A stretch of DNA of 64,000 nt from Candidatus Tepidiaquacellales bacterium OLB4/UTCHB1 (lineage in GTDB: Bacteria > Bacteroidota > Ignavibacteria > Tepidaquicellales > Tepidaquicellaceae). The notes beneath the pieces were generated by a model. The model was given only the letters and a program-made list of their open reading frames with translations. It was not told where the DNA came from and ran no database searches. Location: positions 62,001 through 126,000 of the forward strand of contig MWSW01000011.1 of NCBI GenBank assembly GCA_002050165.1, in the 5' to 3' direction. Below are positions 1 through 64,000 of the stretch, piece after piece. How positions within the stretch are numbered: position 1 is the stretch's first letter; each line of letters opens with the position of its first letter. The translations under genes were made by a program, and so were the position numbers.

Positions 1-225
1 AGAAGTTGTCCTTAATTAATTTTGATTGAGAAATGATCACACATACATTTTTAAATTTCTCAATTTTTAAACCGCAATTTGAAATCTTAAAAGGAAACAG
101 TTAATTGATTACTTCATTTGAGGCATAAATAATAATCGAATTTGCGAATCAAAAAACTGTGTAAATTAATTTCTTATTAAAGATGGAAATTGCATTTATT
201 ATATATGTAAAAAATATTACTATTC

Positions 226-3200
226 GTGCTAAAACCTCTTTTATCCTACTTGAGAAAATTACGATACATTATATTTTTATCTGTTTCAGTTTTATTGATA
301 TTAATTGCATCGTATTCTTATTACAGTTACTCCAGAAACAGGATTTACAATGATTACACGCATCACCTAAGATTAACAACAGACTTTAAAAAAAATCAAA
401 TCTATGATTGGTTAAAGGAGAGAAAAGCCAATAGCAAGGTAATATCATCTCAGCCCGGTGTGATAAAAGAAGTAACCGAATTACTGAAAGATACATCAAA
501 TTCTTCTGTTAAAGAAAACATAAAATCCCTCCTTAATCTCGCAAGGATTGAATACCAATATAATAATATTTTTATCTCAACACTTGACGGGAAAATCCTG
601 CTTAGCGTTAAAGAATCCTCTCGCGATATTATAAATGAGTTGAGTAGCATTAACTTTAAATCAGTTTCAAAAGACAGTATAATCATTTCAAAAGTTAATA
701 GCCCGGGGATTACAAATGAAATCAATCTTGAGTTTATTACACCAATTTCCGGTAGTGATGGTAAACCGATAGCTGCTTTTATATTGCAGGTTGTTCCAGC
801 TCAATACCTGAATGATAATTTTTCAGACATTTCATACATCAATGAAAGTGGCGAAATTTTAATTTTATACGCTACAGGTGATAGTATATTTTATCTGAAC
901 AAAACAAGCTTAGCGATTAATGGAAATAAAATTATAGGTGCACCGATATCGGATACAAATTTAAGTGGTGTAAAAGCAGTTCTTGGGCAGCGGGGAATTA
1001 CAACCGCAATGGATTACAGGGGAGAGGTTGTTTTTTCTTATCTGGATGAGATTCCGGGAGCACCATTCTACATTGTAGTTAAGTTTGACGATAACGAATT
1101 AGTATCAGAACTGAATTTTTATACTGCGATAGTAGTAATTTCGGGTACCTCCGTTATTCTGATTTTAATTCTCGCTTTGGGTTATATGTACAGTTCGAGG
1201 CAGCATGCGTTGTATAAAAATCTCTTTCTTGCCGAAAAGGAATCGCGCGAGCAGGAAGAGGAATATAAAACTACTTTATACAGCATAGGCGACGGAGTCA
1301 TCACTACCGATAAAGCGGGGATAATAAAACAAATGAACCTCAATGCCGAAAAGCTTACCGGATACACCGAAATTGAAGCAGTCGGGAATGAACTAAATAA
1401 AATTTTTAAGATTGTTAATGAAGTTACGGGTGAACCGATTGACGACTTAGCGGCAGAAATTATCAACGGGAGGAAATCAATTCCTTTAGCCAATAATACT
1501 TTGCTGATATCTAAGGATGGAAAGAGAATTCCGATTTCAGATAGCGGATCACCCGTCATTAACGATGAAGGGCAAATCACCGGTGTTGTGATTGTTTTTC
1601 ACGACCAATCGAAAGAGCGGGAAATTAAAAATCGTTTGCTTGAATCCGAAAGAAGGTTATCCACAATGATTGATAATATCCCGGGACTTGTGTACAGGTG
1701 TCAGAATAATGAAAACTGGACTATGGAATTTATTAGTCATGGCTCAGCTTACTTAACGGGATACGAACCGTGGGAGCTTATAAATGACAAGGTGATTGCT
1801 TACAATGATATTATATTCGAGGAAGACCGGGAATACGTTCGGGAGAATGTGAATCAGGCTTGCAATAAAACAAAGTCTGCATTTGAAATAGAGTACAGAA
1901 TAATTACGAAATCAGGTGAAATGAGATGGGTCTGGGAAAAAGGTACGTGCGTTTACGATGGTAACGGAGAACTTATCGCAATTGAGGGGATAATATTCAA
2001 TATACACACAAGGAAAACTGCCGAGCTGAAAATAAAAGAAAATGAAGAATTGATTAATTCGTACGCTGAAATTGCAAAAGTTGGGGGTTGGCAGTTTGAT
2101 CCGGTAAGTCTGATGGGTACATGGACACCCATAGTTGCGAGGATTCACGATCTGGAACCGGATGTTTTGTATGGCTCAATTGTTGGTACTTACAAATACT
2201 ATATAGGTAAATCCGGGGAGATGCTCAAGCAGGCAATACAAGACGCAATTAAATTCGGCAAACCCTACGACCTTGAAGTTGAGATGATAACCGAAATGGG
2301 AAATCGCAAGTGGGTGAGGACGGTTTGTGCACCCGAACTTCGAGACGGGAAAGTTGTAAAGATTAAGGGAGCAGTGCAGGACATAACTGAAAAGAAGATA
2401 ACAGAGAAGAAATTGCGCCATAGCGAGGAGAGGTTCCGGTCAATTGTCGAAGGCGCACCTGATCCGATTTTCATACAAAGGAAAATGAGGTTTGTTTATT
2501 TGAATCCCGTGGCATTGAAATTATTAGGAGCTAATTCACCGGAAGAAATTATTGGTAAACGGATTATGGATTTCTTCCACCCCGATTTTCATAAATTGGT
2601 TTCGGAAATTGTCAGAAAAATGGATAAGAATTCACAACCCGGTAAAGCTCTGATAGAATTAATAATCATGAAAGTTAACGGGGAGCAAGTGTGGGCTGAG
2701 ATCACGGGGCAACCGATTTACTACGAAGGAATTTACGGCGGGCTTGTATTCGTCAGGGATATAACAAACAGGAAATATGCGGAAGATAAGCTCAGGGAAA
2801 CGAGCGAGTACCTTGAAAATCTAATTAATTACGCGAATGCGCCGATTATTGCGTGGAACAATGACCTTAAAATTACGAGGTTCAATAAATCGTTTGAGAA
2901 GTTAACCGGTCGGCCGGCCGGGGAAGTGATTGGCAAGAGTATCGAAATTTTATTCCCGCCTAAAGAGAAGAACGAAACGATGAACTTAATTGAGAAAACT
3001 TCAATAGGTGAACATCTTGAAGCGACCAAGATTAATATTTTTAGCAAAAACGGAGAGGTTCATACGTTATTGTGGAATACTGCCAATATTTTCGATCAGT
3101 CACATAAATTTATTTTAGCTACTATCGCGCAGGGTTACGATATTACCGAGCTTGAGAAAGTTCAGGAAGAGCTTGTGAAATTTTCTAGAGCAATTGAACA

Positions 3201-4692
3201 AAGTTCATTCAGCATAGTGATTACCGATAACAGCGGCAACATCGAATATGTCAACCCATATTTCTCAAAATTAACCGGTTTCGATAGACAGGAAGTAATT
3301 GGTAAGAAGCCAAGCATTTTAAAATCAGGACGTCAGGATAGAATTTTTTACAAGAACCTTTGGGATACCGTTTTATCCGGCAATGAATGGCGCGGTGAGA
3401 TGATGAATAAAAAGAAAAACGGCGACTTGTTCTGGGTAAGCGTACTTATTTCGCCGGTATTTAATCAAGCCGGCGAGGTAACAAACTTCATTGCGCTTGA
3501 AGAAGATATTACCAACAGTAAGAAAATACTTGAAGAATTATTAATTGCAAAAGAAAAAGCTGAAGAGAGCAACCGTTTAAAAACCGCTTTCTTAAATAAT
3601 ATATCTCATGAAATCCGTACGCCGTTAAACGGAATTGTAGGGTTTACCAATTTCCTACTTGATCCCGAAACTACAGATGAAGAGCGTAAAGAGTACGCGG
3701 AAATTATTACTCAAAGCAGCGATCGCCTTACTATGATAATATCTGATATTATACAGATGGCTTCACTTGAAGCAGGACAGGAAATAGTAAACGAACGGAA
3801 AACTAACCTCAATAAACTAATGTCAGCATTGTTCAGACAGTTGCAATTGAAAGTCCGGTCAAAATCAGTTGAACTAAAATATGAAACTTTCCTGAAAGAT
3901 AGTGATGCGGTTGTAATGATAGACGATACAAAAGTTACTCAGATTCTGACTAATCTGCTTGACAACGCGATTAAGTTTACCTCAAAAGGAGAGGTCAAAT
4001 TAACATGCAGATTAAATGATGAAGGTACTTATCTGCATTTCATCGTGAGTGATACGGGGATTGGAATTGCTGAAGAATATCAGGAAGTGATTTTTGACAG
4101 ATTCAGGCAGGTCGAAGCCGGTGCAACGAAAGTTTACGGCGGTAACGGACTTGGTTTAAGTATTTCGAGAGCTTATGCTGAATTGATGGGGGGGATAATC
4201 CAGATCGAATCAACCATTGGTTTGGGAAGTACATTCTATGTAACTTTACCGTATAAGCGGGTTGACGAATTTGACAGTGTTACCCGAGAAAATGCAGGCA
4301 CTAAAAATACAATTAAGCTACCTGCAGGGAAAATCCGCACTGTATTAGTCGCTGAGGATGAGGAGAGCAATTTTCAGCTTTTAAAAACAATTCTCAAACC
4401 TTTCAACTTTGTTTTGCTGCGCGCATATAACGGTCAGGAAGCGGTGGATGAATGTAAAAAGAATCCTGACATTGACCTCGTGCTTATGGATATACGAATG
4501 CCCGTAATGGACGGGCTGGCAGCAATGAAGAAAATTAAAACCTTCAGGGAAAATCTGCCTATAATTGCTGTTACAGCGTTTGTATCAGATAATGATAAAT
4601 ATAAATTTTTGGATTCAGGTTTTGATGAATATCTGACCAAACCTGTCAACATAGCAGAATTCAATGAAATTGTGGAAAAATTTAGCAGATGA
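226..4692 (+). CDS. Multi-PAS hybrid sensor histidine kinase with C-terminal receiver
   Basis: Membrane-bound hybrid histidine kinase that should sense a signal, autophosphorylate and pass phosphate to its own receiver. A membrane segment lies near residues 14-32, an extracytoplasmic region at about 33-297 and a second membrane segment at about 298-322. Roughly six PAS-like units then follow between residues 345 and 1105. The H-box (SHEIRTPLNG) places the phospho-accepting His at 1128. The ATPase N-box (DNAIKF) is near 1246 and G-boxes (DTGIGI, GLGLSI) follow. The C-terminal receiver has VLVAEDEES and LMDIRMP, with the phospho-accepting Asp at 1422, and a conserved TKP lysine. The start is GTG at 226, because the nearby upstream ATG runs straight into a stop. 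No separate output regulator lies beside it, so its target is unknown. The many PAS units suggest several inputs, but no ligand can be named. Confidence 0.93.
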   Translation: MLKPLLSYLRKLRYIIFLSVSVLLILIASYSYYSYSRNRIYNDYTHHLRLTTDFKKNQIYDWLKERKANSKVISSQPGVIKEVTELLKDTSNSSVKENIKSLLNLARIEYQYNNIFISTLDGKILLSVKESSRDIINELSSINFKSVSKDSIIISKVNSPGITNEINLEFITPISGSDGKPIAAFILQVVPAQYLNDNFSDISYINESGEILILYATGDSIFYLNKTSLAINGNKIIGAPISDTNLSGVKAVLGQRGITTAMDYRGEVVFSYLDEIPGAPFYIVVKFDDNELVSELNFYTAIVVISGTSVILILILALGYMYSSRQHALYKNLFLAEKESREQEEEYKTTLYSIGDGVITTDKAGIIKQMNLNAEKLTGYTEIEAVGNELNKIFKIVNEVTGEPIDDLAAEIINGRKSIPLANNTLLISKDGKRIPISDSGSPVINDEGQITGVVIVFHDQSKEREIKNRLLESERRLSTMIDNIPGLVYRCQNNENWTMEFISHGSAYLTGYEPWELINDKVIAYNDIIFEEDREYVRENVNQACNKTKSAFEIEYRIITKSGEMRWVWEKGTCVYDGNGELIAIEGIIFNIHTRKTAELKIKENEELINSYAEIAKVGGWQFDPVSLMGTWTPIVARIHDLEPDVLYGSIVGTYKYYIGKSGEMLKQAIQDAIKFGKPYDLEVEMITEMGNRKWVRTVCAPELRDGKVVKIKGAVQDITEKKITEKKLRHSEERFRSIVEGAPDPIFIQRKMRFVYLNPVALKLLGANSPEEIIGKRIMDFFHPDFHKLVSEIVRKMDKNSQPGKALIELIIMKVNGEQVWAEITGQPIYYEGIYGGLVFVRDITNRKYAEDKLRETSEYLENLINYANAPIIAWNNDLKITRFNKSFEKLTGRPAGEVIGKSIEILFPPKEKNETMNLIEKTSIGEHLEATKINIFSKNGEVHTLLWNTANIFDQSHKFILATIAQGYDITELEKVQEELVKFSRAIEQSSFSIVITDNSGNIEYVNPYFSKLTGFDRQEVIGKKPSILKSGRQDRIFYKNLWDTVLSGNEWRGEMMNKKKNGDLFWVSVLISPVFNQAGEVTNFIALEEDITNSKKILEELLIAKEKAEESNRLKTAFLNNISHEIRTPLNGIVGFTNFLLDPETTDEERKEYAEIITQSSDRLTMIISDIIQMASLEAGQEIVNERKTNLNKLMSALFRQLQLKVRSKSVELKYETFLKDSDAVVMIDDTKVTQILTNLLDNAIKFTSKGEVKLTCRLNDEGTYLHFIVSDTGIGIAEEYQEVIFDRFRQVEAGATKVYGGNGLGLSISRAYAELMGGIIQIESTIGLGSTFYVTLPYKRVDEFDSVTRENAGTKNTIKLPAGKIRTVLVAEDEESNFQLLKTILKPFNFVLLRAYNGQEAVDECKKNPDIDLVLMDIRMPVMDGLAAMKKIKTFRENLPIIAVTAFVSDNDKYKFLDSGFDEYLTKPVNIAEFNEIVEKFSR

Positions 4693-4742
4693 ATTTTATA
4701 ATGGCTTTAAATTTTGTTTAAATTATTATTTGATTATCCACA

Positions 4743-6035
4743 CTAAACCCTTCCGATAATTTTGTTCAGGTTAGATCTATCGGCAATAACTTTTACTTTT
4801 ATACCGTTTTTTAAATACCGAACTTTTCTGACGTCGCCGATTCTGTGAAGTTCTGCAAGAGTTTTATAATCCCCTGCATTAAGTCTGATTTCGCTTTCAA
4901 CCGCGCCATTGCTGAAAACTTTTTTGATTTTGTTCAAGAGGTCATATACACCGATACCTTTTTGCGCAGAAATGAAAACAGCATCGGGATGATCCCGGTT
5001 AACATCTTGCACATACTCTTTGTCTTCAAGTCTATCAACTTTATTGAAAACGTTAATTACCGGTTTACCGTCGGCACCAATTTCTTTGAGCGTTTCATTT
5101 ACTGTTTTAATCTGATTTGAAAACTCCGGATTGGAAATATCTATTACGTGTAGCAAGAGATCAGATTCGACAACCTCCGAAAGGGTTGACTTGAACGATT
5201 CAATTAATCCATGTGGCAAGTTTCTTATAAATCCGACAGTATCCGAAATAAGTACTTTTTTGGGGAATCTCAGTTCCGCGCTTTTTTTCTCAACCTTATT
5301 CAGATTTAACGCGCGTGTGGATGTATCAAGCGTTGCGAACAGTTCATCTCTAACGTACACATCTGAATCGGTAAGTAAATTAAGCAACGTTGATTTGCCT
5401 GCATTTGTATATCCGACAAGCGAGATCCGGTAATAGTTGCTGCGTTCTTCAGATTGTGTTTTCCGTTGAGATTCAATTTTCCTGAGCTTACTCTTAAGCA
5501 AGGTAATCCTTTTGCCGATTAGCCGCCTGTCAGTTTCTATCTGTGTTTCACCCGGTCCCTTTGTCCCGATACCACCGTATTGCTTCGATAAGTGCAACCA
5601 CGCTCTCGTGAGTCGGGGTAATAAATATTCAAGTTGTGCAAGTTCAACCTGCAGTTTTGCCTGAGAGGTTCTCGCATTGTTTGCAAATATGTCAAGAATT
5701 AGAGTTGCCTTATCAATTATTTTGCATTTTATCTCCCGCTCAAGGTTTCGTTGCTGTGACGGTGAGAGGATATTTTCGAAAATAACCGATTGTATATTAT
5801 GCGAAGCAACGTATTCCGCAATTTCATCAACTTTACCCCTGCCGATGAGATACTTTGAATCAAATGCACGGTTTTGCTGATAAAAGCGCTTCAGTATATT
5901 TGCACCGGCGGTTTTTGCAAGGAACTCAAGTTCATCAAGCTCAATTTCGCGATGAATATTTTTTTCGTCTGAGGTGTTCGAATAGCAGACAATCGCTACG
6001 CGCTCCGGCTCTTTTTTTGTTTCAATCATTGCCAT
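4743..6035 (-). CDS. hflX: GTPase HflX
   Basis: Ribosome-associated GTPase of the HflX family, which in other bacteria splits stalled or hibernating ribosomes after stress. The family signature GGIGTKGPGETQIETDRR is present. It is followed by the P-loop GYTNAGKST, the DTVGFI switch II motif and NKVD for guanine specificity. The frame is open up to 6107, but the first 24 residues there are unlike the family. The ATG at 6035 (or at 6029, two codons later) gives the normal N-terminus, so 6035 is used here. It converges with the histidine kinase gene. It lies about 120 bases downstream of the glycan operon and may share its transcript, although the gap makes its own promoter possible. The family assignment is firm; only the start is uncertain. 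Confidence 0.95.
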   Translation of the reverse strand: MAMIETKKEPERVAIVCYSNTSDEKNIHREIELDELEFLAKTAGANILKRFYQQNRAFDSKYLIGRGKVDEIAEYVASHNIQSVIFENILSPSQQRNLEREIKCKIIDKATLILDIFANNARTSQAKLQVELAQLEYLLPRLTRAWLHLSKQYGGIGTKGPGETQIETDRRLIGKRITLLKSKLRKIESQRKTQSEERSNYYRISLVGYTNAGKSTLLNLLTDSDVYVRDELFATLDTSTRALNLNKVEKKSAELRFPKKVLISDTVGFIRNLPHGLIESFKSTLSEVVESDLLLHVIDISNPEFSNQIKTVNETLKEIGADGKPVINVFNKVDRLEDKEYVQDVNRDHPDAVFISAQKGIGVYDLLNKIKKVFSNGAVESEIRLNAGDYKTLAELHRIGDVRKVRYLKNGIKVKVIADRSNLNKIIGRV

Positions 6036-6153
6036 CAGTAAAGTTACCGGTTTATCAGTCTCTCTTAAAGTTAAAAAATACCGTATTGGAAATGGCGCAG
6101 GGAACAACCGGAATTTGAAAATATTTCATGATAATCATATTTAAGATACAATT

Positions 6154-7473
6154 TCATTGCGCTGGAATTCGTTTCCACCAGAAAACACATCCTGAAAAAA
6201 TCATAATCAATGATAGTACATATTTTATTTTAAAGAAATCCTCCGCTATTGGAACACCTTTAACAAGCAACAAATTATCGGGCATTGCGGCAATGAGAAA
6301 ACCGGTCAATATAAGAAAGTAGTAATATTTCGGGGAATTCCGGATATCGTCAAACTGAACTATTAGTAAAATTATTATCGGAACAAGCCAGACGAGGTTC
6401 ATAACCCACGTGAAATTGCTGCACAGTAAAATTACTACCAGAGCAGTTATCCAAAAGAAAATCTGATTAATTTCTGAGGACAAATCCTTCCTGCGGGTAA
6501 GAAAAAAAACAATGAAGAAGAAACCCGAATATAAAATAAATGAGACGACTGCAAGAGGAATATCAAGGTGCAATTTCTCATTCAGTACGGAAAATATTCT
6601 GAGGAAAGAAGCTTTGGAATTAAAACTTATTATTTCTGTCCGGTACATTTTACCCTCAACAATTGAGACTGAAAATTTGCTGAGTTGAAAATATTTGCTT
6701 AATGCCTCAGATGGAATTTTCATTTCGTCTTTGCCGGATTCACCGAATTGTGATAATCTTGGCGCCTCATCAAACACATATTGAATATTCCTGTCAATTC
6801 CGGTGAACATAGCGCTTACCAGAATCAGCGCTACCAGCCCGCTGAGGTAACCATAAACTGCTTTAGGTTTTTTCAAAAGAAACAGGAAGGGAATAATTAA
6901 AATGATGTAAAGTTTAAAAAGTGTAGCGCATGCTAATACTAAACCAGCAATGAAATTATCGCGGTTTTTAGTAAGAATTATTGCGACTGAAATCAGCAAA
7001 AGATTTATACCGTCAACCTGTCCGCGCTCAAGCATAGCAATAAACGGGAAGAAATTTAAAAGAACGGTAAATGCAATTATGAATTCATCTACTTTAATCT
7101 TCTTTATAAATGCTCTCATCATAATTATAAGCGCAATCAGGACGAAAACGAAATTCAGGACATTCCAGAAATATTTTGCAGCTGAATATCCGAAATAGGA
7201 GAACAGTGAAAATACAAGTGCCGTAAGTGGAGGATAGAGAAACCTGCTGTGATTGAATACAGCCACACCGTCCCACAGAAGCCAACTGTTCTCAATTTGA
7301 TTTTCATAAATATCGGCGCCGGATAGAAGGACTTTGCCGGCGGTGTAATAAGCCGTAAAGTCCATTTGCAGGCTAGCGTTGGAGGTGAAATCAATAAACG
7401 AAGTAATCCTGAAAAACGATATCATCAGAAGGATTACAAGAATTGTCCTGATGAAATTCGTCTTTCTCCTCAT
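6154..7473 (-). CDS. GT87-like polytopic membrane glycosyltransferase
   Basis: Polytopic membrane protein of about 439 residues with around ten hydrophobic segments. It resembles the GT87/DUF2029 family of polyprenyl-phosphate-sugar-dependent glycosyltransferases (mannosyltransferase type). The family-like part is the first periplasmic loop, with FTAYYTAGKVLLSGADIYEN near residues 39-58, in which the acidic residues are expected to be catalytic. It is the last gene of a five-gene minus-strand operon and overlaps the preceding methyltransferase-GT2 gene by 4 bases (ATGA), which indicates translational coupling. A role in adding a sugar to a lipid-linked or cell-surface glycan on the periplasmic side is inferred. 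The sugar and acceptor cannot be told from sequence. Confidence 0.8.
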   Translation of the reverse strand: MRRKTNFIRTILVILLMISFFRITSFIDFTSNASLQMDFTAYYTAGKVLLSGADIYENQIENSWLLWDGVAVFNHSRFLYPPLTALVFSLFSYFGYSAAKYFWNVLNFVFVLIALIIMMRAFIKKIKVDEFIIAFTVLLNFFPFIAMLERGQVDGINLLLISVAIILTKNRDNFIAGLVLACATLFKLYIILIIPFLFLLKKPKAVYGYLSGLVALILVSAMFTGIDRNIQYVFDEAPRLSQFGESGKDEMKIPSEALSKYFQLSKFSVSIVEGKMYRTEIISFNSKASFLRIFSVLNEKLHLDIPLAVVSFILYSGFFFIVFFLTRRKDLSSEINQIFFWITALVVILLCSNFTWVMNLVWLVPIIILLIVQFDDIRNSPKYYYFLILTGFLIAAMPDNLLLVKGVPIAEDFFKIKYVLSLIMIFSGCVFWWKRIPAQ

Positions 7474-8885
7474 GTGAACTTAATTTTCCGCATTGCAAAC
7501 ACGCACATCCTGAGGAGGAGTAAACCGTCTCTGAACCTATTAATATTGGTTGTTCCGTAACTTCGTTCACCGTAGCGAACGGGGATTTCAATAATTTTCA
7601 GGTTTAGCTTAGCCGCCCCGAACAGCAAATCAAAATCTCCGAAGGGATCGAAATCGCCGAAATATTTCCGGTTATCCATTATCCTTTTGTAATCGGTCTT
7701 GAATAATACTTTCGTACCGCATAGGGTATCGGTAATTCTTTGGTCAAGCAGATAGCTGAAGATCTTGCTGAAGAAAATGTTACCGAGTTTATTCAATGCC
7801 CGCATTGCTTTACCTTCCATCTGATAAACGAGCCGTGTACCGTTAATGAACTCTCCTTTTCCGGTAGCAATTGCATTATAAAACTTTTTCAAGTCTTCCG
7901 GCGGTACGGTCATATCTGCATCGAGAATCATCAGTATATCACCCGTTGCATTTGCGAAACCTTTCCGCACTGCATTACCCTTGCCATTACCATCCTGCTT
8001 TAAGAGTTTAATATCACGTTCCGGATTTTTCGATTTCGATGATACGATTTTTTCGTAAGTATTATCAGTTGAATTACCTTCCACAAATATAATTTCGGTA
8101 TGCGAACCAAGCTCTGGAATGCGGGAAATTATCTCGTCAATGTGTCCGGCTTCATTTTTTGCCGGAACGAGTACAGTTACCGGATAAAGCGGAACAACTA
8201 AATCCTGCAAAGTAAATTTTGCGTTTACTATCCCGACGAGGCACAATCTCTTTAATAGTGGAAACCTTGCCAAATACCGGTTAAATAAATTTGAAATTAA
8301 TGGAATTTTTAACGGGAAAAGCAAAATCGATTCACTCTTTATAACCTCAAACCCCGTTAGGCAAAACAGGTTTTTAATTTCGTCAATGTAGAGCCAGTTT
8401 TTTGTTCCCTCAGGTAATTTTAATTTCAACTTTTCTGCAATTGAAAGCGGTAGGTTCCAGAAGTAGTTATAATATGTTACAATCAACTTCGTCCTATTGT
8501 GGCAAACGGATTTTATCAGCTCAAAGACAATTTGAATATCGTTCAGTGTTCCGATAAGATCAGAGATTATTACATAGTCAACTTTTTCGCACTTACTTAA
8601 AAAATTGTTGAACTCACTAACATCGTTTAAGTCAATACAGTGGAATTGAAATTCGGGATAAATTTTCTTCGCCTGTTCAATTAAATGCGGGTTAAAATCA
8701 ACGCCAATCCCGAGATAAGGCGAAAGCATATTGATTGTATCACCTGCAGCACATCCGAGCTCCAATATATTTGCGCCTTCGGGAATTGATAACCGGAGGT
8801 GAGATTCAATTGAGTTGTAGTAATATTTATTCCGGCGGCGATACCTGAGCTTTAAGTCTGCGTATTCTTTGCTTCGCTTGTCCAT
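7470..8885 (-). CDS. Fused SAM methyltransferase and family 2 glycosyltransferase
   Basis: Two-domain protein. Residues about 1-215 form a class I SAM-dependent methyltransferase with motif I ILELGCAAGD near residue 40. Residues about 235-471 form a GT2 (GT-A fold) glycosyltransferase of the dolichyl-phosphate-mannose-synthase type, with VTVLVPAKNEAG, the nucleotide-sugar DAD motif in ILDADM, and the family's conserved ERSYGTTNINRF end. It should make a polyprenyl-phosphate sugar on the cytoplasmic face, which the GT39 and GT87 membrane enzymes beside it could use. The methyltransferase half may modify the lipid-linked sugar. Its ATG overlaps the stop of the upstream GT39 gene by one base (TAATG), and its 3' end overlaps the GT87 gene by 4 bases. 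Joining both activities in one chain is notable, but the domain boundary is clean and neither half looks damaged. Confidence 0.87.
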   Translation of the reverse strand: MDKRSKEYADLKLRYRRRNKYYYNSIESHLRLSIPEGANILELGCAAGDTINMLSPYLGIGVDFNPHLIEQAKKIYPEFQFHCIDLNDVSEFNNFLSKCEKVDYVIISDLIGTLNDIQIVFELIKSVCHNRTKLIVTYYNYFWNLPLSIAEKLKLKLPEGTKNWLYIDEIKNLFCLTGFEVIKSESILLFPLKIPLISNLFNRYLARFPLLKRLCLVGIVNAKFTLQDLVVPLYPVTVLVPAKNEAGHIDEIISRIPELGSHTEIIFVEGNSTDNTYEKIVSSKSKNPERDIKLLKQDGNGKGNAVRKGFANATGDILMILDADMTVPPEDLKKFYNAIATGKGEFINGTRLVYQMEGKAMRALNKLGNIFFSKIFSYLLDQRITDTLCGTKVLFKTDYKRIMDNRKYFGDFDPFGDFDLLFGAAKLNLKIIEIPVRYGERSYGTTNINRFRDGLLLLRMCVFAMRKIKFT

Positions 8886-10240
8886 TATGTGTACATCAAA
8901 TAAAATTCCGATGACCAGGTGCCAAAGAGGAACAAGCTTCCCGCAATTCCTATTGTGTACTTCAAAGGATTGAGATTTTTCGTTGCAGTTTTGAAATTCA
9001 TTAATAGGTTAATAAAACCAATAGTGAAAAACGGTATGAGTACGTAATGATATCTCGAAAGCGCAACAAAAAAGAAAATCGTTATCATCCATGAACAAAT
9101 GAATGCGATGAGGAAAAAATTTCTACGGTTGAAAATTAACAATCCCCAAAGACCGCCAATCATTATTGCAAAGTAAGGCAGATTAACAATTGCAATATAA
9201 ATTGGGTTTAGCGATTTATAAACTTCAGTTGAAGTCTTTGACTTGCCCTGGTCATTGGTGAAATAAAGTAAAATCATTCGCTCGCTTGAGAACAGGTAAG
9301 CAAGTTTTTTGAATCCCGTTAAGACAAATCTGTGCGGATTAGCTATCGCGTACTCAAATCCTCGCCGATAAAATTCACGATCACGTTTCACTTCGTCTTC
9401 TTCGGAAAACAGTGGATCGGATTCTTCTATCTTATGATACCATGTTCCGGTTGCATTTGGATTACTGCCTGACCAGAAAGTAAAACCTCCCTGCGTTGCG
9501 AGCGTAAACGAGTTAAACTCAATTTTATTTCTGATGAGCCATGGTGACAGGATTAATAACACACCAACCAGAAACAAAGCGGAAAACTGTACTGCTTTCC
9601 GCCAACGGTTAGTTTTAAATCCCCCGAAAAGTTTTTTCCGCTTAATAAAAAGGAAAACCGGATATAGAATTACCGATGGCGCAAATGAACTTCTGATAAA
9701 AATTGCAATTCCCCAAATCAAACCGGTGAGAAACGAAAACCGGTATGCATTCTCCAACAAAAGAATAAAAAATAGCGCCATTGCGAAAAAACCGAATAGC
9801 GGCTCTGTTAAAATCGTTTGGGAATAAAGTACGTTCGAGGGGAAAAATGCAAAGATTAATAATCCGGTTAACGAATATTTTTCAGTGAAAAATTTCCTGA
9901 GTACAAGAAAAAAAATAAAACAGGTTGCAGTATCAATAAGCGCTTGAATAAGTTTGACGAAGATCTGTTCGGTACCGGCGAATTTATAAATCGCTGACAG
10001 GAATAACGGATAACCTGCAATTAATAGCGCAGTGGTTTTCCCTTCGAACGAATATTTACCGTTGAATGCAATGCTTTTTGCAAGCTCATCGTAAACCATG
10101 CTATCCGAACGAAGTTCTACCGAAAGGATAAATGCAAATAATATCCGAACTATTAACGCACCGGATAAAATGAGAGTTAATTGTCGTTTCCCGTTATGAG
10201 ATAATTCTTTCAACAAACTGTTAAATTTTTTCAGCAACAA
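8885..10240 (-). CDS. GT39 (ArnT/PMT-like) membrane glycosyltransferase
   Basis: Polytopic membrane protein of about 451 residues resembling the ArnT/PMT (GT39, GT-C fold) family. These enzymes transfer a sugar from a polyprenyl phosphate carrier to lipid A, protein or glycan in the periplasm. The first periplasmic loop carries acidic residues after the first membrane segment (LRSDSMVYDELA, near residue 45), as in this family. The C-terminal half is hydrophobic with a loop containing WSGSNPNATGTW. The start is TTG at 10240, inside the upstream methyltransferase gene (20-base overlap). A TTG one codon later is also possible. It probably uses the polyprenyl-linked sugar made by the GT2 half of the next gene. 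The acceptor is unknown. Confidence 0.8.
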   Translation of the reverse strand: MLLKKFNSLLKELSHNGKRQLTLILSGALIVRILFAFILSVELRSDSMVYDELAKSIAFNGKYSFEGKTTALLIAGYPLFLSAIYKFAGTEQIFVKLIQALIDTATCFIFFLVLRKFFTEKYSLTGLLIFAFFPSNVLYSQTILTEPLFGFFAMALFFILLLENAYRFSFLTGLIWGIAIFIRSSFAPSVILYPVFLFIKRKKLFGGFKTNRWRKAVQFSALFLVGVLLILSPWLIRNKIEFNSFTLATQGGFTFWSGSNPNATGTWYHKIEESDPLFSEEDEVKRDREFYRRGFEYAIANPHRFVLTGFKKLAYLFSSERMILLYFTNDQGKSKTSTEVYKSLNPIYIAIVNLPYFAIMIGGLWGLLIFNRRNFFLIAFICSWMITIFFFVALSRYHYVLIPFFTIGFINLLMNFKTATKNLNPLKYTIGIAGSLFLFGTWSSEFYLMYT

Positions 10241-11027
10241 GGGTAATTCCTGTACCTCCTTTGTTGTCGGTATTTAAATCAAGCCACATCAGAATAAGTA
10301 CCCACCATAGGGTGAAAATATAATAAAATGGTAGTAACACCATGAGGAATTTACTTTTTCCTACAATCATAATTGGATACTTAATTCCGAATCTCCATGC
10401 TATCGTTCCGAATTTTCCGTACCCGTATTTGAAGGACAGCAACTTAAAACCACTTCGATTAAGTTTTGCAGTTATATCATCTTTAGAGTATCCGTCGCGT
10501 GCATGTTCCTCGATGAAGCTTGTATCACCTTCGTCATGAACGTCGCTACCACCGAGATCAGACGGAGTATTTATGAGGAGTTTGCCTCCCTTTCTAAGCG
10601 CTTGTGCGTAATTACGGAGCACTAACTCATCTTCTTCAATGTGTTCCATTACATCAACACAAAGAATAAAATCAAACTGCTCATTAAAATTTATTTGTGT
10701 AAGATCTGCTATCTTAAACTTCACATTGTCAAGGTTTGATTTCGAGAAAAAATATTTGCAATCTTTCACTTGCTCTTCTTTGACGTCAAGTGCAAGTATA
10801 TTCGATTGCGGAAATCTCTTCGCCATAAAATAAGTGTACTGACCGAAACCCATTCCGGCATCGAGGATGTCCGGTTTTGCGCCGAACGGATAGAGGTTGC
10901 GGATGTCCCGTTTAACGTACCATGAGCGTAGAAACATCAAATCAAGTAGGAAATAAAATAACTTCCTCAGGAAAATATTTTCCGATACTATCTTACCTAA
11001 AAACTTTTTTGTTGGATCGTATTTCAT
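10221..11027 (-). CDS. Class I SAM-dependent methyltransferase with C-terminal membrane segment
   Basis: Methyltransferase of 268 residues. Motif I is ILDAGMGFGQ near residue 55, followed by an acidic strand end (ALDVK). The later motif FDFILCVDVMEHIEE is typical of methyltransferase type-11/23 proteins. The last 40 or so residues include a hydrophobic stretch rich in W, L and Y that probably anchors it to the membrane. The ATG abuts the stop of the upstream GT4 gene with no spacer, and the 3' end overlaps the GT39 gene by 20 bases, so it is part of the coupled glycan operon. A role in methylating a sugar or lipid-linked intermediate is inferred from context only. Confidence 0.82.
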   Translation of the reverse strand: MKYDPTKKFLGKIVSENIFLRKLFYFLLDLMFLRSWYVKRDIRNLYPFGAKPDILDAGMGFGQYTYFMAKRFPQSNILALDVKEEQVKDCKYFFSKSNLDNVKFKIADLTQINFNEQFDFILCVDVMEHIEEDELVLRNYAQALRKGGKLLINTPSDLGGSDVHDEGDTSFIEEHARDGYSKDDITAKLNRSGFKLLSFKYGYGKFGTIAWRFGIKYPIMIVGKSKFLMVLLPFYYIFTLWWVLILMWLDLNTDNKGGTGITLVAEKI

Positions 11028-12185
11028 TTATTTGGAATTTACAAATTCAATTAAACTTTCAGTGAACGATTCCCAGCTGTATTTCTTTTTTTCGTGTAAA
11101 ATGTTCGATTCAATTCCAGTTCGCTGCCCTGACTGAAAAAATCTGATTACTGCTGAAGCTAACGATTCGGGATCGTTAGTGGGAACAACATAGCCGGTCT
11201 TTTCGTCATCCACGACCTCAGGTAATGCGCCGACATTTGTTACCAATACAGGTTTGTCGTAGTAGTATGCAACCGGTATTATTCCACTTTGAGTAGCGTG
11301 ATGATAGGGGAGTACTACGAGGTCGCACGCAGAAAAGAAATATTTTACATCGTCGTTTGGGATGAAATCTTTTACCAGAAAAATATTACCTGCAGAGTTC
11401 AACTCCGAGATCGATTGCATGTATTTTTCTTCATCATCGTAAAATTCGCCGGCGATTACTAATTTTACATTATGCTTTGTATTGACGAGCGGTATCGCTT
11501 TTAGTAAAACGTCCAACCCTTTATATTTCCTGATGTAACCGAAGAAAAGTATTACATCGTCATTAGTGTCAATTTTCACATTGTAGTTTTCTGACAGAAA
11601 CTTGCGCGAATCTTCCAAGCCTTGCTTTTCTCCGTAATTGTCGTAAAGCGGGTGATGAGTAAGCAGCACAGGTTTTGAATTAACATTGAATTTTTCGAGG
11701 TCATCTGCCACGTTCTTCGATTGAACGACAAAATAGTCAATCGGTTTGAACGCATACTTTGTAAGTAATTTATCACCCGGTCGTTGCTCGTGTGGAATAA
11801 CATTATCGCAAATGAACATTATCTTAGCGGAAGATTTATTTTTTATGATTCGTGATATTTTTCCGAAACAAGGCGCAAAAAATGGCATCCAATATCTGAA
11901 AATAACAAGGTCAGGAGATTCTGAAGCAATTTGTTTACCGACTTTCAGCCAATTACACGGATTGATGGAATCAATTGCGATTATATTATCATCTTCAAAG
12001 ACAGGTACCGTTTCAGATCCTTGTTCATACTGGGTTTTCCCGGGGAACAGGAAATCGGGATACTGCCGCTTAAATGAATATATTTTTACACTGTGATTTT
12101 TCCGGAGGTGTTCATACAACATAGCGTTCAATTGTGCAAATGCACCTCGCATCGGGTAGGCAGTTCCGCAAATGATTATTTTCAT
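11028..12185 (-). CDS. GT4-family (GT-B) glycosyltransferase
   Basis: Cytoplasmic retaining glycosyltransferase of 385 residues with a GT-B fold. The N-terminal Rossmann half opens with MKIIICGTAYPMRGA. The C-terminal half has the GT4-type nucleotide-sugar region FFGYIRKYKGLDVLLKA and the E-x7-E-like region around IPVAYYYDKPVLVTNVGALPEVV. It is the first gene of the five-gene minus-strand operon GT4, methyltransferase, GT39, methyltransferase-GT2, GT87. The promoter should lie in the 418-base gap before it. It probably adds a sugar early in assembly of an envelope glycan. The donor and acceptor are not predictable here. Confidence 0.87.
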   Translation of the reverse strand: MKIIICGTAYPMRGAFAQLNAMLYEHLRKNHSVKIYSFKRQYPDFLFPGKTQYEQGSETVPVFEDDNIIAIDSINPCNWLKVGKQIASESPDLVIFRYWMPFFAPCFGKISRIIKNKSSAKIMFICDNVIPHEQRPGDKLLTKYAFKPIDYFVVQSKNVADDLEKFNVNSKPVLLTHHPLYDNYGEKQGLEDSRKFLSENYNVKIDTNDDVILFFGYIRKYKGLDVLLKAIPLVNTKHNVKLVIAGEFYDDEEKYMQSISELNSAGNIFLVKDFIPNDDVKYFFSACDLVVLPYHHATQSGIIPVAYYYDKPVLVTNVGALPEVVDDEKTGYVVPTNDPESLASAVIRFFQSGQRTGIESNILHEKKKYSWESFTESLIEFVNSK

Positions 12186-12603
12186 CTGGGCAAAAATATA
12201 GAAGTAATATGAGGAAATAGTAATTCAATTAAATTATTCGTCCCAAACTGCCTAAACGTTTGCCAATTATTGTTTGAAATGAGCAAATCGGCAAATCCAA
12301 CTGCTGTAGTTTCAACATTGTTATTGATTTTTATTTTTAAGTTAGATAATATTGAGCCATGTTTAAACAGGTAAGGATTAAGCGCGTTCATTAAATAGAA
12401 AAATTTCCGGTTGATATTTACAGAAATTTCGAATTAAGATTGTTGAGTTAATTTCAATTGAAGTTGTGTACTTTAATTAGGGAAATGAATAATTTGAAAA
12501 AGCTCACACAAGTTTATTACTTCAACAAATTACACATAATTTTTATTTAGCAAACCCCGATTATCTGAACCTTCGCTACAACTTAAAAATCAAATCAAGG
12601 AAA
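12186..12603. other. 418-base AT-rich divergent intergenic region
   Basis: Non-coding gap between the divergent glycan operon (minus) and the propeller gene (plus), so it should hold promoters for both. It is strongly AT-rich. A 69-codon open frame on the minus strand (12182-12391) runs into the GT4 start. It has no family resemblance I recognise and is most likely chance. I see no convincing hairpin, tRNA or promoter match. Confidence 0.5.
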
Positions 12604-14883
12604 ATGAATAGACTCGGAATATTGTCATTTTCTCTATTCTTGCTTTTCATATTGTCTTCACGAGGCAATTCACAGGTTGAACTTTGGGAAACATTTTCTG
12701 ATATGAAGACAATCAATTCGATTGAAATAGTATCAGATAGAAATCTCATTTATTGCGCTTCGGAAGGTGGACTCTTTTCGTTAAACTTAAATACCGGTGA
12801 GGTATTAAAGAAATATACAAATATTACCGGACTTGCTACGCTGAGCGCAAAGTCTATTAAAGTTGATAATCACGGTCGCTTATGGGTTGGCAGTGGTGAT
12901 GGTTCAATTTCTATACTTGACCTGAGTTCAGATAACTGGACATATATTTTTGATATAAAAAACTCTACCGAACAGGATAAAGCAATTTATGATATGGAGC
13001 TCTACGAAGATTTTATTTTTGTGGCTACAGGTTACGGAATTCAGAAAATATCCACGTCAGATTTTAGTTTTGTAGATGCACCTTATTACAAATTTGGTTA
13101 CCTCACCGAACGGAGCAAAGTTACAGATATAAAAATTTCAAATGATGTAATTCATGTTGCAACTTCTACCGGTTATGCCAAAGCGAACCTGATAGGCACG
13201 AATCTCAATAACCCGTCAACATGGGAGGCGTATAACGGGAGCCCATTGAATATTGACGTGCAGGCGGTTGAAGTTTATAATGGAAATGTTATGGTCGGAT
13301 CAAAAACAGGCTTACTGTACAACAATGGGAGTTTCTGGCTCATATATCCTAACAGTACTGTAATGAACGCTAATATAAAAGATATTCATGTTGTCGGGCA
13401 GGATTTATATTTTATTTCAAATACCGAAATTTATAAAACCAATTCTTCGGATTTCTCGGTGATTACACAAGTAATTCCTTCAGGCGCATACACACGGATT
13501 GAGACGCTTCCTGACAATACGCCCGTTTTCGGTACTACTGACAAAGGTGTACTTGTGAGAATCAATAACAATTATGTAGATATTGCGCCAAACGGACCGA
13601 ACAGAAATTCTTTTGACAATCTTTCGATAGACTCTGACGGAATTTTATGGGCAGCAGGTGGTGATGCAAACGGCGGGTTTTATAAGTTTGACGGATTAAC
13701 ATGGACAAATTATACAACTCAAACTCACCCGGAAATCGGTAATGGAAATTTCTTCAGGAGAATCATTGCCGGTAATGGTATTGTTTGGGCATTGAATTTC
13801 GGTGGCGGTGCAACAAAAATAACGGGCGACCAGATTATAAACTACAATCCCGGGAATTCAAACTTACCCGGAATTTCGGGTAACCCCGACTTTTGTGTTC
13901 CATTCGGTGGAGCTTTTGATAATAACGGTAGATTCTGGCTTACCGTTTATGTCTCTAATGTTAATATGTCTTTGTGGACTTATAACGGCGATAATACCTT
14001 CACCGGATTTACCAATCCAAGTTCGATTTCTTCTTCAAATCTTGAAAACGTTGCCATTGATGAATTCAATACAAAATGGATAGTTTCAGGTGAAGCTACG
14101 CCGCAGGGTTTGTATTTCTTCAATGAAAACGGTACGGTGAATAACCCCACCGATGACATCTCCGGCTTTTATAACAACAGCGACTTCCCGGGTGGCGGAG
14201 TTACAAACATTAATGATGTCATTGTTGACGGCAATAATGAAGTCTGGGTTGCGACGAATAATGGTATCTTCATTATAAATAATCCAAGAGCGGCAATTGT
14301 AAATCCTGCTCAGAAACCTGCGCCGGTTAAACTTAGATTAATCTCCGGAAACTTAGCTGTGCCTTTCACCGAAGTCTGCAATACTTTGACAAAAGATGTC
14401 CTTAACCAAAAGTGGGTAGGTACGGTAAATAACGGCGTATTTCATATATCCTCAGATGGAGCGACTTTGTTGGACCAATACAATGTTGACAACAGCCCGA
14501 TACTATCGAATGAAATCACATCTATTGCGGTGAACCCTAAAGACGGAGTTGCGTATTTCGGAACTCTGAAAGGATTATCAGCATTGAAAACAAGCGCGAT
14601 AGAGCCGCTCTCAGAGTTTGATGAAATTGTATGTTCACCGAACCCGTTGATACTTCCCTCGGCAGTAGATTTGAGAATAGACGGATTAATTGAGAATACC
14701 AAACTGATGATAATGACATTAGATGGCAGGATAATTGATGAGTTCGATTCTCCGGGTGGAAAAATCGCAACATGGACTAACAGCCGAAACCTCAATCTTG
14801 CCTCAGGGGTTTATATAGTTGTAGCTTTTAATAAAGATGGAAGCAAAGTTGGTAAAGGGAAATTTGCTGTCATTAAAAAATAA
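12604..14883 (+). CDS. Secreted beta-propeller protein with type IX-secretion-like C-terminal domain
   Basis: Exported protein of 759 residues. An N-terminal signal peptide (hydrophobic run ending SRGNSQ, about residue 24) precedes many propeller repeats of the two-component-regulator-propeller type, seen as WVGSGDGSISIL, VWALNFGGG, VWVATNNGIFII and KWVGTVNNGVFHIS. There is no kinase domain, so it is not a hybrid sensor. The last 90 residues (from about SPNPLILPSAVDL, ending GKGKFAVIKK) resemble the type A sorting domain that directs proteins through the type IX secretion system to the cell surface. It is followed after two bases by the HisA-like gene. Surface or extracellular location is inferred from family knowledge. 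The substrate or partner is unknown. Confidence 0.85.
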   Translation: MNRLGILSFSLFLLFILSSRGNSQVELWETFSDMKTINSIEIVSDRNLIYCASEGGLFSLNLNTGEVLKKYTNITGLATLSAKSIKVDNHGRLWVGSGDGSISILDLSSDNWTYIFDIKNSTEQDKAIYDMELYEDFIFVATGYGIQKISTSDFSFVDAPYYKFGYLTERSKVTDIKISNDVIHVATSTGYAKANLIGTNLNNPSTWEAYNGSPLNIDVQAVEVYNGNVMVGSKTGLLYNNGSFWLIYPNSTVMNANIKDIHVVGQDLYFISNTEIYKTNSSDFSVITQVIPSGAYTRIETLPDNTPVFGTTDKGVLVRINNNYVDIAPNGPNRNSFDNLSIDSDGILWAAGGDANGGFYKFDGLTWTNYTTQTHPEIGNGNFFRRIIAGNGIVWALNFGGGATKITGDQIINYNPGNSNLPGISGNPDFCVPFGGAFDNNGRFWLTVYVSNVNMSLWTYNGDNTFTGFTNPSSISSSNLENVAIDEFNTKWIVSGEATPQGLYFFNENGTVNNPTDDISGFYNNSDFPGGGVTNINDVIVDGNNEVWVATNNGIFIINNPRAAIVNPAQKPAPVKLRLISGNLAVPFTEVCNTLTKDVLNQKWVGTVNNGVFHISSDGATLLDQYNVDNSPILSNEITSIAVNPKDGVAYFGTLKGLSALKTSAIEPLSEFDEIVCSPNPLILPSAVDLRIDGLIENTKLMIMTLDGRIIDEFDSPGGKIATWTNSRNLNLASGVYIVVAFNKDGSKVGKGKFAVIKK

Positions 14884-14885
14884 CA

Positions 14886-15653
14886 ATGTTAGTAATACCT
14901 GTAATAGATATAAAGGATGGTAAATGTGTCAGGGTTGTTGAAGGCCACTTTGACAATTCGAGTTATTACAACGAATCGCCTGTATCTCTCGCGAGGTTAT
15001 TCCGGAAAGAAAATTTCAAAGCCCTTCATATTACAGACCTTGATGGCGCACTCGAAGGTGAAATGAGAAATTACTCGATTATTAAAGAAATTTCCGATTC
15101 AATTGATATTCCGGTTCAATATGGTGGCGGTGTAAGAGACATTTCAACTGCCAAACGCGTCATTGAAGATCTCGGAGTTTACAGGCTTGTAATCGGAACG
15201 GGGGCATTAGAGGATCCCCAACTGGTAACACAATTTCTGGAGCTCTATGGTCCGACAAAATTAGTTATCTGCATTGACGAAAAACTTAATAACGTTGTAA
15301 AAAACGGTTGGATTAACTACGCTGATATTACGCCACTTTCTTTTGCAAAGAAAATGGAAGAAATTGGTATTCAGCGAATAATCTATCAGGATGTAACACG
15401 GGTTGGTAATTTCAGCGGTCCGCACCTGAACAGGTTAATTGAAATCGGAGAACAAACTAATTTGAAAATTACTTCAGCCGGTGGTATCGGATCATACAAA
15501 GACCTGAAAGTTCTGGCAGGACTTGAAAAGTATGGAGTTGATTCAGTGATGATCTCAAGAGCGTTATACGAAAATAAGTTTCCATGTCAGCGAATGTGGC
15601 GGGAAATTGAGGTCGAAGATCTCTCGCTCGATTTACCTAAAATTGTAGATTAA
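14886..15653 (+). CDS. hisA: HisA-family TIM-barrel isomerase, divergent in the loop-6 active site
   Basis: TIM-barrel protein of 255 residues of the HisA/HisF family. HisA isomerises ProFAR in histidine biosynthesis. The first-strand Asp is kept (PVIDIKDG, D8), as are D131 (ICIDEK) and both phosphate-binding loops (YGGGVR, SAGGIG). However, the usual loop-6 motif with Asp-Gly (as in TDISRDGTLxG) reads YQDVTRVGNFSG here: the Thr position is Q168 and the Asp position is V173. That Asp is a proposed catalytic acid in characterised HisA enzymes, so activity may be changed or lost. No other his gene is in the window. It starts two bases after the propeller gene, so it is probably co-transcribed with it. 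It is HisA-like by fold, and the true reaction is uncertain. Confidence 0.85.
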   Translation: MLVIPVIDIKDGKCVRVVEGHFDNSSYYNESPVSLARLFRKENFKALHITDLDGALEGEMRNYSIIKEISDSIDIPVQYGGGVRDISTAKRVIEDLGVYRLVIGTGALEDPQLVTQFLELYGPTKLVICIDEKLNNVVKNGWINYADITPLSFAKKMEEIGIQRIIYQDVTRVGNFSGPHLNRLIEIGEQTNLKITSAGGIGSYKDLKVLAGLEKYGVDSVMISRALYENKFPCQRMWREIEVEDLSLDLPKIVD

Positions 15654-16924
15654 TATTCGTGTATTACCTTTCCCTTTTTTATAACGTGAGAAATCATGTT
15701 CACCCCGAAATGATATAAAATATCCCTGTAATCCTCGCAATCAAAAATTATCAAGTCCGCTTGTTTACCCTCCGATAAACTACCCAATTTATGCTGACGA
15801 TTTATTGCACAGGCAGCATTATATGTTACTGCGTTGAGAATCTCATCGGTTTTCATTTTCATTTTAGCCGAAGCCAGCGACATGATAATTTGCAAATTTT
15901 CAGTATTACAACTGCCGGGATTGAAATCCGTCGCCAGCGCAACCGGTACGTTCCTTTCAATTAATTCTTTTGCGGGCGGATAAGATATGTCCAGAAAGTA
16001 CGATACTCCCGGGAGAAGTGTGGCAATCATGTAATTTTCTTTACTATTATACTCTGAGAGTTTTATCACGTCATCAGAATTAAGCGCTTCAAGGTGGTCA
16101 ACGGAAATTGCTCTGGTTTTTATAGCTGCTTCTATTCCGCCGATAGAATTGAATTGATCAGTATGCAATTTGGGAACTAACCCGTGTGATACTCCGTAAC
16201 TGAGAATTTCGATAGTTTCATTTTTGTCGAAATAACCTTTCTCACAGAACACATCAATGAATTCGGCAAGTTTCCCAATTGTAACTGTCGGTATCATTTC
16301 GTTAGTTAAAATCTTTATATATTCATTTTTGTCAATGCCCGGAGGTACATCATGAGCGCCGAGAAAAGTCGGGATGATATCGAGTTCAAATTTATTGGAC
16401 TTGGCCAACTTGTTTATTACGCGCAATAACTTAAGTTCATTTTCAGTATCAAGACCGTAACCTGACTTAGCCTCAATCGTAGTTGTTCCGTAGCGTACGA
16501 AATTTCTCAACCTATTTTCTGAGATGTAGAATAATTTATCTTCATCCGATTCCCTGACAGCGGTTACAGTGTTTAAAATTCCACCACCGGCATTTGCAAT
16601 TGATTCATAAGATTCCCCTGCAGTTCTCATCTCGTATTCATTCCGACGAGAACCGCTGAAAACAAAGTGAGTATGTGAATCAATAAATCCGGGTACAACC
16701 GTCTTCCCGAGAGCATCAATTTCAAATCTGTCACCTGCCGGAAAAGATTTTATAAATGAATTGAATTCCGGGTCATCTCCGGCAAAAATTATAGTATCTC
16801 CCTGAATGTAAACATAACCATTTTCAATGAGTGAAATATCTGATTGGTCATTTCCGCATTTCGGTGTTTTATTATCCCAACGACAAGTCAGTAAATTTGA
16901 AATATTTTTAATTATTAGGTCCAT
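15650..16924 (-). CDS. hutI: Imidazolonepropionase HutI
   Basis: Amidohydrolase-superfamily enzyme of 424 residues that opens the ring of imidazolone-5-propionate to N-formimino-glutamate, the third step of histidine breakdown. The metal-binding HxH is seen in VVPGFIDSHTHFVFSG. The HutI-typical R-x-EYEMR and AGGGILNTV segments follow, and later come KLHTDQF and the ALATDFNPG metal/catalytic Asp region. No hutH, hutU or hutG is nearby, so the rest of the pathway must lie elsewhere or the gene stands alone. Its stop codon shares a TTAA with the convergent hisA stop. It is divergent from bshA across a 99-base AT-rich gap. Confidence 0.95.
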   Translation of the reverse strand: MDLIIKNISNLLTCRWDNKTPKCGNDQSDISLIENGYVYIQGDTIIFAGDDPEFNSFIKSFPAGDRFEIDALGKTVVPGFIDSHTHFVFSGSRRNEYEMRTAGESYESIANAGGGILNTVTAVRESDEDKLFYISENRLRNFVRYGTTTIEAKSGYGLDTENELKLLRVINKLAKSNKFELDIIPTFLGAHDVPPGIDKNEYIKILTNEMIPTVTIGKLAEFIDVFCEKGYFDKNETIEILSYGVSHGLVPKLHTDQFNSIGGIEAAIKTRAISVDHLEALNSDDVIKLSEYNSKENYMIATLLPGVSYFLDISYPPAKELIERNVPVALATDFNPGSCNTENLQIIMSLASAKMKMKTDEILNAVTYNAACAINRQHKLGSLSEGKQADLIIFDCEDYRDILYHFGVNMISHVIKKGKVIHEY

Positions 16925-17023
16925 TAGTTAAAGTATTTTGAATAAAATCTGTGTAAATTCATTTTAAAATGCAGTTCATAATAAATTTTATTTTTTAATT
17001 TTATATAACGCAAAATATAATTT

Positions 17024-18169
17024 ATGAAGATAGGTATAACTTGTTATCCCACATACGGCGGAAGCGGTGTGGTTGCAACTGAGCTTGGCAAAGCGCTTGC
17101 ATTGAAGGGACATGAAATTCACTTCATTTCATATGCAATGCCATCACGGCTACACGGATTTATTGAAAATATTTTTTACCATGAGGTAGAGATGTTCAGT
17201 TATCCGCTATTTGATTTTCCGCTTTATTCATTGTTGCTTGCAAGTAAAATGGTTGAAGTGACCAAGATTAATAATCTCGAACTAATTCACGCACACTATG
17301 CGATACCACATGCCACAAGTGCGTTTATGGCTCGGGAAATATTAAAAGGGGAGAAAAAGAATTTCAACAATGGCTTAAAAGTAGTTACCACTCTTCACGG
17401 TACAGATATTACATTGATCGGACTTGAACCGAGCTTTTTGCCAACGATGAAGTTCAGTATAGAACAATCCGACGGAGTTACTGCTGTATCGAATTTTTTA
17501 AGAGAGAAAACTATAACCAATTATCAGATAAAAAAAGAAATTGAAGTCATTCCGAATTTTATTGATATAAACAGGTTTAGGCGGGTAGAAAACAAACAGA
17601 CTCAATGTTACCGAAAAAACTTTGCCCCCAACGATGAAAAAATACTTATCCACACTTCAAATTTCCGTCCGCTCAAACGAGTACAGGACGTTATCCGGAT
17701 ATTCAACGAAGTAAATAAAAAAATCCCAACTAAACTTATTCTGATTGGTGATGGACCTGAACGAAGCGATTGTGAAAGGCTGGTGCGTGAACTTGATATC
17801 GGTAAGGATGTAAAGTTCCTGGGGAAGCAGGATTCTCTTGTCGAGTTGCTTTCTGTTGCTGATCTGTTCCTTATGCCTTCTCAATCGGAAAGTTTCGGAT
17901 TATCTGCGCTCGAAGCAATGAGTTGTGGTGTACCTGTAATTTCATCCAGTATTGGCGGTCTCCCGGAGTTAAACGTTCACGGTGAAACGGGATATATAGC
18001 TGAAATTGGGGACTTGGAAAGAATGGCTAAATATGCAATCGAACTTTTGACGAATGAAAAAAAATATAATTATTTCAGTGAGCAAGCCCGTCATAGGGCG
18101 GAATTTTTTAAAGAAGATGATATCGTACCGTTATATGAAGACTTTTACAGAAAAATTCTTGATAAATAG
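17024..18169 (+). CDS. bshA: N-acetyl-alpha-D-glucosaminyl L-malate synthase BshA
   Basis: GT4 glycosyltransferase that joins UDP-GlcNAc to L-malate in the first step of bacillithiol synthesis. The N-terminus (MKIGITCYPTYGGSGVVATELG) and the following HEIHFISYAMP and HAHYAIPHATSA segments are characteristic of BshA rather than of general GT4 enzymes. The C-terminal donor site has SNFRPLKRV, GDGPERS and PSQSESFGLSALEAMSCGVP. The length of 381 residues fits the family. bshB and bshC are not in the window. The gene is monocistronic here, divergent from hutI and convergent with the RND operon. It implies that the organism makes bacillithiol or a relative as its small thiol. Confidence 0.94.
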   Translation: MKIGITCYPTYGGSGVVATELGKALALKGHEIHFISYAMPSRLHGFIENIFYHEVEMFSYPLFDFPLYSLLLASKMVEVTKINNLELIHAHYAIPHATSAFMAREILKGEKKNFNNGLKVVTTLHGTDITLIGLEPSFLPTMKFSIEQSDGVTAVSNFLREKTITNYQIKKEIEVIPNFIDINRFRRVENKQTQCYRKNFAPNDEKILIHTSNFRPLKRVQDVIRIFNEVNKKIPTKLILIGDGPERSDCERLVRELDIGKDVKFLGKQDSLVELLSVADLFLMPSQSESFGLSALEAMSCGVPVISSSIGGLPELNVHGETGYIAEIGDLERMAKYAIELLTNEKKYNYFSEQARHRAEFFKEDDIVPLYEDFYRKILDK

Positions 18170-18322
18170 ATAAACTTAGTCCCGGGTTTAAGCACTTAAA
18201 AACTGTTCAGGTAAATCATGAATTTTTTATCTGAAAATCTGCAAATGCTTCAACACCTCTCTCACGCTCAACTGTTTGAGATTTACACGAAAAAAAAGTT
18301 TTTCAATTGAGCTCAACAGATT

Positions 18323-21300
18323 TTAATCAGGTAAATTCACAAGTTCGTTTTCTGCAAACTCAATATCTACCTCTTCCTGTCTGACGGTGCGGGAGAAGTA
18401 GGAATACACTGCCGGTACGACGTAAAGGGAAAGGAAAGTAGAAAAAATTAATCCGCCCACCACTGCAATACCCAACGAAGTACGACTTTCAGCTCCGATA
18501 CCTATAGCTATTGGAAGTATGCCTAAAACCGTTGAAAGCGTTGTCATCAGTATAGGTCTGAATCTTGCAACTGCACCTTCCTGTACCGCTTCAATAACTG
18601 ATAAACCTGTTAACTTCTTCTGATTTGAAAATTCGACAATCAGTATCGCGTTTTTTGTTACCAATCCGATGAGCATAATAATACCTATCTGTGAAAAAAC
18701 GTTCATAGTTTGACCAAAAAGCCAAAGTGAAAGAATTGCTCCGGTAAGGGCTAATGGCACGGTAAACATTATTATGAACGGATCAACAAAACTTTCAAAT
18801 TGTGCAGACAGAACAAGAAAGACAACCACCAATGCAAAAATAAATATGAAGACCAGGCTCGATGAACTTTCTTTATAATCTTTTGATTCGCCGGCGAGAG
18901 ATGTACTGAAATTTGGTCCAAGTATGAGACTTGCAATTCGATCCATTTCGGTTATTCCGTCACCGATTGTGTATCCCGGTTCAAGCCCAGATGTTACAGT
19001 TGCAGAGATGAATCGGTTGTATCGGTTTCGCGTCGTAGCTGTAACGGTTTCCTCTATACTTATGAGGTTGTCGAGTTGAATTAATTTCCCCTCTTTATTT
19101 TTCACGAAAAGATATTGTAAGTCGTAGGGATCGTTTCGGTTTTCGCGTTTTACCTGACCTATAACCTGATATTGTTTTCCGTCCTGAATGTAGTTACCGT
19201 ACCGGTAACCGCTCAGTGCCGCTTGAAGTGTCCGGGCTATATCAATTGTACTTACACCGAGAAGATTTGCTTTCTGGCGGTTTACTGAAATTGATACTTC
19301 GGGTTTATTAACTTTCAGGTCTGCATCAGCAAATTGGAGTATATCACTTTTATTAGCTTCTTCAAGAAACTTTGGTAAAACTTCAATGAGGCTCTCATAG
19401 TTCGGCGCTTGAATAACGTATTGTACCGGTTGTCTTGCAAATCTGGATCCTATTGTTGGTGGTTGTATCGGAAAAGCTCTTATACCGGTAATCCCGCCAA
19501 TCATTTTTGATAATTGCCCGAACACTTGTTGTTGAGTCCTGTCCCGTTCAGCAGGTCTTACGAGGTACAAACTAATAATCCCTATATTCGTAGCTCCAGG
19601 TCTGCCCCAACTTGGCGCTATAATCTCTGTAGGATTCGGTGCCTCGGGAATTGAATCAATGATCATGTCGGTGAGATCTGCCATATATCTTTGGGTATAG
19701 TCAAAGGTAGCACCTTCCGGTGCAGTGACAGAAAGCCTTATATTTGACCTGTCTTCCAATGGCGCCAGCTCCGATGGCAAGCCACTACCAATTATATAAA
19801 TCAACACTCCGCAAATGAAAATTATAATAAATGCTGTCCAACGGTATTTCATGAAAAATGATAACTGAGACCGATAAACGGAAATTAGTTTTACAAAAAA
19901 CGGTTCGGTGAGGTTGTAAAATTTATTTGTTTTATCGTGCTTCTTAAGTAAACGTGAACTTAGCATTGGTGTAAGTGACAGAGCGACAAAGGATGAGATG
20001 AGAACAGCTGCGGAAATTGTAACTCCGAATTCACGGAATAAACGCCCTACTAAACCTTCCAGAAATAAAATTGGCAAAAATACTACAACCAATGATAGTG
20101 TGGTAGAAATCACTGCAAAATATATTTCTCTTGCACCGAGGAATGCGGCTTTGCGAGGTGGAATACCCTGTTCAATTTTAGTGTAAATATTTTCAAGTAC
20201 AACGATAGCATCATCTACTACCAGTCCGATTGCCAGAATAATACCAACCAGCGTAAGAACGTTAATGGAAAAATCCACAAGGAATAAAACGAAAAAAGCT
20301 GCGATTATTGAGACCGGAATTGAAATGACCGGAATGAAAGTAGATCGCCAATCGCGCAGAAATAAAAATATTATCATTATCACCAACACGAAAGCTATGA
20401 ATATCGTACTTTCAACTTCATCAATTGTTGTCCTTACGTATTCGGAAAAATCAAATCCAACTTCGAGGCTAATATCTTCCGGTACCTCTTTTTCCAGCTG
20501 AGCAAACCTTTCCCAAAAGTCATCGGATATTTGTATTAGATTTGAACCTGGAATAGCTTGAATGGATACTCCAATCCCAGGTACACCACGCTGTCTGAAA
20601 CCTGTTCTGTCATTTTCGGGATAAATTTCTGCATTTCCGACGTCACTGAATTTAACCGTATTAATTCCGTCATCTTTTATAATAAGGTTGTTGAATTCGT
20701 CAACTGTGTTCAACCTTCCAAGTGTTCTGATAGTAAGCTCCACATCGTCCCCTTCTATCCTGCCTGACGGTAGTTCGATATTTTCACGGTTAATTGCGTT
20801 TTGAATATCAATCGCAGTAATTCCATGAGCAGTAAGTTTCACCGGATCTAACCAAAGTCGCATAGAGTACTTCTTTTCCCCGAAAACGTTAACTGAGGCT
20901 ACTCCGTTAATCGTTTGCAATCGCTCTTTGATAATGTTGGTAGCGAAGTTACTTACCTCCATCAGGTTTCGTTTATCGCTTTTTACGTAGAGGAAAATTA
21001 TCGGCATTGCGTCGGCATCAGCTTTTCTGACAACGGGGTTATCTATATCAGGTGGGAGATTACGTTGCGCTGATGACACGCGGTCACGAACATCATTTGC
21101 AGCATCTTCAAGGCTACGCTCAAGTTCAAATTCTATTGTTATTACGCTAGATTCGTCCCTGCTGGTTGACGTTAAAGTTTTAATTCCTTCTATTCCATTT
21201 AAAGATTGTTCAAGTGGTTCGGTTATCTGAGTTTCGATTACATCTGCATTTGCACCGGGATAAACTGTAGTAACCGTTACAATCGGTGGGTCAACATTTG

Positions 21301-21412
21301 GATACTCCCTTACTTCGAGATTTGTAAATGCAACGATACCAAAGATGATCAGGATTAAGTTCATCACTATTGTCAGTACCGGACGTTTTATGGAAACACT
21401 TGAGAGGCTCAT
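18323..21412 (-). CDS. RND efflux transporter, HAE1/AcrB-like
   Basis: Inner-membrane RND pump of 1029 residues. The N-terminus is family-typical (SVSIKRPVLTIVMNLILIIFG), with two large periplasmic loops and twelve membrane segments in the usual 1+5+1+5 pattern. The proton-relay aspartate pair is present in GLVVDDAIVVLENIYT. The second half has GLVTKNAILIVEF and GAVARFRPILMTT as in AcrB/MexB relatives. It follows its adaptor gene after five bases. No TolC-like outer-membrane channel is in the window, so the pump must recruit one from elsewhere. The sequence type fits multidrug or lipophilic compound export rather than heavy-metal RND. The substrate is not predictable. Confidence 0.95.
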   Translation of the reverse strand: MSLSSVSIKRPVLTIVMNLILIIFGIVAFTNLEVREYPNVDPPIVTVTTVYPGANADVIETQITEPLEQSLNGIEGIKTLTSTSRDESSVITIEFELERSLEDAANDVRDRVSSAQRNLPPDIDNPVVRKADADAMPIIFLYVKSDKRNLMEVSNFATNIIKERLQTINGVASVNVFGEKKYSMRLWLDPVKLTAHGITAIDIQNAINRENIELPSGRIEGDDVELTIRTLGRLNTVDEFNNLIIKDDGINTVKFSDVGNAEIYPENDRTGFRQRGVPGIGVSIQAIPGSNLIQISDDFWERFAQLEKEVPEDISLEVGFDFSEYVRTTIDEVESTIFIAFVLVIMIIFLFLRDWRSTFIPVISIPVSIIAAFFVLFLVDFSINVLTLVGIILAIGLVVDDAIVVLENIYTKIEQGIPPRKAAFLGAREIYFAVISTTLSLVVVFLPILFLEGLVGRLFREFGVTISAAVLISSFVALSLTPMLSSRLLKKHDKTNKFYNLTEPFFVKLISVYRSQLSFFMKYRWTAFIIIFICGVLIYIIGSGLPSELAPLEDRSNIRLSVTAPEGATFDYTQRYMADLTDMIIDSIPEAPNPTEIIAPSWGRPGATNIGIISLYLVRPAERDRTQQQVFGQLSKMIGGITGIRAFPIQPPTIGSRFARQPVQYVIQAPNYESLIEVLPKFLEEANKSDILQFADADLKVNKPEVSISVNRQKANLLGVSTIDIARTLQAALSGYRYGNYIQDGKQYQVIGQVKRENRNDPYDLQYLFVKNKEGKLIQLDNLISIEETVTATTRNRYNRFISATVTSGLEPGYTIGDGITEMDRIASLILGPNFSTSLAGESKDYKESSSSLVFIFIFALVVVFLVLSAQFESFVDPFIIMFTVPLALTGAILSLWLFGQTMNVFSQIGIIMLIGLVTKNAILIVEFSNQKKLTGLSVIEAVQEGAVARFRPILMTTLSTVLGILPIAIGIGAESRTSLGIAVVGGLIFSTFLSLYVVPAVYSYFSRTVRQEEVDIEFAENELVNLPD

Positions 21413-21417
21413 AAAAG

Positions 21418-22491
21418 CTAATTAACATTTACGATTTTTACCTCAGCGCCGGGTCGTAAACGGAGGATGTTTGTTATCAGTAGGGTATCACCGGGGTTAA
21501 TTTCAGGTGAAATAATCTGTACTTCTTCATCCGTCCTCGTTCCTATTTCAACTTCAAATGGTTTTGCTTTACCATCCTTCAAGATATAAACTTCGTGACC
21601 TTGCAACTTTGGTATTAACGCCTGAGATGGTATTAACATTGCATCTTTTACCGGATTAAGCTCAAATGTAACATTTGCAAAGGTTCCCGGTTTAAGCTCA
21701 CCGGAAGTATTTCGAGTGATAGCCCTGATTATGACTGATCTTGTATTGAGGTCAATTGATGGTTCAGATGCATAAATCTCTGCAATGAATTTATTTTCTG
21801 ATGATTCAATTGTGAATTTAATATTTTGCCCCTTCTTCAGTTGCGATGAATATCGTTCAGGGATGGAAAAGTCAATTTTAACTTGTGATAAATCCTGTAT
21901 GGTTGTGAGAATATCGTTTGGAGTTACAAAGCTACCACGACTGACATTCCTCAAGCCGATTATACCTGAGAACGGCGCACGGATAAAAGTCTTTGAAATT
22001 TGAACTGATAAAAGTTCAATATCAGCCCTGATATGCTCAAGTTCATTTAGAGAAATCTCGTATTCCTCTTCGGGAATTAACCCACGTTCGCGAAGTTTTT
22101 CATCACGTTCAATTTTTTTAACGGAAAGGTCTTCCTGTATTTTTAGTTTCTTTAGTTGCGCATATAGTTCAGAGTTATCTAGCGTGAAAAGTAGTTTTCC
22201 CCTCGACACAAATGTTCCTTCACGAAAATGAATGCCCGTTAGCCTTCTGGAAACTTCAGACCTGACCTCAACTTCCTCATTGGGAATGATGTTTCCAGTT
22301 GTCTTAATTTTATTTTCCAATACGTGTTCTCTTATTATATAACCGTCTGCTAACACCGGACCTTGTTGTCTGTTGCCTCCGGGTGAATTAGTCTTATCCC
22401 TGGATAGTTTAGGTATTAAAATTACTGAAGCGATTATTACCAGTATTATGACAACGGGAATTACTACAAATTTTTTAAGTTTTTTATTCAA
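21418..22491 (-). CDS. RND efflux periplasmic adaptor subunit (membrane fusion protein)
   Basis: Periplasmic adaptor of 357 residues that links the RND pump to an outer-membrane channel. An N-terminal membrane anchor (about residues 8-28) is followed by a lipoyl/barrel-sandwich half (VEVRSEVSRRLTGIHFREGTFVSRG), an alpha-helical hairpin (about residues 113-165), the second lipoyl half (IRAPFSGIIGLRNVSRGSFV) and a beta-barrel domain with LKPGTFANVTFEL. The start is TTG at 22491. It is the first gene of the two-gene pump operon. No regulator lies next to it; the neighbour across the 88-base divergent gap is an exported hydrolase. Confidence 0.93.
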   Translation of the reverse strand: MNKKLKKFVVIPVVIILVIIASVILIPKLSRDKTNSPGGNRQQGPVLADGYIIREHVLENKIKTTGNIIPNEEVEVRSEVSRRLTGIHFREGTFVSRGKLLFTLDNSELYAQLKKLKIQEDLSVKKIERDEKLRERGLIPEEEYEISLNELEHIRADIELLSVQISKTFIRAPFSGIIGLRNVSRGSFVTPNDILTTIQDLSQVKIDFSIPERYSSQLKKGQNIKFTIESSENKFIAEIYASEPSIDLNTRSVIIRAITRNTSGELKPGTFANVTFELNPVKDAMLIPSQALIPKLQGHEVYILKDGKAKPFEVEIGTRTDEEVQIISPEINPGDTLLITNILRLRPGAEVKIVNVN

Positions 22492-22579
22492 AAAAAGAAA
22501 TGCTTTTTTATGGAAAGTGAATTATAGATGTATTAAAACTCACATATTAGTCAAAATAATTTCTATGTAACAACAATAA

Positions 22580-23716
22580 ATGAAGATTAAGAAATTTATA
22601 GTGCTATTAATATATTTTGCCATCAACGGGGTTTCTTACGGGCAGATTGAAAATGCGTTAGGAGTTATTACTGAACCAGTCAGAAAGGTTGGATTTGAAA
22701 AATATGACTTGTTCGATTCAACGAGAATGTACGACGAAAAGCCGAGACATTTGCAGTTACTCATGTGGTATCCCGCAGATATTGATACAAGCAGTCAGTC
22801 TATTACATTGAAATATTACGCTGAACTTAAAGCAAGTGAGATTAATGTTTCCGATACATTGAAAAATGCAAAAGAAAAAGCTGTGAATGAATATGTATCA
22901 TACAATTCAAAATTAGGGGTTGTAAGTTTTAAATTCAAAAAAGGGTTGGCGGATAATACTTTGTCGCGAAGAAATGCAAGAATAAAAAAACATAAACACC
23001 CGGTAATTTATTTTGTTCAGGGTAGGTCAGGTTCGCCAGTAGATAATTTTGCAATGTATGAATTTCTCGCATCGAACGGATATATTGTGCTGACCACTCC
23101 CGCATATGGCAACACAACACGTTACATGACATTTGACAGTACCGAGTTTGAAACCCAATTACTTGATCAGGAAATGGTTTACGATTTTGCCAACGATAAT
23201 CTGAATATTGACGCTAAAAGACAAGCTTATATCGGATATAGTTACGGTAGCATTACATCTGTTTTTTCTGCAATGAAAAATCCGAATATAAAGGCAGTTG
23301 TTAGTTTAGATGGCTCTATTGGATATAAAGACAGGATTCCGGAAGTCAAAAAGTTCCACTTGTATGATTCAACTTCATTCAAAATACCTTTGCTTCATTT
23401 AAATACACCGAAGAACTCAAAGCGTAATGATCTCTCTTTGATTAGTGAACTTAACGCACCTGTGAAAATTGTAATTTCGTTCCCAACTTTTTCACACGTT
23501 GATTTCACTTCAATCGGGCTTTTAAGGGCATTTGCAGGAGTTGCGCGATCCGAGCCCGATGATGATTTTAAAAGCGAGCAAATTTATTTTTATAAGTGTG
23601 TATTGAATTTCATTAATACAGTTTTTTCGGGAGACAATATTCCTGCGACGAAATATCGGCGAAAGTTAATGGCAAAGGATTTTCCAGAAAGTATAATCTA
23701 TCGTGAGATCAAATAA
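22580..23716 (+). CDS. Exported alpha/beta hydrolase
   Basis: Secreted alpha/beta-hydrolase of 378 residues with a signal peptide ending near VSYGQ (about residue 22). The nucleophile elbow is GYSYGS, following a strand with RQAYIGYS, so the serine is the likely nucleophile. An upstream HPVIYFVQGRSGSP segment forms the oxyanion region, and a late FSHVDFTS segment could give the catalytic His. It resembles the dienelactone-hydrolase and platelet-activating-factor-acetylhydrolase-like group of secreted esterases. The substrate is unknown. It leads a run of three exported proteins on the plus strand, with 47 bases to the next gene. Confidence 0.8.
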   Translation: MKIKKFIVLLIYFAINGVSYGQIENALGVITEPVRKVGFEKYDLFDSTRMYDEKPRHLQLLMWYPADIDTSSQSITLKYYAELKASEINVSDTLKNAKEKAVNEYVSYNSKLGVVSFKFKKGLADNTLSRRNARIKKHKHPVIYFVQGRSGSPVDNFAMYEFLASNGYIVLTTPAYGNTTRYMTFDSTEFETQLLDQEMVYDFANDNLNIDAKRQAYIGYSYGSITSVFSAMKNPNIKAVVSLDGSIGYKDRIPEVKKFHLYDSTSFKIPLLHLNTPKNSKRNDLSLISELNAPVKIVISFPTFSHVDFTSIGLLRAFAGVARSEPDDDFKSEQIYFYKCVLNFINTVFSGDNIPATKYRRKLMAKDFPESIIYREIK

Positions 23717-23763
23717 AAATGGTTATTTCTATTAACGGATTAACTAATTAAATTTAGCTTAAA

Positions 23764-24192
23764 ATGAAACTAATCCTGCTATTCATTATTGTAATTGTTT
23801 TAAACTCTTGCAGTGAAAATAAAATCAGTCAGGTGCGGCAGTCTAACCCGGAAGATCTCAAAGGCAGCTGGATACTCGTTTCCATAGATAATGACAGTGT
23901 CCCTCCGGCGGAAGTATATCCAAACAATGTAACTCTGACATTCGAGGCTGATAAAGATAAGGTTCACGGGCAGGCGTGGTGTAATACATATTTCGGGAGT
24001 TACAGTGCAAGTACTGAGGGAATAATTTTTTCCGCAATTGGATCTACTAGGCGTTCGTGCGAGAGATTGCAGGAAGAGCATTATTATTTCCAGTTGCTTG
24101 ATAAAATCGAAATGTACTCAGTCGAGGAAAATAAACTGACACTTACAGGTAACAGCCATATCTTAGTTTTTTCCAGAGCATTTACGAAGTGA
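23764..24192 (+). CDS. META-domain lipoprotein
   Basis: Small exported lipoprotein of 142 residues. A hydrophobic signal ends at a lipobox LNSC, with the acylated cysteine at residue 16. The rest is one META-type domain, recognisable from LKGSWILVSIDND near residue 33, VTLTFEADKDKVHGQAWCNTYFGSY in the middle and a C-terminal LTLTGNSHILVFSR. META/HslJ proteins are envelope proteins linked to stress or antibiotic tolerance in other bacteria, but their activity is not known. The TRRSCE segment replaces the usual Met-Thr-x-x-Ala-Cys motif while keeping a Cys. It lies 10 bases before the PNGase F-like gene, so the two are probably co-transcribed. Confidence 0.8.
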   Translation: MKLILLFIIVIVLNSCSENKISQVRQSNPEDLKGSWILVSIDNDSVPPAEVYPNNVTLTFEADKDKVHGQAWCNTYFGSYSASTEGIIFSAIGSTRRSCERLQEEHYYFQLLDKIEMYSVEENKLTLTGNSHILVFSRAFTK

Positions 24193-24202
24193 AGTTTGCA
24201 TT

Positions 24203-25189
24203 ATGAAAGCGGTTTTAATCGGAATATTTATTTTGTTTCCGTTGCCAGGGATTTCAAAAATTTGTGATATTCCCGTTACGGTCTTTAATTCAAATCATAT
24301 CAGTTTCGGCGATTCCCTCGATCAAGGTGAAGTAAAAGTTCTTGACAAGGGGAGAATTATACACAGGAAAATTACTTTACCTGAAAAGAATAGCAACAGA
24401 AAGATAACAGCAATTCTTCGCATAGCATCTGCCGGCGATCCATGGGACAGGTTCGGGAGCATATTTATTGCGGGTGATAATGCCCCTGATGTTGAGTTGA
24501 CAAGATTTATGACAGGTTTCGGAACAGGTAGAAAAGACGTTGAAGTTCATCCGACAGTAAAGAACTGGGCGGATTATTCCGAATGGGAAATTGATGTCAG
24601 TATGCTTGATGTTTTGCTTCAGGGCGAAGTAATCATAGGCGCAATGATTGATACGTGGGTAAATCCCGGCTGGACAATTTCCTTCTCATTAATTTTTTCA
24701 GAAGATGAAACGGCAATAAATCCGTTTGCAATCATTCCACTGATAAACACAATAGGTGAATATAAAGGTATTAAGTTTTTCAACGAACAGATGCTTGAAT
24801 CAGAATTCAACCTGGAGGAGAAGTTTACTGAAGCCAGATTGATAATTTATACTTCAGGACATGGCGGTACATCCCTCGGTGATGAGTTTCATCCGAAGCA
24901 TAATGTGGTTTATCTCGATGGGAAGGAAATTTTCAGATTCATTCCATGGAGGTCAGATTGTACACAGTTCAGACCATTTAATCCCACTTCAGCAAAGTGG
25001 GAGGGTGATGTTTGGTCATCGGATTTAGACAGGTCGGGTTGGTGTCCGGGTGATATTGTTGATTCGTATCAGATCAATTTAACCGGTCTTAATTCCGGTA
25101 ATCACAAACTCGCTTACAATGTTGAAAACCAGTCTTCGCTTGATATGAACTTTTGGAATATAGATTGTTATCTCGCAGTGTGGAGATAA
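24203..25189 (+). CDS. PNGase F-like exported protein (peptide-N-glycosidase family)
   Basis: Exported protein of 328 residues similar to peptide-N(4)-(N-acetyl-beta-glucosaminyl)asparagine amidase F, which removes N-glycans from glycoproteins. Both halves are recognisable. The N-terminal half has DPWDRFGSIFIA (D82, matching the main catalytic Asp) and AMIDTWVNPGW, where D150 sits at a position that is Glu in the Flavobacterium-type enzyme as I recall it. The C-terminal half has SGHGGTSLGDEFHPKHN (E228 matching the second acidic residue), FIPWRSDC and SDLDRSGWCPG. A signal peptide ends near residue 18-20. It would act outside the cytoplasm. Alignment to the reference enzyme is from memory, so the residue matches need checking. 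It follows the META lipoprotein by 10 bases. Confidence 0.82.
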   Translation: MKAVLIGIFILFPLPGISKICDIPVTVFNSNHISFGDSLDQGEVKVLDKGRIIHRKITLPEKNSNRKITAILRIASAGDPWDRFGSIFIAGDNAPDVELTRFMTGFGTGRKDVEVHPTVKNWADYSEWEIDVSMLDVLLQGEVIIGAMIDTWVNPGWTISFSLIFSEDETAINPFAIIPLINTIGEYKGIKFFNEQMLESEFNLEEKFTEARLIIYTSGHGGTSLGDEFHPKHNVVYLDGKEIFRFIPWRSDCTQFRPFNPTSAKWEGDVWSSDLDRSGWCPGDIVDSYQINLTGLNSGNHKLAYNVENQSSLDMNFWNIDCYLAVWR

Positions 25190-25230
25190 CCATTTATATG
25201 AATACGTGTAAAGATTTGGAATTTATAAAA

Positions 25231-25268
25231 CAGCTTCATCCTTCAATTCAGTAAGAGGGATGAAGCTG
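25231..25268 (-). terminator. Hairpin terminator between convergent genes
   Basis: An 11-bp perfect inverted repeat (CAGCTTCATCC / GGATGAAGCTG) with a 16-base loop. On the minus strand the stem is followed directly by TTTTATAAATT, so it best serves as the intrinsic terminator of the pepA-side operon. It may also stop transcripts from the PNGase F-like gene, though no T-run follows on the plus strand. Confidence 0.7.
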
Positions 25269-25300
25269 ATGTAATTATGAACGAAAAAATATTAAACCGG

Positions 25301-26788
25301 TTACTGCGAATCTTTAAACATTCTTGTGAGTAGCCTCACGCCTACACCGGTTGAAAATTTCGGAACGTAATCGCCAGCTTTCGGGCTCATTCCGGTTCCC
25401 GCAATATCTAGGTGAGCCCAAGGATAATCTTTTACGAATCTCTTAATGAAAAGAGCTCCGGTAATTGTTCCTGCAAGTCTGCCCTGTCCGATATTGGCAA
25501 CATCTGCAACTTCAGAGTCAATTAACCTATCGTAATCGTCCCAGTCGGGCAATCTCCACAAGCGTTCAAATGTATCATTTCCGGCTTTTATCAGTTTCTC
25601 TGAAAGTTCATCGTTGTTTGAAATTAATGCAGTTGATGTGTGCCCGAGAGCAATAAGCGCCGCACCGGTAAGTGTTGCCAGGTCAATTATACATTTTGGT
25701 TTAAATTCCGTGGCATAGGAAACACAATCTGCCAGAACCAATCTACCTTCTGCATCAGTATTCAATACTTCGACGGTTTTACCATCGTAAGAGGTAATGA
25801 TATCACCAGGTTTGTAAGCAGATCCTCCCGGCATATTTTCCGTTAATCCGACAATACCAATTAAGTTAACCTTTAGTTTTAATCTCGCAACTGCGTTCAT
25901 CGTCCCGATTACAGCGGCCGCGCCATTCATATCCATTTTCATACTCTCCATCCCCTGAGAGGGTTTGATAGAAATTCCACCGGTATCAAATGTTACGCCT
26001 TTTCCTACAATCGCATAAGGCTTTTGTCCTTTCTTACCGCCGTTATAGGTCATTACAACCATTCTTGGTTCATTTGCGCTACCTTGTGCCACTGCCAGCA
26101 GACAACCCATTTTCATTTTCACTAAAGCTTTTTTGTCGAAGGTCTTTACATTGAAACCATATTTTTTCCCGTAGGAATTGATTACACCGGCAACATATTG
26201 TGGAGTTGCAATGTTTGACGGTTCGTTACCTAAATCCCGTGCATTTATATTTGATTCGGCAATTATCACAGCAGTGTTGATGTGTTTCTCGACGTTTCGT
26301 TTTTTAGCCTGAGATGTTAAAAAGATGATTTCATTAATTTGGTCTTTAGGGGTATCCTTTTTGTTGTGTATGTATTTATTGAATTTGTACAAAGACAATA
26401 AAGATGCCTCTACTTGTCCGGTAATAATTTCTTCAAACGAATAATCAATTAACTCACCGTCATATAAAAACAAGGCAACGCTTTTATTCCCGTTTGAATC
26501 AGCAGCCTTCATTGCACGGGCAGTTGAACACCGTAGAATTTCAAGTGTACAAAGTTTCCTTTTCCCTAATCCGGTGAGAATAAATCTACGTCCGGCATGA
26601 TAGAATGATTTCAGTTGTGAGTTCTTACCTTTGAAGTCATCTTTAATTAATCCGTCAACAGGTTTGCCTGTATTTGTCTCTAGAAAGTTAAATGATTCTT
26701 CAAGTAATTTTTTATCTTCAAAGCAAGCCAACAAATAAGCGTCAGCTTTAATCCTTTCCAGATTTAATCCCTTTGTCGTGATTTTCAT
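25301..26788 (-). CDS. pepA: Leucyl aminopeptidase, M17 family
   Basis: Cytoplasmic M17 metallo-aminopeptidase of 495 residues that releases N-terminal residues from peptides and normally forms hexamers with two metal ions per site. The family signature NTDAEGRLVLADCVSYA is present, with upstream VGKGVTFDTGGISIKPSQGM, MKMDMNGAAAV and the late IDLATLTGAALIALGH. The N-terminal regulatory domain is more variable, as usual. It starts one base after nrnA ends, so it is co-transcribed with panB and nrnA. It would supply free amino acids, some of which feed tryptophanase and tyrosine phenol-lyase encoded further on. Confidence 0.95.
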   Translation of the reverse strand: MKITTKGLNLERIKADAYLLACFEDKKLLEESFNFLETNTGKPVDGLIKDDFKGKNSQLKSFYHAGRRFILTGLGKRKLCTLEILRCSTARAMKAADSNGNKSVALFLYDGELIDYSFEEIITGQVEASLLSLYKFNKYIHNKKDTPKDQINEIIFLTSQAKKRNVEKHINTAVIIAESNINARDLGNEPSNIATPQYVAGVINSYGKKYGFNVKTFDKKALVKMKMGCLLAVAQGSANEPRMVVMTYNGGKKGQKPYAIVGKGVTFDTGGISIKPSQGMESMKMDMNGAAAVIGTMNAVARLKLKVNLIGIVGLTENMPGGSAYKPGDIITSYDGKTVEVLNTDAEGRLVLADCVSYATEFKPKCIIDLATLTGAALIALGHTSTALISNNDELSEKLIKAGNDTFERLWRLPDWDDYDRLIDSEVADVANIGQGRLAGTITGALFIKRFVKDYPWAHLDIAGTGMSPKAGDYVPKFSTGVGVRLLTRMFKDSQ

Positions 26789-26789
26789 T

Positions 26790-27797
26790 TTAAGTTAGTT
26801 TGTTATTAAAAAATTTTTCTGCAGATTTTAACAAAGTATTAATGATTTGTCCGGTTGGTAATTTATCAAAGACAACCCCGGCAGCGTTAAGGTGACCGCC
26901 GCCACCAAATTCCCGCGCGAGTTCGTTAACGGGAATGTTTCCCTTTGAGCGAATGGAAACTTTTACACCCTTTGGAAACTCAGCTAAAAGAATTCCCATC
27001 TTTACATTTTCAATTCCCATCAGGTATGAAGTAAAACCTTCTACATCATTTAGTTCAGCGCCGGTCTCCTTAAAATCCCTCTCTGATACATGGGAAGTAA
27101 CTACTTCATCGTTAAAATGGAATTCAAAAGATTTTAAAAACCTTTGAAGTAAATTTAATTTCGGTTTTGACATCCGGTCGTAGATGTTTTCATGGAGTAA
27201 AACCGGATCTGCTCCTTTATCAATTAAATCTGCACAGATTCTCATAACCTCAGAAGTTGTTCGCGGGAAACGAAATGAGCCGGTATCAGTCATTATGCCG
27301 GCATAAAGGTAGGTTGCAATTTGATGGTTAATGAAATTTTCGTTATCAAACTTTAAATAATCATAAATGAACTGGCATGTTGCAGCGTATTGAATATTAC
27401 AAACTGCAATATCAAATTCAGATTCTATCAGACCGGTATGGTGGTCAATACAGATTTTTACTGCAGATGATTTCCGGATATAATCTTCCATTGAACGAGT
27501 CCTCGAATACTCGTTAGCATCACATAGAATAATTACCTCGGCATTTTCAATCTGAATTGCAAGGCGTTCTGGTTCATCCGGAAAAACTACAATAAGATTT
27601 TTATCATCGAGGAATTGAAGCACCTTCGGTGTTGGGGAGTGATTAATAATCGTAACGTTTTTCCCGTTTTGTTTCAGATAATTATCGAACGCCATAACGC
27701 TACCAATTGCGTCCCCATCCGGGATTACGTGCGTAGTAAGAATAAAATTTGAATTTTCTAGAACAGCTTTTTTTAGCTCATTGAATGATTTTATCAT
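26790..27797 (-). CDS. nrnA: DHH-family oligoribonuclease / pAp phosphatase NrnA
   Basis: Cytoplasmic DHH/DHHA1 phosphoesterase of 335 residues. Bacterial NrnA degrades nanoRNAs and dephosphorylates pAp. The metal motifs are HVIPDGDAIGS near residue 24, an Asp strand (VIILCDANEYSR), the DHH in CIDHHTG, and the C-terminal DHHA1 glycine motif FGGGGHLNAAG that binds substrate. The length is normal for the family. It lies between panB (36-base gap) and pepA (1-base gap). As no orn gene is visible, it may be the main nanoRNase here. Confidence 0.92.
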   Translation of the reverse strand: MIKSFNELKKAVLENSNFILTTHVIPDGDAIGSVMAFDNYLKQNGKNVTIINHSPTPKVLQFLDDKNLIVVFPDEPERLAIQIENAEVIILCDANEYSRTRSMEDYIRKSSAVKICIDHHTGLIESEFDIAVCNIQYAATCQFIYDYLKFDNENFINHQIATYLYAGIMTDTGSFRFPRTTSEVMRICADLIDKGADPVLLHENIYDRMSKPKLNLLQRFLKSFEFHFNDEVVTSHVSERDFKETGAELNDVEGFTSYLMGIENVKMGILLAEFPKGVKVSIRSKGNIPVNELAREFGGGGHLNAAGVVFDKLPTGQIINTLLKSAEKFFNNKLT

Positions 27798-27833
27798 CTC
27801 TCTCCGTGCATCAATTCAAAATATCCAAACGGT

Positions 27834-28652
27834 TCAATAGCTTTCATCTTTAGTAGGAAAATTTTTATCTTTGACATCTTTTTTAAACCTTCTGAATGCA
27901 TCTCTCATTCCTTCTGCCGTGTTAGCATATCTGCGGACAAACCGTGGTTTAAATTCCTCAATCATTCCGAGCATATCATGGGTAACAAGTACTTGTCCGT
28001 CGCAATCCGGTCCGGCTCCGATGCCGATTGTAGGAATTTTCAGTGCTTTTGAAATTTTCTTTCCAAGTGATGCCGGAATTTTTTCAAGCACAAGTGCAAA
28101 TATACCTGAGGATTCAAGAATCCTGGAGTCACTGTAAATTTTATCTGCTTCCTCTTTTTCAGTTCCCCTGGTTTTATAGCTCCCGAATTTATTGATTGAT
28201 TGAGGAGTAAGCCCGAGATGTCCCATTACCGGGATTCCAATTTCAACAACTCTTCTGACAGTTTCGGCAATGTAATCTCCACCTTCCATTTTCACCGCAT
28301 CGCACCCCGTCTCTTTCATTACCCTTCCACAATTACTAATAGCCTCCTTGACTCCAACCTGATAACTCATAAAGGTCATGTCAGCTACAACAATCGCATC
28401 ACGAACAGCTTTTTTCACAATCTTCGTGTGATATATCATCTGGTCAAGTGTAACCGGAAGAGTGGTCTCATTACCTTGAATTACATTTCCGAGTGAATCT
28501 CCTACAAGTATTACCTCAATACCGGCTTCATCCAGAAATCTGGCAGTTAGAAAATCATAAGCAGTCAGCATAGAGATTTTTTCACCCTTTTGCTTCATGT
28601 TATAGAGTACTTTTGTTGTAATATGCTTTGAGCTACCTACGTTGATAGACAT
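27834..28652 (-). CDS. panB: 3-methyl-2-oxobutanoate hydroxymethyltransferase PanB
   Basis: PanB adds a hydroxymethyl group from 5,10-methylene-tetrahydrofolate to 2-oxoisovalerate, making ketopantoate for pantothenate and coenzyme A. The family motifs are ISMLTAYDFLTARFLDEAG, VGDSLGNVIQG with the metal-binding Asp, KMEGG, GHLGLTPQSIN and GIGAGPDCDGQVLV. The length of 272 residues is typical. panC and panD are not adjacent. The first ATG of the frame gives a short basic extension that fits known PanB N-termini. It is the first gene of a group with nrnA and pepA, downstream of a 160-base gap. Confidence 0.95.
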   Translation of the reverse strand: MSINVGSSKHITTKVLYNMKQKGEKISMLTAYDFLTARFLDEAGIEVILVGDSLGNVIQGNETTLPVTLDQMIYHTKIVKKAVRDAIVVADMTFMSYQVGVKEAISNCGRVMKETGCDAVKMEGGDYIAETVRRVVEIGIPVMGHLGLTPQSINKFGSYKTRGTEKEEADKIYSDSRILESSGIFALVLEKIPASLGKKISKALKIPTIGIGAGPDCDGQVLVTHDMLGMIEEFKPRFVRRYANTAEGMRDAFRRFKKDVKDKNFPTKDESY

Positions 28653-28769
28653 TCCTGATTTTTTGTTTTCTGTAATGTGTGATTAAAAGTGTTCCTACTT
28701 GTCATAAACACTCCTCTTATAACTTCAGTTACAATGAATCAATTTTTTTCTTACTTTTGAAATACAGAG

Positions 28770-28802
28770 CCGGATAATTTTTTCATAAATCTCTTTATCC
28801 GG
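28770..28802 (-). terminator. Possible hairpin after lpxA
   Basis: An 8-bp inverted repeat CCGGATAA / TTATCCGG with a 17-base AT-rich loop lies just after the lpxA stop codon. A T-run does not follow the stem on the minus strand, so it is only a possible terminator or 3'-end processing hairpin. Confidence 0.4.
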
Positions 28803-28812
28803 TCAAAAAAAC

Positions 28813-29571
28813 TTAACCCCGGATCAAACCTCTTTCACTTCTTTCGATAAAAGACAGGATTTCGTTAACCTCGGAAGTAAGTTCGAGGCTCTGTTTAATT
28901 TTGTTCGCTCCTTCAGTAATATTAAGTCCAGACCGATACAGAATGCGATAGGTCTCCTGAATCAATGCGATTTTCTCCTTTGAGAATCCGTTACGGTTCA
29001 ATCCGATTACATTAATACCTTCATATTTTACCGGTGAATTACCCGCTCTTACGTAAGGTGGAATATCCTTTACAACTCTTGAATTTGATGCAATGATAAC
29101 GTAGTTACCGATTTTAGAAAATTGATGAATTCCTACTAAACCGCCAATAATTGCAAAGTCGCCTATTTCCACGTGTCCGCCCATATTTACCGAATTTGCA
29201 AGTATAACGTTATTACCAACGATACAATCGTGCGCAATGTGAGCGTAAGCCATTATGAGGCAATTCCCGCCAACGGTTGTTTTACCGCTGTAATTTGTCC
29301 CCCGGTTTAATGTTGCGTATTCTCTGATTTCAGTTCCAGCTCCGACTTCGAGAATCGTGTGTTCACCCTTGAATTTCAAATCCTGCGGGTTTGTGGATAA
29401 AACCGCGCCATGATGAATCCGGACGTTATCGGAAATTCTTGCGCCGTTAGCTATTAATACATTCGAGCCGATAATCACATTATTACCAATTTCAACATCA
29501 TCTTCAATGATGGTATATGGTCCAATGGAAACGCCGGTGCCGATTTTTGCTTTCGGACTTACTGAATTCAT
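28813..29571 (-). CDS. lpxA: Acyl-ACP--UDP-N-acetylglucosamine O-acyltransferase LpxA
   Basis: LpxA starts lipid A synthesis by moving a 3-hydroxyacyl chain from ACP to UDP-GlcNAc. The N-terminal two thirds are hexapeptide repeats (I-x-x-x-x-x pattern, for example SPKAKIGTGVSIGPYTII) forming a left-handed beta-helix. The catalytic His lies in AHIAHDCIVGNNV, H114 here. The C-terminal helical domain (NVIGLNRNGFSKEKIALIQ) is typical. The length of 252 residues is slightly short but normal for FCB members. Three bases separate it from the upstream GT2 gene. lpxC, fabZ and lpxD, its usual neighbours, are absent from the window. Confidence 0.95.
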   Translation of the reverse strand: MNSVSPKAKIGTGVSIGPYTIIEDDVEIGNNVIIGSNVLIANGARISDNVRIHHGAVLSTNPQDLKFKGEHTILEVGAGTEIREYATLNRGTNYSGKTTVGGNCLIMAYAHIAHDCIVGNNVILANSVNMGGHVEIGDFAIIGGLVGIHQFSKIGNYVIIASNSRVVKDIPPYVRAGNSPVKYEGINVIGLNRNGFSKEKIALIQETYRILYRSGLNITEGANKIKQSLELTSEVNEILSFIERSERGLIRG

Positions 29572-29574
29572 TTT

Positions 29575-30690
29575 TTAAATAGTTTTCTCAATAAGTATCT
29601 TTTCATTTTTAATATTGTTTTTTGTAATCATCTCAGCAATTAACCCGAGGGAAAAAAGCTGAACGCCAACAATTATAAAAAGAATACCTACTATGAACAG
29701 AGGCCGGTCGCTCAATGGTTGTCCCTCGAAGTATTTCAAAAATGACAGATATATCGTTACAAGGAAGCCGATGAAAATTGAAAGTATTCCAAACAACCCG
29801 AACAGATGCAATGGTCGGTTACTGAACCGTGTTGTAAACATTACAGTGAACAGGTCAAAGAATCCGTTGAAAAAACGGTTAATTCCGAATTTCGTTTTTC
29901 CGAATTTTCTGGAACGGTGTTTGACAGGTTTTTCTGTTACCCTGAACCCGGACAAGTTCGCCAGAGCCGGTATGTACCGGTGCATTTCACCGTAAACTTC
30001 AATTGATTTTACAACTTCCTTTCTATATGCCTTCAACCCGCAATTGAAGTCGTGAAGTTTTACTCCCGATAATTTACCCGTAACGTAATTGAAAAGTTTT
30101 GAAGTGTGCTTCTTGATGAACGGATCATATCTTACCTTTTTCCAACCTGATACTAAATCATATCCTTGGTTAAGAACTTTAATTAACTCCGGTATTTCTT
30201 CGGGGTCATCCTGTAGGTCAGCATCCATTGTAATTATTATGTCGCCTTTTGCAGCGTCAAAACCTGCTGATAGCGCAGCGGATTTTCCGTAATTGCGCCT
30301 GAATTTTATACAATGAAATCTCCTGTTCCTGCTGTGAATCTGCTCAATTACCTTAAATGAACCGTCAGTGCTGCCATCATCTACAAAGATTACTTCATAA
30401 TTGCACTTTAATTCATCGAATACCTTTTTCAGTGCAAGCGACAGTTCCATCAGCGATTCTTCCTCGTTTAATAAAGGAATAATCACTGACAACATTTGAT
30501 TTGGCTTAATTAATTGCGGGAGATTTTCAGTTTGTATTAACTGTTTCTCCGCTGATTTTACAGCCTCTTTATTTTTATTGCGAAACCTTCTGCGGTAATG
30601 AATTTGATGCTTATGTTTTTTATGGGCGATATTCTTCTTATTCTCACCGGATTCCTTAGACGATTCCTTTTTTTCGTGTTCTTGATCCAA
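29575..30690 (-). CDS. GT2 glycosyltransferase, ArnC/GtrB-like, with basic N-terminal tail
   Basis: Membrane-associated GT2 enzyme of the DPM1/ArnC/GtrB group, which transfers sugars to polyprenyl phosphate. The core shows SVIIPLLNEEESL, FVDDGSTDGS, MDADLQDDPEEIPEL and the acceptor-side HDFNCGLKAYRKEV. Two C-terminal membrane segments follow (about residues 290-320 and 328-355). The first 60 residues are unusual: mostly Lys, Arg, His, Glu and Ser, with no predicted fold, suggesting a flexible basic tail. The start is TTG at 30690. A later start is possible, but the frame is open and continuous. It lies three bases before lpxA, so envelope glycolipid synthesis is the likely setting. Confidence 0.88.
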   Translation of the reverse strand: MDQEHEKKESSKESGENKKNIAHKKHKHQIHYRRRFRNKNKEAVKSAEKQLIQTENLPQLIKPNQMLSVIIPLLNEEESLMELSLALKKVFDELKCNYEVIFVDDGSTDGSFKVIEQIHSRNRRFHCIKFRRNYGKSAALSAGFDAAKGDIIITMDADLQDDPEEIPELIKVLNQGYDLVSGWKKVRYDPFIKKHTSKLFNYVTGKLSGVKLHDFNCGLKAYRKEVVKSIEVYGEMHRYIPALANLSGFRVTEKPVKHRSRKFGKTKFGINRFFNGFFDLFTVMFTTRFSNRPLHLFGLFGILSIFIGFLVTIYLSFLKYFEGQPLSDRPLFIVGILFIIVGVQLFSLGLIAEMITKNNIKNEKILIEKTI

Positions 30691-30753
30691 ACTAAAATAT
30701 TTATATAATTATTAAACTAACTAATATGTTTTTCTAATACAATTTAAAATACT

Positions 30754-32154
30754 TTAAATTGCCTTTAATGAAATGACGTTCTCGATGTGATAGGTGTGAG
30801 GGAACATATCAACAGGCTGAATTTTCTCAATTTTGTAATTGCCTTTTGAACAAATTATCTTCAGGTCGCGTGCCTGAGTTGACGGGTTGCAACTTACGTA
30901 CACGATTTTTTCCATTCTTGAATCGGATAGAGCAGTGGCTATATCAGGGTGAATTCCGGACCGAGGCGGGTCAATTATTATTTTATTAAATTCATTAATA
31001 TCGTTTCCTGCGATAAACTTTTTGATATCAGAACAAATGAAATCTACATTGAAAATCCGATTAATTTTTTTATTATCATTAGCGTTCTTTATGGCATCTT
31101 CGACGATTTCGACCCCCAAAACTCTTTCTACAGCATCTGCAATAAAAATAGAAATTGATCCCGCCCCACAATATAAATCAAGCACCCGGTCATGTTTTGA
31201 AAATTCACCGAAATCTTTTGCAATCGTATAGAGCGTGTTGGTCTGCCTTGAATTAGTCTGAAAAAAAGAATTCGGTGAAATTCTGAACTCGAAAACTTTA
31301 CCGGAGCTATCAAATAGCTTCTCAGTTATAAACCCACCACCCGACAGGATATATTGTTCCTCAGCGAAAGCTACCTGCGCTTTACTTTTTGTAGTGGAAT
31401 TTATTAGCGTCGTAATTTGCGGAATCTCACCGGTAAGTTCAGAAGAATATTGATTCATTAATGTTCTGTCGTGCGAGAGAGTAATTAAATTTACCATTAA
31501 ATCATTGGTGTTGGTTGATTGCCTGATAACAAGAAATCTCAACATCCCCGTGTGTGTAGCAGTTGAGTATATTGAGATGTTTCTCTGCTTAAAGAAATCC
31601 CTTGTAAAATTCAGAATTCTGTTCGATAGCTCAGATTGAAGTAAACATTGGTTAATATCAACAATCTTTGAATGAAAATTTGGGACGTGGAGGCCAAGTG
31701 CAAAACTGTCTGTCCCCCTTTCATCAGGATTTGTAAACCATTTATCGTTTGAGAATGAGAACTCCATTTTATTCCTGAAATGATAAATGTATTCAGAACC
31801 AATTACATCAGGTATTTCCGGAATATTGAAATTCCCGATTTTCCTGAATGCATCTGAAACCGCCTGTGCTTTGAAGTCGAGTTGTTTAGAATAGGCGTAA
31901 TTCTGAATTTTACATCCGCCGCATACCCCGAAGTAACTGCACTCGGGTGAGACTCTGTCAGGTGAGGGGGAGATGAGGTTAATTAACTTTGCCTCCGCAT
32001 ACGAAAATTTTTTCTTGGATACCCGTGCAATCAGGTAATCCTGAGGTAAAGAATTTTCAACGAAAACCACGAAACCGTCCGCTGTTCTGGCTAAGCCTTT
32101 ACCTTCAGTACTGAGAGTTTCAATCGTTAGTTCAAGTTCATCACCTTTTTTCAT
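30754..32154 (-). CDS. rlmD: 23S rRNA (uracil-5-)-methyltransferase, RlmD/RumA family
   Basis: SAM-dependent 5-methyluridine methyltransferase of 466 residues. An N-terminal TRAM domain (MKKGDELELTIETL..., about residues 1-60) should bind RNA. A Fe-S cluster cysteine group follows: C-x5-C-x2-C in CSYFGVCGGCK, with a fourth Cys further on in INQCLLQS. The catalytic part has DLYCGAGSISIF for SAM, IDPPRSGIHP, and the nucleophilic Cys in VYVSCNPSTQARDL. Whether it methylates U1939 (RlmD) or another site (RlmCD or RlmC-like) cannot be fixed from sequence. It is divergent from kdsD across a 100-base gap. Confidence 0.92.
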   Translation of the reverse strand: MKKGDELELTIETLSTEGKGLARTADGFVVFVENSLPQDYLIARVSKKKFSYAEAKLINLISPSPDRVSPECSYFGVCGGCKIQNYAYSKQLDFKAQAVSDAFRKIGNFNIPEIPDVIGSEYIYHFRNKMEFSFSNDKWFTNPDERGTDSFALGLHVPNFHSKIVDINQCLLQSELSNRILNFTRDFFKQRNISIYSTATHTGMLRFLVIRQSTNTNDLMVNLITLSHDRTLMNQYSSELTGEIPQITTLINSTTKSKAQVAFAEEQYILSGGGFITEKLFDSSGKVFEFRISPNSFFQTNSRQTNTLYTIAKDFGEFSKHDRVLDLYCGAGSISIFIADAVERVLGVEIVEDAIKNANDNKKINRIFNVDFICSDIKKFIAGNDINEFNKIIIDPPRSGIHPDIATALSDSRMEKIVYVSCNPSTQARDLKIICSKGNYKIEKIQPVDMFPHTYHIENVISLKAI

Positions 32155-32254
32155 TCTGCGTTCAATGAGAAATTTATTACTTAAAATTCGGCAATTTTAC
32201 ACTTAGTTTTAAGCCAACAACTATTGCACAAAGTAAACGTGATAGAGAAGTTAA

Positions 32255-33232
32255 GTGAAAAATAAAATAATATCGAATGCGAAGAAAGTTGTTTCGTTGG
32301 AAAAATCTGCGATTCAATCGCTCGAGCAACGGTTTGCCGATAAGAAATTTTCAGCAGCCTTCACCGAAGCAGTCGAATTAATTTACAAATGCAAAGGGAA
32401 AGTTGTAGTTTCCGGTATGGGAAAATCCGGAATTATTGCTCAAAAGATAGTTGCAACTTTTAACTCAACGGGGACATATTCAATTTTCATGCATGCAGCT
32501 GACAGTGTTCACGGTGATCTTGGTGTTTTGAGAGAAAATGACGTTGTAATTTTAATTTCAAAAAGTGGGGATACCGGTCAGATAAAAAATCTTATTCCGG
32601 TAATTAAGTCGCTCAAATTAAAGATTATCGGCATTGTTGGAGATGTGGATTCTGAACTTGCCCGTCAGTCAGATATAGTGTTAGACGTTTCAGTAAAACA
32701 GGAAGCGTGTCCGCATAACCTTGCACCGACTTCGTCAACGACGACAACGCTTGTAATCGGTGATGCAATTGCGGTTTCGTTGCTCCAATTGAACGGTTTT
32801 ACGAAAGAAAATTTTGCATCGTTTCATCCCGGTGGAAATCTGGGTAAAAAACTTTTACTGAAAGTACAGGACCTGATGTTTAAAAATAGTGATATACCAG
32901 TTGTCAAAGAAAGCGCTGGAATTAAAGATGTGATTTACGAAATTTCGTCCAAGCGGCTTGGATGTACCATAGTAGCAAGGAACAAGACAGTAAGGGGAAT
33001 AATTACAGATGGCGATATAAGGCGGCTTCTTGAAAAAAGTCTTGAAATTAAAAATGTTAAAGCTAACGAGATAATGTCAAAAAATCCAAAACTCATTCCG
33101 CAAACTTTACTTGCTTCTAACGCACTTGAAATTATGGAAACAAATAAGATAACTTCCCTCATTGTCGTTAATCCGAAAGGAAAAATTACCGGCTTACTCC
33201 ATATACATACATTGATTGAGCATGGTTTATAA
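32255..33232 (+). CDS. kdsD: D-arabinose 5-phosphate isomerase KdsD/KpsF
   Basis: Converts ribulose 5-phosphate to arabinose 5-phosphate, the precursor of Kdo for LPS. The N-terminal SIS domain has VVSGMGKSGIIAQKIVATFNSTG and SKSGDTGQIKN. The motif HNLAPTSSTTTTLVIGDAIA and FHPGGNLGKK are typical of KdsD. Two CBS domains follow (about residues 205-325; TDGDIRRLLE in the first). The start is GTG at 32255, with a purine-rich AGAGAAG a few bases upstream as a likely ribosome-binding site. It overlaps lptC by 11 bases and heads the kdsD-lptC-lptA operon. Confidence 0.95.
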   Translation: MKNKIISNAKKVVSLEKSAIQSLEQRFADKKFSAAFTEAVELIYKCKGKVVVSGMGKSGIIAQKIVATFNSTGTYSIFMHAADSVHGDLGVLRENDVVILISKSGDTGQIKNLIPVIKSLKLKIIGIVGDVDSELARQSDIVLDVSVKQEACPHNLAPTSSTTTTLVIGDAIAVSLLQLNGFTKENFASFHPGGNLGKKLLLKVQDLMFKNSDIPVVKESAGIKDVIYEISSKRLGCTIVARNKTVRGIITDGDIRRLLEKSLEIKNVKANEIMSKNPKLIPQTLLASNALEIMETNKITSLIVVNPKGKITGLLHIHTLIEHGL

Positions 33233-33761
33233 AAAGGAAATTATCAGTCTGCTGATAATCATTTTAATTTCTGTTTCAATTTATTCCTGCGATGAAAAAT
33301 TCAAACCTGTCAAAACTTCACTTGATACCGAAAATATTCCCGATTATGAAAGCTGGAATTCCGAAGTTATATTTTCAGACTCATCGAAGATAAAAGCTGT
33401 ACTTAGAGCGGGATACATTGCAAACTTCAGCAAACTTGGATTTACGATAATTGACAGTGGCGCAACTGTTGACTTTTATAAAAACGGGACGGTTGTTTCA
33501 ACGCTCACCGGAGACAGGGGAAAAGTCTTTGAAAAAACGAAAGACATAGAAATCAGAGATAACATCACAGTAGTAAATAAAGAGGGAAGTAAACTCGAAA
33601 CCAGCCGATTGTACTGGACTGAGGATACTCAACGGGTTTCATCCGATACGTTCGTGGCTATTCAAACACCATCAGAAAATATTCAGGGTATTGGTTTTGA
33701 ATCTGATCAAGGCTTAAAGAATTACAAAATTTTCAAAGTTACGGGGACGTTCAGAAATTGA
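33222..33761 (+). CDS. lptC: LPS export protein LptC
   Basis: LptC-like periplasmic protein of 179 residues that helps carry LPS from the inner-membrane LptBFG to LptA. The N-terminus is a hydrophobic segment ending in a possible lipobox IYSC (C23), so it may be lipid-anchored rather than bound by a plain helix. The rest is beta-rich, with VEIF-like repeats (VDFYKNGTVVSTLTGDRGKV, LETSRLYWTEDTQRVSSD) that match the LptC/OstA jelly-roll. The ATG at 33222 is preferred to the TTG two codons earlier. Both lie inside the kdsD 3' end. It overlaps lptA by four bases. Confidence 0.88.
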   Translation: MVYKKEIISLLIIILISVSIYSCDEKFKPVKTSLDTENIPDYESWNSEVIFSDSSKIKAVLRAGYIANFSKLGFTIIDSGATVDFYKNGTVVSTLTGDRGKVFEKTKDIEIRDNITVVNKEGSKLETSRLYWTEDTQRVSSDTFVAIQTPSENIQGIGFESDQGLKNYKIFKVTGTFRN

Positions 33762-35182
33762 ACAAGATTGTTGTTTATACTACAATATTCCTTTTATTGT
33801 ATGCGGGACTTTTAAATGCACAGGATGTTATAGAATTGAAAAGTGCAAACGAGCTGTCGGGTAAAGTGGTTAATGGTAAATCTATAAGGGAGGCAAACGG
33901 GAAAGTTCACCTCGTACAAGGTAACATCAGCGTTTATTGTAACTCAGCTACTCAATGGATTGACGAGAATAAAGTAGAGTTGAGAGGTAACGTTCGTATT
34001 GTTCAAGACACGCTCACATTAATAACTTCGCAAGGTATGTATTACGGCAATGAACGGCGCGCAACCGGTCAGGGTGGGATTATATTACAAGATCCGAATG
34101 CGACTTTAACTGCAAATAACGGCACTTATACTTTCCTCGATGGAAAAGCCATTTTCAGAAACAATGTTAAAATTGTCAATCCCGGATACACCATAACTTC
34201 CGATGAGCTGACATATTTCAGGTTCACGGAAGATTCTTATGCAAAGGGTAATGTCATGGTAACGACAGACTCTGCAGTAATAACCGCAAACTCAATTGAT
34301 TTTCTCAGGCGAAGCGGAATTACAAAAGCTTTTGACAGGGCAAAAATTGAAAGTGATTCCACAATCATTACCGCCGATTCACTGTTAAATTACAGACGGG
34401 AGAGTCGTTCAATTGCATCAGGAAATGTTGTGATAATTAGTTTAAGGAATAATGCGATTATATCAGGAGATTACGGTGAAAACTTTGAATTGATTAATTA
34501 CTCTTATATTCGCGGTAACGCACAACTCGAGCAGATCGAGCAAGGCAGCGATACACTTATTATCTACTCTGAAGTTATGGAAGCTTACCGGAATAATCCG
34601 GAGTATTACGTTGCGAAAGATAATGTTGAACTTATACGGGGTGAATTCATTGCACGGTGCGGTCGTGGAGTTTATTTGCCTGAACCGGAAACTGTTGCGC
34701 TCACTTTGCAACCGGTAGTCTGGCAGGAAAATTCACAAATGACCGGGGATTCAATCTATGCTGAGTTTCCGGGTAACGTACTTCAGCAGATCTATGTGAG
34801 TAAACTACCCGATATGAAAAACTCAGTCAGATCGTTCGTGCTTACAAAAAATGAAAATCGCTTTTTCGAGGATAGAACTGATCAAGCATCCGGTAATTAC
34901 ATTACGATGAACTTTAAAAACGATAAACTAAATTTAGTTGAGATTTTTGGCGACGCGAGTTCAATTTATTTCCTTTACGAAAAAGGGATGGCAAATGGAG
35001 TAAACATCATTAACGGGAGAGATATGGTAATTTATCTTGATGAAAGTGAATCTGTCGAAAAAATTAATGTGATGGAAAATCCAGCAGGGCAGTATGTGCC
35101 GGAAGCAAAAATTGATGAAGTAAACTTGCGACTACCGGGATTTGAAATCAGAAACGATCGCCCCGTCAGGAAATCAAATTAA
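33758..35182 (+). CDS. lptA: OstA/LptA-like periplasmic LPS transport protein
   Basis: Exported protein of 474 residues with a signal peptide ending LLNAQ (about residue 22). It is built from repeating LptA/OstA beta-strand units, seen as GNISVYCNSATQWIDENKVELRGNVRIVQDTLTLIT and later YVAKDNVELIRGEFIARCGRGV. There is no large C-terminal beta-barrel, so it is not LptD. It is much longer than the roughly 180 residues of Escherichia coli LptA, as is common for OstA-like proteins of FCB bacteria, and may span more of the periplasm. The start is TTG, overlapping the lptC stop (TTGA). This coupling supports a role in LPS transport. Confidence 0.88.
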   Translation: MNKIVVYTTIFLLLYAGLLNAQDVIELKSANELSGKVVNGKSIREANGKVHLVQGNISVYCNSATQWIDENKVELRGNVRIVQDTLTLITSQGMYYGNERRATGQGGIILQDPNATLTANNGTYTFLDGKAIFRNNVKIVNPGYTITSDELTYFRFTEDSYAKGNVMVTTDSAVITANSIDFLRRSGITKAFDRAKIESDSTIITADSLLNYRRESRSIASGNVVIISLRNNAIISGDYGENFELINYSYIRGNAQLEQIEQGSDTLIIYSEVMEAYRNNPEYYVAKDNVELIRGEFIARCGRGVYLPEPETVALTLQPVVWQENSQMTGDSIYAEFPGNVLQQIYVSKLPDMKNSVRSFVLTKNENRFFEDRTDQASGNYITMNFKNDKLNLVEIFGDASSIYFLYEKGMANGVNIINGRDMVIYLDESESVEKINVMENPAGQYVPEAKIDEVNLRLPGFEIRNDRPVRKSN

Positions 35183-35230
35183 TTCAAATTCCAAATAAAC
35201 CCGATTGAACACGAATCAAACACCAGCCGA

Positions 35231-36472
35231 ATGAAACGAAATATTTTTATTGTGATTTTGATTTTCAGTTTGTTCTTGTTTACTTGTGAGAATCAATATA
35301 CATCCGCGCAGCCTGAGTCAGATGATTTTATGCTGGGTAACGAAACCTTGCTGAATATTAATGTTGATTGGATTTCCGGAAGCCGATTAGCTTTGATAAC
35401 AAACAATAGTGGAGTTTTAAGCGACGGAACAATGTTGATTGACGCAATCTCGTCTGTTCAGGGAATTGAAGTTGTTAAAGTATTCAGCCCCGAACACGGG
35501 TTCAGAGGTGATGACAGGAATGATGATTATATTGACGAAAAGACCGGCCTCCGAATTGTGACTTTATACGGCAACAAGAAAAAACCGACACAATCCGATC
35601 TCAGTAATGTTGATATTCTCATTTACGATATTCAGGATGTTGGTGCCAGATTTTATACTTATATTAATACGATGTTCTATTGCATCGAAGCAGCGGTTGA
35701 AAACAATAAAGAGATTATTATTTGCGACAGACCGGTTATCCCGGATGCAAATTATATTGACGGGTTTATGCTGGAACCGGAGTATAGTTCATTTGTGGGT
35801 ATGTTGAAACTGCCCGAAGTATATGGAATGACCTGCGGCGAGCTTGCGCTCTATATAAACGATATTTACTTTGAGGGACAAGCAAATCTCAGAGTTTCTG
35901 AAATGCTCAACTATAGCCGTGAGATGAGTTACGAATCGCTGAAATTAACGTGGATAAAACCTTCTCCGAATATATATTATCCATCGAGCGCTGTAACCTA
36001 TGGCGGGACCTGTCTCCTCGAAGGTACGAATTTTTCTGAAGGCAGAGGCACGGATAAACCGTTTGAATATGTAGGTGCGCCATGGTGCAACGGTGATGAA
36101 CTGAAAGCTGAGTTGGATAATTTTGGATTTCAGGGAGTGGAATTTGAAGCGATTACATTTTTCCCGTCATCAATTACTTCACCTTCCAATCCTCCCAAAT
36201 ATGTTGGCGAAAGATGTGAAGGCGTTTTCATTAATGTTACAAACCAAAAATTATTCGAACCGGTTAAAACGGGAATTGCACTTCTGATTTCTGTTGCCAA
36301 ACTGTACCCTGAGTTTTCATTCACAAAGAAAAATTTTATTGACAAACTTGCCGGAACCGACAAATTACGCCTGATGATTTCTGCTGGTTTTACTCTTGAT
36401 GAAATAGTTGCGGCGTATGAACAGGAATTGAACAGATTCAAAAAGATAAGAAACGGTTATCTAAAATATTGA
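35231..36472 (+). CDS. DUF1343/NamZ-type exo-beta-N-acetylmuramidase lipoprotein
   Basis: Exported lipoprotein of 413 residues (signal ending LFTC, C19) of the DUF1343 family. Characterised NamZ members remove terminal MurNAc from peptidoglycan fragments. Family motifs are LALITNNSGVL, VKVFSPEHGFRG, LIYDIQDVGARFYTY and GTNFSEGRGTDKPFEYVGAPW. The acidic EHGFRGDDRND stretch is the likely active-site region. It would take part in cell-wall turnover or recycling in the periplasm. It follows lptA after 48 bases and may be on the same transcript, but wall recycling and LPS transport are not otherwise linked here. Confidence 0.88.
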   Translation: MKRNIFIVILIFSLFLFTCENQYTSAQPESDDFMLGNETLLNINVDWISGSRLALITNNSGVLSDGTMLIDAISSVQGIEVVKVFSPEHGFRGDDRNDDYIDEKTGLRIVTLYGNKKKPTQSDLSNVDILIYDIQDVGARFYTYINTMFYCIEAAVENNKEIIICDRPVIPDANYIDGFMLEPEYSSFVGMLKLPEVYGMTCGELALYINDIYFEGQANLRVSEMLNYSREMSYESLKLTWIKPSPNIYYPSSAVTYGGTCLLEGTNFSEGRGTDKPFEYVGAPWCNGDELKAELDNFGFQGVEFEAITFFPSSITSPSNPPKYVGERCEGVFINVTNQKLFEPVKTGIALLISVAKLYPEFSFTKKNFIDKLAGTDKLRLMISAGFTLDEIVAAYEQELNRFKKIRNGYLKY

Positions 36473-36793
36473 CGGTGAATAAAATCAGTATTAACAATTT
36501 TATGCATTGGGAATATAATCCAAGTGAACCATATAAAAAATCTTTTGGGATTTTCAGACTATGTTCAACAGGAAATTTTCGTGAAAGATATTTTACCCTA
36601 TTGAAGAATTAATCTGCTTTGCGAATCAATAAAGTTTAAAAACTGCTATAAAAAGCAAAATAGCAAAACGGGTTTTTGAGTTTACTTTATGAGATTAATA
36701 ATAAATTTTTCACCCTGTAAACCGCGTTCATTTCATTGAATATCCTTTATATAATGGGTATTTTTAGAATCTAAAAACCAGAAATCCCAGCAA
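36473..36793 (+). other. 321-base intergenic region before dnaN
   Basis: AT-rich gap between the NamZ-type gene and dnaN. I see no open frame, tRNA, long inverted repeat or DnaA-box cluster, so there is no support for an origin here. A TATAAT hexamer at 36750-36755 is the only promoter-like element. Confidence 0.6.
36724..36760 (+). promoter_or_regulatory. Possible dnaN promoter
   Basis: A perfect TATAAT at 36750-36755 lies 38 bases before the dnaN ATG. The matching upstream hexamer at about 17 bases spacing is only TTCATT, a weak match to TTGACA. It is plausible as the start of the dnaN-recF-DUF721-gyrB transcript. Confidence 0.35.
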
Positions 36794-37936
36794 ATGAAAT
36801 TTCAGATAAACAGCGATAATTTCGTTAATGCATTATCGAAGCTCAGTTTTGTAATTCCTGCAAGAACTACCCACCCGCAACTTAATAACATTTTATTCAA
36901 ATTAGAGGGAAACACGCTAACTCTTTTAGCGACCGATCTGGAAATTTTTATCCGGTGCAAATTGGAAATAGCGGGCGAGGCAGACGGGATTATAACCATA
37001 GATGCGAAGAAGCTCATCGAACTGACCAAAACACTTCCATCCGAAAACCTTATTATAGAAACCGATGATTCTAACCGGTTCAATATAAAAACCCGGAGAG
37101 GAGGATTCACTTTACCGGGTCTGAGCGCTGACGATTTTCCGGAACCCGAAGAAGAGAATTATAAAAGCAAAATTTCAATTGACGGCGGAATCCTAAGAAG
37201 CTTTTTCTCAAAAGTTATGCACGCTACATCAAGCGAGGAATTGCGTAGAAATATGACCGGTATTTTAATTGAAATTAATGGAGATGAATTAAGGGTTGTG
37301 GCAACCGATGGTTTCAGGCTTGGGAAGATTGTCAAAAATGGTTTCAATCATCCGGATATTGCCGACAATAAAATGATTATCCCAAATAAGACGAGCACTT
37401 TGTTCATGCGTCTTAACAATAACAATGAATGTGAAATATCATATAACGAAAACTTTATCAAGTTCTGTTTTGAAGAGATTGAAGTTTTCTCGAGGCTGAT
37501 TGATGATATATTCCCAAATTACGATTCGGTTATTCCAAAAGACAACGATAAAACACTAAAGGTGCTCAAAAGAGATTTGGTTGACTCTTTGAGGCGGGCT
37601 GAGGTGATTGCCGACAACGTTACCAAAAGGGTTAAGCTCGATATTAATTCTTCAGTACTGAAAATCAATTCCGTTAACTCTGAAATTGGCGCTGAAGCTG
37701 ATGAATCTATAGAGTGCGAATTTTCTTCAAAGGATGGTTCTGAAAATTTTGATGAAAATCCGTTTTCAATTGCCTTCAATGCGAAGTATCTTTTGGATTG
37801 CCTGCAACAAATAGATTCTACAGAGGTGAAGTTTACATTTTCAACTTATTCAAAAGCATCAATCGTATATCCCACCGAGAAGAATGATGACACCATTGAA
37901 CAAATGGAGCTCGTCATGCCTATTAGAATGGGATGA
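36794..37936 (+). CDS. dnaN: DNA polymerase III sliding clamp (beta subunit)
   Basis: Beta clamp of 380 residues, a ring-shaped dimer that tethers DNA polymerase III to DNA. Its three clamp domains are recognisable, with family segments PARTTHPQLNNILFKLEGNTLTLLATDLEIFI in the first, ATDGFRLGKI in the second and a C-terminus ending MELVMPIRMG, which fits the usual M-P-x-R/M-x end. It heads the dnaN-recF-DUF721-gyrB block. dnaA, often next to dnaN, is not here. Its 3' end is followed after 16 bases by the recF TTG start. Confidence 0.96.
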   Translation: MKFQINSDNFVNALSKLSFVIPARTTHPQLNNILFKLEGNTLTLLATDLEIFIRCKLEIAGEADGIITIDAKKLIELTKTLPSENLIIETDDSNRFNIKTRRGGFTLPGLSADDFPEPEEENYKSKISIDGGILRSFFSKVMHATSSEELRRNMTGILIEINGDELRVVATDGFRLGKIVKNGFNHPDIADNKMIIPNKTSTLFMRLNNNNECEISYNENFIKFCFEEIEVFSRLIDDIFPNYDSVIPKDNDKTLKVLKRDLVDSLRRAEVIADNVTKRVKLDINSSVLKINSVNSEIGAEADESIECEFSSKDGSENFDENPFSIAFNAKYLLDCLQQIDSTEVKFTFSTYSKASIVYPTEKNDDTIEQMELVMPIRMG

Positions 37937-37952
37937 TTTATTCTTACCTGTA

Positions 37953-39084
37953 TTGATACTTAGTAAACTCAGAATTGTTAACTTTAGAAATTATCCCGAA
38001 CAGAATTTTGAATTCAGTTCACGTTTTAATTTCATTTACGGTGATAACGGTCATGGTAAAACCAATATTCTTGAGGCAATATCATTTATTACATTTGCCA
38101 AGAGTTTTTTAGGCTCTTCTGAAGCAGATTGCCTGAAGTACGGCGAAGAGTTCTTTACAATAAAAGGTTTGATTGGAAGTGAAACCGATAATTTTTCTGA
38201 AGTGCTGTTAAGTTACAAACCGGAAACCAGAAGGAACTATTTCGTAAACAATCAAAATGTTAGAAATATTTCAACTGAGATTTTTGGGCGATATCCGGTT
38301 GTATTTTTTTCACCACATAGTTTGAGCATAACTTACGGTAGCCCGGGCGAGAGGCGGAGATTTTTTGATATTTTAATTTCTCAAACAAGTCCGGTCTATC
38401 TTGATGACCTGAGGAAACTAACGAGGATAATCCGGCAAAAAAATGTGCTGTTAAAAAATTATTTCAACCATCACAGTGATAAGAGTCAAACCGGTGGATT
38501 GCTCGAGAGTTACAACGATAAACTTGCAACGGTCGCAACTTCTGTTATACAAAGGCGTCTTGAGTTTTTGAGTGAGTTTGAAAATTTCTTTAAAGAAAAT
38601 TTCAAAATGATGGTTCCCGATTGTAGTTGTGGTTTAATAAGTTATAAATGTGAATCGCTGCCAGACCTAAGTGACTTTTCAAACGCTGATGTTCAGTTTA
38701 GGGAAGTTTTAAATTACAGGTTGGATGAAGAAATTCAACGGGGTTCGGCGATAACCGGTCCGCATCGGGATGATTTCGATTTTAAGTTACTTAAAGGTGG
38801 TGAAACATTCGACCTGAAAAATCACGCTTCACAGGGTGAACATAAAACTTTTATAGCAGCTTTGAAATTGGCTGAATATAAATTTATTCAGGCAAAAAAA
38901 GACCGGAATCCGATAATGCTGCTCGACGATATTCTGTCAGAACTTGATATAAACAGAGTTTCAAACATAATTGCACACTTAAAAGATTTCGGACAGATAT
39001 TTCTTACAACTACCGAAAGGAAATATCTGGATCAGATAGGGAAGTTCTATTCTGAAAATGAAATTAAAACTATCAGAGTGAACA

Positions 39085-39107
<23 letters not shown>
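37953..39107 (+). CDS. recF: DNA replication/repair protein RecF
   Basis: SMC-like ATPase of 384 residues that helps load RecA at gaps through RecOR. The Walker A motif is GDNGHGKTN near residue 30. The ABC-type signature region ASQGEHKTF and the Walker B LLDDILSELD follow. The open frame runs back into dnaN, but TTG at 37953 gives MILSKLRIVNFRNY, which matches the normal RecF N-terminus, so it is chosen over the upstream ATG at 37884. It overlaps the DUF721 gene by 23 bases. Confidence 0.95.
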
Positions 39108-42123
<3,016 letters not shown>

Positions 42124-42140
42124 GAAGGAAAGAATAACAA

Positions 42141-43028
42141 TTGGAAGAAATTTTCAAAGCAGTAATTTACGGAATAATTCAGGGAGCTACCGAGTTTATC
42201 CCGATTAGCAGTTCGGCGCATTTGCGGGTGTTTCCCGCACTTATGGGTTGGGAAGATGAAGGCGCTGCATTCACCGCAGTTATTCAGTTGGGTACACTGA
42301 TTGCAACTTTGATTTATTTCAAAGGTGACATAGCAAACCTCACTAAGGGATTTCTTGCAGCGTATAAAAAGCGGGATTTTCTATCCAATCCGGAATCAAG
42401 AATTTTCATTTTAATTGCAATCGGAACAATTCCGATTATCATCGCCGGACTTGCTTTTAAAAAGTTTATTACCGGTGAAGCGAGGGGATTGTACGTAATC
42501 AGCGCATCACTTATAGTCCTTGCTGTTTTTCTTTTTGTTGCGGAGAAAATTTCCTTAAAAGAAAAAGATATAAAAGATATAAGTATAAAAGACGGATTAA
42601 TCATCGGTATTGCACAGGCACTTGCGTTAATTCCGGGAAGTTCGAGGAGTGGTGTAACTATAACTGCCGGACTCTTCTGCGGTCTGAAACGAGATGTAAC
42701 CGCCCGGTATTCTTTTTTGCTTAGTATTCCCGCTATTGCCTTGAGCGGTTTATATCAACTTTATGATGAACGCCATGCAATTCTTGAAGAAAATTTTCTG
42801 GAAATTATCGTTGCGACTTTAGTATCGGGAATAGTCGGTTACCTTTCGATAGATTTCCTCATCAAATATCTTAAAAAGAACAGCAATCTCATTTTCATTA
42901 TTTATAGAATAATTCTCGGGCTAATCATTATTATTTTACTTCAGGCAGGTAAACTGACAAACCTTGATCCACGTGATGTTGCAGCCAGAAAGCCTGTTAA
43001 CAAACATTTCGTGTATTTTCATAAATAG
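42141..43028 (+). CDS. uppP: Undecaprenyl-diphosphatase UppP (BacA)
   Basis: Membrane phosphatase of 295 residues that removes one phosphate from undecaprenyl diphosphate to recycle the lipid carrier for peptidoglycan and glycan synthesis. Its two active-site motifs are GIIQGATEFIPISSSAHL near the N-terminus and IPGSSRSGVTITAGLFCG in the middle. About eight membrane segments are present. The start is TTG at 42141. Its stop lies in the 5' arm of a hairpin at 43026-43051. It ends the dnaN-to-uppP plus-strand run. The enzyme would also serve the glycan operon at 6154-12185. Confidence 0.95.
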   Translation: MEEIFKAVIYGIIQGATEFIPISSSAHLRVFPALMGWEDEGAAFTAVIQLGTLIATLIYFKGDIANLTKGFLAAYKKRDFLSNPESRIFILIAIGTIPIIIAGLAFKKFITGEARGLYVISASLIVLAVFLFVAEKISLKEKDIKDISIKDGLIIGIAQALALIPGSSRSGVTITAGLFCGLKRDVTARYSFLLSIPAIALSGLYQLYDERHAILEENFLEIIVATLVSGIVGYLSIDFLIKYLKKNSNLIFIIYRIILGLIIIILLQAGKLTNLDPRDVAARKPVNKHFVYFHK

Positions 43029-43051
43029 CACACGGTTTAAGCCGTGCGCTA
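43026..43051. terminator. Hairpin between convergent uppP and tyrosine phenol-lyase genes
   Basis: Inverted repeat TAGCACACGG / CCGTGCGCTA with one mismatch and a 6-base loop. It overlaps the uppP stop codon and sits before the convergent phenol-lyase stop at 43063. No long T-run follows on either strand, so its use as a bidirectional terminator is inferred from position and stem strength. Confidence 0.6.
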
Positions 43052-43062
43052 TGAAAATTCAA

Positions 43063-44439
<1,377 letters not shown>

Positions 44440-44469
44440 TTAAAATTGGATTTATTAATATTTTGAAAA

Positions 44470-45846
44470 TTATAGTTGTTTAAATTTTGCGGTGAAGTGC
44501 CGCAAGAACTCGGGTTCGTATGTTATCTCAAGTCCCTTTGTTGAATCCTTATTTTCAATGAGCTTTGAGAAAACCTCAATTACATATTCAATGTGGCTTT
44601 GGGTATAAACCCTGCGTGGAATTGCAAGTCTTACGAGTTCCATTGGCGCAGGTATCAGCTGTGAATTTTCATCATATTTACCAAACATAACCGAACCAAT
44701 TTCTACCGACCTAACGCCACCAACAAGGTATAACTGGCATACAAGCGCCTGCCCCGGAAACTGGTGAACCGGTATGTGAGGATAAAACTCTTTCGCGTCA
44801 ACGTAAACCGCATGACCGCCGATGGGTTTAATAATCGGCACACCAAGTCGTGAAATATTTTCGCCAAGATACTCAGTACTCTTTATTCTGTATTTCAGGT
44901 AATCATAATCGAAAACTTCCGTGAGACCAATCGCAATTGCTTCCATATCGCGCCCGGATAGACCGCCGTAAGTTGTGAACCCTTCAGTTATTATCAGTAG
45001 GTTCATGCACGCGTTTGAAAGTTTTTCATCTTTTAGCGCGATGAATCCACCCATATTAACGAGACCGTCTTTCTTTGCGCTCATTACAGCTCCGTCGCAG
45101 AAGGAGAACATGAGTTTGGCGATTTCTTTATATGACATATCAGCATATCCTTCTTCGCGATGATTTATATAATAAGCATTCTCTGCAACGCGGCAACAAT
45201 CGAGAATGAGCAATATACCGTTCTGTTTGCATATTTGGCTGACTTCTTTAACGTTTGCCATGCTGACCGGTTGTCCGCCACCACTGTTATTTGTAACTGT
45301 AATAATTACAGCGCCGATATTTCCCTGCTTGTGTGTATTGATAAGTTCCTGAAGTTTACCAGTATCCATATTTCCCTTAAACGGGTGATACAGGGAAGGG
45401 TGATTAGATTCTTCAATGGGGATATCAATAGCCTGAGCGCCGGTATATTCAATATTTGCGCGCGTAGTATCAAAATGCGTGTTGCTGATAAAAATTTTAT
45501 TTTCGCCTCCGAGCGTACCGTAAAGTATCCGTTCACCGGCTCTGCCCTGATGGGTTGGGAGAATATAATCAAACCCTGTAAGATCTTTGATCACATGTTC
45601 CATTTTTGCCCAACTTTTTGATCCTGCGTAAGATTCATCGCCGGTCATTACACCAGCCCATTGATCAGCGCTCATTGCGGAAGTGCCGCTATCAGTCAGC
45701 ATATCAATAATGACCTCATCAGATGAAAGTTTAAACGGATTGTAAAAAGCCTTTTCCAGGTATTTGGCCCGCTCTTCCGGAGTTGACATAAAAATCGGTT
45801 CGACTGTTTTAATTTTGAACGGTTCAATAATTGTTTTAAATGACAT
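44470..45846 (-). CDS. tnaA: Tryptophanase
   Basis: PLP-dependent lyase of 458 residues that cleaves L-tryptophan to indole, pyruvate and ammonia. It is homologous throughout to the adjacent phenol-lyase but carries tryptophanase-type residues: VEIGSVMFGK with I383 where TPL has Arg, and HFDTTR instead of YFTTTR in the substrate loop. The PLP lysine is in MSAKKDGLVNMGG, and the C-terminal [13 protein letters not shown] and FLRHFTAKFK match TnaA. The N-terminus has [15 protein letters not shown]. It is the upstream gene of the pair, separated from the rhomboid gene by 142 bases that contain no evident tnaC-like leader. Confidence 0.9.
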   Translation of the reverse strand: MSFKTIIEPFKIKTVEPIFMSTPEERAKYLEKAFYNPFKLSSDEVIIDMLTDSGTSAMSADQWAGVMTGDESYAGSKSWAKMEHVIKDLTGFDYILPTHQGRAGERILYGTLGGENKIFISNTHFDTTRANIEYTGAQAIDIPIEESNHPSLYHPFKGNMDTGKLQELINTHKQGNIGAVIITVTNNSGGGQPVSMANVKEVSQICKQNGILLILDCCRVAENAYYINHREEGYADMSYKEIAKLMFSFCDGAVMSAKKDGLVNMGGFIALKDEKLSNACMNLLIITEGFTTYGGLSGRDMEAIAIGLTEVFDYDYLKYRIKSTEYLGENISRLGVPIIKPIGGHAVYVDAKEFYPHIPVHQFPGQALVCQLYLVGGVRSVEIGSVMFGKYDENSQLIPAPMELVRLAIPRRVYTQSHIEYVIEVFSKLIENKDSTKGLEITYEPEFLRHFTAKFKQL

Positions 45847-45988
45847 GGCAAGAAAAATTTAATAAGTGAAAAATATTTACCGCAAATAAACCGGCGTTGA
45901 TATAATACCTTCTGAAGTTTTGAACGGTAAACGGGTTGAATTGATTTAATAATGAAACAGACAAATAATCAGATGGATGATAAAATAT

Positions 45989-46948
45989 TTACCTTAGTTT
46001 TTTACTCTCCTGAAATAGTATCCGCTTTTCTTCCTCAGTCAGATTCTCATAACCACCGGTGCTCAATTTATCGAGAATAGCATCAATACGCTCCTGTGCT
46101 TTTTGTTCTCTTGCTTTTATTTCGCTCTCGTAATTGTGCGTTGGTTCGGGTTCAATTTCTTCGTAACTGCTTTGAGGTACATTAATTTTTTTATCGAAAC
46201 CGGATGGAGAATTATTTTGCGGACCCCAGGTATTTCTGCGTTTAAACATTCTCCCGGACCAGGATGAATCTGAATCGTCATAATCCCTGAACAGGAGCTT
46301 TTTCTTTGCATTGGTTGATATGAGATAAATCAATCCGACAACTGCTCCGCCGAGGTGTGCAACGTGTGCAATATTTGAATCGGTTCCGGAAAGGATATTC
46401 ATCAGGTCAATTGCCATATAGAATATTATAACATACTTTGCTTTTACCGGAAAGAGGAAATATATATATATTGGTCTGTTCGGGAAAAGGTAAGCGAAAG
46501 CAGCGAGGACACCATAGATTGCCCCTGAAGCGCCCACCGTCGGTCCGACGCTGGTAAGAAACGGCGCTATGAACTGATTTGCCAGTCCTGCGCCGACGCC
46601 ACACATAAAATAGTATAACAGAAATTTCTTTGAGCCCCACGTGTTTTCCAATTCCATTCCAAACATCCACAATACAAACATATTGAGAAAGAGGTGCATT
46701 AATCCGCCGTGAATAAACATATATGTAAATATTTGCCATGGATAGAAAAGCCCTGAGGCAACCGGCCACATATAGAAATATTCCCTGAACCATTCCAAAA
46801 GATTTACGTTGCCTATCCAGAATGCCGATAGGATAAAATTCTGAAAAATGAAAACGGCTACATTTACAATTAGCAATATTTTTAGCACCGGTGGGAATAC
46901 GCTGAAACCACCCATCATACCGGAGCCTCTGTTATATGCTGAACTCAT
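45989..46948 (-). CDS. Rhomboid-family intramembrane serine protease
   Basis: Membrane protein of 319 residues with the rhomboid core. The segment MFIHGGLMHLFLNMFVLWMFG contains the conserved H-x4-N-like loop region, the catalytic Ser is S141 in VGASGAIYG, and the likely catalytic His is H198 in HVAHLGGAVVG. About six membrane helices lie in the first 210 residues. The remaining 100 residues are cytosolic, charged and end with a short helix (EEEKRILFQESKKLR). It starts two bases after the nucleotidyltransferase gene stop begins, leaving a single-base gap, so it belongs to that operon. The substrate is unknown. Confidence 0.9.
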   Translation of the reverse strand: MSSAYNRGSGMMGGFSVFPPVLKILLIVNVAVFIFQNFILSAFWIGNVNLLEWFREYFYMWPVASGLFYPWQIFTYMFIHGGLMHLFLNMFVLWMFGMELENTWGSKKFLLYYFMCGVGAGLANQFIAPFLTSVGPTVGASGAIYGVLAAFAYLFPNRPIYIYFLFPVKAKYVIIFYMAIDLMNILSGTDSNIAHVAHLGGAVVGLIYLISTNAKKKLLFRDYDDSDSSWSGRMFKRRNTWGPQNNSPSGFDKKINVPQSSYEEIEPEPTHNYESEIKAREQKAQERIDAILDKLSTGGYENLTEEEKRILFQESKKLR

Positions 46949-46949
46949 T

Positions 46950-47708
46950 TTAGATTTTGTATTTTATTGCTAACTCCCTTGCAGTATCAAGATCACCAGG
47001 AGTATCAATCTCGATGCACTTATATTCAGAAACGTCAATTGCGTGGATACAATTCCTTTCATCACCGGACTCAAGCGCTTCCTGAAATGAAAGTTCATAA
47101 AATTCATGTACGATATTTTGTGTAACGATCTTTCGATTCAAGATACCAAAGAGGGTTTTTAAATAATATGAACTAAACAGTGCTATTCCTATGGATTCTC
47201 CTGCTGCAAGAGGAATTGGGACATCCTTCCCGATACGTTTCAGTTTAACTCCGTTTTCCAGTTCGACTTTAACCTGCTCATCGTCGAGCTGATTTGTGAA
47301 ATTTACAGCGATGGGGTTATTGTGATTAGATAAAATCAACTTTTCAATAATTGCTTTTTCAAACAAAATATCCGAATCCAGTAACAGCATATCTTTCTTA
47401 ACGAAACCCAAAGCAAGCCAGAGAGAATATGAATTATTGTTGTTTTCGTAGTCGGGATTATTAATAAATTTCACGTCCAAACCGGCGTAGTTTTTAGCAA
47501 CGAAATCAATTATCATTTCCTTCCTATAGCCGGTAACGATAATGAACTTATAGATTCCGAAAGCAATAATAGCATCAATTGAACGTTGGAGCAAATTTTT
47601 ACCATTAATATCGAGCAGACATTTTGGCGAAAGATCAGTTAGCGGGCGTAATCTTCGCGAAAGACCGGCAGCAGGAATCACGGCGGTTATTTCATCAACA
47701 TTTCTCAT
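46950..47708 (-). CDS. Sugar/choline-phosphate nucleotidyltransferase-like protein
   Basis: Nucleotidyltransferase of 252 residues with the Rossmann-like NTP-transferase fold. The nucleotide-binding loop is PAAGLSRRLRPLTDLSPKCLLDI near residues 11-33. A later NNNNSYSLWLALG segment and the metal-site LLLDSDILFE resemble LicC-type CTP:phosphocholine and related CTP-dependent cytidylyltransferases. The most reasonable reading is that it makes a CDP-activated alcohol. The substrate is uncertain, and inositol, choline, glycerol or another phospho-alcohol are all possible. Its ATG overlaps the stop of the upstream CDP-alcohol phosphotransferase gene by four bases, which supports a joint pathway. 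Confidence 0.84.
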   Translation of the reverse strand: MRNVDEITAVIPAAGLSRRLRPLTDLSPKCLLDINGKNLLQRSIDAIIAFGIYKFIIVTGYRKEMIIDFVAKNYAGLDVKFINNPDYENNNNSYSLWLALGFVKKDMLLLDSDILFEKAIIEKLILSNHNNPIAVNFTNQLDDEQVKVELENGVKLKRIGKDVPIPLAAGESIGIALFSSYYLKTLFGILNRKIVTQNIVHEFYELSFQEALESGDERNCIHAIDVSEYKCIEIDTPGDLDTARELAIKYKI

Positions 47709-48571
47709 GCAATTTTCGGTGCGAGGGATTTAATTACAGATTTCTGCCATATTGTTAACATTATTAAAACGAAATTACCAAGTGTGACGGTAAGTATAAG
47801 GTAGATATCAAACCTGTTGAATAAAGTAAAGGTTATTAAAAAAACCAAATGAGTTGTTGATCCGATCCACCCCCACAACCTGAGCAGGGTTTCATTTTTC
47901 TTTCTGTAATTTTCAGGAGATGTTTCAATCTCAACCGGCTTTGCGGTATTCATTTGCATTCTCGAATAGAGCAGGTACAAATCAATTAAAAAAACTTCGA
48001 ATCTGTTTCCAGTGTTCTTGATGATCCGGTCTTTTTCATCTTTAAACTCCGATATCTCATCATTCAGTTTGGAGACTTTTCCGTACACGTATTCAAGGTA
48101 TAGATTTCTGTAATAATCGAATTTCATATTTTGAAATGCTTTCGATAAGCCGGCTGCAATTGTAATACCCCACGAATAAATCGGATTTCCGGTAAAGTTA
48201 CTCAGCGCAATTCCTATCCCGAGAAATACTGAAATTGATGTCAGATAATCAATGAATCCGTCAATTATCCTTCCAATCTTTGTTCCGTTATTTTTTAGTC
48301 TGGCAAGTTGACCATCTGCACAATCAAGCACGTTGCAAAGGAACAGGCTAATAACGGCGAGAATCATTGATTCATATGAACCAAACGCATAAAATATACC
48401 CGAGACAATCCCGAATAACAGAGCAATTGATGAAATCTGATTCGGTGTGATTTTTGTCCCGTAAATTAGTTTTACGAATACAAAAGAAATCGGCCTGAAA
48501 ACATACAGGTCAAAAAATTCCTCTGCCTCTACGGATTTTAGTGAGCGTTTGTAATCTGAAGAAATACCCAT
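47705..48571 (-). CDS. CDP-alcohol phosphatidyltransferase family protein
   Basis: Membrane enzyme of about 288 residues that transfers a phospho-alcohol from a CDP donor. The signature D-x2-DG-x2-AR-x8-G-x3-D-x3-D is complete in DCADGQLARLKNNGTKIGRIIDGFID. The core is surrounded by hydrophobic segments, with a charged soluble insertion (about residues 170-215 of this reading). The ATG at 48571 is chosen; a GTG at 48604 adds 11 residues but lies inside a perfect palindrome that looks regulatory. The adjacent nucleotidyltransferase suggests it uses a locally made CDP-alcohol instead of CDP-diacylglycerol only. The product could be a phosphodiester lipid or solute. Confidence 0.85.
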   Translation of the reverse strand: MGISSDYKRSLKSVEAEEFFDLYVFRPISFVFVKLIYGTKITPNQISSIALLFGIVSGIFYAFGSYESMILAVISLFLCNVLDCADGQLARLKNNGTKIGRIIDGFIDYLTSISVFLGIGIALSNFTGNPIYSWGITIAAGLSKAFQNMKFDYYRNLYLEYVYGKVSKLNDEISEFKDEKDRIIKNTGNRFEVFLIDLYLLYSRMQMNTAKPVEIETSPENYRKKNETLLRLWGWIGSTTHLVFLITFTLFNRFDIYLILTVTLGNFVLIMLTIWQKSVIKSLAPKIA

Positions 48572-48592
48572 GGAAAAACTTTTAATATAAAA

Positions 48593-48607
48593 ATAGTGAT
48601 TCACTAT
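48593..48607. promoter_or_regulatory. Perfect 15-base palindrome upstream of the CDP-alcohol operon
   Basis: ATAGTGA-T-TCACTAT is a perfect 7-bp inverted repeat around one central base, 22 bases before the chosen ATG of the CDP-alcohol phosphotransferase. Its place at the operon start suggests an operator for a dimeric regulator. No regulator gene lies nearby. Confidence 0.45.
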
Positions 48608-48788
48608 GTAAACCCATAAAGAACAATTGTGATAAAGGAGAATAAACTTTAAAAATGTTTATTAATGAATGTTACGTCACCTCATAAAAAATTCATCTGT
48701 AAAAATTTACAATAAATCAGTTTCTGCGAACGAATTTTTTAATGGACTGAAAAATTTATAAAAGGGATAATTTCATCAGAAAAAAATT

Positions 48789-48824
48789 GTAAGTGGCAGA
48801 AGTTAAAAAATCTCTGCCACTTAC
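48789..48824 (-). terminator. Intrinsic terminator of the outer-membrane receptor gene
   Basis: A perfect 12-bp stem (GTAAGTGGCAGA / TCTGCCACTTAC) with a 12-base loop, starting 13 bases past the receptor stop. On the minus strand the stem is followed by a run of seven T, as in a standard rho-independent terminator. Confidence 0.88.
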
Positions 48825-48836
48825 TTTGCAATAAAA

Positions 48837-51272
48837 CTAATTTTGAGGAGGTGGGGCAGTGGTTTTTTCGGTTTTTCGTCTTGGTTTTTCTTTATTTTTT
48901 ATTTCACCGAAGTTGTAGGAAACCGATAAGTTCAAATTTTGCATAGAGAATTTATTGTCAGTGTTTGAAGTGAACCCATATCCGTTCATTTCCCAGTTGA
49001 ATCCCCCTTCGTTGAGAATATCCCGTGCAGAAAGAGAAACATTCAGTTTATTCCCGAGGAACCCTTTTGAGATGCCGGCGCCGAGATTATGAAAACCGGT
49101 CATTTTACCCATCGGTGTTACATTGTCGCCTTGATAATTATAAAATACCTGCACTCTGAAATCTTCGGGAAGAGTTATGGAGGAACTGATATTTGCGCTC
49201 CATTGGTATCCTCTGGCATCAAGTCCCGGTGGAAGAGTTTCTTTGTTAAACTCCCTCCGGTAATAGCTCAAAGTTCCGTTTAAACTTACAATCTCGAAAA
49301 GGCGCCCGCCCATGATGAAGTCAATTCCGTAATCGGAAGATTTCCCGATGTTTTCAAATGTCGTGTAAGTTACATTACTATCGGTGAGAGTTGTAATATT
49401 TGAAATGTTGTCAGTTTTCTGTCTATAAAAAATAGTCGGTGTAACCGAGAATGTTCCGAAGAATTTCAGATAACTGAGCTCAATGCTGTTGGTATATTCA
49501 GGATTTAGTTCGGGATTCCCGCGATTGTAACTTTGTGGTGAAGTTTGTGTAGTGAATGGATTCAATTGCCAGTCCTGTGGTCTGTTGATTCGCCTGCTAT
49601 AGCTGAGTCTGATTTCCTCGGCAAAATTAAATTTTTTGCTGATTGATAAAGTTGGGAAAAAATCAGTATAATTTTTCTTAAAAGTTTCACCGGAAGTTCT
49701 ATTGTTTCCGTCACTAATTGTATGCTCAACTCTCAAACCAGCTTTTACCCCTAAATGTAATAGTTCTGTTGTGAAAACGGAATAAAGCGCCTGTACATTA
49801 TTGTCATAATCGTAATCATTGGAGAGATTTGCATCTGTTACAAAAGCTCCGGTCTGAGGTTCAAGGTAGCGGGATAAATAGTTTGCTTCGATTCGTTTAA
49901 TTGCACCGCGATAACCTGCTTCGAATTTATCTGTTTCGTTTATCGGAAGTTGATAATCAATTGTACTAATAATATCCCTGAAATTTACATTCCATGAATC
50001 AATTACCTGAATCCTGTCACTGGGATTTTGAGGTGTAACAGAATTTCCATTTCCGTCAAAATAATATCTGAATGAATGATTGGAACGGTCAGTTTGGGGT
50101 ATATTCACAGAAACCTGCACGTTTAAATCGTGTCCGTTGTCATTGAGTTTCTTATAAAAAAATATTCCCCCGGAAATGTTTTTCCATGTGCCGGAATGTT
50201 TTGAATTGTTATCGAAATATGATAAAAGTTCGTTTGAAGGTGAAAAATTCTCAGTTACTGTTTTTGAGTCATATTTCCAGTGTGAGTTAGTGTATTCGCT
50301 GAAAATTTCAATATAAGTATTTTCTGTTATATTGTAGTCGAGGTTCAAGCCACCGAAATACCAGATTGACCTGTTAAATGCATTTACTTCACCTACGATG
50401 TTTGCAAGTGAGTCATTGAAAAGGTTTGTTCTGGTATTTGTGCCCGTTAGATTATTGTACCATTGTCCGGTATAAAACATGGCAGAAGCGCCGAATTCAT
50501 TTTTATTAAAGTTAAAATCCATTCCACCATTGAAGATATCCCTAGTTCCGTAACTCAGGTTTAGATTTCCGTTTGTTCCTATGTTTTCATCTTTTTTCAT
50601 TATAAGATTCAGAATACCTGCAATTCCCTCAGATTCGTATTTTGCAGACGGATTAGTGATAACTTCAACTTTCTTTAACAGGTCAGCCGGAATCTGTGAG
50701 AGATTATTAAAAGATTTTGTATCCCGGCCATCAATTAGAATTTTCACGCTTGAATTACCTCTTATGCTTACGTTGTCATTTTCATCAACGCTAATGAGAG
50801 GTGTTCGCCTCAAAACATCGAGCACTGATTCACCTTTTGCGACCACATTTTTATCAATATTATATATAAATTTCTCACCTGAAATTTCAACGTTGGGTTT
50901 CTCGGTAATTACCTCAATCTCTTCAGTAGAAAGCCCTTCTGTATTCATACCAATATTACCGATGTTGAAATTAGGATTTTCTAAATCTAACTTTATTCCA
51001 TTTTTTATAAAATCATTGTATCCGATATATTCTATCTCGATTGTATAAACCCCGAAATCAAGAGAGCTAATTTCAAAATTCCCGGAAATATCGGAAACCG
51101 TTCCGTTAATGAACCCGTCGTTTGAGTCAAGCAAACGGATAGATGCCCCAATCAATGGTTCGCCTGTAATTGCATCGGAAACTTTACCCGAAATAGACGC
51201 AGACTGTGCATGAGTTGTGTACAACGGGATTAGAACTAATGTAAAAATCAGCAGAAAAAATCTATTTGTCAT
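48837..51272 (-). CDS. TonB-dependent-type outer-membrane beta-barrel protein with carboxypeptidase-like domain
   Basis: Outer-membrane receptor of about 811 residues. The signal peptide (MTNRFFLLIFTLVLIPLYTTHAQ) fixes the ATG at 51272, and the in-frame extension back to 51338 is rejected. A carboxypeptidase-regulatory-like domain (ISGKVSDAITGEPLIGASIRL) is followed by a TonB plug-like segment (GESVLDVLRRTPLISVDENDNVSIRGNSSVKILIDGR), then a large barrel ending in NLSVSYNFGE. It best fits the Bacteroidetes outer-membrane beta-barrel family with a plug. The last 20 residues are a basic, proline-rich tail that extends beyond the usual terminal barrel strand. No SusD-like partner is adjacent. The ligand is unknown. 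Confidence 0.9.
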   Translation of the reverse strand: MTNRFFLLIFTLVLIPLYTTHAQSASISGKVSDAITGEPLIGASIRLLDSNDGFINGTVSDISGNFEISSLDFGVYTIEIEYIGYNDFIKNGIKLDLENPNFNIGNIGMNTEGLSTEEIEVITEKPNVEISGEKFIYNIDKNVVAKGESVLDVLRRTPLISVDENDNVSIRGNSSVKILIDGRDTKSFNNLSQIPADLLKKVEVITNPSAKYESEGIAGILNLIMKKDENIGTNGNLNLSYGTRDIFNGGMDFNFNKNEFGASAMFYTGQWYNNLTGTNTRTNLFNDSLANIVGEVNAFNRSIWYFGGLNLDYNITENTYIEIFSEYTNSHWKYDSKTVTENFSPSNELLSYFDNNSKHSGTWKNISGGIFFYKKLNDNGHDLNVQVSVNIPQTDRSNHSFRYYFDGNGNSVTPQNPSDRIQVIDSWNVNFRDIISTIDYQLPINETDKFEAGYRGAIKRIEANYLSRYLEPQTGAFVTDANLSNDYDYDNNVQALYSVFTTELLHLGVKAGLRVEHTISDGNNRTSGETFKKNYTDFFPTLSISKKFNFAEEIRLSYSRRINRPQDWQLNPFTTQTSPQSYNRGNPELNPEYTNSIELSYLKFFGTFSVTPTIFYRQKTDNISNITTLTDSNVTYTTFENIGKSSDYGIDFIMGGRLFEIVSLNGTLSYYRREFNKETLPPGLDARGYQWSANISSSITLPEDFRVQVFYNYQGDNVTPMGKMTGFHNLGAGISKGFLGNKLNVSLSARDILNEGGFNWEMNGYGFTSNTDNKFSMQNLNLSVSYNFGEIKNKEKPRRKTEKTTAPPPQN

Positions 51273-51407
51273 TGATGTTTTTAAGTGAATGTTACGGAGA
51301 AATCTGCTTAAAGTTAGAAAAATTTTCCTGAGCGGCAAAACTGAATATGAATCAAATGCACTTTTAAAACAAAATCTTAGGGATTAATTTGCATAATACA
51401 AACAAAA

Positions 51408-53033
51408 TTGACGACAGATTTTCTCATTATTGGTAGCGGAATTGCAGGATTAACACTTGGGTTAAAGCTAAGCAAACTCGGTAAGGTTACCATAATAACG
51501 AAGAAGCGAAAAGCTGATTCAAACACAAATTGGGCACAGGGTGGAATTGCAAGCGTAATTTCCGAAGACGATTCTTTTGACCTTCACATACGTGATACAC
51601 TGGAATGTGGTGTTGGTTTATGCAATAAAGAGGCAGTCAGGAAAATTGTTACAGAAGGTCCTGCAATGATAAATGAACTTCTTTCGCTTGGTGCGAACTT
51701 CAGCCATAAAGATGGAAAAATTGAGCTCGGGAAAGAAGGTGGTCATTCAGTAAGCAGAATTGTTCACGCTGATGACCTGACCGGTAGAGAGATTGAAAAC
51801 ACTTTACTTGAAGCGGTTAACAATTCACCTAACATTGAATTACTGGAATATTTTTTTGCAATTGATTTGTTGATTTCAAAGAATATTAAGAGCAAATCCC
51901 GTAAAAAATTCAGTTCAGATGAATGTTTCGGGGTTTATGCTCTTGATGTAACCAGTGGTAACGTTGAGAAAATTATTGCTTCATACACTATACTTGCAAG
52001 CGGTGGCGTGGGGCAGGTTTATATGCACACCACAAATCCCGGTATTGCTACCGGTGATGGAATTGCAATGGGATATCGTGCGGGTTGCGAAATTGCGAAT
52101 ATGGAGTTTATACAATTTCATCCGACCTCATTTTATGAACCCGACAGCGAGGATAAAGAAAGTGTTTATCTGATTACAGAGGCAGCGAGGGGAGCGGGTG
52201 CGATTTTAAAGACAGCAGAGGGTAAGGAATTTATGAAGGATTACGACCCGCGCGGTGAACTTGCACCACGGGATATTGTTGCCCGGGCAATTGATGACCA
52301 GTTGAAAAAAAGCGGGAATAAATTTGTTTATCTTGATATGTCCACTATTGACGATGAAAAAATCAAATCCGAATTTCCCAATATATATAAAACCTGTCTG
52401 CAAAAAGGTTTAGATGTTACTCGAGAACCTATCCCTGTAGTACCCGCTGCACATTACGTTTGCGGGGGTATCAAGACTGATTTGAAAGGTAGAACAAACT
52501 TGAAAAATCTATTTGCCTGCGGTGAAGTTACAATGACAGGTGTTCACGGCGCTAACAGGCTTGCGTCTAATTCATTGCTCGAGGGGATGGTCTTTGCAAA
52601 TGCAATTTATAAGTTCATTTACTCGGTTTATACTGAACGAAAACCCGTGAACGCATCTAAACTTTACGATGCTGTTTATAACTGGGATGACTCAGGGACC
52701 GAGAATGCAGAGGAATGGATTTTGATTTCACACGATAAACGCGAGATTAAAGAATTAATGAGCGATTATGTTGGAATTGTCAGAAGTACATACAGGCTTG
52801 AACGTGCGATGCGCCGGATAAAAATGCTGAAGGCTGAGATTAATGAATTTTATTATAGAACGAAAGTTTCTGTTGAACTACTTGAGTTGCGTAATATTGT
52901 TACCACAGCTTATTTAATAATAAAATCTTCGCTTAAGAGGAAAGAGTCGCGCGGGCTTCATTACGTGACAGATTTCCCTGTACCCAAAGATGAATTCCTT
53001 ACAGATACAATTCTAAAAAAGAAAAACCCATGA
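51408..53033 (+). CDS. nadB: L-aspartate oxidase
   Basis: FAD enzyme of 541 residues that oxidises L-aspartate to iminoaspartate, the first step of NAD synthesis de novo. The FAD dinucleotide fold is at the N-terminus (FLIIGSGIAGLTLGLKL). Next come NWAQGGIASVI, the LASGGVGQVY segment and the NadB-typical GEVTMTGVHGANRLASNSLLEG near residue 380. The C-terminal helical domain has STYRLERAMRRI. The start is TTG at 51408. No ATG fits the family start. Its stop overlaps the M1 peptidase ATG by four bases. nadA and nadC are not in the window. Confidence 0.95.
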   Translation: MTTDFLIIGSGIAGLTLGLKLSKLGKVTIITKKRKADSNTNWAQGGIASVISEDDSFDLHIRDTLECGVGLCNKEAVRKIVTEGPAMINELLSLGANFSHKDGKIELGKEGGHSVSRIVHADDLTGREIENTLLEAVNNSPNIELLEYFFAIDLLISKNIKSKSRKKFSSDECFGVYALDVTSGNVEKIIASYTILASGGVGQVYMHTTNPGIATGDGIAMGYRAGCEIANMEFIQFHPTSFYEPDSEDKESVYLITEAARGAGAILKTAEGKEFMKDYDPRGELAPRDIVARAIDDQLKKSGNKFVYLDMSTIDDEKIKSEFPNIYKTCLQKGLDVTREPIPVVPAAHYVCGGIKTDLKGRTNLKNLFACGEVTMTGVHGANRLASNSLLEGMVFANAIYKFIYSVYTERKPVNASKLYDAVYNWDDSGTENAEEWILISHDKREIKELMSDYVGIVRSTYRLERAMRRIKMLKAEINEFYYRTKVSVELLELRNIVTTAYLIIKSSLKRKESRGLHYVTDFPVPKDEFLTDTILKKKNP

Positions 53034-55540
53034 TTAAAAAATTCATTCTGTTTCTCCTGTTGGTATCAACTTATGGTACGATCTGGTCGCAAACAGCGCA
53101 ATACTCCGATCGAACCGCAAATTTCCAACTTGTCAATATTTCAATGCATATTATCCCTGATTGGGATTCAAAATCAGTATCGGGCAATGTGAAGACTACA
53201 TTGGTTCCGGTAGCAGATGGATTCAACAGTTTTGAACTCGATGCAATTGCTTTCGAGATTAAGAAAATTGCGTTGGCTGATAATGAATCGTTTAACCCCG
53301 ATCAAACCGAAAAGTATGACAGGCGACTGATGTATTCTTACGATGGGAAAAAAATAAATATTGAACTCGGGCAAACGTATAATACCTCAGACACCATATC
53401 AGTTTTCATTTCATATTCGTGCAGGCCGCAGCGGGGATTATATTTCATTTATCCGACAACCCTTGACCCGTCTCATCCGTATCAAATCTGGACTCAGGGG
53501 CAGGCTGAAGATAATAAACACTGGTTGCCGATTTATGACTATCCTGACAATAAAGCTACAACGGAAATGTACGTTGATCTCCCGCCGGGCATGGTGTCAA
53601 TTTCTAACGGCGCACTCATGTCTTCTGAAAAACTTACTGACGAAAAAGTAAGACATCACTGGAAACTCAATAAACCACACTCAACATACCTGATAATGTT
53701 GGCTGCAGGGGAATATCATATAATTAACGATACATACAATAATATTCCGATTCAATCATTTGTTGCCAAAGATAAAATTAATACCGGTGAATATACTTTC
53801 CGAAATACGAAATCAATGATTGATCTGTTCTCGGATAAATTCGGCGGATATCCGTGGGTAAACTACAAACAGGTTGTTGTAACCGATTTTATTTTTGGAG
53901 GTATGGAGAATACCACTGCTACGGTGCTGAACGATCGGGTATATTACACACCTGAAATTGAAACAAATTATTCCGGCGACGGATTAATTGCACACGAGTT
54001 AGGTCACATGTGGTGGGGTGACAATACAACCTGTCGTACCTGGCCGGAAATCTGGCTGAACGAAAGTTTTGCTACCTACGCATCGGCACTCTGGGAACAA
54101 AAATTGAACGGAAACGATGCGTTTGATTATGAAATTTTAAATTACATGGATAACTCAATTTGGATTGATTCCGCTTTCGGACGTTTACCAATACGGACAA
54201 TTAATGGACATTCCGGGAATACATACGGCAAAGGAGCCGCTATTCTGAACACAATGAAGTTTATTATTGGTGAAGAAAATTTTTATAACACGTTGAGAAA
54301 TTTTCAGAAAAAATATTCAGGGAGAAATGTTGTTACGGGTGATTTAATTGAGGTTATGAATGAAACTGTAAATAGTGGTAGAACCGGTGACCAACCACTG
54401 TTCGACTATACATGGATGTTTGATCAATATATTTTTAAAGCAGGTTATCCTGAACTCAATGTGTTCTTTGATATTGCAGATTCAAAGGATATGCTGAATA
54501 TGACTGTAAAACAGGTACAACCTGAAGATTCCATTACACCTGTCTTTAGAATGCCGGTTGATATATTGATTAAATATAAAGACTCTGAGATAATTCAGTC
54601 TGTAATTTTATCGCAGCGGAAGGACGAATTTAGTTTTCCTCTCAAATCGGAACCTGAATACATTATCTTCGATGCCGGAAATCATTACATTAAGAAGCTA
54701 TATACAAATCTTCCGGTTGATATGTTGCTGAAACAAATTGCTTATGCTACAAAGGCAGTTGATAAAATATCAGCCATTCGACAACTTTCAACCTATCTGT
54801 TTAATACCCAACTGACAGAAGAGGCAAGACGAAAGTTAGATGCAAGGCAGGAGACACTTTTTGAGTTATATGAGAAGATTCTCAACAGCGAAGTATTTTA
54901 CGGCGTAAAAATTGAATTGATAAAACTTATCAGGAATTATCCGCCTGAAATTGCTTCCAACTTTCTCAAAAAGCGATATAAAACTGAAACAGACCCGCGT
55001 GTTAAAGGTGAAATTTTAAAAGCCATAGGAAGGATTAAACAATCGGTAAATGCTGATTATATTTATTCAGAAATTCTTAATGAATCAAATCCGTACATCG
55101 TGTCCGATGGCATAAATGGTATTATCGAATGTGCGGATAAGGATAAACTCTACGATTATATCTCACCGTTTATAGGTCGAAACTCTCACAGGAACGTGAT
55201 CGCTAATGCTGTAATAAATGCATTAGGAAAGATGGATACACAAAAAGCGAAAGATAATTTAATCGGTTACGCTTTCGGTATAAACGTGAACGGAAGGGTG
55301 AGAACCAATGCAACGAATGAGCTCAGGAAGTTTGCCTCAGATGAAGATGTTAAAAAGCTGGCAATGGAAAATTTTGACTGGAACTTTAGATTTATGAAGT
55401 ATGCATTGATTGGTTTGCTCGGTGATTCGGGAGATTCGGAACTAATCCCGTTCCTTGAAAAGAAAAGAGACTCTATAACTGATGAACCGATTTCAAAAGC
55501 AATTGACAGAGCGATAGAAAAGCTAAAAGCCGGAGAATGA
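53030..55540 (+). CDS. Exported M1-family metallo-aminopeptidase with C-terminal HEAT-like repeats
   Basis: Zinc aminopeptidase of 836 residues with a signal peptide ending TIWSQ (about residue 21). The exopeptidase motif FGGMENTTA precedes the zinc site HELGH (H322, E323, H326), with the third ligand E345 in WLNESF at the usual HExxH-x18-E spacing. The last 240 residues have HEAT-like helical repeats, seen in IASNFLKKRYKTETDPRVKGEILKAIGRIKQ and ANAVINALGKM. It should trim peptides outside the cytoplasm. It is the second gene of nadB-peptidase-GT2-amidase, with four-base overlaps on both sides. No functional link to NAD synthesis is evident. Confidence 0.92.
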   Translation: MIKKFILFLLLVSTYGTIWSQTAQYSDRTANFQLVNISMHIIPDWDSKSVSGNVKTTLVPVADGFNSFELDAIAFEIKKIALADNESFNPDQTEKYDRRLMYSYDGKKINIELGQTYNTSDTISVFISYSCRPQRGLYFIYPTTLDPSHPYQIWTQGQAEDNKHWLPIYDYPDNKATTEMYVDLPPGMVSISNGALMSSEKLTDEKVRHHWKLNKPHSTYLIMLAAGEYHIINDTYNNIPIQSFVAKDKINTGEYTFRNTKSMIDLFSDKFGGYPWVNYKQVVVTDFIFGGMENTTATVLNDRVYYTPEIETNYSGDGLIAHELGHMWWGDNTTCRTWPEIWLNESFATYASALWEQKLNGNDAFDYEILNYMDNSIWIDSAFGRLPIRTINGHSGNTYGKGAAILNTMKFIIGEENFYNTLRNFQKKYSGRNVVTGDLIEVMNETVNSGRTGDQPLFDYTWMFDQYIFKAGYPELNVFFDIADSKDMLNMTVKQVQPEDSITPVFRMPVDILIKYKDSEIIQSVILSQRKDEFSFPLKSEPEYIIFDAGNHYIKKLYTNLPVDMLLKQIAYATKAVDKISAIRQLSTYLFNTQLTEEARRKLDARQETLFELYEKILNSEVFYGVKIELIKLIRNYPPEIASNFLKKRYKTETDPRVKGEILKAIGRIKQSVNADYIYSEILNESNPYIVSDGINGIIECADKDKLYDYISPFIGRNSHRNVIANAVINALGKMDTQKAKDNLIGYAFGINVNGRVRTNATNELRKFASDEDVKKLAMENFDWNFRFMKYALIGLLGDSGDSELIPFLEKKRDSITDEPISKAIDRAIEKLKAGE

Positions 55541-56385
55541 ATGACGGTAAGACCAATGTTTCATTTGTAATTGTTACCTGGAACAGTAAGAATGAAATAG
55601 CCGAATGTATCCGGTCGGTTAAAAGTGATGTCCCGCAAGCAGAGTTGATTATTGTTGATAACCATTCATCTGACGGAACAATTGAAATATTAGAAAAATT
55701 GTGTTCTGAATTTTCAGGGATAAGGGTAATATTAAATGAGGATAATTTCGGTTATACTAAGGCATGTAATCAGGCGATGAAACTTGCTACTGGTGACTAT
55801 ATTTTCCTCCTCAATCCTGATACAATATTAACGAATGGAGTTACGGGTACACTAATCAGTAGCATGAAGAACGAAATTTGCGCAGCAGCACCGCAATTAA
55901 TAAATGATGACGGTTCAGTTCAATTCTCCTGCCGTACATTCCCTCGTTACAGGGATATGTATTTTGAAATTTTTCAATTGCCACGATTATTCCCCGCAAG
56001 TTCATTTTTCAATCGTTGGAAAATGGGTGGATTCAGTCATGACGAAAGCAAATTAGTTGATCAGCCTATGGCAGCAGCGTTAATACTGAAACGGGAGATA
56101 TTAGCGAAGGTTGGTTTTATGGATGAGAGATTTTTTATGTTTTTTAACGATGTTGATCTATGTAAATCGGTGAGCGATGCAGGCGGAAAAATTTTATTTA
56201 ATCCGGATGCAAAAATATCGCACTCCAAAGGTGTTAGCGTTTTTAAAGTCCGTAAACAAATGATTGATATTTGGAAAAAGGATTGTCTTTCATATTTTGA
56301 AAAATATTTTGGTCTGAATTTAAAGTTTTATGTGTTCAGAGTTGTATTAAGTTTTGTTACATTTATCAGAAATCTAACTGCATAA
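55537..56385 (+). CDS. GT2 glycosyltransferase, rhamnosyltransferase-like
   Basis: Cytoplasmic or membrane-associated GT2 enzyme of 282 residues. The core motifs are SFVIVTWNSKNEI, LIIVDNHSSDGT, NFGYTKACNQAMKLATGDYIFLLNPDT and the later PMAAALILKREILAKVGFMDERFFMFFNDVDLCKSV, which match rhamnosyl-type GT2 enzymes. There is no large membrane region. It overlaps the M1 peptidase stop by four bases and is followed by a one-base gap to the amidase. It probably extends an O-antigen-like or other surface glycan. The donor and acceptor are unknown. Confidence 0.88.
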   Translation: MNDGKTNVSFVIVTWNSKNEIAECIRSVKSDVPQAELIIVDNHSSDGTIEILEKLCSEFSGIRVILNEDNFGYTKACNQAMKLATGDYIFLLNPDTILTNGVTGTLISSMKNEICAAAPQLINDDGSVQFSCRTFPRYRDMYFEIFQLPRLFPASSFFNRWKMGGFSHDESKLVDQPMAAALILKREILAKVGFMDERFFMFFNDVDLCKSVSDAGGKILFNPDAKISHSKGVSVFKVRKQMIDIWKKDCLSYFEKYFGLNLKFYVFRVVLSFVTFIRNLTA

Positions 56386-56386
56386 A

Positions 56387-57235
56387 ATGAAAGTTGCCGT
56401 TGCGCAAATTAATAGTGTCCTTGGCGATTTTGAGAAAAATATAAATCACCATGCGGAATTTTGTCAGATAGCAATCTCTGAAAATGCTGATGTGATAGTC
56501 TTCCCGGAGTTATCTTTGACAGGCTATTCGCTTAAAGATTTGAATTACGCAATAGCACTCAATCCCGGAACAACCGATAAACTTGACCGTCTAAAAAAAC
56601 TCAGTCAGGATATCTCAATTATCTGCGGTTTTGCGGAAATGGGAGAGGATTACGGTATTTACAACTCTGCCATGTATATTGAAAGTGGCGAGATAAAGTT
56701 TACACACAGAAAAAACTATCCACCGACTTACGGTTTGTTTGAAGAGTACAGATATTTCTCATCCGGAGATGTCTGTAAAGCCCATGACACAAAATTAGGT
56801 AGGGTTGGTTTATTAGTATGCGAAGATCTGTGGCACATTTCGTTACCTTACTTACAGGCGCTTGACGGCGCTCAGGTTTTATTTGGAATTGCCGCTTCAC
56901 CAACCAGACTCACAGCAGATACCAGGGATTTCAAAAATGATACAATCAATTCTGAGCAACACCGGGTTTTTTCAAGGTTATTATCCGTTTATTTTGTCTT
57001 TTCAAACAGGGTAGGATATGAAGATGGAATTAACTTTTGGGGTGGAAGCGAAATTATTGATCCATTCGGTAGAATTATATCGAAGGCGAAATTGTTTGAA
57101 GAAGATATTATTTACGCAGAGATAAACCGTGGAGAAATAATGAGGGCAAGACAACAGGCAAGACATTTTCTCGATGAAGATATAAACTTAACCATCAATA
57201 ATCTTGTTAGAATCAGAGAGAGTAGGAACAAATAA
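56387..57235 (+). CDS. Nitrilase-superfamily amidase resembling the NadE glutaminase domain
   Basis: Carbon-nitrogen hydrolase of 282 residues. The catalytic Glu-Lys-Cys triad is visible as E41 (VFPELSLTGYS), K109 (HRKNYPPT) and C145 (LVCEDLW). The N-terminus (MKVAVAQINSVLGDFEKN) and LLVCEDLWH resemble the glutaminase half of glutamine-dependent NAD synthetase more than general nitrilases. The ATP-dependent synthetase half is absent and the protein ends at the domain's normal boundary, so it looks complete rather than cut short. In an operon with nadB, it could supply ammonia to a separate NadE, but this is inference. Another omega-amidase-like role is possible. Confidence 0.85.
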   Translation: MKVAVAQINSVLGDFEKNINHHAEFCQIAISENADVIVFPELSLTGYSLKDLNYAIALNPGTTDKLDRLKKLSQDISIICGFAEMGEDYGIYNSAMYIESGEIKFTHRKNYPPTYGLFEEYRYFSSGDVCKAHDTKLGRVGLLVCEDLWHISLPYLQALDGAQVLFGIAASPTRLTADTRDFKNDTINSEQHRVFSRLLSVYFVFSNRVGYEDGINFWGGSEIIDPFGRIISKAKLFEEDIIYAEINRGEIMRARQQARHFLDEDINLTINNLVRIRESRNK

Positions 57236-57291
57236 ACACATTTAAAAATAAAACTATATTATTTAACTTTATAGTTGCTCTTGTACTTAAA

Positions 57292-58335
57292 ATGACAGTA
57301 ACAGATCTAACATATCGCGAGAAAGAAGTTTTAAAGTTTATCATTGAAAACTTCGTAAAATCTGCTTTGCCGGTAGGTTCAAGGAACGTTTCCAAACAAA
57401 CTGAACTTAACTTGTCCCCTGCATCAATAAGGAATATAATGAGCGATTTGGAGGAAATGGAGCTCATATCTACGCCGCATACATCGGCCGGGAGAATTCC
57501 AACAGACAAGGGTTACAGATTTTATGTAGATTCACTGATGAAAGATGAGAAACTTTCGGAAGAAGAGAAAAAGTACCTTAACACATTATTTAACGATAGC
57601 GAAAATATAGGTTACGATAACACGAAAGTTTTTTCGGAGATTTCACTGATCCTCGGAAAAATTTCGCATCAACTTACAATTGTAACGCAACCGTTCCTTA
57701 ATGACGGAGTACTTGAAAGTATAGAGCTGGTAAGCCTTTCATCAAGTAAAATCCTTGTAGTCCTTAATATCTCAGGCGGATTCGTCAAGACTGTTATAAT
57801 GGAAATTGACATTGAAGTTAGTCGCCGGAAATTAGTGGCATTCGGGTTATACCTGAACGAGAAATTAAGCGGTTTGTCCTTAAAAGTTATTAAGGAAACT
57901 TTTATCGAGCGAGTGAAAGATTCCGCTACGATTGATTCAAACCTCATTCAGATGTTCATAAACAGCAAAGATAAAATTTACGGCGATACTGATGCTGATA
58001 ATAAGATCTTTGTTGGAGGGCGTGGGGAAATTATACTTCAACCTGAATTTGATGATCCGGCAAGTTTCAAGAAAATCGTAGATATCGCCGAAGACAGAAA
58101 CCTTGTTGTACACGTGTTGAATAATAGTGGGATAAAGGATAATACCGTTATGGTTAAGATTGGCGAAGAGATAAGAGAAGGGAAGCTAAAAGATTACAGT
58201 CTGATTGTCTCCTCTTATAAAATGGGTGACGTTTCAGGAAATGTTGGTATTATCGGACCTAAGCGGATCAATTATGCAAAGATGATTACCCTTTTGAAAT
58301 ATACGTCACAGTTATTATCAGAAATAAAAACATAA
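57292..58335 (+). CDS. hrcA: Heat-inducible transcription repressor HrcA
   Basis: HrcA of 347 residues represses chaperone operons by binding CIRCE, with help from GroEL. The N-terminal winged helix-turn-helix has YREKEVLKFIIENFVKSALPVGSRNVSKQTELNLSPASIRNIMSDLEEM, the classic HrcA DNA-binding part. The middle GAF-like domain and the C-terminal region (GNVGIIGPKRINYAKMITLLKYTSQLL) also match. It starts the hrcA-grpE-dnaJ block. The 56 bases before it contain no recognisable CIRCE inverted repeat, so its own control may be through another promoter or the upstream operon. Confidence 0.95.
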   Translation: MTVTDLTYREKEVLKFIIENFVKSALPVGSRNVSKQTELNLSPASIRNIMSDLEEMELISTPHTSAGRIPTDKGYRFYVDSLMKDEKLSEEEKKYLNTLFNDSENIGYDNTKVFSEISLILGKISHQLTIVTQPFLNDGVLESIELVSLSSSKILVVLNISGGFVKTVIMEIDIEVSRRKLVAFGLYLNEKLSGLSLKVIKETFIERVKDSATIDSNLIQMFINSKDKIYGDTDADNKIFVGGRGEIILQPEFDDPASFKKIVDIAEDRNLVVHVLNNSGIKDNTVMVKIGEEIREGKLKDYSLIVSSYKMGDVSGNVGIIGPKRINYAKMITLLKYTSQLLSEIKT

Positions 58336-58349
58336 AAACATTCATAAAT

Positions 58350-58910
58350 ATGGAAGAGAAAATTGAACAAAGCAACGAAGTAGATAAAAAACTCCGGCAG
58401 ACTACAGAAGATGACCTTGAAAAAGAAGAAGTAGATAATGTAGGCAATACATTAAATCCTGACATTTACGATAAACCGGATGAAGCAGAAAAATATAAAG
58501 ATCTTCTGTTACGCACTAAAGCTGAGTTTGAAAATTACAAGAAGCGAACTGAAAATGAAATTCAAAGCTATATTAAATATGCCTCTGAAAACGTTCTGAA
58601 GGAATTGCTACCGGTATATGACGATATTTGTCGCTCTGTTGAATCTGTTGAAAAAGGTGAAACTAAAGATTATGAAAACCTTAAGCAGGGAATTGAAATG
58701 ATTAAATCAAAATTCTGGAAAGTTCTTCAGGAAGAGGGTATAACTGAAATTAATTCATTTGGACAACCTTTTAATGTAGATACAAGCACAGCAATGCTTC
58801 AGGTTGAAAGGGAAAACACGGAGCCCAATACGGTTGTTGAAGTTATTGAAAAAGGTTACAAGCTTAAAGACAGGGTGATTATTTTTGAGAAAGTAATAGT
58901 TTCAAAATAA
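58350..58910 (+). CDS. grpE: Nucleotide exchange factor GrpE
   Basis: GrpE of 186 residues that releases ADP from DnaK in the Hsp70 cycle. The acidic N-terminus is unstructured. The long coiled-coil helix has KDLLLRTKAEFENYKKRTENEIQSYIKYASENVLKELLPVYDDI. The C-terminal beta domain has FNVDTSTAMLQVERENTEPNTVVEVIEKGYKLKDRVI, matching the usual GYxLxDRVIRPA-type end, here RVIIFEKVIVSK. It follows hrcA after 14 bases and precedes dnaJ by 18. dnaK is not in the window. Confidence 0.96.
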   Translation: MEEKIEQSNEVDKKLRQTTEDDLEKEEVDNVGNTLNPDIYDKPDEAEKYKDLLLRTKAEFENYKKRTENEIQSYIKYASENVLKELLPVYDDICRSVESVEKGETKDYENLKQGIEMIKSKFWKVLQEEGITEINSFGQPFNVDTSTAMLQVERENTEPNTVVEVIEKGYKLKDRVIIFEKVIVSK

Positions 58911-58928
58911 CGATAACGGAATTTTAAA

Positions 58929-60080
58929 ATGACAAAAAGAGATTTTTACGAAATTCTTGAGATTGAAAAAACTGCGTCAGCTGAAGAGATAAAATCTGCT
59001 TATAGGAAGAAAGCAATGAAATATCACCCTGACCGTAATCCGGGTGATCAATCTGCTGAGGAGAAATTCAAAGAAGCAGCAGAGGCTTATGAGGTATTAA
59101 AAGATCCGAACAAGAGAGCAAGGTACGATCAATACGGACACCAGGGAGTCAATGGAACTGGATTTAGCGGCTTCCATGACATTAACGATATATTCGCACA
59201 CTTCAGCGATATTTTTAGCGGTGTCGGCGGGAGCATTTTCGATGATTTTTTTGGCGGCGGATCGCGCGGAAGGTCACGAACACGTTCACGAGGTATCGCA
59301 GGATCTGACCTGAAAGTTGAAGTATCACTCTCGCTGAAGGAAATTGCGGAAGGTACGGAGAAAATTATTAAATTAAAGAAGTATAAAACCTGCTCAACAT
59401 GTAACGGAATTGGTGCAAGCTCGGAAGACGCTTATATTCAATGCAGCAATTGTGGCGGATCGGGAGAAATCAGACAGGTATCGAGATCAATTTTCGGTCA
59501 ATTCGTTAATGTGAACTCATGTTCGGCTTGTAATGGGGAAGGTAGAATTATTAAAGAGAAATGTCCCGATTGTCACGGTGAAGGAAGATTACGAAATGAT
59601 GTAAAAATTAAAGTAAAAATTCCGCCCGGTGTTTCCGAAGGGCAATATATCCCGCTCAGAAATCAGGGTAATGCGGGAATTCGTGGTGGAGAGAACGGCG
59701 ACCTTTACGTATATATCAGGGAGAAACGGGACGATAACTTTATCAGGGATGGAGACGATATAATATTTAATTTAAAGATTTCAATCGTTGATGCCATAAT
59801 GGGGGCTGAGGTATTTGTTCCGCTCCTTGACGGAAAAACAACTGTAAAAATTGCTCCGGGGACTGAGCACGGGACTATTATAAAAGTTAAAGATAAAGGT
59901 ATAAGGCATCTCAATGAATTTGGCAATGGTGATCAACTTGTCAAAGTTCATATCGTCATCCCCAAAAAGATCTCCTCTAAGGAGAAAGAGTTATTAAAGC
60001 AACTCGGAAAGATGGATAATTTCAAACCTGTCGGCGAGAAGAAGTCTGAAAAAAGTTTTCTCAACTCAATTTTCAACTGA
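58929..60080 (+). CDS. dnaJ: Co-chaperone DnaJ
   Basis: Full-length type I DnaJ of 383 residues. The J domain (residues about 4-68) has the HPD motif in KYHPDRNPGD, which stimulates DnaK ATPase. A Gly/Phe-rich linker (GGSIFDDFFGGGSRGRSRTRSRG) follows. Four zinc-binding CxxCxGxG repeats are present: CSTCNGIG, CSNCGGSG, CSACNGEG and CPDCHGEG. The C-terminal substrate-binding part has GDLYVYIREKRDDNFIRDGDDI. It is last in the hrcA-grpE-dnaJ block. The four zinc motifs show a full type I protein rather than a CbpA-like one. Confidence 0.97.
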   Translation: MTKRDFYEILEIEKTASAEEIKSAYRKKAMKYHPDRNPGDQSAEEKFKEAAEAYEVLKDPNKRARYDQYGHQGVNGTGFSGFHDINDIFAHFSDIFSGVGGSIFDDFFGGGSRGRSRTRSRGIAGSDLKVEVSLSLKEIAEGTEKIIKLKKYKTCSTCNGIGASSEDAYIQCSNCGGSGEIRQVSRSIFGQFVNVNSCSACNGEGRIIKEKCPDCHGEGRLRNDVKIKVKIPPGVSEGQYIPLRNQGNAGIRGGENGDLYVYIREKRDDNFIRDGDDIIFNLKISIVDAIMGAEVFVPLLDGKTTVKIAPGTEHGTIIKVKDKGIRHLNEFGNGDQLVKVHIVIPKKISSKEKELLKQLGKMDNFKPVGEKKSEKSFLNSIFN

Positions 60081-60089
60081 TGATTTAGT

Positions 60090-60109
60090 GCCGGAAGTTG
60101 AACTCCGGC
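60090..60109. terminator. Possible hairpin between convergent dnaJ and ruvA
   Basis: A 6-bp GC-rich stem (GCCGGA / TCCGGC) with an 8-base loop lies between the dnaJ stop and the convergent ruvA stop. No T-run follows on either strand, so terminator use rests on location and stem only. Confidence 0.45.
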
Positions 60110-60194
60110 TCTGAATTTCATTTCCGATTTTCAATACTCAAATTTAAACTTTTGCAAACGAAGTTTCTGTTGTCCGGGTGTGGGTTAAGTTCAG

Positions 60195-60800
60195 TTAGGA
60201 GTTCAATGCGCGTTTTAACAGTTCTTCAGTTGAGAGTTTATGCGCATCGTTGTTTTTTAAAATATCGCGAATAATTTTTTCAGCCTCTTGCCTCTGAAAG
60301 CCGAGATTCAGCAGTGCATTGAGCGTTTCAATGCGTACTTTTTCAGAATCAGTGTAAATCGTCGAAATTCCATCTGCACTTTTCTCTAATGAATCTATCT
60401 TGAATATCTTATCCTTCAAAGTCATTGAAATTAGTTCGATTTTCTTTTGACCAAGGCCGGGTATTTTAATTGAACGGGTTGAGATATTTCCTGAGATCAA
60501 TCCGACAATTTCGTTGAAGTTTAAGTGAGAAATAATCGTATGAGCCAATTTAGTTCCCACACCGCTAACTGTCAGCAAAAGTTTGAATATTTCCCGTTCG
60601 CGTTCATCAGAAAAACCAAACAACAACATTGAATTCTCTTTGACGTCGAGGTGAGTTAACACCGTTAATTCGTTTCCCGGCTGAAGCGGAAGTGAGGCTA
60701 TTGATTTTGAAACTGAAATACCATATCCCACGCCGTTTACATCGAGGTGAAGTTCACCGTTGCTGTAACTGACAATTTTTCCTGTCAGGCTAACTATCAT
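60195..60800 (-). CDS. ruvA: Holliday junction DNA helicase subunit RuvA
   Basis: RuvA of 201 residues, a tetramer that binds Holliday junctions and loads RuvB. The N-terminal OB-fold domain (MIVSLTGKIVSYSNGELHLDVNGVGYGISVSKS) is typical. Helix-hairpin-helix motifs (LLTVSGVGTKLAHTIISHL and RSIKIPGLGQKKIELI) and the C-terminal three-helix domain that contacts RuvB (ALLNLGFQRQEAEKIIRDIL) follow. It lies two bases after ruvC. ruvB is not nearby. Confidence 0.96.
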   Translation of the reverse strand: MIVSLTGKIVSYSNGELHLDVNGVGYGISVSKSIASLPLQPGNELTVLTHLDVKENSMLLFGFSDEREREIFKLLLTVSGVGTKLAHTIISHLNFNEIVGLISGNISTRSIKIPGLGQKKIELISMTLKDKIFKIDSLEKSADGISTIYTDSEKVRIETLNALLNLGFQRQEAEKIIRDILKNNDAHKLSTEELLKRALNS

Positions 60801-60802
60801 CG

Positions 60803-61363
60803 TCAGTTTCTGTTGAAAATTTTATCCGGATTTGAGAGGATAAAATCAGACCAGCTTACTTTGGATATTTCAGAAACAAGCATATTCAGGTGGTCTGACC
60901 TTTTGAAGCTGTGACAAAGAGCGACTGCGAGCGCGTCGGAAATATCGTGTGTATCAAGTTCCGTTTTAATAGACAGAATTGATTTCACAACACTGCTCAC
61001 CGTGCTTTTGGTAGATGCACCGTTACCGGTAATTGATTTTTTAATCTCCCTTGGCGAATATTCCGATACGGGGATGTTCTGATTCAGTGCTGCAATTATT
61101 GCAACTCCCCGCGCCTGACCTAACTTCAGCAGAGATTGGACATTCTTACCGTAAAATGCAGTTTCAATTGCGAATTCCTGAGGTTTGTATTTTATAATTT
61201 TTTCTGTGCAGGTGTCATATATTTTTTTCAACCGGTCGGGGAGTTTTAGCCCCTTAAATGAAGTTACTGCATCGAAATCCACAATTGTTGCACCTGAGCC
61301 GGAGGTGTCAATAATTCCAATTCCGGTTATAACTGTACCAGGGTCAATTCCGATTATTCTCAT
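60803..61363 (-). CDS. ruvC: Holliday junction resolvase RuvC
   Basis: RuvC endonuclease of 186 residues that cuts Holliday junctions. The acidic active site is visible as the N-terminal Asp in RIIGIDPGT, the Glu in FAIETAFYGKNVQS, and the C-terminal Asp pair in THDISDALAVALCH. The conserved LGQARGVAI segment is also present. Its ATG overlaps the yebC stop (ATGA), so the two are coupled. The last 20 residues (DFILSNPDKIFNRN) go a little past the usual end. Confidence 0.95.
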   Translation of the reverse strand: MRIIGIDPGTVITGIGIIDTSGSGATIVDFDAVTSFKGLKLPDRLKKIYDTCTEKIIKYKPQEFAIETAFYGKNVQSLLKLGQARGVAIIAALNQNIPVSEYSPREIKKSITGNGASTKSTVSSVVKSILSIKTELDTHDISDALAVALCHSFKRSDHLNMLVSEISKVSWSDFILSNPDKIFNRN

Positions 61364-62094
61364 TGTTCTTCTATTATTATATCAGCATTTGTGTAAACGT
61401 TCTGAACGTCTTCATAATCTTCCACTGCCTCAATACACCTCATCACTTCTTCTGCGTTCTTACCCTCAACTTTAATAAGGTCTTTTGCGATGTATTGTAA
61501 TGATGCCTCTTCAATTTTAATACCACTTGTTTCAATTGTTTTTCTCACCGGTTCAAAATTTTCCATTGAAGTAATAACTTCGTAAAACTCATCCTCAGTT
61601 TTCAAATCGTCGGCGCCGGCCTCCAGAATTATTTCCATCAATTCGTCTTCAGGTTTTTCGCTTTGCTGAATCATAATAATTCCTTTTCGCTCAAACATCC
61701 ATGCAACCGAACCGGATTCACCGAGGTTACCGTTTTTCTTTCCGATAAGGTGCCTCAGATCAGCAACCGTCCGGTTCCTGTTATCGGTAACACTTTCAAT
61801 CAACATTGCAATTCCGTGCGGTGCGTAGGCTTCATATTTAATCTCCTCATATTTTACTCCCTCAAGCTCGCCGGTACCTTTTTTTATGGCACGGGTTATA
61901 TTTTCTTGTGGCATATTTGCGGATTTCGCATTTTGTACTGCAAGCCTCAGTCTAGGATTTGTATCAGGGTCGCCGCCACCATCCCTTGCAGCAATTGTGA
62001 TTTCCTTTATTATCCTTGTGAATACTTTTCCTTTGGCTGCATCTGCGGCCGCTTTCTTTCTTTTAATTGTTGACCACTTTGAGTGTCCTGACAT
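61360..62094 (-). CDS. yebC: YebC/PmpR-family regulatory protein
   Basis: YebC/TACO1-family protein of 244 residues. The start at 62094 gives the invariant MSGHSKWSTIKRKKAAADAAKGK. The frame is open back to 62166, inside recJ, but that extension is unlike the family. Other conserved stretches are DPDTNPRLRLAVQNAKSANMPQENITRAI, KYEAYAPHGIAMLIE and GNLGESGSVAWMFERKG. Family members are reported as transcription regulators (PmpR) and as translation factors that help with proline stretches, so the exact role is open. It lies 11 bases after recJ and overlaps ruvC. Confidence 0.95.
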   Translation of the reverse strand: MSGHSKWSTIKRKKAAADAAKGKVFTRIIKEITIAARDGGGDPDTNPRLRLAVQNAKSANMPQENITRAIKKGTGELEGVKYEEIKYEAYAPHGIAMLIESVTDNRNRTVADLRHLIGKKNGNLGESGSVAWMFERKGIIMIQQSEKPEDELMEIILEAGADDLKTEDEFYEVITSMENFEPVRKTIETSGIKIEEASLQYIAKDLIKVEGKNAEEVMRCIEAVEDYEDVQNVYTNADIIIEEQ

Positions 62095-62105
62095 TAATGT
62101 AAATT

Positions 62106-63869
62106 TTAATTGTAATAAAACTTTGCATCCCGTACCCGGAGCTTTGTGGTAGAAGTATTTCTCCAAATACTTTTCTCAATTGAGTAACATAAATCGCACC
62201 TCTTACCGGGTACAATATCTTTTACGTACTCATCCGAAGAAAAAAATACGCAGTCAAAAGCAACGTTTGAATAGCTCTTGGGGTCATATTCCCTTACTTT
62301 AAATAATAGTGTATTATTTTTAACCTCTCTCACTTCACCTACGATCTGAACATCTCTAGTAACAAAAACCGGTGTCATATTAGCGGGTCCAAAAGGTTCA
62401 AAATACTTTAGAATGTTTACCAATTGCGCGGTGATGTCGTCAAACCGCAATTCAAGGTCAATAAATAATTCCGGTTCAAGCTGTTCGTTCGTGAGGGTAG
62501 AGGAAGCAATTTCATTAAATGATTTCCGGAATTCGCGGACATTACTTACTTCAAGTTCAAGTCCAGCTGCGTGGTAGTGACCACCGAATTGAATGAGTTG
62601 ATCTTCACATTGTTTCAATGCATCGTAAATATTGAAACCATTTATACTTCGGGCGCTTCCTTTTGCAACGCCGTTAACTTTAGTCAGAACAATTGACGGT
62701 AAATGAAATTTTTCGACTAATCGTGCTGCAACAATTCCAATTACACCCGGATGCCATTCTTCATTGTAAACCACCAGTGAGTTGGTATTCTCCTCTTGAA
62801 AAAACTGTTCGCATATATTAATTGCATTTTCAGTGATAGTCTTGTCAATTTCCTTTCTGTTATTATTTACTTCGTTTAGTACTTTTGCAAGTTCCTTCAA
62901 CTCTTCTTCTTTATCGCTGGTCATAAGCTCAACAGCCCGCTTGGCATCTCCCAACCTGCCGACTGCATTTATTCTTGGCGCGATAGAATAAACTATATTT
63001 GTTGAACTGATATTCGGGTTGGTAATCTTACTTATTTCTATCAGCATTTTTATTGATGGACGAATTTTATCACTATCGTTAATCATGGCTAAACCTTCGT
63101 TTACGAGGATTCTGTTTTCATCTATCAATGGCACAATATCCGAACAGGTCGCAATTGCCACGAAATCAAGTAAACTGAACGGGTAATCATTTTTGTCAAG
63201 TTGTTTACAAACTGCCTGAATCAGTTTAAAAGCAACTCCTGTACCGCTAAGGAATTGAAACGGATATGTATCATCATTCCTAAGCGGATCGAGCACTGCA
63301 ATCGCATCGGGAATTACGTCCGGCGGTTGATGGTGGTCACAAATTATAAAATCAATACCGAGAGAATTTGCATATTTGATTTTGTCAACTGCGGTAATCC
63401 CGCAATCAATGGAAATTACGAGATCTATATTTTTCTCTTTGGCGAAGTCAATTGATTTGAAAGATATACCATATCCTTCGTCAATTCTGTCGGGTATATA
63501 AACCTCTGGTTCAATACCGAAATTTTTCAAAAATAGGTAAAACATGGAGACACCGCAGGTTCCGTCGACATCGTAATCACCGAGCACCATAACATTTTCT
63601 TTGTTGTTAATAGCAGCAATAATCCGGTCTGCGGCGGTCTGAGCATCTTTAAGGTCGAAAGGATTGTAAAGTTTTTCCCGGGTAGGTTTGAAATATTTAT
63701 GAATTTTTGCGTAGTTATCTACTCCCCTCATGTATAGAAGCTTGATAATTGCATCGGGTAATCGTATCTTATCCCTGAGTTTTCTTACTTCTGCCTTAAA
63801 TTCAATGAAGCTTTTCTCTCGATCATCAGAGGATGATGTCTCCTTTAATTTCCAATTGTTGTTTCTCAA
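62106..63869 (-). CDS. recJ: Single-stranded-DNA-specific exonuclease RecJ
   Basis: RecJ of 587 residues, a 5'-3' exonuclease on single-stranded DNA used in repair and recombination. Its DHH-family motifs are VLGDYDVDGTCGVSMFYLFLK, the Asp strand ISIDCGIT, and the DHH in ICDHHQPPD. The DHHA1 motif is QFGGHYHAAGLELE. The C-terminal OB-fold part has FGPANMTPVF. The start is TTG at 63869, giving an N-terminus with NNWKLKE as in other RecJ proteins. It begins only 21 bases after the 3' end of tRNA-Leu on the same strand and heads the recJ-yebC-ruvC-ruvA run. Confidence 0.95.
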   Translation of the reverse strand: MRNNNWKLKETSSSDDREKSFIEFKAEVRKLRDKIRLPDAIIKLLYMRGVDNYAKIHKYFKPTREKLYNPFDLKDAQTAADRIIAAINNKENVMVLGDYDVDGTCGVSMFYLFLKNFGIEPEVYIPDRIDEGYGISFKSIDFAKEKNIDLVISIDCGITAVDKIKYANSLGIDFIICDHHQPPDVIPDAIAVLDPLRNDDTYPFQFLSGTGVAFKLIQAVCKQLDKNDYPFSLLDFVAIATCSDIVPLIDENRILVNEGLAMINDSDKIRPSIKMLIEISKITNPNISSTNIVYSIAPRINAVGRLGDAKRAVELMTSDKEEELKELAKVLNEVNNNRKEIDKTITENAINICEQFFQEENTNSLVVYNEEWHPGVIGIVAARLVEKFHLPSIVLTKVNGVAKGSARSINGFNIYDALKQCEDQLIQFGGHYHAAGLELEVSNVREFRKSFNEIASSTLTNEQLEPELFIDLELRFDDITAQLVNILKYFEPFGPANMTPVFVTRDVQIVGEVREVKNNTLLFKVREYDPKSYSNVAFDCVFFSSDEYVKDIVPGKRCDLCYSIEKSIWRNTSTTKLRVRDAKFYYN

Positions 63870-63890
63870 TTTTCATTCAGATTATTTTAG

Positions 63891-63974
63891 TGCTCAAAGA
63901 GGGACTCGAACCCTCACCCGAATACTCGGACTGCACCCTGAATGCAGCGCGTCTACCAATTCCGCCATTTGAGC
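63891..63974 (-). tRNA. tRNA-Leu (anticodon CAG)
   Basis: An 84-base tRNA on the minus strand. The acceptor stem is GCTCAAA paired with TTTGAGC, with discriminator base A. The anticodon stem-loop is CTGCA-TTCAGGG-TGCAG, which gives anticodon CAG for CUG leucine codons. The long variable arm (around CCGAGTATTCGG) is typical of class II tRNA-Leu, and the T arm contains GGTTCGAGTCC. CCA is not encoded. Confidence 0.95.
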
Positions 63975-64000
63975 TGTTTGACTATGAAGTTAATAATACA

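Follow-up and report, generated by a model that had tools for sequence, protein, structure and literature searches.

The PNGase gene and its surroundings

The window, by which we mean the whole 64,000-nucleotide stretch of DNA that was analysed, carries an open reading frame that runs exactly from 24203 to 25189 on the forward strand, opens with ATG and encodes 328 amino acids. The features relevant to this gene are as follows.

18323-22491, RND-type efflux pump pair, named from its translation
22580..23716, + strand, alpha/beta hydrolase, weakly matched by PAF-AH_p_II, with a probable signal peptide judged by eye, upstream of the PNGase gene
23764..24192, + strand, probable lipoprotein, META/HslJ-like, upstream of the PNGase gene and 10 bases before its start
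24203..25189, + strand, PNGase F family protein of 328 amino acids with an ATG start, identified by Pfam, PDB sequence matches and fold
24446..24448, + strand, codon of D82 (in GDPWDRFG), equivalent to PNGase F Asp60 by alignment and kept in all five compact-clade members
24650..24652, + strand, codon of D150 (in MIDTWV), equivalent to PNGase F Glu118 and to the group 1 Asp (alignment; PMC9522356)
24884..24886, + strand, codon of E228 (in GDEF), equivalent to PNGase F Glu206 by alignment

The genes for the alpha/beta hydrolase, the META lipoprotein and the PNGase are close-set on the forward strand, 47 and 10 bases apart, and they may possibly share one transcript. Promoter-like matches (17, against 11.4 +/- 3.5 in shuffled sequences) and terminator-like matches (3, against 2.0 +/- 1.5) were not clearly above the shuffled background. 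The scan added a leucyl aminopeptidase as another neighbour. A placement of the PNGase within a sugar-utilisation locus was considered and rejected, as none of the neighbours (the efflux pump pair, the hydrolase, the META lipoprotein and the leucyl aminopeptidase) was glycoside-hydrolase-like among the five genes scanned, the PNGase included.

A different arrangement was observed in three other loci (L047:5755-7949, L048:6563-8711 and L049:743-2885), in which a compact PNGase gene directly follows truB, overlapping its end, and is itself followed by a GNAT acetyltransferase gene, the whole arrangement lying downstream of rimP-nusA-infB. The GNAT assignment comes from the scan, and the names truB, rimP, nusA and infB were given to these genes from their sequences. 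The truB locus of the window's own genome (L089) holds neither a PNGase nor a GNAT gene, and thus a conserved linkage to truB, present in L047, L048 and L049 and absent at the own truB and in L046, was not upheld.

Family assignment and predicted fold

The preliminary description of this DNA had proposed a PNGase F-like protein with both halves of the enzyme recognisable, and Pfam matched both: N-glycanase_N at 1.5e-25 (90.4 bits against a cut-off of 22.4) and N-glycanase_C at 2.1e-35 (122 bits against a cut-off of 25), scores so far above the cut-offs that the family match is not due to chance. The NCBIfam scan returned no match for this protein. Among proteins of known structure, the sequence matched 4r4z at 4.6e-51, 3ks7 at 1.6e-44 and 4qhb at 7.8e-42; its nearest solved relatives are PNGF-II (4r4z, 4r4x), a group 2 enzyme of B. 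massiliensis (7zgn), B. fragilis 3ks7 and B. vulgatus 4qhb, and the classic PNGase F (1pnf, 1pgs, 3pms) was matched only by profile, with an E-value of about 2e-8. The protein is a single module. Its N-terminus, judged by eye, is probably a Sec-type signal peptide of about residues 1-20 that lacks a lipobox, and the catalytic module begins directly after it; Pfam found no PNGase_F-II_N (NBL) domain in it, in contrast to the homologue at locus L025, which has one.

A ColabFold model built from two sequences reached a mean pLDDT of 58.1 and a pTM of 0.63, with residues 219-230 and 250-284 below a pLDDT of 50, so that E228 falls in a low-confidence stretch. The top 18 structural matches of the model were nevertheless all PNGases. 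In VIA-align superpositions the model gave Z scores of 22.8 with 4r4z, 22.4 with 3ks7 and 21.4 with 1pnf; 10 of the 11 PNGase entries lay at Z 20-23, the eleventh (9vla) at 14.1, and the first unrelated row at 8.5. The two side-by-side eight-stranded sheets of 1pnf were recovered over 269 aligned residues (rmsd 3.2, for a model whose mean pLDDT is only 58), and the structural comparison with PNGase F that the preliminary description had called for returned the PNGase fold.

Active-site residues

Alignment with 1pnf placed D82 and E228 opposite Asp60 and Glu206, and D150 opposite Glu118, as the preliminary description had supposed; the TETW motif that it had given for PNGase F also appears in the printed alignment, which reads y-t-e-t-w with the E as residue 118. 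Identical between 1pnf and the window protein are D57/D79, W59/W81, D60/D82, R61/R83, W120/W152, E206/E228, R248/R277 and W251/W280. Four positions are replaced, namely E118 by D150, W191 by H220, H193 by G222 and W207 by F229. The last three replacements are common to 3ks7, 4r4z and 7zgn, and the Asp replacement of E118 is present also in 3ks7. PMC12381499 describes His at the W191 position as the rule in that loop and the Trp of PNGase F as the exception. We also considered whether E186 could correspond to the glutamate that compensates in PNGase F-II (E419 in a legend of PMC9522356), with which HMMER aligned it; this candidate was rejected, and we make no claim on E186, because the position varies among the five compact members (E, Q, D, D and E) and the multiple alignment places the residues differently.

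The IDTW motif around D150 is the same in 3ks7 (B. fragilis), 4qhb (B. vulgatus) and the window protein. It also occurs in all four of the closest homologues found (L003, L004, L005 and L046), which makes the Asp a feature of the clade rather than a change in this gene alone. WDR, IDTW and GDEF are kept in all five compact-clade members, and in the tree no row of either Asp clade departs from Asp (five compact and five group 1 rows). A census of the column holding D150 in the 67 non-PDB rows gave G 26, D 17, E 8, S 7, T 4, N 3 and gap 2; divergent long proteins are poorly aligned at this column, and our argument therefore uses the clear clades only.

A compact clade among known PNGases

A tree was built from 35 chosen rows out of 72; from the alignment underlying the tree and the census, L062, L066, L070, L076 and L079 had been omitted as repeats, and L077, L078 and L080 although they are not repeats. 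The tree separated four labelled groups without mixing: an E type (T9SS-tailed relatives and 1pnf), a G type (PNGF-II-like, NBL), Bacteroides group 1 (Asp) and a compact group (Asp) that contains the window protein. Together with the distant row L033, the compact clade has support of 88/81 and was intact in 95% of 200 bootstrap trees; group 1 forms its own clade (98/98), outside which the window clade falls. The order among the G type, group 1 and compact clades is not settled by the tree, and the position of 1pnf is unsure because of its very long branch.

With group 1 (BF0811; 4qhb of B. vulgatus) the window protein shares 37-38% identity over about 280 aligned residues, Asp in IDTW, His in place of W191, GDEF, SSDL.RS.WCPG and the lack of an NBL domain. 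It differs from group 1 in reading WDR rather than WDK, in standing on a separate branch that is not nested in group 1, and in lacking both a loop of about 35 residues in the N-half and an insert of about 20 residues in the C-half; the insert lengths are 27 residues against 46-48 in group 1, and 14 against 48-49 in complete group 1 rows. Group 1 is also described by a small insert, a beta-sheet twist beside the active site; either of the two inserts could be this twist, and both are missing from the window protein, which thus shares the key residue of group 1 and fails two of its other features. With PNGase F-II and group 2 (4r4z, 7zgn) it has in common the fold, 37-39% identity and the absence of the C-half insert, but it has none of the Gly at the Glu118 position, the Tyr at W59 and, found in most of that group, the N-terminal NBL domain. 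PNGase F itself (1pnf, Elizabethkingia) resembles it in the two-sheet fold, the compact N-half and the residues D60, E206, R61, W59, W120, R248 and W251, and differs in overall sequence (16-22% identity), in Glu118 (here Asp) and in Trp191 (here His). The zebrafish acid PNGase Ngly2 (9lwg), an animal lysosomal enzyme with extra domains, has the PNGase F-type fold and the Asp/Glu pair at 19% identity. The gene thus belongs to the PNGase F family and to a compact sub-branch that has neither the NBL domain nor the N-half loop common to both groups nor the C-half insert of group 1, which is mildly new within a largely ordinary explanation.

Relatives of other architectures were also observed. In L046:4955-6964, from a MAG labelled Bacillota, a compact Asp-type PNGase is fused to a Pur_ac_phosph_N (purple-acid-phosphatase-type N-terminal) domain and to a further stretch of about 240 residues to which the scan assigned no Pfam family. 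Genomes of the same family or order (L007, L009, L010, L011, L013, L020 and L044) encode Glu-type (IE[ST]W) PNGase F homologues of about 450-500 amino acids; the three inspected, L010 with Pfam and L007 and L013 by eye, end in a type IX secretion tail, which the compact Asp type does not have, and the tails in relatives read NYPNPFNP.

Distribution and genomic context of the family

PF09113 was matched in 19 of 29 genomes of the same family and in 113 of 294 of the same class, and a protein search of 395 genomes of the same phylum found a match in 54. In genomes of the same phylum there are sequences that reach 71% identity with the PNGF-II chain and 79% with chain 3ks7 of B. fragilis; judged by these, the window genome would sit in one phylum-level group with Bacteroides-like and Elizabethkingia-like genomes. 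These figures undercut the premise of the preliminary description that the gene lies outside Bacteroidota. Its companion statement, that relatives are uncommon beyond that phylum, is weakened by PMC12381499 and PMC12753239, which place the superfamily also in Deinococcota, Pseudomonadota and animals, the former with a tree of 1897 sequences and characterised members from Deinococcus, Labilithrix and oyster. A literature search combining PNGase with Ignavibacteria found no paper.

Compact members were recognised by reading of the loci in 4 of the 29 same-family genomes, with loci for 20 of the 22 PF09113 matches. In a phylum sample of 30 loci (L051-L080) no compact member was recognised besides the window's own (L051); three of these loci (L077, L078 and L080), with open frames of 781-1256 amino acids, were unaligned.

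The window's own genome has one PF09113 match. Five glycosidase families were searched in it (GH18, GH20, GH38, GH92 and GH130) without a match, and STT3 (PF02516) was found in none of the six genomes compared, the window's own among them. In the absence of these families the window enzyme looks like an orphan, and the earlier suggestion that it serves the use of bacterial N-glycoproteins is left without support by the STT3 search. Among the five other genomes, GH92 and GH20 occur only in G003, GH18 occurs once each in G007, G026 and G027, and GH130 is found in G007 (one match) and G043. G003 (L002, L081, L082 and L083), the only one of the six with both GH92 and GH20, carries a group 2 (Gly) PNGase of NBL length.

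Discussion

The window gene quite probably encodes a compact, exported Asp-type peptide:N-glycosidase of the PNGase F family. Such an enzyme would act in the periplasm or outside the cell, where it would hydrolyse the amide between the first GlcNAc and the asparagine of N-glycopeptides and leave an aspartate. Reasoning from the homologous Asp60 and Glu206 in PNGase F, we would expect D82 to serve as the main catalytic acid, paired with E228; in the zebrafish enzyme, according to PMC12753239, the equivalent Ngly2 residues Asp421 and Glu555 are each essential. D150 would hold the first GlcNAc and, provided that it behaves like its group 1 counterpart, would shut out core alpha1,3-fucose; in taking over the holding and blocking job of Glu118, it would most likely give the enzyme a preference for glycans without core alpha1,3-fucose, like that of BF0811. 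This exclusion is the least sure step of the proposed mechanism, because PMC12381499 ties alpha1,3-fucose acceptance to open space around the chitobiose and to loops around GlcNAc C3 rather than to one residue, and the compact clade departs in loops from the solved proteins nearest to it. With the N-half loop of about 35 residues of both groups missing, the specificity of the compact clade may differ. Since none of the five searched N-glycan glycosidase families was found, the likeliest benefit to the cell would be access to the peptide or release of glycans for neighbours.

The preliminary description had suggested that the loss of one methylene at an active-site carboxylate could change activity or specificity. 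D150 does occupy the Glu118 position, and this position steers specificity, in that Glu or Asp blocks core alpha1,3-fucose and Gly admits it (PMC9522356). The same study, however, reports Asp as conserved at this position in the group 1 Bacteroides PNGases and BF0811 of B. fragilis, an Asp-type member of that group, as acting much like PNGase F; the preliminary description had itself named active Asp-bearing homologues as evidence against its proposal, and BF0811 is such a homologue. The Glu-to-Asp replacement alone thus predicts neither a loss nor a shift of activity, and with the Asp fixed in both Asp clades we regard a distinctive alteration of PNGase F function as very unlikely. That the protein is catalytically dead and only binds glycans is extremely improbable, given that D82, E228, W81, R83, R277 and W280 are kept in it and in four homologues.

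An N-glycan feeding role might be replaced, in the compact clade, by deglycosylation or de-amidation of some other, perhaps self-made, N-linked substrate. The own genome's lack of GH92, GH20, GH18, GH38 and GH130 matches agrees with this, as does the position of the gene in three relatives, after truB in a rimP-nusA-infB cluster and before a GNAT gene rather than in a sugar-utilisation locus. Yet STT3 is absent from all six genomes, the truB linkage is not conserved, three of the genomes do have a GH18 match, one of them with a GH130 match besides, and orphan PNGase genes are common, accounting for most of the six characterised in PMC12381499; on balance we consider another substrate unlikely. 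Bolder still would be to count the compact Asp clade as a branch in its own right, the third alongside Bacteroides groups 1 and 2, retained in small genomes without the usual N-glycan glycosidases and acting on a substrate that is not dietary eukaryotic glycoprotein (for example, a self-made N-linked modification made without STT3) or purely opening glycopeptides for proteolysis, a proposal that we hold to be quite improbable.

We therefore return to the compact Asp-type peptide:N-glycosidase as the preferred reading. Asp in place of the textbook Glu of PNGase F is what a described and active group normally carries, and it does not deserve to be marked as unusual. Lacking both loops, the compact clade represents a slim Asp-type PNGase F module, which may offer a straightforward way to ask whether alpha1,3-fucose is excluded by residue 118 on its own or by the surrounding loops.
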